Assembly (NCBI GenBank): GCA_002085375.1 | Contig: NATP01000002.1 | Location: forward strand, 1 to 33,057 | Origin: a candidate division Zixibacteria bacterium 4484_95 | GTDB lineage: Bacteria > Zixibacteria > MSB-5A5 > UBA10806 > 4484-95 | Length of the DNA: 33,057 nucleotides | Reading direction: 5' to 3' | In this document: positions 1 to 33,057 of the stretch, piece by piece | How the letters are laid out: each line of letters starts with the position of its first letter | Numbering within the stretch: the first letter of the stretch is position 1 | The notes under the pieces: generated by a model | The model's input: the letters and a program-made list of their open reading frames with translations, nothing else | Database searches by the model: none | What the model was told of the DNA's origin: nothing | Made by a program: the position numbers and the translations under genes

Positions 1-153
1 TTAAAACGTACAGTTAAAAAGTTGATTTCACAACCTATGGCAGAATTGATATTAAAAGGTGCTTTTAAGCCTGACGATATTGTCGGTATAAGTCTTACAG
101 ACGGTAAGTTGACATTTGAAAAGATAGAATCGGATGTAAAGGAAAAAGTGTAA
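1..153 (+). CDS. clpB: ClpB disaggregase, C-terminal end (partial)
   Basis: The window opens inside a reading frame that ends with TAA at 151-153; 50 residues are visible. The sequence (LKR..KKLISQPMAELILKG, then a short acidic/lysine tail) resembles the C-terminal small domain of the second AAA+ module of ClpB, where the typical form is LKR.IQ..L..PLA..IL.G. ClpB is the Hsp100 ring ATPase that pulls proteins out of aggregates with DnaK. None of the catalytic motifs are inside the window, so the assignment rests on this short tail. ClpA/ClpC-type relatives are less likely because of the residue pattern around the LISQPMAE segment. Confidence 0.75.
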   Translation, partial: LKRTVKKLISQPMAELILKGAFKPDDIVGISLTDGKLTFEKIESDVKEKV

Positions 154-282
154 TCATTATTATTTCGGATTTGCTTTAAGTGATTGAACAACTTATAGTT
201 AATATACTTTTTTTGAAATAATAGTGGAATTGGAATTAAGGTCTTGATTTTTAAGTAAAGAAATAATAATTTTGGAAAGGTT

Positions 283-672
283 ATGGTTTACAAATCGTTT
301 TGGTTGGTTTTGTGTATTCTTACTATTGTTTTTTTAGGTTGCTCTAAAGAAACGCAGGTCATTAATGAAGAAACTCTTTTTGAACAAGCCAACAAAGCTC
401 AGATGGTTCAAAATTATGGGCAAGCGGTTGACATTTATCAGAGGATAATAGATGATTACCCGGATAGTCCTAAACTCGATAAAGCACTATTTATGATCGG
501 GTATATAAAGATGGAGAATCTCAACGAGAAAGAAGATGCTTTGAGTTATTTTAATCGGTTAATAGAGAAATATCCCGATTCAGACCTGGTAGATGATGCC
601 CAATTCATGATTGAATCAATAGAATCAGGCAAAGATATCCTGTCGAAGTTTAAAAATAAAACCTCTCCTTAA
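283..672 (+). CDS. TPR-type lipoprotein, BamD/YbgF-like
   Basis: A 129-residue protein with a lipoprotein signal peptide: a short basic start, a hydrophobic run at about residues 6-18 and the lipobox LGC at 18-20, so Cys20 would be lipidated. The mature part carries two tetratricopeptide-like helical repeats with the A.......Y..I...YPDSP..D.A.FMIGYI pattern seen in BamD, YbgF/CpoB and related outer-membrane lipoproteins. It is roughly half the length of BamD, so a complete BamD role is not claimed. The purine-rich GGAAAGG sits unusually close to the ATG at 283. A 129-bp gap separates it from clpB. Likely a periplasm-facing scaffold protein; function otherwise unknown. Confidence 0.6.
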   Translation: MVYKSFWLVLCILTIVFLGCSKETQVINEETLFEQANKAQMVQNYGQAVDIYQRIIDDYPDSPKLDKALFMIGYIKMENLNEKEDALSYFNRLIEKYPDSDLVDDAQFMIESIESGKDILSKFKNKTSP

Positions 673-703
673 TATCAATAAAGCCCATGGCGTTGATATT
701 TAG

Positions 704-1099
704 AACGATGATGAGACGATCGGACAAATCGGTCGAGGGTTTTTAGTTCTGGTTGGTGCTCAGAAAGACGATACTTTAAAGCAAGCAAATTACCTGGCGG
801 ATAAATGTGCCGGATTGAGGGTTTTTGAGGATGAAAATGGTAAGATGAATCTTTCAATCAAGGATATCGGTGGCGAAGTATTGGTTGTTTCGCAATTCAC
901 TCTTTGTGCTGATGTCTCAAAGGGGAGAAGGCCATCTTTTGATGGGGCTATGCCGCCGGCCGATGCCGAAAGACTTTATATGCAATTCTGTGAGTTGCTA
1001 ACAGGGCATGGATTAAATGTTCAGACAGGACGGTTCGGAGCTAAAATGGCTGTTGAGCTTATAAACGATGGTCCTGTCACTTTAATTCTGGAAAATTGA
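704..1099 (+). CDS. dtd: D-aminoacyl-tRNA deacylase, start codon missing
   Basis: Dtd hydrolyses D-amino acids from mischarged tRNA. The frame 704-1099 reads as Dtd from DDETIGQIGRGFLVLVG onward, with both active-site motifs: SQFTL and, near the C-terminus, NDGPVT (the Gly-cisPro motif). What is missing is the first strand (normally M..xIQRVxxA). The codon at 701-703 is an in-frame TAG, and from there no ATG, GTG or TTG occurs in frame until the TTG at 815, which would remove about 37 more conserved residues. Weak N-terminal similarity (INKAHGVDI) lies upstream of the TAG in the same frame. The gene may be decayed at its 5' end, the sequence may contain an error, or a non-canonical start is used. 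It overlaps maf by 4 bases. Confidence 0.7.
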   Translation, partial: NDDETIGQIGRGFLVLVGAQKDDTLKQANYLADKCAGLRVFEDENGKMNLSIKDIGGEVLVVSQFTLCADVSKGRRPSFDGAMPPADAERLYMQFCELLTGHGLNVQTGRFGAKMAVELINDGPVTLILEN

Positions 1100-1665
1100 A
1101 AATAATACTTGCGTCAAGTTCACCACGACGGTTTAAACTTCTTATGGAGGAAGGGTATAAATTTGAAGTGGTGTCTCCAGATGTTGATGAAATAAGGTTA
1201 CCAGCTGAATCACCTCAGGATTATGTTCGCCGGTTGGCTCTGGTTAAGGCAAGGTCTGTTTTGGTAGATAAAGCGCTGGTTATCGGAGCTGATACTGTAG
1301 TGGTGCTTGGCGATGAATTTTTAAATAAGCCATCATCAGAATTAGAAGCAAAAGTTATTCTTGAGAAACTTTCGGGAAATGTTCATACGGTTTATACGGG
1401 TTTAAGTATGATCTGTTCTGTTTGCGGAAAGGAGGATTCTGATTTTGATAAAACAATTGTTCATTTTAACTACTTGACTGAGAAATCAATTTTAAAATAT
1501 ATAGAAAGTGGTGAGCCTATGGATAAGGCTGGAGCTTATGGTATCCAGGGAATGGGGTCGTTTCTTGTTAAAAAGATAGAAGGTAAACTTGATACGGTAA
1601 TAGGTTTTCCCAAGGAGCTTTTTAAAAAGATGCTGAAGGAGCATGAAGATTGCCTGAAAGTTTAG
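1096..1665 (+). CDS. maf: Maf-family nucleoside triphosphate pyrophosphatase
   Basis: A 189-residue enzyme of the Maf/YhdE family, which hydrolyses non-canonical or excess nucleoside triphosphates (dTTP/UTP or m7GTP-type) to monophosphates; historically called septum formation inhibitor. Family motifs are present in order: SSSPRR near the N-terminus, IGADTVV around residue 57, a SGNVHTVYTG segment, and DKAGAYGIQG near residue 143. The start is the TTG at 1096, whose last two bases form the TGA stop of dtd, indicating translational coupling. Its own end overlaps the next start by 16 bases. Length is normal for the family. Confidence 0.9.
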   Translation: MKIILASSSPRRFKLLMEEGYKFEVVSPDVDEIRLPAESPQDYVRRLALVKARSVLVDKALVIGADTVVVLGDEFLNKPSSELEAKVILEKLSGNVHTVYTGLSMICSVCGKEDSDFDKTIVHFNYLTEKSILKYIESGEPMDKAGAYGIQGMGSFLVKKIEGKLDTVIGFPKELFKKMLKEHEDCLKV

Positions 1666-2387
1666 GAGAAAAACTTCGCGAACTCAGAGAAAAGCAAGGA
1701 CTCAGCCGGGAACAGCTTTACTCTCGGACCAAAATTTTGGTGAAGTATATTGAGGCGTTAGAGGACGGCCGATGGGACCTTCTACCTGGACAGGTTTACC
1801 TAAAACCTTTTGTAAAAAGTATTGCCGAGGTTTTAGGTGTGAACTATAAAGAGCTGTATTCGTTAATTGATAAAACTGATTATGAAAAAAAGGATAGAAC
1901 GGTTAAGCCTGAGAATGTAAAATTTGATTATCGTTGGTTGGTTATTTTATTAATGGCTATGCTTGTCGCTTTAGTAATAATACTCTTACATCCCTCGATG
2001 TCCGGTGACAAAACCCATAGTGAAGGTGTAAATCTTTCCATTATGTCAGATAAAAATATTGCTAAAGGGGATGGTAGAAGACATTCTACAAGACTGGACA
2101 TTCCTTCGGATTTCATTTTCAGCGATTCTTTTCATACTCTTGAATTGATAGCTACTGATACCGTCTGGCTTATGCTAACGGCTGGCGATGATACTCTTTA
2201 TACGGGTATCCTTTCACCCGGAAAGAAAATCAGTCGAGAGTCATTTAAACCGTTTGAGCTGGCAATGGGTAAGAGCAATTGTTTGGAAATTATTTATAAT
2301 AATCAGAAGCTGGATAACGAGAGGTATTTGAAAGATAGGAGACGTATCAAGTTTTCGGACTTAGTTATTTCCGATGTGGATAAATAG
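1650..2387 (+). CDS. rodZ: RodZ-like helix-turn-helix membrane protein
   Basis: A 245-residue protein with RodZ architecture. Residues 1-70 form a Cro/cI-type helix-turn-helix domain (LGEKLRELREKQGLSREQL...YIEALEDGRWDLLPGQVYLKPFV). A linker is followed by one membrane span at about residues 94-114, then an extracytoplasmic C-terminal domain of the DUF4115 type. RodZ links MreB filaments to the wall-elongation machine. The mreCD/mrdA/rodA genes are in this window about 23 kb downstream; mreB is not visible. The start is a TTG at 1650 inside the end of maf. Some regulators of the HTH_25 family look alike, but the membrane span and DUF4115-like tail favour RodZ. Confidence 0.8.
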   Translation: MPESLGEKLRELREKQGLSREQLYSRTKILVKYIEALEDGRWDLLPGQVYLKPFVKSIAEVLGVNYKELYSLIDKTDYEKKDRTVKPENVKFDYRWLVILLMAMLVALVIILLHPSMSGDKTHSEGVNLSIMSDKNIAKGDGRRHSTRLDIPSDFIFSDSFHTLELIATDTVWLMLTAGDDTLYTGILSPGKKISRESFKPFELAMGKSNCLEIIYNNQKLDNERYLKDRRRIKFSDLVISDVDK

Positions 2388-2396
2388 AGGATTAAT

Positions 2397-2876
2397 GTGA
2401 GAGTAAACAAGTTTGCAGAGAGATTGACCAGGGTATATCACCGTTTAACGGTGAAGACCCAACCGATAAATTTCTTGTCTTCAGTTGATGATTACATCAA
2501 CGTACTGCTGACATCGAATATCGATCCCCGTTCCCACAATTATATCAAGAGATTTACGATTATTAAGCCTTATTCGAGCGATATAAATTCTTTTTATCTT
2601 CCCAAGAGGTCTTTTATTAATAGAGTTGCGGCTCAGGGTATATCGGTATGTATTGATTTGGATTTCAATCCTAATTTTTTCAATTCGAGTGTTTGCATAA
2701 TGACAAAAGCACCGGTGCGTATCGGTTTTGCCAAGGGTTTGGGATTACCTTACTATAATTTGGAGATTGATATTGATAGCGATAAAGTGTCGACCAAGGA
2801 ATCTTACAATCAATTTATAAAGGTACTTTACAATTTTAAGAATGAAGGAGAGGAGATTGCTCCTATCAAAACTTGA
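2397..2876 (+). CDS. Hypothetical protein, possibly DUF6913/GT9-like
   Basis: A 159-residue protein I do not confidently recognise. It starts at GTG 2397, with AGAGGA at 2386-2391 as ribosome binding site. The central part (GISVCIDLDFNPNFFNSSVC, then TKAPVRIGFA) resembles the Rossmann-type segment of heptosyltransferase-like proteins and of a small family of unknown function often seen in Bacteroidota. There is no signal peptide or membrane span. It lies between rodZ and smc and overlaps the 5' end of smc, so it is probably co-translated with it. Function unknown. Confidence 0.5.
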   Translation: MRVNKFAERLTRVYHRLTVKTQPINFLSSVDDYINVLLTSNIDPRSHNYIKRFTIIKPYSSDINSFYLPKRSFINRVAAQGISVCIDLDFNPNFFNSSVCIMTKAPVRIGFAKGLGLPYYNLEIDIDSDKVSTKESYNQFIKVLYNFKNEGEEIAPIKT

Positions 2877-5800
2877 ATTGCACGGATTTAAGTCATTTCC
2901 CAACAGAACCGAGCTCAGTTTTGATAACGGGATAATGGCTATAGTTGGTCCTAATGGTTGTGGTAAGACAAACATACTTGATTCCATAAGATGGGTTCTT
3001 GGTGAACAACGTTCTTCTCTTCTGCGCGGTTCTAAAATGGAGGAGGTAATCTTTAACGGATCCGGCCAGCAAAGACCTGCGGACATGGCTGAGGTTAGCC
3101 TTACAATCAAAAATAACCGAGGTGTTTTACCGCTTGAGTATGATGAACTCGTTGTTTCACGTCGTCTCTACCGTTCTGGCGAATCGGAATATTTAATCAA
3201 TAAAACAGCGTGCCGTTTGAGGGACATAGTCGACCTGTTTGCCGATACTGGGATGGGGGCACACGCTTACAGCCTTTTCCAACCCAGCATGATCGATTCT
3301 GTGCTATCTGACAATGCTGAAGAACGCAGGTATATGTTTGAGGAGGCTGCTGGTATAACCAGATACAAAAACCGAAAAAAGGAAACCCTGAAAAAGCTGG
3401 AGAATACAGAGGCCGACTTAATTAGGCTTAGCGATATCATAAATGAAATCTCGAAGAATGTACGCTCATTAAGACGGCAGGCATCGAAAGCTAAAAGGTA
3501 TAAAAACATCAAGGAGGAATTGAGAAACCTTGAAATCAAACGTGCTTCCGCTAAGCTATTCGATCTAGAACAAAAGATAAAAGCATGTTCTGATAGAATA
3601 AACGTTTTTCGAACCGATCAGCAAGCCATTAAGACAGACATTGATAAAGAGGAAGCAACTATTGAACATTTGAAGTTAGAAACGACCCGGTTAAGTGATG
3701 AAATTTCTGATAAGGCCTCTAAAACAGCAGAACTTTCCGAACAGGGTATACGTTTTGAGAATGAAATTACAAGCATTCAAACTCGTCTTTCATCAGGCCG
3801 TGAAAATGTCAATTTATGGAATAGGGAGATAGAAAACTTAAAACAACGGATAAAATCACTGGAAACCCAGCAAAGCCAGATTGAAAAGCAACACAACGAA
3901 AAATCCACTGGTTTAAAGAGTCTGGACCAGGAGACGATTAGGGCAGAATCTCGTGTTATTTTTCTCAGGGAAAAACTTGATAAGTTTGAGGCTTCCCTGG
4001 AGTCCTTAAAAGAGAGCCGGCACAAACTTGAAAACGAGATTACTGCTGATACAATCAAGCATGATTCAATATTAAATTCGCTTGAACGTTTAACCAACCT
4101 GAAAAGGAGTATGGATAAATCCATTTGGGATTATCGGGTTAAAAAGGAAAAGTTGCAGGAAGAACTGAGATTGCATAGGGCAAAAATAGAAGAGTGTAAG
4201 GCAGATGTTATTAGAATCGATAGGAGGTTAGGGGAGAATAATCAAGAGCAAATCGGGCTTCTTTCCCAGATTGATGACATCAAAAAGAAGATATCGCTCT
4301 GCAACGCGGAAAAATCAGCAGTCGAGGCAAAGATTGATTTGTTATCACAGATGGTTATTCACTACGAGGGTTACGGTTCGGGCATCAAAGATCTATTTGC
4401 ATGGGCGGATAAACCTGAGGGTTTGGTTGATACTTTAACAAACCTGTTAAAGGTGGATAAACAATATCACTTGGCGGTTGAGTCCGCTTTGAACAAATAT
4501 GGGCAACTCGTGGTTTGCCATACCCGTGATGACGTTTACAGATGTATCGATTATCTGAAGTCCAATTCGTTAGGGCGAGTTGGATTTTTGATTCTTGATA
4601 ATGTGGATCACGCAAATGTTAGTGTCAAACCAATAAAAGCCGAGGGTTATATCTCTAATGTGGCTGAGCTAATAGATTGTTTAGATTATCTAAAGCCAGT
4701 GATGGAAAGAATTTTTGCGAACATCTCGGTTTTTGAATCAGGAAAGATTCCCGATGATTACAGTAGTGAGGCGGTGGACCTTGACGGTAACTACTATAAC
4801 CCTTTCGGCATAATTGCAGGTGGAAAATCGGATATTACTTTAATTGGCAAGATGGATGAACTTTCTGGTCTGAAAGATTTGCTTGGATCTCTCAAGAAAA
4901 AGCAGGATTATCTTGAACGGAGCCTTCAGCAAAGCCAGTCATCATTGACCGAGCACCGTAAGGGAAAATTGGTTCTTGATGAACAAAAAAAGACACTATT
5001 ATTTAAACGTGAAAACTTATTCAGGGAGTTGACAAAATTAGAATTTGAATTTCAAGAGTGTGTTAACCGTCTTGAGCAATTATCATCTGACAGTGCGGAT
5101 ACGGATAAGCAATTAAAAAACTTTGAGTGTCAAAAAGATGAAATCAAAAGTCGAATAACAGACAGTGAGTCCCGTTTACAGAAGCTCAATCAACAGATTA
5201 GCCAATTATCAGACGATCAAAAAAAGCATGTTAATGATTATGAGAACGCTTCATCGGAATTGAGCAAGTTACGGCTTAAATCGGTTGAGATATCCGGTCT
5301 TTTACAAAAGCTTGGGGAAGACATGAAGCGTATTTCAGAGTTGATAGATGAGGCTACAAAGATGGTTGACTATAAATCAGAGATGATTGACACGGAACAT
5401 AGCAAATGGCATGAACTTGAGAGCCGTAAAGATGAGATAAAGTCGAAATTGATTGAAGTTTCCCGGGCAAAGGATACGGTTGAGGATAACAAGATCGATC
5501 TTAACAACAAAAGGGGTGCATTGGCACAACAACGTGATGAATCTGAGGGGGTGTTGAAATCCCTTCGTAAAAAGAGTAGTGAAATTAATGAGAAGATACA
5601 TCAAGAGGAGCTTAAACTCGCAGATTTGAAGAATTCTCTTAAGACGGTCGAAGAGGGTATTTTTAGCGAATATGGTGTTTGGGCAACAGGCGCTAAAGAT
5701 AAAGAATATGATGAATCCCTGATAAATTCGGAGATAGAACGACTGAAGAATATTATTGAAAAGGTTGGTCCGATTAATATGCTGGCAGATGAGGAGTATA

Positions 5801-6372
5801 ATAACGAGAAAGATCGACTTGATTTTTTAGAGTCACAATATGCTGATTTAAAAGAAGCTAAATCGTCACTTAATGCTGCTATAAGGAAGATAAACCAGAC
5901 CGCCAGAGAGAAGTTTTCCGATACGTTTGAGCTTATAAAAGAGAATTTCCAGAAAGTATTCGAGACATTATTCGAGGGTGGAACCGCCGAGGTTAGATTA
6001 GCCGACCCGGATGATTTACTTAATTCACCTATTGAGATAACGGCCCGGCCTAAGGGTAAGAAGCTTGTTTCTCTCAATCAGCTTTCCGGTGGCGAAAGAG
6101 CTTTGACAGCTATCTCTTTGTTGTTTGCGATTTACATGGTTAAACCAAGCCCATTCTGCATCCTTGATGAGATCGATGCCCCTCTTGATGATGCCAATAT
6201 TGGTCGATTCATAAAGCTTATAAGAAAATTCACCCAGTCAACTCAGTTTATAGTTATAACTCATAATAAAAGAACAATGGAGGCCGCTGGTATCCTGTAT
6301 GGTGTTACGATGGAAACACCGGGCATATCGAGAATAGTCTCGGTGAAATTTAACGGTGATGGTGGTGAATAA
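2857..6372 (+). CDS. smc: Chromosome partition protein SMC
   Basis: Full-length SMC, about 1171 residues, the ATPase of bacterial condensin. Visible parts: N-terminal ATP-binding head with Walker A GPNGCGKT (Lys37), two long coiled-coil arms, a hinge domain around residues 505-650 (starts near YEGYGSGIKDL), and the C-terminal head with signature LSGGE (about residue 1076) and Walker B ending ILDEID (Asp1104, Glu1105). An upstream ATG at 2842 would place a strong Shine-Dalgarno (AAGGAGAGGAG, 2845-2855) inside the coding sequence. The TTG at 2857 fits both this site and the family N-terminus (L.KLEL.GFKSF), so I prefer it. The 5' end overlaps the previous gene by 20 bases. Its partners ScpA/ScpB are not in this window. 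Confidence 0.95.
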   Translation: MLLSKLELHGFKSFPNRTELSFDNGIMAIVGPNGCGKTNILDSIRWVLGEQRSSLLRGSKMEEVIFNGSGQQRPADMAEVSLTIKNNRGVLPLEYDELVVSRRLYRSGESEYLINKTACRLRDIVDLFADTGMGAHAYSLFQPSMIDSVLSDNAEERRYMFEEAAGITRYKNRKKETLKKLENTEADLIRLSDIINEISKNVRSLRRQASKAKRYKNIKEELRNLEIKRASAKLFDLEQKIKACSDRINVFRTDQQAIKTDIDKEEATIEHLKLETTRLSDEISDKASKTAELSEQGIRFENEITSIQTRLSSGRENVNLWNREIENLKQRIKSLETQQSQIEKQHNEKSTGLKSLDQETIRAESRVIFLREKLDKFEASLESLKESRHKLENEITADTIKHDSILNSLERLTNLKRSMDKSIWDYRVKKEKLQEELRLHRAKIEECKADVIRIDRRLGENNQEQIGLLSQIDDIKKKISLCNAEKSAVEAKIDLLSQMVIHYEGYGSGIKDLFAWADKPEGLVDTLTNLLKVDKQYHLAVESALNKYGQLVVCHTRDDVYRCIDYLKSNSLGRVGFLILDNVDHANVSVKPIKAEGYISNVAELIDCLDYLKPVMERIFANISVFESGKIPDDYSSEAVDLDGNYYNPFGIIAGGKSDITLIGKMDELSGLKDLLGSLKKKQDYLERSLQQSQSSLTEHRKGKLVLDEQKKTLLFKRENLFRELTKLEFEFQECVNRLEQLSSDSADTDKQLKNFECQKDEIKSRITDSESRLQKLNQQISQLSDDQKKHVNDYENASSELSKLRLKSVEISGLLQKLGEDMKRISELIDEATKMVDYKSEMIDTEHSKWHELESRKDEIKSKLIEVSRAKDTVEDNKIDLNNKRGALAQQRDESEGVLKSLRKKSSEINEKIHQEELKLADLKNSLKTVEEGIFSEYGVWATGAKDKEYDESLINSEIERLKNIIEKVGPINMLADEEYNNEKDRLDFLESQYADLKEAKSSLNAAIRKINQTAREKFSDTFELIKENFQKVFETLFEGGTAEVRLADPDDLLNSPIEITARPKGKKLVSLNQLSGGERALTAISLLFAIYMVKPSPFCILDEIDAPLDDANIGRFIKLIRKFTQSTQFIVITHNKRTMEAAGILYGVTMETPGISRIVSVKFNGDGGE

Positions 6373-6377
6373 TAAAT

Positions 6378-7259
6378 ATGATGAACCGATTTGTTGAGGG
6401 CTTAGCCAAGACAAGGAATGGTATTTTTGGCAGAATAGGCGGTCTATTCAATAAAAAAATCGATGAGGAATTTCTTGAAATACTTGAAGAGAATCTCATT
6501 CTTGCTGATGTTGGTCCGGGTCCGACGGCCAGTATTATCAATGTCTTAAAAGAAAATAGAGACGACAATCCGTTTGAGGTTTTAAAAGAGGAAATATATA
6601 AGCGAGTAAATGTAGTCAGCCCTAAAGATGTCAGTAGGGAACCTAAGCCAAGTGTGATTATGTTTGTTGGTGTCAATGGTTCGGGGAAAACAACATCGAT
6701 TGGTAAGCTGGCAGCTAGGTTTATAAACGAAGGCAAAGATGTTATTTTGGCAGCTGCTGATACATTCAGAGCCGCTGCCACTGAACAACTGGGTTTGTGG
6801 GCTGAAAAAGTTGGTGCTCAGTTTATTAAATCGGTCACCGGAGCCGATCCCGCTGCCGTAGCTTTTGATGCAATTAAAGCAGGAGTTGCCAAGGGAGCTG
6901 ATTATGTCCTTATCGATACCGCTGGGAGACTTCAGACACGTGTTAATCTCATGGAGGAATTGAAAAAAATTAAGCGAGTTGCCAACAAAGCGATGGCTGG
7001 GGCACCGCATGAAGTATGGTTGGTTCTTGATGCCTCTATCGGGCAGAACAGCTTTTCACAGGTAGAACTGTTCAATAGGACAGTTGGATTGACGGGGTTG
7101 ATTTTAGCAAAACTGGATGGCACCTCCAAAGGTGGGGCTGTTGTTGCTATATCGGATAAATATGAGTTACCGGTAAAATACGTGGGCCTAGGTGAAAACA
7201 CTAGAGATATTGAGGTATTTGAACCACGGAAGTTTGCCGAAGCGTTTGTGAAAAAATGA
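6378..7259 (+). CDS. ftsY: Signal recognition particle receptor FtsY
   Basis: A 293-residue SRP-type GTPase, the membrane receptor that docks ribosome-SRP complexes at SecYEG. The N domain (about 1-80) is followed by the G domain with P-loop GVNGSGKT (residues 98-105), DTFRAAATEQL, DTAGR from Asp180, AKLD ending Asp247 with GTSKGG after it, and the closing GLGE segment. The long acidic A domain of E. coli FtsY is absent, as is common outside Proteobacteria. Only 5 bases separate it from smc, and its last 4 bases overlap the next gene. The ATG at 6378 is followed directly by another ATG at 6381, so the start could be one codon later. Confidence 0.95.
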   Translation: MMNRFVEGLAKTRNGIFGRIGGLFNKKIDEEFLEILEENLILADVGPGPTASIINVLKENRDDNPFEVLKEEIYKRVNVVSPKDVSREPKPSVIMFVGVNGSGKTTSIGKLAARFINEGKDVILAAADTFRAAATEQLGLWAEKVGAQFIKSVTGADPAAVAFDAIKAGVAKGADYVLIDTAGRLQTRVNLMEELKKIKRVANKAMAGAPHEVWLVLDASIGQNSFSQVELFNRTVGLTGLILAKLDGTSKGGAVVAISDKYELPVKYVGLGENTRDIEVFEPRKFAEAFVKK

Positions 7260-7645
7260 TAGAAATTAAAATAAAGACAACCTCGAGAAACCAGATGCTC
7301 GATATCACTTCGGAGGTCTCGAAACATATTCCTGACGGTTTTTCCGGTCTGGCGTTTCTGTATGTTCCTCATACCACTGCAGGTATTACGATCAACGAGG
7401 GAGCAGACCCCTCGGTTAAAAACGATATTTTAAATCACCTGGCGGAACTTATTCCGTATTCCGGACGTTATACACATATGGAAGGCAACTCGGACGCGCA
7501 TATAAAAAGTAGCCTTATTGGTAATTCGATAAATATTATAGTTCGAGATGGGGGAATTGTTTTGGGTACATGGCAGGCGGTTTTCTTTTGTGAGTTTGAT
7601 GGGCCGAGAAACAGAAAAGTATATCTTAACCTGGTTGGAAAATGA
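7256..7645 (+). CDS. YjbQ family protein (UPF0047)
   Basis: A 129-residue protein of the YjbQ/UPF0047 family. Characteristic segments are VPHTTAGITINEGAD in the first half, a HMEGNSDAHIKSSLIG segment in the middle, and GTWQAVFFCEFDGPR near the C-terminus. Members have been reported to have weak thiamine-phosphate-synthase-like activity, but the physiological role remains unclear. The ATG overlaps the TGA of ftsY in an ATGA arrangement, and the gene overlaps rlmH the same way. Confidence 0.88.
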   Translation: MIEIKIKTTSRNQMLDITSEVSKHIPDGFSGLAFLYVPHTTAGITINEGADPSVKNDILNHLAELIPYSGRYTHMEGNSDAHIKSSLIGNSINIIVRDGGIVLGTWQAVFFCEFDGPRNRKVYLNLVGK

Positions 7646-8115
7646 ATAAAATTAGATTAACAGTAATAGGCAAGCTTCACAACGAATTTGCTAAAAAGTG
7701 GGCTGAACATTACCAGAAATTGATAAGTAAGTACTGCGATCTTGAGATAAAATTCCTCAAGGACGAAAAACTTGTTGAGGGAAAAAACGAGGTTGAGGTC
7801 TTAAGGCGAGAGGGCGAACGTATAATTGAGGCGGTAAAACCCAACGATTTTCTGATCATTTTAGACAGAAAGGGGAAAAAATTCAGGTCTAAGGATTTTG
7901 CCAGATTCCTGGAGGATTATTTTTCACGATCTGATATTACTTTGCATTTTATAATAGGGGGTACAATAGGTATTTCAGAGCAGATATTGAAATTTGCCGA
8001 TATGCGATTGTCCCTTTCGGATATGACGTTTGCTCATCAACTTTCAGTTATAGTCTTTCTTGAGCAGATATACCGCGGTATCAGTATTGCAAAAGGTTTG
8101 CCTTATCATAGATAA
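7642..8115 (+). CDS. rlmH: 23S rRNA pseudouridine-1915 N3-methyltransferase
   Basis: A 157-residue SPOUT-fold methyltransferase that methylates pseudouridine 1915 in helix 69 of 23S rRNA after subunit joining. Family hallmarks are LDRKGK in the middle, the SAM-binding trefoil-knot segment FIIGGTIG, the LSLSDMTFAHQL stretch, and the C-terminal end LPYHR, which is characteristic of the family. Length is typical. It ends the first + strand block; a convergent minus-strand gene follows. Confidence 0.93.
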   Translation: MNKIRLTVIGKLHNEFAKKWAEHYQKLISKYCDLEIKFLKDEKLVEGKNEVEVLRREGERIIEAVKPNDFLIILDRKGKKFRSKDFARFLEDYFSRSDITLHFIIGGTIGISEQILKFADMRLSLSDMTFAHQLSVIVFLEQIYRGISIAKGLPYHR

Positions 8116-8239
8116 GGGTATTTATTTTTCAATAAAAGTGGTATAATTATTTGAACTTGGTCATTCATTCGGATGTGTATAGGATCTTGGTGACTGGTTA
8201 TTGAGTAATGACGAAATTTTATCGTTATGAGGTAAACCC
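8116..8239. other. Convergent intergenic region with weak hairpin
   Basis: The gap between rlmH (+) and the DUF72 gene (-). It contains one short hairpin, ATGACGA at 8208-8214 pairing with TCGTTAT at 8222-8228 across a 7-base loop, with one G-U pair. No convincing U-tract follows on either strand, so a terminator is possible but not shown. Confidence 0.3.
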
Positions 8240-8965
8240 TTACGATAACATCTCTTTTAATTTAAGCGCATTTTCTATAGCATAAGCATTGTAATCATTA
8301 TTGAAATAAGCATAGACATCGAGATTTTGATTCAGATATTCTCTAAAAAGCATTGCCCAAACTGTTAGCTGTTTGTCGGTATATTTTGAGGCGTAAAGCT
8401 GGGCGGCGCCGTGAAATCTAACATACACGAAGTCCGAGGTCACCTCTTCGATACTTTCTAGGCCGGGCATGCTGACGAAACATGCGCAGATGTTATGCTT
8501 TCTTAATAGTATTATAACATCATCATCATGCCAGCTTTCATGGCGAAATTCAATGACATGGCGATGACCCTTTTTTAAAAATTTACAAAAGCTCTCAAGT
8601 CTTTCTAGGTTGAGCTTCAACGAAGGCGGTAGTTGAAAAAGTATCGGTCCCAATTTTGATTTGAAAAGAGACGCTCTCCGGTAAAATATTTTAAGCGGCT
8701 CTTTGATATCCACGAGTTTCAACCTATGAGTTATATATCGGCTGGCTTTAACCGCATAGGTGAAATCTTTTGGTGTCCTTTTGTGCCACGATTGGACAAC
8801 CTTTTCTGAGGGCAAATGGTAGAATGTAGAATTCAACTCCACTGTATCAAAAAAACGACAATAATACTCAAGCCACTCTTTGCTTTTGACATCATCAGGA
8901 TAGAAGCGCTCTTTCCAGTGCTCGTATGAAAACCCCGATGTGCCGATATGGATATTTCCTTTCAT
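8240..8965 (-). CDS. DUF72 domain protein (YecE-like)
   Basis: A 241-residue protein of the DUF72/YecE family, a TIM-barrel-like fold of unknown enzymatic role. The N-terminal signature IGTSGFSYEHWKERFYP, the VELNSTFYHLP segment, the IEFRHESW motif and the YVRFHG motif are all present, and the length is normal for the family. It is transcribed opposite to its neighbours and forms the minus-strand island with the FG-GAP fragment. A candidate promoter lies just upstream. No partner gene suggests a specific pathway. Confidence 0.88.
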   Translation of the reverse strand: MKGNIHIGTSGFSYEHWKERFYPDDVKSKEWLEYYCRFFDTVELNSTFYHLPSEKVVQSWHKRTPKDFTYAVKASRYITHRLKLVDIKEPLKIFYRRASLFKSKLGPILFQLPPSLKLNLERLESFCKFLKKGHRHVIEFRHESWHDDDVIILLRKHNICACFVSMPGLESIEEVTSDFVYVRFHGAAQLYASKYTDKQLTVWAMLFREYLNQNLDVYAYFNNDYNAYAIENALKLKEMLS

Positions 8966-8992
8966 GGCTATAAATAACCACCTTGTTATTAA

Positions 8993-9020
8993 ATTATATA
9001 AAAATCAGCTAATCGGTAAA
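8993..9020 (-). promoter_or_regulatory. Candidate sigma70-type promoter for DUF72 gene
   Basis: Read on the minus strand, TTTACC (complement of 9015-9020) is followed after 16 bases by a perfect TATAAT (complement of 8993-8998). It lies about 30 bases upstream of the DUF72 start. The -35 matches only four of six consensus bases, so the call rests mainly on the -10. Confidence 0.35.
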
Positions 9021-9063
9021 GGTAAATATAAGCATATTTATTCCAATAGAATTATTAAAATTA

Positions 9064-9441
9064 TCATTGCAAACAGGCGAAGCAATCGGGTGCATTATGT
9101 ATATTACACGGACGTGTCCTGGGACTTCTTCGTCCTGTGGACTCATCATAACGCAGTGTAAATATTGGTACTTGAGCGGTTCCAGTATTTTCGAAATATA
9201 CCAATGTTCCACAATCGCCACCACCATAGAACATATCGAGGTCACCGTCGTTATCAATATCAGCTAAGGAAATTTTTGTGTAAAAAGAGCCACCTAAAAA
9301 TAGATTCTCGTAGTAAACATCATCCACCCAGCCGTTAAGCACCTGTTGCCAGGCAGTGTCCTGGGCAAACGATTTAGATGCAATAAAACCAAAGCCACAA
9401 AGGATAGAAACTAACAATATATTTTTTAATTTCGGGAGCAT
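9064..9441 (-). pseudogene. FG-GAP repeat secreted protein, truncated remnant
   Basis: A 125-codon minus-strand frame with a good ribosome binding site (AGGAGA, 5 bases before the ATG). It begins with a signal peptide: MLPKLKN, a hydrophobic core, and probable cleavage after SFA. The mature part holds one FG-GAP/VCBS-type repeat with the calcium-binding loop DIDNDGDLD followed by FYGGGDCG and FENTG. Proteins of this family are normally several hundred residues with many repeats, forming beta-propellers. Here recognisable similarity stops at about residue 100 (plus-strand position about 9145-9160), and the last 25 codons read through a hairpin-rich element. I regard it as a truncated remnant, though a short expressed secreted product cannot be excluded. 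Confidence 0.6.
9092..9165. repeat. Imperfect palindromic, hairpin-rich element
   Basis: A 74-bp block with nested inverted repeats. ATATTACAC (9101-9109) is matched by GTGTAAATAT (9156-9165) with one extra base. GCATTAT (9092-9098) is matched by ATAACGC (9148-9154) allowing one G-U pair. Between them lie alternating GGAC and GTCC blocks (9110-9113, 9116-9119, 9122-9125, 9132-9135, 9139-9142) that can pair in several combinations. The two outer pairings cross each other, so as RNA they would form a pseudoknot or be alternatives. The element sits exactly where the FG-GAP similarity ends. Confidence 0.5.
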
Positions 9442-9464
9442 ATATCTCCTGATTCTTTTTTTAT

Positions 9465-9493
9465 AAGATAAAAATCTTTATTTAAAATGTAAA
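9465..9493 (-). promoter_or_regulatory. Candidate promoter of the FG-GAP gene
   Basis: On the minus strand, TTTACA (complement of 9488-9493) and TATCTT (complement of 9465-9470) are separated by 17 bases, followed by a short leader to the AGGAGA ribosome binding site. Matches to the sigma70 consensus are 5/6 and 4/6. An inverted repeat overlaps this promoter. Confidence 0.35.
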
Positions 9494-9502
9494 GGTTTTA
9501 TC
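9467..9502. repeat. Inverted repeat overlapping a promoter
   Basis: GATAAAA (9467-9473) pairs with TTTTATC (9496-9502) and CTTTA (9476-9480) pairs with TAAAG (9490-9494), with a 9-base centre. The 12-bp interrupted inverted repeat covers the -10 to -35 interval of the candidate minus-strand promoter, as an operator might. It is AT-rich, so chance symmetry is possible. Confidence 0.4.
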
Positions 9503-9540
9503 TGGTCGTATAGTGCTGAAAATTATTTTATTTTAACCGC

Positions 9541-9568
9541 TTGACTTAATTTTTTAAATAATTATATT
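9541..9568 (+). promoter_or_regulatory. Sigma70-type promoter of the riboflavin operon
   Basis: TTGACT (9541-9546) and TATATT (9563-9568) with a 16-base spacer, each close to consensus. The predicted transcription start, at about 9575, coincides with the first base-paired strand of the FMN riboswitch, which supports the call. Confidence 0.65.
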
Positions 9569-9574
9569 GGTGTT

Positions 9575-9686
9575 GTCTTCGGGGCAAGGTGTAAATCCTT
9601 GACCGGCGGTTAAAGCCCGCGAGTCTGATCAGACTGAGCCTGTGGAATTCAGGGGCCGACGGTGAAAGTCCGGATGGGAGAAGATG
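9575..9686 (+). promoter_or_regulatory. FMN riboswitch (RFN element)
   Basis: The conserved RFN core is clear: TCTTCGGGGCAAGGTG at the 5' side, then CCGGCGGTTAAAGCCCGCGAG, a variable stem (GTCTGATCAGAC), then GGGGCCGACGGTGAAAGTCC and GGATGGGAGAAGAT closing the P1 stem (UCUUC with GAAGA). It binds flavin mononucleotide and down-regulates riboflavin genes when FMN is plentiful. The first rib gene starts 48 bases after it. Confidence 0.95.
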
Positions 9687-9711
9687 GATTTCTAAATATT
9701 AAAATACCTTT

Positions 9712-9734
9712 ACCCCGACGGCAGGGTTTTTTTT
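9712..9734 (+). promoter_or_regulatory. Riboswitch expression platform upstream of ribD
   Basis: ACCC (9712-9715) can pair with GGGT (9724-9727) and would bury AGGG (9723-9726), the only ribosome-binding-like sequence before the ribD ATG. Eight T residues (9727-9734) follow directly, so the same hairpin could act as a short terminator. CCCCGA (9713-9718) is also exactly complementary to TCGGGG (9579-9584) in the 5' P1 region, giving a plausible alternative fold without FMN. Confidence 0.5.
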
Positions 9735-10805
9735 ATGATATATAGAACCCGTGATGAAAAATTGATGGCGATGGCGTTAAGGCTTGCTGTGAAAGGTTTG
9801 GGAGAAACCTCACCCAATCCGGTTGTGGGTTGCCTGTTGTATAAAAATGGACATATAATCGCCAAAGATTACCACCATAAAGCCGGTCAACCCCATGCAG
9901 AAGTTCTGGTGCTCAGAAAAGCCGGGGTTGAAGCATCGGGAGCGACTATGTATGTAACCCTTGAACCCTGTTCTACCTATGGGCGAACGCCACCATGCAC
10001 CGAGGAAATCATCAAAGCCAAAGTAAGAAAAGTAATCATTGGAACTATTGACCCGAACCCAAAAATCAACGGTCGTGGTGTGCAAGCATTGAAAAAAGCC
10101 GGAATTGAGGTTGTAACCGGTGTCATAAAAGAAGAATGTAAAAAAATAAATGTAGCTTATAATAAATTTATAACAACTAAATTGCCTTTTGTAACAGTAA
10201 AATTTGCCCAGAGTCTTGATGGTCGTATCGCCACCCAGAACGGCTCCTCGCAATGGATATCATCTCAGCAATCGCTGAAATTTGCTCACTGTTTGCGCGC
10301 TCAAAACGATGCGATATTGGTCGGCGCTAACACCGCCAACAGGAATAACCCACAGCTTACTGTCAGGCTGGTTAAAGGCAGAAATCCAGTTAGAATAATC
10401 CTTTCAGAATCGGGGCAAGTTAAAAAGAACCTCAAGCTCTTTACCGATAAAAACGCGCCTACGATACTTGCAACATCCCGCAAGGCTAGGATTGATTTTG
10501 ATGTGGAGAAAATATTGTTACCCAAAAGATCGAAAGGATTGAATCTTGAAACCCTTTTAAGGAAACTTTCTGATAGAGATATCATGTCTCTTCTTGTTGA
10601 GGGTGGAGCGATGGTGATAACAAGTTTCTTGAAACAAAACATGGTTGATAGGATTATTGTTATCGTTGCCCCGATTTTGATTGGTCGGGGAGTTGAGGCT
10701 GTAACTGATTTACATATAAAAGATATCAGTCAAGCCTTGAAATTAAAAAACGTTGAGTACAAGAAAATGGGTTCTGACTTTGTGGTTTTCGGAGATTTGA
10801 ACTGA
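9735..10805 (+). CDS. ribD: Bifunctional riboflavin deaminase/reductase RibD
   Basis: A 356-residue bifunctional enzyme for the second and third steps of riboflavin synthesis: deamination of the diaminopyrimidine produced from GTP, then reduction of its ribosyl side chain. The N-terminal CMP/dCMP-deaminase domain has the zinc site HAE (His54, Glu56 as proton shuttle) and PCSTYGRTPPC (Cys79 and Cys88). The C-terminal dihydrofolate-reductase-like domain starts near residue 155 (PFVTVKFAQSLDGRIA) and includes the LVEGGA segment near the end. It is the first gene after the FMN riboswitch, and its TGA directly abuts the ATG of ribE. Confidence 0.96.
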   Translation: MIYRTRDEKLMAMALRLAVKGLGETSPNPVVGCLLYKNGHIIAKDYHHKAGQPHAEVLVLRKAGVEASGATMYVTLEPCSTYGRTPPCTEEIIKAKVRKVIIGTIDPNPKINGRGVQALKKAGIEVVTGVIKEECKKINVAYNKFITTKLPFVTVKFAQSLDGRIATQNGSSQWISSQQSLKFAHCLRAQNDAILVGANTANRNNPQLTVRLVKGRNPVRIILSESGQVKKNLKLFTDKNAPTILATSRKARIDFDVEKILLPKRSKGLNLETLLRKLSDRDIMSLLVEGGAMVITSFLKQNMVDRIIVIVAPILIGRGVEAVTDLHIKDISQALKLKNVEYKKMGSDFVVFGDLN

Positions 10806-11456
10806 ATGTTTACGGGTATAATACAGGAAATAGGTATTGTGAGGTTTGCGCAGAAGAAGGGTGACAGTCTGTTGATTCAAATTGAGTCGCCCAAGTCTTC
10901 GAAGTTGTTAAAAGTGGGTGGAAGTATCAATATAAACGGGGCCTGTCAGAGTGCGATTAAAATCTCACCTGTTTCAAGTGATTCAGGTAGCTGGTTTGAG
11001 GTTCAGGCTACTTCGGAAACCATTTCCCGCACCAACTTTAAGTTTCTTCAAGCTGGAGATAGGGTTAACCTTGAACTTCCGCTTTCCTTAAACGATCCCC
11101 TTGGTGGTCATCTTGTGACCGGCCATATCGATGATACCGGTCGGATAACGGATATTAAGCCCAGTGGTGGGAGCATCTTAATGCGTATTGTTTTCAAACC
11201 GGAATACAACTGCTACTTGGTTGAGAAAGGCTCTGTGGCTATTGATGGCATCAGTTTGACCGTTTTTGATGTCGAAACGGAATGTTTCACGATTTCACTT
11301 ATCCCCGAAACCATTGAACGGACAAATTTAAAATTTCGAAATATAGGGGATGTTGTTAACTTGGAGTTTGATCAAATTGGTAAATATATTGAGAAATTTA
11401 TGAAAAAAGATGGCAAAGGAATAACCATGGATTTTTTAAAAAGACATGGGTTTTAA
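10806..11456 (+). CDS. ribE: Riboflavin synthase, alpha chain
   Basis: A 216-residue enzyme that dismutates two 6,7-dimethyl-8-ribityllumazine molecules to riboflavin and the ribitylamino pyrimidine, usually as a homotrimer. It has the hallmark N-terminus [10 protein letters not shown] and two tandem lumazine-binding beta-barrel repeats. The second repeat begins around [14 protein letters not shown] and contains GISLTVFDV; a C-terminal helix follows. No gap separates it from ribD. Some naming schemes call this gene ribC. Confidence 0.95.
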
Positions 11457-11466
11457 GGGTGAAAAA

Positions 11467-12699
11467 ATGACTGATTTTGATGAAGTTTCAGAAGCCATTG
11501 AGGATATAAAGCAGGGTAAAATCGTCATCGTCTGTGATGATGAAGACCGCGAAAACGAGGGCGATATGATAATGGCCGCCCAAAAGGTTACTCCGGATGC
11601 GATAAATTTCATAAGCAAATATGCCCGGGGACTATTGTGCGTCCCACTACCCAATGAGAGATTGGAACAGTTGAGATTGGATCAAATGGTGACGGTCAAT
11701 ACCGCCAAGATGGGGACACGGTTTACCGTTTCGGTTGATTACCTGATAGGAACGACTACAGGCATATCGGCATTTGACCGGGCGGCCACCATAAAAGCTT
11801 TAGCTGATGATAAAACCAAGCCGGAGGATTTGGGCCGGCCAGGTCATATATTCCCTCTTCAGGCAAGAGATGGAGGAGTGCTTACCCGTGCCGGTCATAC
11901 CGAGGCTACTGTGGATTTATGTCGCTTAGCAGGCCTTAAACCGTATGGTGTTCTATGCGAGATACTTGATGATGATGGATCGATGGCAAGGGTACCACGT
12001 CTTATGGAACTTGCAAAAAAATATGATATGAAGATAGTAACGGTGAAGGACCTGATTGCATATCGCCGCCACCATGAAAAGTTTGTTAAGAGGGTTGAAA
12101 CTGTCCGGTTTCCTACGAAATTTGGTAGTTTCAAATTGCACCTTTACGAAAGTGCGATTGATGACCATCACCACTTAGTAATAGAGAAAGGCGAGGTGGC
12201 AGGCAAAAATAACGTGCTTGTAAGGGTGCACTCATCTTGCCTGACTGGTGATGTTTTCGGTTCCTGTCGATGTGATTGTGGGGACCAGCTGGCCGAATCG
12301 TTGAGAATGGTGGAAAAAGAGGGGTTGGGAGTGGTTTTATATATGCGTCAGGAGGGAAGAGGTATCGGTTTGGCTAACAAGATAAAAGCCTATAAGCTTC
12401 AGGACAAAGGTAAGGATACGGTTGAGGCCAATATAGAGCTGGGATTTGACCCGGATCTGCGTGATTATGGAATCGGCGCCCAGATATTAGTTGATATGGG
12501 ATTGTCAACTATAAGGCTTATAACAAATAATCCCAAGAAAGTGGTTGGTCTCAGCGGTTATGGATTGAAAGTTACCAGTCGGGTGCCCATGAATATCCCA
12601 CCCAATAAATTCAACGCCCGCTACCTCGAAACCAAACGCGATAAATTGGGTCATTTAATAGAAATCACCTCCTGTAATATTTTAAACGAAGGGGAATGA
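11467..12699 (+). CDS. ribBA: RibBA: DHBP synthase / GTP cyclohydrolase II
   Basis: A fused enzyme of 410 residues supplying both riboflavin precursors. The N-terminal DHBP synthase domain (about 1-200) converts ribulose-5-phosphate to dihydroxybutanone phosphate and carries [10 protein letters not shown] (from Asp24) and the RAGHTEA segment. The C-terminal GTP cyclohydrolase II domain (about 205-405) has zinc ligands Cys258, Cys269 and Cys271 in [15 protein letters not shown], and the RQEGRGIGL motif. An in-frame ATG at 11446 overlaps ribE, but AAGGG at 11455-11459, 7 bases before the ATG at 11467, favours the later start. Confidence 0.96.
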
Positions 12700-12700
12700 G

Positions 12701-13159
12701 ATGGAGATAGCAGGAAATTTAAATGCGTCGGGATTCAAGTTTGCCCTTGTCGTCTCCCGATTTAACGAGTTTTTCACAACCAAGCTTCTCGAGGGCACTC
12801 TTGATTGCCTTAAACGCCATGGTGCCTCTGAGAAAGATATTGATATCATCAGGGTGCCGGGTTCGTTTGAGATACCTTATGCCGCTTCAAAACTTGCCAG
12901 GGGTAAAAAATATGATGCTGTAATCTGCTTGGGTGTTATTATTCGCGGTCAGACGCCACATTACGAGTATGTCTCAAGCGAGGTTGCTAAAGGGATTGCC
13001 AGGATATCTCTTGAGAACGAACTGCCGGTAATATTTGGTATAGTCACAGCTGATACATTAGAGCAGGCGATTGAACGTTCTGGATCAAAGTCAGGCAACA
13101 GGGGATTTGCAGCAGCCTTGACGGCAATAGAGATGGTCAATTTGTTCAGAGAGATTTAA
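12701..13159 (+). CDS. ribH: 6,7-dimethyl-8-ribityllumazine synthase
   Basis: A 152-residue lumazine synthase that condenses dihydroxybutanone phosphate with the ribitylamino pyrimidine; usually a pentamer or 60-subunit capsid. Diagnostic parts are [17 protein letters not shown] near the N-terminus, [11 protein letters not shown], the catalytic-histidine segment TPHYEYV, and [11 protein letters not shown]. It begins one base after the ribBA stop and completes the four-gene riboflavin pathway in the order ribD-E-BA-H seen in Bacillus-type operons. Confidence 0.96.
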
Positions 13160-13162
13160 TTT

Positions 13163-13576
13163 ATGGGCCAGAGGCATAAGGCGCGTTGTACCGTCTTGGA
13201 TCTTTTATACTCGATTGAAATCGGTAATAAGGATAATATAGAGGAAAATTTAAGATATTGTGCTTCCTTACACAAGTTAAACGCCGATGGTTTTGATTTT
13301 GCCAAAAAGCTGTTTAATGTTATCAATGAGAATATCGACGCAATCAATAGTATTCTCGAAAAGCATGTAAAAAACTGGGCTATTAACCGTCTGGCAATTG
13401 TCGATAAAAATATTTTAAGACTCGGTATTGGTGAGATAAAATATCTTCCCGATGTACCGGTTAAAGTAGCGATAGATGAGGCTATCGAGCTGGCTAAAAA
13501 ATATGGTTCTGCCGATTCGGGAAGATTTGTAAATGGTATTCTTGATGCTGTATTCAATGATGATAGGCAAGTTTAA
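13163..13576 (+). CDS. nusB: Transcription antitermination factor NusB
   Basis: A 137-residue all-helical protein of the NusB family, which pairs with ribosomal protein S10 on boxA RNA during rRNA transcription and lambda-type antitermination. The N-terminus (QRHKARCTVLDLLYSIEIG) and the C-terminal signature (ILRLGIGEIKYLPDVPVKVAIDEAIELAKKYG...FVNGILDAV) are typical. It starts 3 bases after ribH; ribH-nusB adjacency is widespread in bacteria. It probably shares the riboswitch-controlled transcript unless there is an internal promoter that I do not see. Confidence 0.94.
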   Translation: MGQRHKARCTVLDLLYSIEIGNKDNIEENLRYCASLHKLNADGFDFAKKLFNVINENIDAINSILEKHVKNWAINRLAIVDKNILRLGIGEIKYLPDVPVKVAIDEAIELAKKYGSADSGRFVNGILDAVFNDDRQV

Positions 13577-13578
13577 AG

Positions 13579-13606
13579 TTGACTTGAAACGGTTATTTCC
13601 TAAATT
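13579..13606 (+). promoter_or_regulatory. Candidate promoter for the glycan cluster
   Basis: TTGACT (13579-13584) and TAAATT (13601-13606) are separated by 16 bases, just after nusB. The -35 is 5/6 and the -10 is 4/6. It would uncouple the downstream genes from the riboflavin operon. Confidence 0.35.
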
Positions 13607-13619
13607 TAGCGTTAATGGT

Positions 13620-13644
13620 GACCCGTATAGCGGGTCTATGTTTT
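13620..13644 (+). terminator. Hairpin with short T-tract, terminator or leader structure
   Basis: GACCCG (13620-13625) pairs perfectly with CGGGTC (13631-13636) around a 5-base loop, followed by TATGTTTT. It could end the rib-nusB transcript. Because it also lies in the probable leader of the methyltransferase gene, it could instead affect translation. The T-tract is short. Confidence 0.4.
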
Positions 13645-13648
13645 GATT

Positions 13649-14383
13649 ATGAAAACGAGAATAGAAGAAGAGGTCGAAGTTTTTGATGAAACAGCCGCCT
13701 ATGATGAATTGATGTCCCGACCGTATACCAGGTATTTGAAAAAAAAGATAGATGATTGCCTTTCATCGTTAAGTATTAAAAACGCTGTTATTTTTGAACT
13801 CGGCTGTGGCGTTTCCGAGCATACAGATTTATTTAAAAAGGATAATTATCTTGTCCTTTCCGATATCACCTATTCGCTTTTAAAACGCAACGATCCTGAT
13901 TGCGGACGGGTAGTTGCCGATGCTCAGGTTCTGCCGTTTAAATCGGGGATGTGTGACCTGGTAATATGTCTGGGCATTCTCCATCATCTACCTGACCAGT
14001 ATGCTTCTTTAACTGAGGTGGGAAGAGTATTGAAACCGGGCGGTAGGATATTTATTCAAGAACCACATCGGATGAGTCTTAACTTTTTTTACCACTATGG
14101 ACGACGCCTTTTCATGAAACTGTTCGGAGTGGAAAAAGTAAAAAAAATGATTGGTTGTTTTTCTCCGGAGGAGTGGCAGCTTGATGTCAAAGCCCTGAAA
14201 AGAGCTTTTAAACATGGTTATACGTTCAAGAGGTGGACGATATTGACATTCAGACTGCCTCCATTTAGAATATTTAAAAAATGGAAACTTGATGTATCGT
14301 TGTCGAAATTTTTCGACCGTTTACCTGTGTTCAAACATTTCGGAACTACAATTTTTTATGAGGTGATTAAGAAGGAACGCTGA
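13649..14383 (+). CDS. SAM-dependent class I methyltransferase
   Basis: A 244-residue methyltransferase. The nucleotide-binding motif ELGCG is followed by an acidic residue in LVLSDITYSLL, the ADAQVLPFKSGMCDLVICLGILHHL segment (motifs II-III of the Methyltransf_11 type) and RVLKPGGRIFIQEPHR. The C-terminal third is basic and hydrophobic. The substrate is unknown; its place at the head of a glycosyltransferase cluster suggests a sugar, lipid carrier or glycan. I chose ATG 13649, but TTG 13643 is also in frame; neither has a clear ribosome binding site. It overlaps the next gene by one base. Confidence 0.8.
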   Translation: MKTRIEEEVEVFDETAAYDELMSRPYTRYLKKKIDDCLSSLSIKNAVIFELGCGVSEHTDLFKKDNYLVLSDITYSLLKRNDPDCGRVVADAQVLPFKSGMCDLVICLGILHHLPDQYASLTEVGRVLKPGGRIFIQEPHRMSLNFFYHYGRRLFMKLFGVEKVKKMIGCFSPEEWQLDVKALKRAFKHGYTFKRWTILTFRLPPFRIFKKWKLDVSLSKFFDRLPVFKHFGTTIFYEVIKKER

Positions 14384-16812
14384 TGAAACTTTACAAAGAC
14401 AAGATTTTTTTGGTATTTGGCATTGTCGCTGGACTTTTTAGCCTTGTTATTTATTATCTCACCAAAGCTCCAACATTGTCTTTCTGGGATTGTGGTGAGT
14501 TTATAGCCTGTGCAAATATATTGGGTATTCCGCATCCGCCGGGGACACCGCTATATGTCCTTATTGGAAGGTTCTTTACTCTTTTACCATTGCCTTTCAA
14601 TGATGCTGTGAAGGTTAATATCATCAGTGTCATCTCATCAGCCATAGCTGTCTTTGTCGCTTACTGGCTGATAATACGTCTCATTATAGGATTTAAGGAT
14701 GAAAAATTGAGTTTGTGGAGAAAGCTGGCTCTATCAGTAGGCGGTTTTTCAGGTAGTTTGGTGTTGGGTTTTTCATCGACATTCTGGGATAATGCTATTG
14801 AGGCCGAAGTCTATGGGCTGTCGATGATGCTGATACTGATTCTTTGCTATATATTATTGATATGGTCCAACAGGATTGGCCAGCCTGGTTCCGGCAAGTA
14901 TATTGTGGCGATAACATATCTAGCATTTTTAGGAATTGGAATCCATATGACCACCTTTTTAGTGGTGCCCGTTTTGGTTCTTTATATGGCAATCAAAGAC
15001 AGATCTTTGTTAACCGATTGGCGATTCTGGTTAGTTTGGATAATATTGATGATGATAATGAGTTTTCTGGATATTTTTCTGTATGGTGTGGCTGTCCTTC
15101 TTGTCGTATCGGGAATACTTGTATTTACCGCCAAAAGGAGTCCTTATATGCTAAGGTTAGTTTTTGCCTTGACCTTAGCAACGGTTATAGGTTATTCCAC
15201 TCACCTTTATCTTCCAATCAGAGCTCAGCTAAAACCGGCAATTAACGAGAATAACCCCAGTGACTGGCAGAGATTTAAGTCGCTTTTGGAGCGTAAACAA
15301 TATGGCCAGGAATCGATGATTACCCGAATGTTTCATCGCCGCGGTTCTTGGTCCAACCAGTTTGGAGTTCATCCGCATATGGGGTTTTGGGGTTATTTCA
15401 GAGAGCAATATTCAAAACTATGGGCAGCATTTTTATTTTTTGCTATAGGGATATGGGGAATTTATGAAGCTATTCGGCGGGATAGAATAAACGGTGTATG
15501 GATGTTGCTTTTATTTTTAATCTCATCATTGGGATTGGTGTTGTATTTGAATTTTTCAGATGGGACCCGTGGAGCTATCCTCGAAGTCCGCAACAGAGAT
15601 TACTTTTTCACTCCGGGCTTTATGTTTTTTGCATTATTTATAGGTGTGGGTTTAACCGGTCTCTTAAGTGATCTCTCTGCATGGATTAAGGGAAAACCTG
15701 TGCGAAAGGGCCTTTTTATATTAGCTTTGGTGGTTACTTTATTTTTTCCAATTCATACTCTTATGGCAAATTATTTTGTTCATGACCGTTCCAAGAATTT
15801 CATCCCTTGGGATTACGCCTATAACATTCTTATTTCAGTTGATAAAGACGGTGTAGTTTTTACCAATGGTGATAACGATACTTTCCCATTGTGGTATCTC
15901 CAGGAGGTGGAGAAAATTCGTACGGATGTAAAGGTTGTCAATTTGAGTCTTTTGAATACTCCCTGGTATATTCACCAGCTGAAGGACCAGATGGGTGTAC
16001 CGATCAGTTATTCTTATGAGGAAATAGAAAACCTCCGACCGATATGGCTTCCCGACAAGGAGAAAGTATGGAAGGTCCAAGACCAGATGATTCGTCATAT
16101 AATTCAGACTAATAAATGGAAGATTCCAATATATTTTGCTGTGACCGTTTCAACTGCCAACAAACTTGGTCTTGATGATTATATGATAATGGAGGGCATG
16201 GCTTATAGGGTGGTTCCTACCAAGGGGAAGAATAGAATCAACCTTGATTTGATGTGGAAGCGTTATATGGAGGAGTGTAAGTTCCGAGGACTTAACGATC
16301 CCACCGTATACAAAGGTGAAAACGATAATCGGCTTATAGCGAATTATGTGTCGGGATTTTTACAGCTAGCTGATACATTAAGGAACGCAGGACAGATAGA
16401 AAAAGCAATTAAAGCTGCTCGTAAGGGAGTAGAAATTTATCCTAATGAGTGGCGGTCAAGAGCTTATCTTGCTGGGCTATATGTTTTAGCTGGATATACC
16501 GATAGTATAGATAGTGTAGTAGAGGGTTTTAAATCTGGTGATATTGAGAAGATTTATATAAATGCGGCCAGGGAACTTATACTTAAACAAAAATGGGAGG
16601 AAAGCAAACCTCTTTTGTATAAAGCACTTCATTATAACCCAAAGTCGAGGATGGCATTCAACAACTTAATGATAGTGGAAAATCAAGTTAATAATTACCG
16701 TGCTGTTGATAGCCTTGCGGAAATGTGGCGTCAGCTTCATAAAGATAACCCTGCTGCACTTGCTGAGCTTGAAAATCTTTTAAAAGCGCTGGAAGACCGC
16801 CGGGAGAATTAA
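14383..16812 (+). CDS. DUF2723/TMEM260-type membrane glycosyltransferase
   Basis: An 809-residue polytopic membrane protein. The N-terminal segment SFWDCGEF...GIPHPPGTPLYVLIGRFF is the signature of DUF2723, the family of TMEM260, for which an animal member has been shown to be a protein O-mannosyltransferase. The Asp/Glu pair in WDCGEF in the first outer loop resembles the acidic motif of GT-C enzymes. Roughly a dozen membrane helices fill residues 7-470. A large soluble part follows, with FTNGDNDTFPLWYLQEVE near residue 490 and TPR-like helices (IKAARKGVEIYPNEWRSRAYLAGLY) at the end. By family it should transfer sugar from a polyprenyl-phosphate donor outside the membrane. The acceptor is not known. 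Confidence 0.82.
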   Translation: MKLYKDKIFLVFGIVAGLFSLVIYYLTKAPTLSFWDCGEFIACANILGIPHPPGTPLYVLIGRFFTLLPLPFNDAVKVNIISVISSAIAVFVAYWLIIRLIIGFKDEKLSLWRKLALSVGGFSGSLVLGFSSTFWDNAIEAEVYGLSMMLILILCYILLIWSNRIGQPGSGKYIVAITYLAFLGIGIHMTTFLVVPVLVLYMAIKDRSLLTDWRFWLVWIILMMIMSFLDIFLYGVAVLLVVSGILVFTAKRSPYMLRLVFALTLATVIGYSTHLYLPIRAQLKPAINENNPSDWQRFKSLLERKQYGQESMITRMFHRRGSWSNQFGVHPHMGFWGYFREQYSKLWAAFLFFAIGIWGIYEAIRRDRINGVWMLLLFLISSLGLVLYLNFSDGTRGAILEVRNRDYFFTPGFMFFALFIGVGLTGLLSDLSAWIKGKPVRKGLFILALVVTLFFPIHTLMANYFVHDRSKNFIPWDYAYNILISVDKDGVVFTNGDNDTFPLWYLQEVEKIRTDVKVVNLSLLNTPWYIHQLKDQMGVPISYSYEEIENLRPIWLPDKEKVWKVQDQMIRHIIQTNKWKIPIYFAVTVSTANKLGLDDYMIMEGMAYRVVPTKGKNRINLDLMWKRYMEECKFRGLNDPTVYKGENDNRLIANYVSGFLQLADTLRNAGQIEKAIKAARKGVEIYPNEWRSRAYLAGLYVLAGYTDSIDSVVEGFKSGDIEKIYINAARELILKQKWEESKPLLYKALHYNPKSRMAFNNLMIVENQVNNYRAVDSLAEMWRQLHKDNPAALAELENLLKALEDRREN

Positions 16813-16813
16813 A

Positions 16814-17929
16814 GTGGCTCGTATTCTCGCCGTTAACTGGCAGGATTTGAAACATCCTGCATCAGGTGGAGCTGAGATACACCTTGAGGAGATTTTAAGG
16901 AGACTTGTTAAACGGGGACACAAAATCGACCTTTTATGCTGTAATTTTCCGGGTGGTAAAAGAGAGGAAAATGTAGAAGGGGTAAATATAATTAGGCATG
17001 GTTCGAGAACTTTTTTTAATTATGTTGTTCCTCTGGTTTTAAGAAGTTTAATCAAAAAAAATAAGTATGATTTAATATTTGAGGATGTAAACAAAGTACC
17101 ATTTTACACTCCTCTTTACCATAAGTTACCAGTATTGGTGATATTCCACCATCTTTTTGGTGGTTCGATTTTTCGAGAGATAAACTTATTTTTGGGTATA
17201 TATATCTACTTATCAGAAAAGCCCGTTCCTTTATTTTATAAAAAAAATCATCTAATGGTTGTTTCGGAATCGACAGCTCAGGAGATAATTAGTAAGGGTA
17301 TATCCAAGAGCCATGTTCATGTTGTTCATAATGGTATCGACAAGGATGTTTATAATTTCGACAGCAACGTGACAAAGTTTGAAAGGCCTACTATTTTATA
17401 TGTTGGGCGCATAAAAAAATATAAATCGATTGAGACAGCGATTGATGCCATGCCTGGTATATTACAGCGTTTACCAGAGGCGAAATTGGTTATAATCGGG
17501 ACTGGTGACCATTTACCAGTTCTTAAAGAGTACGTAAAGAGAAAACGGCTTACTGACTTCATCGAACTTGAGGGATTTGTGTCGCAGGAGACCAAGATTG
17601 AATATTACAGGAGGTCACACCTTTTGGTTTATCCATCTTATAAAGAGGGCTGGGGTTTAACCAATATTGAGGCGAATGCTTGTGGTACAACTGTTTTGGC
17701 CTCTCGGGTGCCAGGCCTTCGCGATTCAGTCGATGAAGGGAAATCAGGCCTATTATTTGAATATGGAAATGTGAATGAGTTTGTCGAGAAAGTATTAAAA
17801 ATATTAACTGATAATGACTACAGGTCACAACTTGAGAAAGGTGCTTTGGTACATGCTTCCAAATTTTCCTGGGACAAAACCACCGATAAAACCGAGAATC
17901 TAATGGAGCTTATTCTCTCTGGAAAATGA
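16814..17929 (+). CDS. Glycosyltransferase family 4
   Basis: A 371-residue GT-B fold enzyme. The N-terminal acceptor domain begins with RILAVNWQDLKHPASGGAEIHLEE, a glycine-rich start common in GT4 proteins. The C-terminal donor domain opens with ILYVGRIKKYKS and contains the EX7E motif in EGWGLTNIE (Glu278 and Glu286). It uses a nucleotide-activated sugar in the cytoplasm; sugar and acceptor cannot be told from sequence. GTG start one base after the preceding stop. It overlaps the next gene in an ATGA arrangement. Confidence 0.88.
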   Translation: MARILAVNWQDLKHPASGGAEIHLEEILRRLVKRGHKIDLLCCNFPGGKREENVEGVNIIRHGSRTFFNYVVPLVLRSLIKKNKYDLIFEDVNKVPFYTPLYHKLPVLVIFHHLFGGSIFREINLFLGIYIYLSEKPVPLFYKKNHLMVVSESTAQEIISKGISKSHVHVVHNGIDKDVYNFDSNVTKFERPTILYVGRIKKYKSIETAIDAMPGILQRLPEAKLVIIGTGDHLPVLKEYVKRKRLTDFIELEGFVSQETKIEYYRRSHLLVYPSYKEGWGLTNIEANACGTTVLASRVPGLRDSVDEGKSGLLFEYGNVNEFVEKVLKILTDNDYRSQLEKGALVHASKFSWDKTTDKTENLMELILSGK

Positions 17930-18942
17930 AAAAGGTTCGTTGGAATGTCTTTATAGGTCTTTTTATAAGCCTTATACTTGTGATTTATATACTAAGTAGG
18001 GTTGATTATGAGGAGGTGGCAAACGCCTTTTCAGGGGCTTCATATATTTGGACCATACCCACAATGTTGGGAGGGTTATTTGCTATGTGGATAAGGGCTA
18101 TTCGCTGGCGGTGGCTTTTAAAACCTGTAAGGTTATTGAAAATTCACACGTTGTTCTCATCTGTGATGATAGGTTTTATGGCCAATAACCTTCTACCCGC
18201 TCGTATTGGCGAGCTAGTAAGAGCAATATCGCTAAGCAAGAAACATCAGTTGAGTAAATCATCGGTATTTGCCACTGTTGTTGCAGAAAGGGTTTTTGAC
18301 AGTATTGGGTTGTTAATAGTATTCTGGTTAAGCTTTTTTTTTATAGATTATCCTGAAGAGCTTAAGAAAGCCGGGTTTTTTATATTTATATTTATCTGTT
18401 TGATTATGGTTTTTCTTTATCTTCTAAAGATGAAAACTGACTTAGGAGTTAGATTAATCTGCAAGCCGTTAGCAAGATTCTCCGTAAAACTCTCGACAAA
18501 GGTTGAATCTATCCTGAGGAAATTTGCAATTGGTTTATCTGTGTTAACCACTCCATCATCAATAATCATCATTCTATTGATTTCAATTTTTCTCTGGATT
18601 TTCACCGGTCTGACAGGTTATTTGATATTTATTGCATTTGGCCTGTATCCGGAAATCTGGGCTGCTTTTATACTTCTGTTCGTTTCGGTTTTGGCTGTAT
18701 CGTTACCCTCCTCGCCGGGTTATGTTGGCACTTTTCATGCCGCTTGCATTATCGCTTTTAACCTTATAAGTTCATTGGGGATGTTCAACCAGGAGATATC
18801 CAAATCGGTGGCCTTATCTTACTCGGTGGTCTTATGGTCATGCCAGTTTTTCCCGGTAACTATAATCGGGTTGTATTATTTGAAAAAGGAACATTTGAGG
18901 TTTAAGGATATTAAAAAAAAGCAAGTTTTAACTGGACAATAA
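17926..18942 (+). CDS. AglD/LPG-synthase-type flippase-like membrane protein
   Basis: A 338-residue protein with about eight membrane helices, of the UPF0104/AglD family (lysylphosphatidylglycerol synthase transmembrane region). Typical features are WIRAIRWRWLL near residue 56, FMANNLLPARIGELVRA around residue 85, VVAERVFDSIGL, and SLPSSPGYVGTFHA near the C-terminus. Relatives have been linked to lipid or glycolipid translocation and, in archaea, to N-glycosylation. Overlapping the GT4 gene and lying next to a polyprenyl-P-sugar synthase, it may move a lipid-linked sugar across the membrane; this is inference. Confidence 0.83.
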   Translation: MKKVRWNVFIGLFISLILVIYILSRVDYEEVANAFSGASYIWTIPTMLGGLFAMWIRAIRWRWLLKPVRLLKIHTLFSSVMIGFMANNLLPARIGELVRAISLSKKHQLSKSSVFATVVAERVFDSIGLLIVFWLSFFFIDYPEELKKAGFFIFIFICLIMVFLYLLKMKTDLGVRLICKPLARFSVKLSTKVESILRKFAIGLSVLTTPSSIIIILLISIFLWIFTGLTGYLIFIAFGLYPEIWAAFILLFVSVLAVSLPSSPGYVGTFHAACIIAFNLISSLGMFNQEISKSVALSYSVVLWSCQFFPVTIIGLYYLKKEHLRFKDIKKKQVLTGQ

Positions 18943-19158
18943 CTGGTGGGATGTTAACCATTGAAAATGGGAGTAAAGGTGTTCGGGAATGTTCTGAAAG
19001 ATATTGACATAAAATCAGTAATAAGATATAATAATTCTTTGTGGTTTCATGTATTGAAAGTTGAGCAAAGTTACGCCAAGCAAAGTCTGTTTGGCTAGTT
19101 AGACCCTGATACCACATGGAATAGGGTAATTGATGGAATTGTAGTAAAAAGGGACAAT
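18943..19158 (+). other. Intergenic leader of the second glycan transcript
   Basis: This 216-bp stretch contains no gene. It holds the promoter above, a repeated AGCAAAGT octamer (two copies near 19065 and 19080), a hairpin GCCAA/TTGGC, and a weaker ACCCT (19103-19107) to AGGGT (19123-19127) pairing. I found no riboswitch class or tRNA that fits it. Confidence 0.5.
19004..19032 (+). promoter_or_regulatory. Strong sigma70 promoter
   Basis: Consensus TTGACA (19004-19009) and consensus TATAAT (19027-19032) with the optimal 17-base spacer, in the only long gap of the glycan cluster. The leader to the next start is about 120 bases and contains a GCCAA/TTGGC hairpin (19075-19095). Confidence 0.75.
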
Positions 19159-20115
19159 GTGGTCGAAGAAAGATCTTGTGATATATCCGTAATTATACCG
19201 GTATATGACGAAGAAAGTAATGTTCCCTTGCTTTATCCGAAACTAAAGAATGTTTTGGATAAGCTTGGCAAGAACTACGAAATCGTTTATATCGATGATG
19301 GAAGTAGAGATAACACCTTCAACGAATTATCCCGATTACACGCTCAGGATAATAGGGTCCGTGTAATACGCTTTTCAACTAATTTTGGGAAATCAGCTGC
19401 TTATGCCGCTGGTTTCAGATTTGCCATTGGAGATGTCATTATTACTATGGATGGAGATTTACAAGATGATCCGGAAGATATCCCGCTCCTGCTGGGTAAA
19501 ATTAAAGAAGGGAACGATCTTGTTGTGGGATGGAAATACGAGGGGAGAGGACCTAAAAGCAAGTCGATACCATCATGGCTTTTTAATAAAGTTACCCCTT
19601 TGTTAACTCGTATGAAGATTCATGATATGAATTGTCCTTTTAAAGGTTATCGTAAGCATGTAGCTAAAAATCTAGCGGATAAAATATATGGTGAATTATA
19701 TCGATATTTACCGTTAATAGCTAGAAATAGGGGGTATAGAATAGAAGAGGTAAAAGTGAGAAACTTACCACGACAATACGGCCAGAGTAAGTATGGTGTG
19801 TCAAAATTTCTAAAGGGGTTTCTGGATTTCCTTACCATATTGTTTTTGACCCGATTTACAATGAGTCCACTATATTTTTTTGGTACAATTGGTTTAATTT
19901 CTACTTTGATTGGTGGAACTATTGTATTGTTATTATACATTCAAAAGTTCTTTTTTGGTATAAACGTAGGCAACTACATGCCCCTATTCACCCTATCAAT
20001 CCTTATGGTCATTTTTGGGGTTCAATTCATTTCCATTGGGTTACTTGGGGAAATGATAGTCCAAAAAGATAGAGCCCATGCTGATGATTATACAATCGAG
20101 ACGATATTGAAATAG
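19159..20115 (+). CDS. GT2 polyprenyl-phosphate glycosyltransferase (GtrB/DPMS-like)
   Basis: A 318-residue protein with an N-terminal GT-A domain and two C-terminal membrane helices (about residues 230-260 and 270-300), the GtrB/DPMS-like layout. SVIIPVYDEESNV and YIDDGSRDNT bind the nucleotide sugar, and the DGDLQDDP segment includes the metal-binding DXD-type motif. Such enzymes move mannose or glucose from GDP or UDP to undecaprenyl or dolichol phosphate, supplying donors for extracytoplasmic GT-C enzymes. The DUF2723 protein four genes upstream is the obvious candidate user. Start GTG 19159, with AAGGGA four bases upstream. Confidence 0.88.
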   Translation: MVEERSCDISVIIPVYDEESNVPLLYPKLKNVLDKLGKNYEIVYIDDGSRDNTFNELSRLHAQDNRVRVIRFSTNFGKSAAYAAGFRFAIGDVIITMDGDLQDDPEDIPLLLGKIKEGNDLVVGWKYEGRGPKSKSIPSWLFNKVTPLLTRMKIHDMNCPFKGYRKHVAKNLADKIYGELYRYLPLIARNRGYRIEEVKVRNLPRQYGQSKYGVSKFLKGFLDFLTILFLTRFTMSPLYFFGTIGLISTLIGGTIVLLLYIQKFFFGINVGNYMPLFTLSILMVIFGVQFISIGLLGEMIVQKDRAHADDYTIETILK

Positions 20116-20129
20116 AAGGAATTAAAAAA

Positions 20130-20166
20130 GGTGTATGCTATTCACCAAAATCGTGTTGTTTTTTTC
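20130..20166 (+). terminator. Weak possible terminator
   Basis: GGTG (20130-20133) pairs with CACC (20143-20146), with two inner A-T pairs; a T-rich run follows only about 12 bases later. Geometry is poor, so this is a low-confidence call in the 90-bp gap before the split glycosyltransferase. Confidence 0.2.
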
Positions 20167-20205
20167 TTTATCGGTGCAGTGAATGTTAATTAGAGACATA
20201 GAATT

Positions 20206-20805
20206 ATGCCAGGTGAGAAAAGAAAAGTTTTAGTTATCACGCATAATTATCCAATTCCGGATTTCCCACGTGCAATTGGTCCATTTGTAGGTGTGTTAGT
20301 TGAGAATCTAGCAAAGCATTTTCATATGATAGTGTTGGCTCCCAGGTACAGGAATCCATCCTCTGAAAGAAACGGAGTGAAACTGGAGTATTTCGGATAT
20401 TCGTTTAAATCCTGGGAAAAGCTATCATATACGGGACACCTTTTTGCGAAGGTAAGAGGATTTAGACTACATTACCAGTTTTTGGCTTTCTGTTACTTGA
20501 TCTCGAATGTTTTAAAAAGCCTGATTATCGTGAAAAGAGAAAAACCTGATCTTATTCATAGCCAATGGTTTGTGCCTAATGGCCTAGTGGGGCATATAAC
20601 CTCCAGATTAACAGGTATTCCACATATAGTGACTATTCATAGTGACGCTTTTCTTGTTAAGAAAAACAGGATCTTACGTGCCGTTGCTAAAATGGTTTTT
20701 AAAAGGGCAAAACTTGTGATTGCTGTATCGCAGTCAGTAAAAGAGCATGTTGTTGATATTGCTCCTAGAGTGGAGGTGATTTACCCGTGCAACCAACTGT
20801 TCTAA
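20206..20805 (+). CDS. GT4 glycosyltransferase, N-terminal half (split gene)
   Basis: A 199-codon frame corresponding to the acceptor-binding half of a GT4 enzyme: VLVITHNYPIPDFPRAIGPFV at the start, PDLIHSQWFVPNG, GIPHIVTIHSDAF and VIAVSQSVKEHV. It reaches VEVIYP, where intact relatives continue into G(V/I)D...F, but here it reads CNQLF and stops. The donor-binding half follows in another frame (-1), starting inside this one. Either a frameshift with loss of about 20-25 linker residues, or a truly divided two-polypeptide enzyme. The nucleotide-sugar half is needed for catalysis. Confidence 0.75.
   Translation: MPGEKRKVLVITHNYPIPDFPRAIGPFVGVLVENLAKHFHMIVLAPRYRNPSSERNGVKLEYFGYSFKSWEKLSYTGHLFAKVRGFRLHYQFLAFCYLISNVLKSLIIVKREKPDLIHSQWFVPNGLVGHITSRLTGIPHIVTIHSDAFLVKKNRILRAVAKMVFKRAKLVIAVSQSVKEHVVDIAPRVEVIYPCNQLF
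20772..20780 (+). promoter_or_regulatory. Internal Shine-Dalgarno for the split GT4 C-half
   Basis: GGAGGTGAT is a near-perfect complement of the 16S rRNA 3' end and ends 6 bases before the GTG at 20787. It lies inside the coding sequence for RVEVIYP of the N-terminal half, so the C-terminal half could be translated independently or by coupling. Confidence 0.6.
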
Positions 20806-21350
20806 GCGTAGGAAGGTTGGTTCCCCGCAAGGGTCATATATATCTTATAGATGCTATCCATAAGCTGGTTGAACAGGGAATGGATATTAAACTCGTGATT
20901 GTTGGCAAGGGGCCCTTAGAACAAGCTATTCGTGAGAAGGCTAAAGGATTGAATTTTCGCCTGGAGCTTTATTTAAACAACCAAGAGCTTGAGAAAGAAT
21001 ATAAGAACGCTGACGTATTTGTGTTGCCTTCAATTACAGATGACCAGGGTGAAAAAGAAGGGCTGGGTCTTGTTATTTTGGAGGCCATGCACTTTAAGCT
21101 ACCTGTAATAGCATTTGACAATGGTGGAATACGCGAGGCTGTAATTGATGGCTATAACGGAATACTTTTACCTGAAAAAGATGTTGATGGCTTGGTCGCA
21201 GCCATAAAAAAGATTCTAACTGACAATGACTTACGCAAGCACTTGATTGAAACAGCTTACGAGGATGTTCACAAAAGGTTTTCGGTTGAAGCTATAATAA
21301 AACGGCATATTGATGTCTATAATAGTATAATTGGGGGTGCCAATCAATGA
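20787..21350 (+). CDS. GT4 glycosyltransferase, C-terminal donor half
   Basis: A 187-residue frame holding the nucleotide-sugar-binding Rossmann half of a GT4 enzyme: TVLSVGRLVPRKGHIYLIDAI at the start, VIVGKGPLE, VFVLPSITD, the EX7E-type motif in EKEGLGLVILEAM, and DNGGIREAVIDGYNGILLP. It starts at GTG 20787 within the last codons of the N-terminal half and has its own strong ribosome binding site. Without the other half it would lack the acceptor domain. The two would have to associate, as in divided systems such as Alg13/Alg14, or the gene is broken. Confidence 0.75.
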   Translation: MQPTVLSVGRLVPRKGHIYLIDAIHKLVEQGMDIKLVIVGKGPLEQAIREKAKGLNFRLELYLNNQELEKEYKNADVFVLPSITDDQGEKEGLGLVILEAMHFKLPVIAFDNGGIREAVIDGYNGILLPEKDVDGLVAAIKKILTDNDLRKHLIETAYEDVHKRFSVEAIIKRHIDVYNSIIGGANQ

Positions 21351-21371
21351 ACTGGTCTGATAGTATAATTG
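21322..21371 (+). repeat. Two copies of a 12-bp direct repeat
   Basis: ATAGTATAATTG occurs at 21322-21333 and 21360-21371, each preceded by GTCT within a few bases. The first copy is inside the last codons of the GT4 C-half. Possibly a small local duplication; no known function. Confidence 0.4.
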
Positions 21372-21509
21372 TTATCGCATAGTAGTAAACCGTATTTTAA
21401 AGGCGTATTATTGGCTTTTGTTCCGCTGACAATAATTATATGAAACAAGCTTACAAAAGTAAAACTGAGTATTATCAGCAATTCATCGGTTGAACTCTTG
21501 TGTGAGATA

Positions 21510-22388
21510 ATGTCGTATTCTGACTTAGATGGAAACTTATACAAGCACAAGATTTCTGTTTTGATAGTTACTTTCAACAACGCCCATACCATTATTGATT
21601 GTATCGATTCTCTGAAAAGGCAAAGTCTTAAAGATTTTGAAATATTGATAAGAGACAATAACTCAAAAGATTCAACTCTTGATTTGGTAAAACAATATAA
21701 TGATGTTGTTGTATATTCATCACAGAAAAATGAGGGATTTGCTCCGGCGGTAAACTATTTATCTTCAAAAGCAAAGGGTGAATATCTATTTATACTCAAT
21801 CCTGATTGTGTTTGTCCGCCAGAGACTCTTGAGGTCCTATACGAGTTTGAGCAAAAAAAAAATGGAGTGATATCACCGCTTCTGGTTTATCCTGATGGCC
21901 GGTTTCAACCATCAGCCAGAACATTTCCCGATTATAAAAATATACTGTTCTCTAGAAGGTCTCCTTTGTATATGCTGGGTCTAACAAGGGTAGATAAGGC
22001 GGGATATATACAGCCCGAAATGCCAACAAAGGTTCAGGCGGTATCGGCTACTGCACTATTTTTGGCTAAGAAGGTTTTCAATTCTGTGGGTGGTTTTGAT
22101 GAACGTTTTTTTTTGTATCTTGAAGACATTGACCTATGTTTGCGCCTTGGTGCCCGAGATATAGATATCTGGTATATGCCATCGCTAAAAATTCGGCATA
22201 GCCTGGGAGCAAGTTCCTCGAAATCTCGGGTCAGGTCTATGTATCATCATCACATCTCGATGTTAAAATATTTTAAAAAACATTTTCCCCGAAACCATGT
22301 AAAGAATTTTGTATTAACGTTATTATTGGCATTTGGCTTTTTAATTTCGTTGACATTCATGGTGCTTAGAATTAGAAAGAAGATATGA
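21510..22388 (+). CDS. GT2 glycosyltransferase (rhamnosyltransferase-like)
   Basis: A 292-residue GT-A enzyme resembling WbbL/RfbF-type rhamnosyl or galactofuranosyl transferases. Features are SVLIVTFNNAHTIIDCIDSL, IRDNNSKDST, the NPDC segment in place of a classic DXD, SATALFLAKKVFNSVGGFDERFFLYLEDIDLC (donor and acceptor loop), and one C-terminal membrane segment. The ATG at 21510 is preferred over the TTG at 21498 because the family usually begins a few residues before SVLIVTFN. It overlaps the next gene by 4 bases. The gap before it (21351-21509) holds only the 12-bp repeat. Confidence 0.85.
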   Translation: MSYSDLDGNLYKHKISVLIVTFNNAHTIIDCIDSLKRQSLKDFEILIRDNNSKDSTLDLVKQYNDVVVYSSQKNEGFAPAVNYLSSKAKGEYLFILNPDCVCPPETLEVLYEFEQKKNGVISPLLVYPDGRFQPSARTFPDYKNILFSRRSPLYMLGLTRVDKAGYIQPEMPTKVQAVSATALFLAKKVFNSVGGFDERFFLYLEDIDLCLRLGARDIDIWYMPSLKIRHSLGASSSKSRVRSMYHHHISMLKYFKKHFPRNHVKNFVLTLLLAFGFLISLTFMVLRIRKKI

Positions 22389-23434
22389 TCGAGATACCGG
22401 TATATGTAGTAATCAGCATCCTAAGTGGATATCTCTGTTATGTCTTTGTACCCATAGTCAAAAGGTATTGTGTTGACCATAAGTTATTCGATATGCCGGG
22501 GCCACGTAAGATACATACAGAACCGATACCACGCCTTGGTGGGGTAGCGATGTTTTTTGCTTACTCGCTGGGACTTATACCAGGATTTTTACTTTTACCC
22601 GACCTCTGGCAATCAAATGTCAAGCCTCTCGTTGGGATATATATTGGTGGTTTGATTATTTTCATACTTGGTGTGGTTGATGACATAAAAGGTGTAAGGC
22701 CAATTACCAAGCTTGCTTGGGAGATAATAGCCTGTCTGGTAGTGATTGCTTTCGGTGTTAGGCTGGATGTGGTTAATATCCCTTTCTATCGTCTTGTCGA
22801 AGTTGGCTGGTGGGGAATTCCACTTACTCTCATATGGTTGGTTGCTATCACCAATACGGTCAATTTAATTGATGGTATTGATGGGTTGGCCACGGGCGTG
22901 GGTGCTATTATCGCTATAAGCTTCCTCATCTTGAGTAAAATCATGGCTTTGCCTTTACCCTCGCTTTTAGCGGCTGGGATAATCGGGGTAACCATAGCTT
23001 TCTTAAAATACAATTACTTTCCCGCGTCGATCTTTATGGGTGATTCAGGGTCGTTATTTTTGGGTTATATTTTTGCTGTAATCTCTCTTTTCTGGCCAAA
23101 AAGTTTTGCTACGGTGGTTATGTTCATCCCGATTTTAGCTCTTGGAGTGCCTATTATCGAGGTCGTGACCACATTTCTCAGACGGCTTTTTACCAGACAG
23201 AAAATTTATATTGCCGACCAACGACATATTTTTCATATCTTGCTTGATATTGGAATCTCTCGAGAAGTAACGGTTTGGATTTTTTATCTGGTTAGCATTC
23301 AATTTGCTCTGATCACCTTTGCCATTACCGCTGGCAACCGTAATAATTTATTTGTATTACAATTTGCATTCATTATATTAACAGCCATCGTCATTTCCAG
23401 ATATCTGAAACGGGGAAAGGCGGGTGGAAAATGA
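22385..23434 (+). CDS. WecA/TagO-type polyprenyl-P sugar-1-P transferase
   Basis: A 349-residue membrane enzyme with about ten helices, of the MraY/WecA/TagO superfamily. It transfers a phosphosugar (commonly GlcNAc-1-P) from a UDP-sugar to undecaprenyl phosphate, starting lipid-linked glycan synthesis. Motifs are GPRKIHTEPIPRLGGVAMF, GVVDDIKGVRPITKLAWE, TVNLIDGIDGLATG, FMGDSGSLFLGY and DQRHIFH. MraY is unlikely, because the WecA-like LIDGIDGL and DxRHxFH motifs fit and no mur genes are nearby. It is the last gene of the glycan cluster and overlaps accA by 4 bases. Confidence 0.9.
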   Translation: MIEIPVYVVISILSGYLCYVFVPIVKRYCVDHKLFDMPGPRKIHTEPIPRLGGVAMFFAYSLGLIPGFLLLPDLWQSNVKPLVGIYIGGLIIFILGVVDDIKGVRPITKLAWEIIACLVVIAFGVRLDVVNIPFYRLVEVGWWGIPLTLIWLVAITNTVNLIDGIDGLATGVGAIIAISFLILSKIMALPLPSLLAAGIIGVTIAFLKYNYFPASIFMGDSGSLFLGYIFAVISLFWPKSFATVVMFIPILALGVPIIEVVTTFLRRLFTRQKIYIADQRHIFHILLDIGISREVTVWIFYLVSIQFALITFAITAGNRNNLFVLQFAFIILTAIVISRYLKRGKAGGK

Positions 23435-24423
23435 TTGAATATAAATATCTTGATTTTGAAAAGCCCATTATCGAGCTCGACCGCAAGATAAAAGAGATGA
23501 AAAACCTTGCTGACTCCGAAAACCTTGAGCTTTCGAAAGAGATCCAATTATTGGAAAAAAAGCGCGATCGTTTACTCAAAGATATTTACACAAAATTATC
23601 GAGATGGCAGAGAATTCAACTTGCCCGCCATCCTTTAAGACCATACAGCCTTGACTTAATTAAGCTGATGTTCACCGATTTCATTGAGCTTCACGGTGAC
23701 AGATATTTTGCAGATGATAAGGCGATAGTGGGTGGTTTTGGAAAGCTTGATGGGGCTAACATAATGATAATCGGCCAACAAAAGGGTCGAGACACCAAGA
23801 TAAGGCAGTTTCGGAACTTCGGTATGTGTCATCCCGAGGGTTACCGCAAGGCATTAAGGTTGATGAAGCTGGCAGAAAAATTCGACTTACCGATAATTAT
23901 CTTTGTGGATACTCCGGGGGCTTATCCCGGAATTGGCGCAGAAGAGAGGGGGCAGGCGGAAGCGATTGCCCACAACCTTCGGGAAATGGCAACAATTGAG
24001 GTGCCTATTATAGTGGTTATCATTGGCGAGGGCGCTTCAGGAGGTGCATTAGGCATTGGGCTTGGGGATAAAGTTTTTATGCTTGAAAACTCCTGGTATT
24101 CAGTTATTTCTCCAGAGGGCTGTGCCGCAATATTATGGAAAACTGAAAATATCGACAACCCGGCAAAGATTGAGGCGAACAAAAAACAAGCAGCAGAGGC
24201 ATTAAAACCTATAGCAGAGGATTTAGCCAGATTGAATATCATCGATAAGATAATTCCTGAGCCTCCTGGCGGGGCTCACCTTGACCATCAAAAGACAGCT
24301 CAGATATTAAAAAAGGAATTACTTGAGGCTTTGGTAGAATTGGAAGGATATTCTTCTGAACAACTTTGCAATAAAAGACTTGAGAAATACAGGGTTATTG
24401 GTATATATAACGAGTTAAGGTGA
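23431..24423 (+). CDS. accA: Acetyl-CoA carboxylase carboxyltransferase subunit alpha
   Basis: A 330-residue AccA. An N-terminal helical part (LDFEKPIIELDRKI.EMK) is followed by RPYSLDLIKLMFTDFIELHGDRYF and the crotonase-fold core: GQQKGRDTK, FVDTPGAYPGIGAEERGQAEAIA, GEGASGGALGIGLGD and SPEGCAAILW. With AccD it transfers carboxyl from biotin on AccB to acetyl-CoA, the committed step of fatty-acid synthesis. accD is not in this window. Confidence 0.95.
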   Translation: MIEYKYLDFEKPIIELDRKIKEMKNLADSENLELSKEIQLLEKKRDRLLKDIYTKLSRWQRIQLARHPLRPYSLDLIKLMFTDFIELHGDRYFADDKAIVGGFGKLDGANIMIIGQQKGRDTKIRQFRNFGMCHPEGYRKALRLMKLAEKFDLPIIIFVDTPGAYPGIGAEERGQAEAIAHNLREMATIEVPIIVVIIGEGASGGALGIGLGDKVFMLENSWYSVISPEGCAAILWKTENIDNPAKIEANKKQAAEALKPIAEDLARLNIIDKIIPEPPGGAHLDHQKTAQILKKELLEALVELEGYSSEQLCNKRLEKYRVIGIYNELR

Positions 24424-24432
24424 TGTTTAGAT

Positions 24433-24600
24433 ATGTTAAATGAAAAACTGCTGGAGATATTGGCCTGCCCTAAATGCAAGGGTGACCTGGAGTATGACAA
24501 AGACAATAATGTTCTTTTATGCCATACCTGCAGGCTGAAATACAGGATCGAGGATGGAGATATCCCGGTAATGTTAATTGATGAGGCTGAAGAGTTTTAA
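24433..24600 (+). CDS. Trm112-like zinc-ribbon protein (UPF0434/YcaR)
   Basis: A small gene of 55 codons. The product starts [17 protein letters not shown] and has a CPKC...CHTC zinc knuckle followed by [12 protein letters not shown], the YcaR/Trm112 pattern. Trm112-type proteins bind and activate methyltransferases in eukaryotes; bacterial versions often lie next to lipid A or envelope genes, with unclear function. ATG 24433 is 9 bases after the accA stop. Confidence 0.85.
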
Positions 24601-24610
24601 GGGAGGATAT

Positions 24611-25066
24611 ATGATCAAGCTTTCTCGATTCATTGAGGATGACCTGATTTCATTTGATTTAAAAGAGCAAACCAAAGAGGGAATAATAAAAGAATTGGTT
24701 GATCTAGCTGCTAATTCTGAAATGGTGAAAAATAAAGAAGAGCTTTTAAAAGCTGTTCTTGAAAGGGAAAAATTGGTGACAACCGGTGTAGGTTACAATG
24801 TCGCATTTCCCCATGCCAAGACCAAGTCTGTGCGGGGTGTTGTCATAGCTTTTGGACGAAAGAATGAAGGTGTCGATTTTGAGGCGATGGACCGCAAACC
24901 TGTACATCTGTTTTTCCTAATTGCTGCTCCCGAGGACGCTATTGGAGCACACCTTAATGTAATGGCTAAACTTTCTTTTTTGATGAAAAACGAAAAAAAC
25001 AGAAACAAGCTTCTAAAGGCAAAGTATAAAGAAGACTTAATCGAGGTGCTTGATTCCGACGAATAA
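24611..25066 (+). CDS. ptsN: PTS EIIA-Ntr-like protein (PtsN type)
   Basis: A 151-residue EIIA domain of the fructose/nitrogen PTS class. The phosphorylatable histidine is in VAFPHAK (His68), followed by the FLIAAPEDAIGAHLNVMAKLSFL region. No sugar-permease subunits are present, so a regulatory role like PtsN is likelier than transport. An in-frame ATG at 24578 exists, but GGGAGGA (24601-24607) four bases before the ATG at 24611 settles the start. It directly abuts mreC, suggesting co-expression with cell-shape genes. Confidence 0.85.
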   Translation: MIKLSRFIEDDLISFDLKEQTKEGIIKELVDLAANSEMVKNKEELLKAVLEREKLVTTGVGYNVAFPHAKTKSVRGVVIAFGRKNEGVDFEAMDRKPVHLFFLIAAPEDAIGAHLNVMAKLSFLMKNEKNRNKLLKAKYKEDLIEVLDSDE

Positions 25067-25855
25067 ATGCTTAGCGCAATTATAAATTTCATAAAAGATA
25101 GACAGTCATTACCTGTGATTGCTGTTTTTGTTTTCTGTTTTATATTGATGTTATTACCCACAGCGTTCAGATTATCGATTTCAAGCTTCTTTATTTCTGT
25201 TGTTTATTTACCATTTACTATGTTTGATGATTTCTTAACCGATGTGGCCAGAGCCAAGATAAATAACATCGAATTGAACCAGAGACTCATCCAGTATTCT
25301 ATTCAGGCCTCCAGTTATGTTGAAGACCATTATGAGAATAATCGTCTTAGACGAATGCTTGATTTCGACCTCCGGATTCCTTACAGGCTTGTACCGGCAA
25401 AAGTGATTGGGCTTAAACCCACACCTCATTCAAGATCTATCGAGATCAATGCCGGCCTGGCCAAAGGAATAAACGTAAATATGCCGGTAGTCACTGCTGA
25501 TGGGATTGTCGGTAAGACTATCACTGTTTCTAAAAAAACATCAATAGTACAGTTGTTGACTGACCATAACTGTAAAGTTTCTGTGATCGACCAGAAAACC
25601 AGGGCTATGGGGATTGCTCGCTGGCAAGGAGGAAAACTTCTGGAGATGGGTGATGTTCCTATCGAAAGTAAAGTAGCTGTGGGTGATACCGTGATATCCT
25701 CCGGCTTGGGTGGTATATTTCCTTCTGGGCTTATGGTGGGAGTAGTTATTTTTTCACAAAACAGAGAGGGAAAACTTTTTAAGGATGTATTGGTTAAACC
25801 GGCAGTCGATTTTAATTCTCTTGAAGAAGTGTTTGTGGTGATTTATGGTCAATAA
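25067..25855 (+). CDS. mreC: Rod shape-determining protein MreC
   Basis: A 262-residue elongasome scaffold. A membrane anchor near residues 17-45 is followed by a coiled-coil stretch and the extracytoplasmic double beta-barrel with IEINAGLAKGINVNMPVVTADGIVGK, VSVIDQKTRAMGIARWQ and VISSGLGGIFPSGLMVG. MreC sits between the MreB filament side and PBP2, whose activity it helps control. The ATG follows the ptsN TAA directly. Confidence 0.93.
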   Translation: MLSAIINFIKDRQSLPVIAVFVFCFILMLLPTAFRLSISSFFISVVYLPFTMFDDFLTDVARAKINNIELNQRLIQYSIQASSYVEDHYENNRLRRMLDFDLRIPYRLVPAKVIGLKPTPHSRSIEINAGLAKGINVNMPVVTADGIVGKTITVSKKTSIVQLLTDHNCKVSVIDQKTRAMGIARWQGGKLLEMGDVPIESKVAVGDTVISSGLGGIFPSGLMVGVVIFSQNREGKLFKDVLVKPAVDFNSLEEVFVVIYGQ

Positions 25856-26342
25856 AATGACAACTATCCAATATATATTCGGTTTTATATTTATAGTATT
25901 TTTCCAGATGATTATCACACCGAGAATATGTATAGGCAATGCTTATGTCGATATGGCTGTGATTTTAACGGTTTGGGTAGCATTGGTTAAAGGTTCTCAT
26001 ACCGGGATGTTTTTTGGGCTTGGAGCAGGTTTATTAACAGGTGTGCTTAAACCTATAGAACTTGGTTGGATTAGCTTTTTACTGTCTGCAACTGGTTTTT
26101 TGGTTGGCAATATAAAAGATAAACTGATAATGGAGCCATTGCCAGTTAGAATTTTAACATTGTTAATTGTGGCGCTTATTTATAATATTGTGTTTATATT
26201 TTTTACGGGATTTGAAATGTTTTTTAGAAATCCATCCTTTATATTTTCAAGCGCTTTTCTTACAGCTGCTTATACGACATTGGTGGGTGCCATTGTTTTT
26301 TGTTTTCTTAGATATCGTTATGTGTTGAGGAACTTGTTTTAA
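25845..26342 (+). CDS. mreD: Rod shape-determining protein MreD
   Basis: A 165-residue integral membrane protein with about five helices, in the position and with the size of MreD. ATG 25845 lies inside the end of mreC; a second ATG at 25857, just after the mreC stop, is equally possible. Sequence similarity in this family is weak, so the call relies on topology (AVILTVWVALVKGSHTGMFFGLGAGLLTG) and on location between mreC and mrdA. The stop overlaps the mrdA start (TAATG). Confidence 0.85.
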   Translation: MVNKMTTIQYIFGFIFIVFFQMIITPRICIGNAYVDMAVILTVWVALVKGSHTGMFFGLGAGLLTGVLKPIELGWISFLLSATGFLVGNIKDKLIMEPLPVRILTLLIVALIYNIVFIFFTGFEMFFRNPSFIFSSAFLTAAYTTLVGAIVFCFLRYRYVLRNLF

Positions 26343-28123
26343 TGGCTGGTTTAACCACTAACCGCAAGTTAAACTCAAGGATTATCTTGTCTATTTGGGC
26401 TTTATGCTGTTTCTTGATAGTGTTCAAACTCTTTTTGCTTCAGGTGTTTTCAGCCCCTTATTATCGTAAGGCTTCTATGGATAATAGCGTGCGTATTGTC
26501 CCCATTAAGGCTTCAAGAGGTATAATAGTTGACCGTTATGGTGAGATAATCGTTCAGAATAGACCATCGTATTCGGTCTATTTGGTTCCACATGATGTCC
26601 TGGATATTGATGAGGCCGCCGCCAAATTGACTGGTATGCTGGATATGGATATTGGTTACCTTAAAGGTATCATTTCAGCCGGCTGGAAAGGCAGATTTCA
26701 GCCCATCCGTCTTAAAAGGGACGTAGATTTTAAAACTGTAAGTGCACTGGAGGAGCATTCGTTGGATATTCCCGGGATTGTATTTCAGGCTGAACCTACT
26801 AGACTTTATCCCGACAGCGGTTTTGGAAGTCATATCTATGGTTATGTGGGTGAGATATCTGAAAAGGAATTAAAAGGAAGAACAGATTGCGCCAAAGGAG
26901 ATATTGTTGGGAAAAAAGGATTGGAGAAATATTATGATGCCTATTTAAGAGGTCGTAACGGATTGATGTATCTTGAGGTAACAGCTCAGGGGAGAGTTTT
27001 GGGAAAGTATCCTGATAAAGAGGATTCACCTCCTATTAAGGGGGCAACTCTTGTACTTAATATCGATTGGGAGTTGCAGAAATTTGCAGAGCGAATTCTA
27101 AGTCAGGAAGGCAATGGTGCAATAGTGGTGCTTGATGTCAATACCGGTGGGGTGTTGACCTTAGCTTCCAGTCCAAGTTTTGATGCAAATCTGTTTTCGG
27201 GGGTTGTGTCTCCTATAAAATGGTCAGAGATTATGGCTGATACTACTTTTCCGCTTTTGAACAGAGCCATCCAGGGGATATATCCTCCCGGTTCAACTAT
27301 GAAGATTTTCACGTCGGCTATGGCATTATATTTTGATAAGGTTGACCAGGAGAAACAATTCGACCCGTGTAGAGGACAGAAAAGATTTGGTAATCGTATC
27401 TTCAAATGCTGGAAAGTCGGTGGACATGGTCGACTTACTCTGTATGAGGCAATAGTTCAATCATGTGATATATATTTTTACCAACTTGGCCTTGCCTGTG
27501 GTATGGAGCTCTGGGAACAATTCATGCCAAAATGCAGGTTCGGTCAGCTGACGGGTATTGATCTCCCCGGTGAGAAAGCGGGAATATCACCATCGAAAAA
27601 ATATTTTAATGAAAGGTATGGAGTAGGTGGGTGGACTAAATACTTAATTAACAATCTGGCTATTGGCCAGGGTGAGATTCTGGTTACTCCTCTGCAGATG
27701 GCCTATCTTTATGCAGCAATTGCCAACGGTGGAATCATATATAAGCCTCAAATTGTTAGGGAGATTAAGAGCGTTGATGTGGGTGATATAGTTATTGAAC
27801 CTAGGCAGGTTGGAAGATTGCCCCTTTCGGACCAACAACGCCAGTTTTTAATAAGTGCTTTAACCGGTGTGGTTGACGAGACAAGTGGAACTGCCCGGGG
27901 GGTGAAAATTCCCGGCATTACAGTTGGAGGTAAAACTGGCACCGCTCAAAATCCGCATGGAGAAGATCATTCTTGGTTTGTCTGTTTTGCGCCGGTTGAG
28001 AAAACTGAGATATCGATAGCTGTATTGGTAGAAAACGCTGGGCATGGTAGTTCTGTGGCAGCGCCTTTGGCCAAGAAATTGATTGAATTTTATTTTAAAG
28101 GAAAAACAAAACAAATATCTTAA
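26342..28123 (+). CDS. mrdA: Penicillin-binding protein 2 (MrdA)
   Basis: A 593-residue class B PBP, the transpeptidase of lateral wall growth. One membrane anchor (about residues 13-34) is followed by the pedestal/dimerisation domain (RGIIVDRYGEIIVQN near residue 60) and the transpeptidase domain with STMK (Ser318 nucleophile, Lys321), SCD (Ser374-Asp376, a common SxN variant in PBP2) and KTGT (from Lys531). It works with RodA, whose gene follows within 3 bases. Confidence 0.95.
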   Translation: MAGLTTNRKLNSRIILSIWALCCFLIVFKLFLLQVFSAPYYRKASMDNSVRIVPIKASRGIIVDRYGEIIVQNRPSYSVYLVPHDVLDIDEAAAKLTGMLDMDIGYLKGIISAGWKGRFQPIRLKRDVDFKTVSALEEHSLDIPGIVFQAEPTRLYPDSGFGSHIYGYVGEISEKELKGRTDCAKGDIVGKKGLEKYYDAYLRGRNGLMYLEVTAQGRVLGKYPDKEDSPPIKGATLVLNIDWELQKFAERILSQEGNGAIVVLDVNTGGVLTLASSPSFDANLFSGVVSPIKWSEIMADTTFPLLNRAIQGIYPPGSTMKIFTSAMALYFDKVDQEKQFDPCRGQKRFGNRIFKCWKVGGHGRLTLYEAIVQSCDIYFYQLGLACGMELWEQFMPKCRFGQLTGIDLPGEKAGISPSKKYFNERYGVGGWTKYLINNLAIGQGEILVTPLQMAYLYAAIANGGIIYKPQIVREIKSVDVGDIVIEPRQVGRLPLSDQQRQFLISALTGVVDETSGTARGVKIPGITVGGKTGTAQNPHGEDHSWFVCFAPVEKTEISIAVLVENAGHGSSVAAPLAKKLIEFYFKGKTKQIS

Positions 28124-28126
28124 AGA

Positions 28127-29335
28127 ATGAACAAATCGAATTTCGATTATGTGATTGTTTTTTGTGTTCTGGCTTTGTCCCTTATAGGTATAATATTTAT
28201 TTATAGCGCTACCAGCCATTCAACTGACCCTTCCGAGCACTTTTACTATCAGCGACAATTGTTATGGATTGGGCTTGGCATAGTATTAGCCGCAACTTTT
28301 TATTTCATCCCTTTAAAAGTACATGAAGCCATGGCTTATGTTTATTATTTGGTGGCTATAATACTTCTGGTGTTGGTATTGGTCACTAATCGGGAAGGGG
28401 CAGCGCGCTGGTTCCACCTTGGTGGTTTTGCATTTCAACCTGTAGAGTTTACCAAGTTAGCGTTATGTATAGCTATGTCACGTTTTCTTGCCTATAGGCC
28501 AGCCAAGTTGCACAAGTTCTCGACTATATTCATCGGTCTTCTGCTCGTTTCAATTCCCACAGCCTTAGTGATTAAACAACCTGACCTTGGAAGTTCACTT
28601 GTTGGTATAGCCATTTTCCTTGTTCTGCTCGTCTGGACCGGTATGCCCCTTTCGAGGATTATATTGGTTGTTTCGCCGGTGATAAGTATAATTACCGCTT
28701 TTCATTGGTTGTCATGGGCGCTTTTTTTCTTGTCTTTTCTATTACTTTTGTACTTATCCCGACCAAAACTTTTTCCCGGCATTATCTTCTTTGTCGTGAA
28801 CTTGTTTTTGGGCATGGCTACGCCTGTATTGTGGAATCGTCTTCATGAATATCAACGCCTGAGAATACTGACCTTTCTCGATCCGGGTCAGGACCCGGCC
28901 GGAGCAGGTTACCAGGTTATGCAGTCGAAAATTGCCATCGGTTCAGGAGGATTCTGGGGCAGGGGCCTTATGCAGAGTACCCAAACAAAGCTCGATTACT
29001 TACCAGCCCAGCATACAGATTTTATATATTCGGTTATTGGCGAGGAAATAGGTTTTATTGGTAGTATAGCGGTAATATTATTGTTTGCCATAGTTATTTT
29101 CCGCGGTTTTATAATTGCCCTTAAAGTGAGGAATACATTTTATAGCTATGTGGCATGTGGTTTAACCACCGCCATTGCATTTCAGATGCTGGTTAACATC
29201 GGCATGACAGTCGGGCTTATGCCCGTTACAGGTTTACCTCTTCCGTTTATCAGCTATGGCGGTTCGTCTATGCTTTTTTTCTGGGGGATAGTTGGTTTGC
29301 TTTTGGCCATTAACCGTGATTGGCAGGAGTATTGA
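28127..29335 (+). CDS. rodA: RodA, SEDS peptidoglycan glycosyltransferase
   Basis: A 402-residue SEDS protein with about ten membrane helices. Family markers are IYSATSH near the start, GGFAFQPVEFTKLAL, KQPDLGSSLV (including the conserved Asp of the large loop region), PAQHTDFIYSVIGEEIGF and VTGLPLPFISYGGSSML. It polymerises lipid II as partner of PBP2. FtsW is excluded by the mre/mrd neighbourhood. Confidence 0.94.
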   Translation: MNKSNFDYVIVFCVLALSLIGIIFIYSATSHSTDPSEHFYYQRQLLWIGLGIVLAATFYFIPLKVHEAMAYVYYLVAIILLVLVLVTNREGAARWFHLGGFAFQPVEFTKLALCIAMSRFLAYRPAKLHKFSTIFIGLLLVSIPTALVIKQPDLGSSLVGIAIFLVLLVWTGMPLSRIILVVSPVISIITAFHWLSWALFFLSFLLLLYLSRPKLFPGIIFFVVNLFLGMATPVLWNRLHEYQRLRILTFLDPGQDPAGAGYQVMQSKIAIGSGGFWGRGLMQSTQTKLDYLPAQHTDFIYSVIGEEIGFIGSIAVILLFAIVIFRGFIIALKVRNTFYSYVACGLTTAIAFQMLVNIGMTVGLMPVTGLPLPFISYGGSSMLFFWGIVGLLLAINRDWQEY

Positions 29336-29337
29336 AT

Positions 29338-30165
29338 TTGTATCCAGAGTTGTTTCATCTGGGTCCTTTTACTATAAGAGCATATGGCTTGGCATTAGCG
29401 CTCTCGTTCTTCTTTGGGGTCTGGCTGGCTGTTAAAAGAACGGAGAAATTAAAAATAGAAAGCCAAATCATAGTCGATCTTAGCTTGGTAATTCTCGTTT
29501 CGAGCATTATAGGTTCGCGTTTATTTTATGTTGTTTACCACACTGAGGAGTTTACCGGACACTGGCTTGATGTGATAAATCCGTTCCAATCCGGAGGAAT
29601 AGGTCTTGCCGGATTGTCGATGATGGGAGGTATCACGCTGGCGATTATCTCGGCCTTGATGTTTTTCATTATCAAAAGGATAAACCCCTGGCCTTTTCTT
29701 GATGCAATGGCACCATCGTTTTTTCTGGGATTGGGTATTACCAGGATTGGCTGTTTTTTAAACGGTTGTTGTTTCGGCAAACCAACCGATGCCTTTTGTG
29801 GTATGATATTCCCCCCTAGGTCGATGGCAGGTTGGGTCTTCCCCGATACTCCTATCTGGCCGACCCAGCTTTTTTCCTCGATAGCAGGTTTTATCATGTT
29901 CGGTCTATTATTATTGCTGGAGAGGAAAAGAAATTTCAACGGTTATACTTTCTGGCTGACTGTTGCCCTCTACAGTCTTTGGAGATTTTTTATTGATTTT
30001 TTAAGATACTATGAAGATTCAATGATATTTGCCTCAATTGCCAACATCAACTTCACTCGGAATCAGTTTTTATGCATTTGCTTGTTAATTATTTCTATTA
30101 TATGGTTTTTCTATTTGAAAAGAAATAATGAAAAAGCTTCTGAACAATCTATTTCAGAGGGTTGA
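29338..30165 (+). CDS. lgt: Prolipoprotein diacylglyceryl transferase
   Basis: A 275-residue membrane enzyme that adds diacylglycerol to the lipobox cysteine of prolipoproteins. It starts YPELFHLGPFTIRAYGLALAL, contains GLAGLSMMGGI and the signature ITRIGCFLNGCCFGKPT, and ends with WRFFIDFLRY. The open frame continues upstream to TTG 29320, but AGGAG at 29325-29329 lies 8 bases before TTG 29338, and this start gives the family N-terminus. It overlaps comF by 38 bases. The lipoprotein at 283-672 would be a substrate. Confidence 0.94.
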   Translation: MYPELFHLGPFTIRAYGLALALSFFFGVWLAVKRTEKLKIESQIIVDLSLVILVSSIIGSRLFYVVYHTEEFTGHWLDVINPFQSGGIGLAGLSMMGGITLAIISALMFFIIKRINPWPFLDAMAPSFFLGLGITRIGCFLNGCCFGKPTDAFCGMIFPPRSMAGWVFPDTPIWPTQLFSSIAGFIMFGLLLLLERKRNFNGYTFWLTVALYSLWRFFIDFLRYYEDSMIFASIANINFTRNQFLCICLLIISIIWFFYLKRNNEKASEQSISEG

Positions 30166-30883
30166 ATACTTTTTAGAGGATTTATTAGCCTTTATATCAG
30201 TACCCGATTGCCCGGGTTGTGGAGTAACTCTCGAAAATCCTCGCCTGCCGCTCTGCAGCGATTGTGATAATGACCTTCGAAAAACTTTCTCTGGTGATGG
30301 GCCCGTATGTCTTTTCTGCAGATACTTTGCCACCAGAGAATGCACTTGCAATAACGATAAACCCTTACCGGTGCCGCAACTTTTTTACTGGGGAAATTAT
30401 AATGATGTAGTTCGGGAAATTATTCATCGCTTCAAATTCGATGGACAATATAAGATTGGTCGGCATATAACCGAAATAGCGCTTGACGCTCTTAATGAAA
30501 GGATATATAATTTAAAGTTGGATTTTATCATCCCGGTGCCTATGTTAAAAAAGGATAAAATAAAAAGGGGTTTCAATCAGACGGATATAATCGCTGATGT
30601 GGTTTCGCAAAGATTGAATATCCCGATAGAGCCTAAACTTCTTCGAAAAGTAAAAGAAACGAAACCGCAGTCAAAACTTGGGGCGAATGAAAGGTGGCAA
30701 AATGTTAAAGATGCTTTTGCGGTTGATAATGGTGAAAGACTGAAAGGGTGTTCTTTGCTTTTGGTTGATGATATAGTTACAACAGGTGCTACTAGCTGGG
30801 AATCGACAAAGGCGCTTTACAAAGCTGGCGCTAAAGATGTCACAGTGTTTTCTTTGGTTTCTAATAATATTAGCACTTTGTAG
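30128..30883 (+). CDS. comF: ComF family phosphoribosyltransferase-like protein
   Basis: A 251-residue ComF/GntX protein. A zinc-finger N-terminus (CPGCG, then CSDCDNDL, CLFC and CTC) precedes a type I phosphoribosyltransferase domain with the PRPP-loop LLVDDIVTTGAT; FIIPVPM, KRGFNQTDIIA and PQSKLGANERWQNV are family hallmarks. ComF takes part in DNA uptake and recombination during natural transformation in competent species; in others the role is unclear. No other competence gene is visible here. Confidence 0.9.
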   Translation: MKKLLNNLFQRVEYFLEDLLAFISVPDCPGCGVTLENPRLPLCSDCDNDLRKTFSGDGPVCLFCRYFATRECTCNNDKPLPVPQLFYWGNYNDVVREIIHRFKFDGQYKIGRHITEIALDALNERIYNLKLDFIIPVPMLKKDKIKRGFNQTDIIADVVSQRLNIPIEPKLLRKVKETKPQSKLGANERWQNVKDAFAVDNGERLKGCSLLLVDDIVTTGATSWESTKALYKAGAKDVTVFSLVSNNISTL

Positions 30884-30890
30884 GATTTGT

Positions 30891-31313
30891 ATGGGACATT
30901 TCAGGATAATAGAGGAGGGGGCTTTTGCTGATTTCGAGTTTGAGGCTTATGGAGATACTCTCGAGGATTTGTTTACCGTTTGCGGGAAAGTGATGTTCGA
31001 GGTTATGACCGATATTTCCAAGGTGGAACCTTCTCGGGAGATGCAGTTTAATATTAAAGCCGAATCTGTTGAAGACTTGTTGTTTTCTTTTTTATCAGAA
31101 CTTATTTTTCTTAAAGATACCAGCAAGTATTTTTTCTGCGATTTTGTTATTGAAATTAAAGAGAGAAAAATCTTACATTGCATATCAAGAGGTGAACCTA
31201 TCGACAGGGATAAACATGAGTTGAAGACCGATGTAAAGGCTGTGACATATCATAAGTTGGAAATAAAACATAACGATAAAGGTTACCATACACGGGTAAT
31301 ATTGGATTTGTAA
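30891..31313 (+). CDS. Archease, RtcB activator
   Basis: A 140-residue archease, which promotes guanylylation and multiple turnover of the RNA ligase RtcB. The C-terminal half is typical (GEPIDRDKHELKTDVKAVTYHKLEI and the acidic end VILDL). The N-terminal motif, usually HTADI, reads EGAFADFEFEAYG, keeping the Asp. The ATG at 30891, just after the comF stop, is preferred over a long in-frame extension into comF. rtcB begins 3 bases downstream. Confidence 0.9.
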   Translation: MGHFRIIEEGAFADFEFEAYGDTLEDLFTVCGKVMFEVMTDISKVEPSREMQFNIKAESVEDLLFSFLSELIFLKDTSKYFFCDFVIEIKERKILHCISRGEPIDRDKHELKTDVKAVTYHKLEIKHNDKGYHTRVILDL

Positions 31314-31316
31314 GTC

Positions 31317-32762
31317 ATGGAAAAGATAAAGATCGATGATTATACTTGGGAGATTCCTAAAGGCACTAAGCCCGGAATGAAGGTCCCGGCCAGATTGATT
31401 ACCTCAAAAGAACTATTAGATCAGCTTGATGAGGGAGTTGTAGAGCAGATCACCAACGTTGCTTGTCTACCGGGTATCCGTAAATATGCTCTATGTATGC
31501 CCGATGGTCACCGCGGTTACGGGTTTCCTATTGGTGGGGTTGCCGCATTCAGCCTTGATGGAGGGGTTATTTCTCCTGGTGGCATTGGCTTTGATATCAA
31601 CTGCGGCGTTCGGCTGATAAGGACAAGCCTTACCGAGGATGAAGTTAAACCTAAGCTTCGGGAGTTGATCGATATTTTATTCCGTCTGGTGCCAAGTGGT
31701 GTTGGTTCTAAGGGATTTGTCAAACTTTCCAGACCCGAGTTTGAGCGGTTGGTAAGTGAGGGTACACCGTGGTGTTTGAAAAAAGGTTATGCCTGGAAAA
31801 GCGACCTTGAATGCACCGAGCAGGGAGGAGTTATCCCGGGGGCAAATCCTGATAGCGTTTCGGACAGAGCTAAAAAACGCGGTTTAGACCAGGTGGGAAC
31901 TCTTGGTTCCGGGAATCATTACCTTGAAATACAGAAAGTTGATTTTGATGAGCAATGTGATAGATCTGTTGCCTCTGTATTTGGTATAGATAGACCTGGC
32001 CAGATAACGGTAATGGTGCATTGTGGCTCACGCGGGTTTGGCCACCAGATAGGAACTGACTACCTGCAAAGTTTCGGGCCGGCTATGAAAAAATATGGTA
32101 TCCATACCAACGACAGGGAGCTTGCCTGTGCTCCGTTTGATTCACCTGAGGGCAAGGCTTATTACGAGGCGATGGCCTGTGCTGCTAATTCCGCTTTTGT
32201 CAACCGGCAGGTTATCACCCACCAGGTGAGAGAAGGTTTCTCACGTGTGTTTGGAAAATCGGCTGAAGAATTGGGTATGAATCTCGTTTATGATGTGGCT
32301 CACAATATTGCCAAGATTGAAACCCATGATACCGACCGTGGAAGGGAGAAGGTTATTGTTCACCGCAAGGGCGCTACACGCGCTTTTGGCCCGGGAAACA
32401 CCGAACTTCCCGAAAAATACCGTCAGGTTGGGCAACCCGTTTTAGTTGGTGGGTCGATGCAGACAGGCTCGTATATCCTGGTAGGCACTGCTATGGCTAA
32501 AAGGCTCACCTTTGCCAGCACCATGCATGGAGCGGGACGAGTTATGTCACGAGCCGCCGCTACCAGGAAGATACGAGGCCAACAGCTTAGAGACCAGATG
32601 GAAAAACAGGGGATTATCGTGAGAGCCGCCTCGATGAGGGGATTAGCTGAAGAGGCAGGCTTTGCATATAAAAATGTCGATACCGTTGTTAATGCGGTCC
32701 ATAATCTTGGGATATCCAAAAAAGTTGCCCATTTGACACCCCTGGCAAATGTTAAAGGGTAA
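31317..32762 (+). CDS. rtcB: RNA-splicing ligase RtcB
   Basis: A 481-residue GTP- and manganese-dependent RNA ligase that joins 2',3'-cyclic-phosphate (or 3'-phosphate) and 5'-hydroxyl ends. Metal-binding residues are in FDINCGVR (Cys96), GSGNHYLE, HCGSRGFGHQ and DVAHNIAK; the histidine that takes GMP is His404 in STMHGAGRVMSR. PDGHRGYGFPIGGVAAF is also diagnostic. The archease gene immediately upstream supports a working RNA-repair pair. No tRNA intron or RtcR regulator is seen. Confidence 0.96.
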   Translation: MEKIKIDDYTWEIPKGTKPGMKVPARLITSKELLDQLDEGVVEQITNVACLPGIRKYALCMPDGHRGYGFPIGGVAAFSLDGGVISPGGIGFDINCGVRLIRTSLTEDEVKPKLRELIDILFRLVPSGVGSKGFVKLSRPEFERLVSEGTPWCLKKGYAWKSDLECTEQGGVIPGANPDSVSDRAKKRGLDQVGTLGSGNHYLEIQKVDFDEQCDRSVASVFGIDRPGQITVMVHCGSRGFGHQIGTDYLQSFGPAMKKYGIHTNDRELACAPFDSPEGKAYYEAMACAANSAFVNRQVITHQVREGFSRVFGKSAEELGMNLVYDVAHNIAKIETHDTDRGREKVIVHRKGATRAFGPGNTELPEKYRQVGQPVLVGGSMQTGSYILVGTAMAKRLTFASTMHGAGRVMSRAAATRKIRGQQLRDQMEKQGIIVRAASMRGLAEEAGFAYKNVDTVVNAVHNLGISKKVAHLTPLANVKG

Positions 32763-32805
32763 ATAATTGTTAGCACCGTCAGGAAAACATTACTGTGGGA
32801 TAAAA

Positions 32806-32829
32806 ATGTCGGGAAAGGATTCCCAACAT
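32806..32829 (+). other. Leader hairpin next to a strong ribosome binding site
   Basis: ATGT-C-GGGAA, loop AGGA, TTCCC-A-ACAT forms nine base pairs with one C-A mismatch. No T-tract follows, so it is not a standard terminator. It ends 3 bases before AAGGAGGA (32833-32840), so it may influence translation of the next gene or protect the mRNA 5' side. Confidence 0.45.
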
Positions 32830-32845
32830 CATAAGGAGGAGAAAA

Positions 32846-33057
32846 ATGGCTTATCTAAAACGAGTTTTAATTGCCACTGTTTTAGGAATTGTCTGTGGTA
32901 TTTTATGCTGGTTAGGCGGTAAGTTTTTTACTGATATGCAAATTACACCAGCCATTGCTGCTTCAATAATCTTAAACCGTGCTATAATTGGATTTTTCAT
33001 AGGTATTTCAGGATGGAATATTCATTATCTATTACATGGAGTGATAATCGGAGCCAT
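32846..33057 (+). CDS. Membrane protein of unknown function (partial)
   Basis: The first 70 codons of a gene that runs off the window. A strong ribosome binding site AAGGAGGA lies 5 bases upstream of ATG 32846. The product has a membrane helix at about residues 5-25 (VLIATVLGIVCGILCWLGG) and further hydrophobic segments (ILNRAIIGFFIGISGWNIHYLLHGVIIGA). I do not recognise the family; small membrane proteins with an LxRxxIGFxIGIS and LHGxxxG pattern occur in several uncultured lineages. It is separated from rtcB by 83 bases. Confidence 0.6.
   Translation, partial: MAYLKRVLIATVLGIVCGILCWLGGKFFTDMQITPAIAASIILNRAIIGFFIGISGWNIHYLLHGVIIGA

Follow-up and report, generated by a model that had tools for sequence, protein, structure and literature searches.

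A block of genes in the candidate division Zixibacteria bacterium 4484_95 encodes, we hold with modest confidence, a periplasmic protein O-glycosylation module that would work like eukaryotic O-mannosylation and would be the Zixibacteria version of an FCB-group gene set. This reading builds on family membership, fold, motif conservation, gene co-conservation and sequon enrichment, all observed here. The window, meaning the whole stretch of DNA analysed, comprises positions 1-33,057 (33,057 nucleotides) of contig NATP01000002.1, forward strand (GCA_002085375.1). A sequence-only reading of it had already proposed protein O-glycosylation by a DUF2723 protein, a GT2 and an AglD-type membrane protein; this has gained independent support from a sequon enriched only in exported proteins, whereas our statements on the donor sugar, the direction of flipping and the transfer itself stay conditional. 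The features of the block and its surroundings are:

13643..14383, + strand: class I SAM methyltransferase (PF08241, 55.8 bits)
14383..16812, + strand: TMEM260/DUF2723-like GT-C protein, 809 aa, with a C-terminal TPR-like tail; predicted periplasmic protein O-glycosyltransferase (PF11028, 164.6 bits against a curated cut-off of 24.2)
16814..17929, + strand: GT4 (GT-B, retaining type), cytoplasmic glycosyltransferase (PF00534, 133.2 bits)
17926..18942, + strand: AglD-like/LPG_synthase_TM polytopic membrane protein; candidate flippase for a lipid-linked sugar (PF03706, 155.9 bits against a cut-off of 33.4; TIGR00374, 94.3 bits)
19159..20115, + strand: GT2 polyprenyl-phosphate-sugar synthase (ArnC/GtrB/DPMS group) with a C-terminal membrane segment; candidate donor maker (PDB sequence matches)
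20206..21350, + strand: split GT4 glycosyltransferase in two frames (PF13439 and PF00534 halves, ORF coordinates)
21498..22388, + strand: GT2, rhamnosyltransferase-like (PF00535, 96.9 bits; weak TIGR01556 match)
22385..23434, + strand: WecA/MraY-type polyprenyl-phosphate sugar-1-phosphate transferase, PNPT (PF00953, 127 bits; TIGR02380, 85 bits, under its cut-off)

Sequence and predicted fold confirm the DUF2723 protein as a genuine GT-C enzyme of the TMEM260/PF11028 family, in line with the sequence-only reading. Human TMEM260 (9rql) is its sole non-TPR PDB match by sequence and is hit directly (phmmer E = 1.2e-16), in an alignment that spans the DxGE/HPPG region and a later GD..L.Y..E.lR.D domain. 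The nearest folds to its AF2 model (pLDDT 93.8) in a Foldseek comparison were PglB, OST, DPY19 and ArnT. D36-C-G-E39 aligns with D-S-G-E of TMEM260, and by model and alignment the protein has a GT-C fold whose first extracytoplasmic loop carries these acidic residues. The earlier suggestion to check the catalytic acidic residues came out in its favour: the D36-x-x-E39 motif is present in 74/74 DUF2723 homologues, across which the DxxE, HPPG and DNDT motifs are invariant. The proposed TPR-like tail was likewise borne out by weak Pfam TPR matches at about residues 659-697 and by a helical-repeat region (646-808) in the model. Our literature search found no biochemistry on any bacterial PF11028 protein, and DUF2723 itself was not mentioned.

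Between the DUF2723 and AglD-like genes lies a complete GT4 gene that the sequence-only reading had overlooked. Its EX7E (E278/E286) and GGAE motifs are invariant in 18 orthologues, and 113 of 130 genomes of the phylum hold an orthologue. The AglD-type assignment of the next gene stands: the 338-residue protein consists of a single PF03706 domain (residues 8-315). Searched against the PDB by sequence, as a single query and as a profile, it gave no match, so that fold comparison was needed; its model is nearest to MprF structures (7duw, 7f47, 9j8s), with a probability of 1.00 but an E-value of only 1.5e-3. The GT2 at 19159-20115 was also correctly called GtrB/DPMS-like with membrane helices, being closest in sequence to ArnC (9hwj, 8e-45) and GtrB (5eke/5ekp, 1e-36) and also matching PfDPMS (5mlz, 1e-24).

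Gene neighbourhoods in related genomes revise the make-up of the module. In related loci, 23/23 AglD-like homologues lie within three genes of DUF2723 (P = 2e-12), and all 23 within two genes; of the GT4 homologues, 19/22 lie within three genes (P = 1e-7), and GT4 is one of the two closest partners of DUF2723. The co-occurrence across related genomes that the sequence-only reading called for is thus borne out for the gene set, but the GT2 is not significantly concentrated near DUF2723 in related loci (P = 0.84). Neighbourhood comparison did not find a GT2 beside the trio in some relatives, and its type varies, from ArnC/GtrB-type here to soluble Dpm1-like in several others. On position statistics and variable type we rejected the GT2 as a core partner: the conserved unit is DUF2723, GT4 and AglD-like, with the GT2 as a common but variable fourth member. 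The order DUF2723-GT4-AglD is kept through the phylum Zixibacteria. Among the genomes sampled, PF11028 occurs in 131/133 from Zixibacteria, 118/118 from Bacteroidota and 41/41 from Fibrobacterota. The PF11028 tree tracks the phyla, and we rejected horizontal spread for this reason. The gene set around the DUF2723 protein is ancient and phylum-wide.

The neighbourhood is wider than three genes, with the methyltransferase upstream and the split GT4, a GT2 and the PNPT downstream to 23434. The methyltransferase directly precedes the DUF2723 gene, with a start codon overlap, but was rejected as a core member as it adjoins DUF2723 in no more than a few near relatives (e.g. L005, L127, L133). Downstream, the split GT4 is broken in this assembly into an N-terminal half (20206-20805) and a C-terminal half (20787-21350). 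The rhamnosyltransferase-like GT2 is conserved as a neighbour within the same family and order (loci L127, L128, L132, L134), where the PNPT, which would be predicted to start a polyprenyl-PP-linked glycan, is conserved too.

Support from outside the locus came from D[ST][AILVMT], surveyed in 60 stretches of this organism's own genome. In exported proteins 266 occurrences were observed against 130 expected (2.05-fold, 95% CI 1.66-2.49), compared with 0.95 in its cytoplasmic proteins and 1.07 in exported proteins of E. coli, neither an enrichment. The reversed and Glu versions of the sequon were not enriched. A residue scan found only Asp clearly enriched at -1 and a +1 preference for L, V, T, S, M and A, which resembles the pattern determined experimentally in Bacteroidota (PMC12871550). 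The enrichment in exported proteins that marks Bacteroidota-type O-glycosylation is thus present in this genome. As a positive control, four sampled Bacteroidota genomes with PF11028 failed, with no overall enrichment (0.61-0.95); in one of them, G172, a few proteins hold many sequon sites.

In the mechanism that we infer, covering sugar, donor lipid, flipping, acceptors and the role of each gene, the membrane-embedded DUF2723 GT-C would use an active site (D36/E39) on its first loop facing the periplasm to accept a sugar, with mannose the most likely, from a carrier of the polyprenyl-phosphate type. It would attach this sugar to Ser/Thr residues, with a preference for D-[S/T]-hydrophobic sites, as proteins come out into the periplasm, and the TPR tail may help to present these acceptors. 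Loading of the carrier in the cytoplasm would fall to the GT2 (in relatives, one of Dpm1-like type), to the GT4 or to both, and the AglD/MprF-like protein would flip the lipid-linked sugar. The genome also holds a mannose-1-P guanylyltransferase-like (ManC-like) gene, for GDP-mannose. We counted against this scheme that the PNPT close by suggests an oligosaccharide on polyprenyl-PP and not simply polyprenyl-P-mannose, that the GT2 is not always beside the trio, that the GT4 has no clear place in O-mannosylation, and that the genome has four PF11028 paralogues, the window copy included; the four Bacteroidota genomes without sequon enrichment weigh on the same side.

No particular enzyme is singled out by the sequon test. 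Bacteroidota-type O-glycosylation could be present but carried out by another protein, such as a Wzy/PglL-type ligase, a PMT-like protein or another PF11028 paralogue, leaving the DUF2723-GT4-AglD set with a different job. This is the strongest of the alternatives, though we regard it as unlikely. The three further PF11028 genes, the Bacteroidota genomes that carry PF11028 without the enrichment, and PMT_2-domain proteins that certain relatives (L018) encode downstream of their cluster speak for it; the window copy, however, is the one in strict synteny through the phylum, as a housekeeping function would predict, and we infer that it is this paralogue that serves the sequon.

Slightly less likely again is that the DUF2723 GT-C modifies a glycan or glycolipid of the envelope (LPS, O-antigen, exopolysaccharide) in the periplasm, like ArnT or Gtr systems, with proteins not being the acceptors. 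Other glycan genes nearby (PNPT, GT2, GT4), the presence of ArnT among the structural matches and the closeness of the GT2 to ArnC and GtrB would suit such a role. Yet the direct sequence homology leads to an enzyme proven to O-mannosylate proteins, protein oligosaccharyltransferases give the best fold matches, and near-universal single- or few-copy retention with vertical inheritance over three phyla is unlike variable glycan decoration. Further, the signal in exported proteins needs a protein glycosyltransferase somewhere.

It is improbable that the folds of exported proteins produce the D-[S/T]-hydrophobic enrichment as a side effect: repeat-rich beta proteins account for several of the top scorers and the negative controls were E. 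coli and one rhizobial megaplasmid only, but the expectation was computed within each protein and so controls for composition, the enrichment remains 1.79-fold with the top five proteins removed, helical proteins are also among the top matches (for example a SurA-like PPIase of 541 aa that carries 14 sites), and the Asp preference, the reversed and Glu motifs and the E. coli value all argue for a specific signal.

Returning to the O-glycosylation module, we also put forward, tentatively and at somewhat below an even chance, that PF11028 proteins are the transferase of general D-S/T O-glycosylation, and that this system is ancestral to the whole FCB group including Zixibacteria, not a Bacteroidota invention, with animal TMEM260 O-mannosylation as its relative. 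If true, a human congenital-disease gene family (TMEM260) would be linked to a major bacterial glycosylation pathway.

Among known systems, the general O-glycosylation of Bacteroidota (B. fragilis, P. gingivalis, F. johnsoniae) shares the enrichment of the sequon D-[S/T]-[L/I/V/T/A/S/M] in exported proteins and, in every Bacteroidota genome sampled, the PF11028 family. Its glycan has a mannose-deoxyhexose-hexuronic acid core on Ser/Thr, with mannose as the linking sugar; its OTase, ligase and core-glycan flippase were undiscovered as of a 2025 review, which raises the question of the system's origin and proposes a search for homologues of the eukaryotic machinery for O-mannosylation (PMC12871550). 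Our literature search found no paper naming a Bacteroidota OTase. The window DUF2723 protein is a candidate for that transferase, and the locus offers a concrete flippase candidate and a partner GT4 alongside it, while placing the PF11028 gene in three whole phyla and extending the sequon signature to Zixibacteria. Besides the difference in phylum, the LFG locus (metG, wzx, outer-glycan GTs) is absent from this window, where Pfam scans of the proteins found neither Wzx nor MetG. We hypothesize, rather than conclude, that the mechanism is the same.

The three-component Gtr/pentofuranose systems for periplasmic glycosylation combine a GtrB synthase, a flippase and a GT-C (PMC11127046), and the logic of polyprenyl-P-sugar synthase, flippase and GT-C, with a GtrB-like GT2, recurs here. 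They differ in using GtrA (SMR-like) or MATE flippases; in this cluster no GtrA-type small flippase was found, the candidate being a PF03706 protein with an MprF-like fold, and the GT-C is of the TMEM260 family, with protein as the most likely acceptor. That candidate shares the PF03706 membrane domain family and fold with archaeal AglD and the bacterial MprF flippase domain, but lacks both the fused GT2 domain of AglD and the lysyl-transferase domain of MprF.

Human TMEM260, which O-mannosylates the IPT domains of plexin, cMET and RON proteins (CAZy GT117; PMC11292533), is likewise a polytopic PF11028 GT-C with D-x-G-E and HPPG after the first membrane helix and the shared soluble domain. It resides in the ER, whereas the window protein belongs to the bacterial inner membrane and is encoded with GT4, AglD-like and GT2 genes; and where TMEM260 modifies IPT domains, the acceptors predicted here would be numerous exported proteins that bear a short sequon.

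The gene at 14383-16812 encodes a true TMEM260-family GT-C enzyme, a biochemical class that is already known. Its product scores 164.6 bits against PF11028 (DUF2723; cut-off 24.2), and in a single-sequence PDB search human TMEM260 (9rql, E = 1.2e-16) was the sole match to its membrane and soluble part, with D36-C-G-E39 opposite D-S-G-E and HPPG opposite HPPG. The nearest solved folds to the AF2 model (pLDDT 93.8, pTM 0.92) are all GT-C enzymes, namely PglB (E = 1.5e-6), human OST, the C-mannosyltransferase DPY19 and ArnT; the TMEM260 structure was absent among these matches, drawn from a structure library up to April 2026. Across 74 homologues with 27-46% identity to the window protein, W35, D36, C37, G38, E39, H51-P-P-G54 and N79 are invariant, as are R304, Q306, Y307, R403, R405, Y407 and D497-N-D-T500. 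The sequence-only reading, which proposed an O-glycosylation module here, had named loss of the catalytic acidic residues as evidence against itself; since D36 and E39 are invariant and align with the TMEM260 motif, that objection falls away. The TPR-like tail it described was recovered as weak C-terminal TPR hits, and the model shows helical repeats there. The protein is almost certainly a GT-C glycosyltransferase using a polyprenyl donor. Three more PF11028 genes occur in this draft genome (2.17 Mb, 85% complete) at C106:37610, C125:10342 and C147:450; in the stretches read around them (L002-L004, L260-L262), GT4, AglD-like and GT2 neighbours are apparently absent.

In the glycosylation block and its flanks, every gene lies on the plus strand:

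9735-13576, +, ribD-ribE-ribBA-ribH-nusB, directly upstream of the block
from 13643, +, methyltransferase, between nusB and DUF2723
14383-16812, +, DUF2723/TMEM260-like protein (PF11028, 164.6 bits)
16814-17929, +, GT4, adjoining DUF2723
17926-18942, +, AglD-like protein (PF03706), after GT4
19159-20115, +, ArnC/GtrB-type GT2, after the AglD-like gene
20206-21350, +, GT4 in two frames (split ORFs)
21498-22388, +, GT2, after the split GT4
22385-23434, +, WecA/MraY-type PNPT, followed by accA

Three of the four genes between 14383 and 20115 had been named before, but the GT4 had been overlooked. The split GT4 consists of two overlapping ORFs in different frames, the N-terminal half then the C-terminal half, reflecting either a genomic frameshift or an assembly error.

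The strict trio of DUF2723 with GT4 and AglD-like genes is new. In position statistics over 80 loci from many phyla, with 749 more distant ORFs for comparison, all 23 AglD-like homologues lay no further than two genes from DUF2723 and none was among the distant ORFs (P = 2e-12); of 22 GT4 homologues, 19 were close to it (P = 1e-7). The GT2 showed no concentration near DUF2723 in these loci (P = 0.84). Within the Zixibacteria phylum, 113 of 130 genomes have a GT4 orthologue, almost always in one copy, and at least 55 of these GT4 genes have a PF11028 match as immediate neighbour, on one contig and in the same orientation (coordinate lists compared by eye). Twenty further neighbourhoods were read: DUF2723 stands beside GT4 in 19, including L131, counted from its orthologue coordinates because an antisense ORF masks the GT4; the exception is L122, where DUF2723 is missing at that place. 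The AglD-like gene is present in 18. In Calditrichota/KSB1, GT4 or another GT2 lies upstream of DUF2723 and the AglD-like gene downstream, a different order which indicates that the association with DUF2723 outlasts rearrangement. In these and related loci (L017, L020, L026, L029, L033, L035, L039, L041, L045), a different GT2 takes the place of GT4, and DUF4837, purE, a pfkB-kinase and an rmlD-like gene (names from L026 alone) separate DUF2723 from a Dpm1-like GT2.

The GT2 itself varies. Within the same family and order it has 411-450 residues and a charged N-terminal extension; where it follows the AglD-like gene in L127, L128, L132 and L134, this extension is low-complexity, spans about 110-140 residues and is absent from the window GT2. 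Other relatives have a soluble Dpm1-like GT2, for which the top PDB hit is P. furiosus dolichol-phosphate mannose synthase, and in several of the neighbourhoods read no GT2 was found adjoining the trio. The best solved matches to the AglD-like model are MprF structures (7duw, 7f47, 9j8s; probability 1.00, best E = 1.5e-3), and the model is compatible with a lipid flippase whose cargo is not evident from the fold.

The near-universal presence of PF11028 in three phyla is also new. It was found in 131 of 133 genomes of the Zixibacteria phylum (including all 79 good genomes), in all 118 Bacteroidota genomes drawn evenly across that phylum and in 41 of 41 Fibrobacterota; among 14 control genomes, including E. 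coli, Caulobacter, Synechococcus, Thermus, Thermotoga, Lactococcus, Haloferax and Sulfolobus, only Bacteroides matched. The protein tree tracks phyla (Zixibacteria; Fibrobacterota; WOR-3; Latescibacteria; Bacteroidota-Chlorobi-Ignavibacteria; Calditrichota-KSB1; Marinimicrobia), with the window protein among Zixibacteria; most relatives retrieved with it carry Zixibacteria names. The gene thus looks old and vertically inherited rather than an accessory locus. The nusB-DUF2723 junction is common to Zixibacteria and Fibrobacter (L010, L072, L076, L115), a case of cross-phylum synteny. Some Fibrobacterota contigs (G284:C2, G284:C19, G286:C19) carry tandem clusters of two to three PF11028 genes, with open frames of about 620-720 residues versus the usual 850-1050. 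Two record titles look wrong: 'Ignavibacterium' DYGG01000007.1 (L018), whose genome shares PF11028 coordinates with Zixibacteria genome G078, and 'Actinomycetota' JAACEJ010000124.1 (L027), which has the Calditrichota/KSB1 gene order.

In Bacteroidota, exported proteins receive O-glycans at D-[S/T]-[L/I/V/T/A/S/M], with mannose as the usual linking sugar (PMC12871550). We counted D[ST][AILVMT] in predicted ORFs against expectation from each protein's own composition, taking as exported those with an N-terminal hydrophobic segment and no later membrane segment, and as cytoplasmic those with no hydrophobic segment; this sorting is only a rough stand-in for signal-peptide detection, and there are few negative controls. 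The 94 exported proteins of the host genome (36,951 residues) contain 266 sites against 130 expected, a 2.05-fold enrichment (bootstrap 95% CI 1.66-2.49), compared with 0.95 for cytoplasmic proteins, 1.02 for the reversed motif, 0.75 with Glu for Asp and 0.66 when D[ST] precedes a polar residue, G or P. Only Asp stands out among all 20 residues at position -1 (1.99; the runner-up, His, reaches 1.35 on 35 sites), while position +1 favours L (3.0), V (2.2), T (2.0), S (1.6), M (1.5) and A (1.5) and avoids N, K and H. Sites are scattered over unrelated proteins, for instance a SurA-like PPIase with 14, and enrichment is still 1.79-fold with the top five proteins left out. A second Zixibacteria genome gave 2.10; mixed Zixibacteria loci gave 2.13, a less clean set because their cytoplasmic ORFs give 1.46. 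The values were 1.07 (0.71-1.40) for the exported proteins of E. coli K-12 and 0.94 for S. meliloti pSymB. Such a sequon signature outside Bacteroidota is new, and from sequence the Zixibacteria host probably has Bacteroidota-like O-glycosylation, although the signal does not point to a particular gene. Four Bacteroidota genomes with PF11028 (G172, G244, G164, G200; L135-L154, L219-L238) show no overall exported enrichment (0.61-0.95), so PF11028 presence and sequon enrichment are not equivalent. In G172, a few exported proteins are densely sited and the remainder depleted; the figure for named Bacteroidota loci, 2.37, comes from just 13 proteins.

We propose that GT2 and/or GT4 would load a sugar onto a polyprenyl carrier in the cytoplasm; GDP-mannose is plausible there, given that a ManC-like gene is present in the genome (290.8 bits, below the two-domain model's cut-off, covering positions 3-353 of 467). 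The AglD/MprF-like protein, judging from its fold and co-conservation, may then flip the lipid-linked sugar, and DUF2723 would transfer it in the periplasm to Ser/Thr at D-[S/T]-hydrophobic sites, as TMEM260 homology and the sequon suggest, with its TPR tail as the likely acceptor-binding part. The acceptor is likely a protein, mannose is slightly favoured as the sugar, and the chances are even that this particular gene serves the sequon. The neighbouring PNPT allows a polyprenyl-PP oligosaccharide as donor instead of polyprenyl-P-mannose. Overall, the module idea comes out stronger in substance, with details such as the missed GT4 and the variable GT2 corrected.

Compared with Bacteroidota, the sequon ranking differs at +1, where Ile is stronger there than in the Zixibacteria host (1.15). 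The OTase, ligase and core flippase of Bacteroidota O-glycosylation are undiscovered (PMC12871550); taken together, the trio, the near-universality across three phyla and the sequon found beyond Bacteroidota put PF11028 forward as a specific candidate, open to test, for an enzyme that the field lists as missing.
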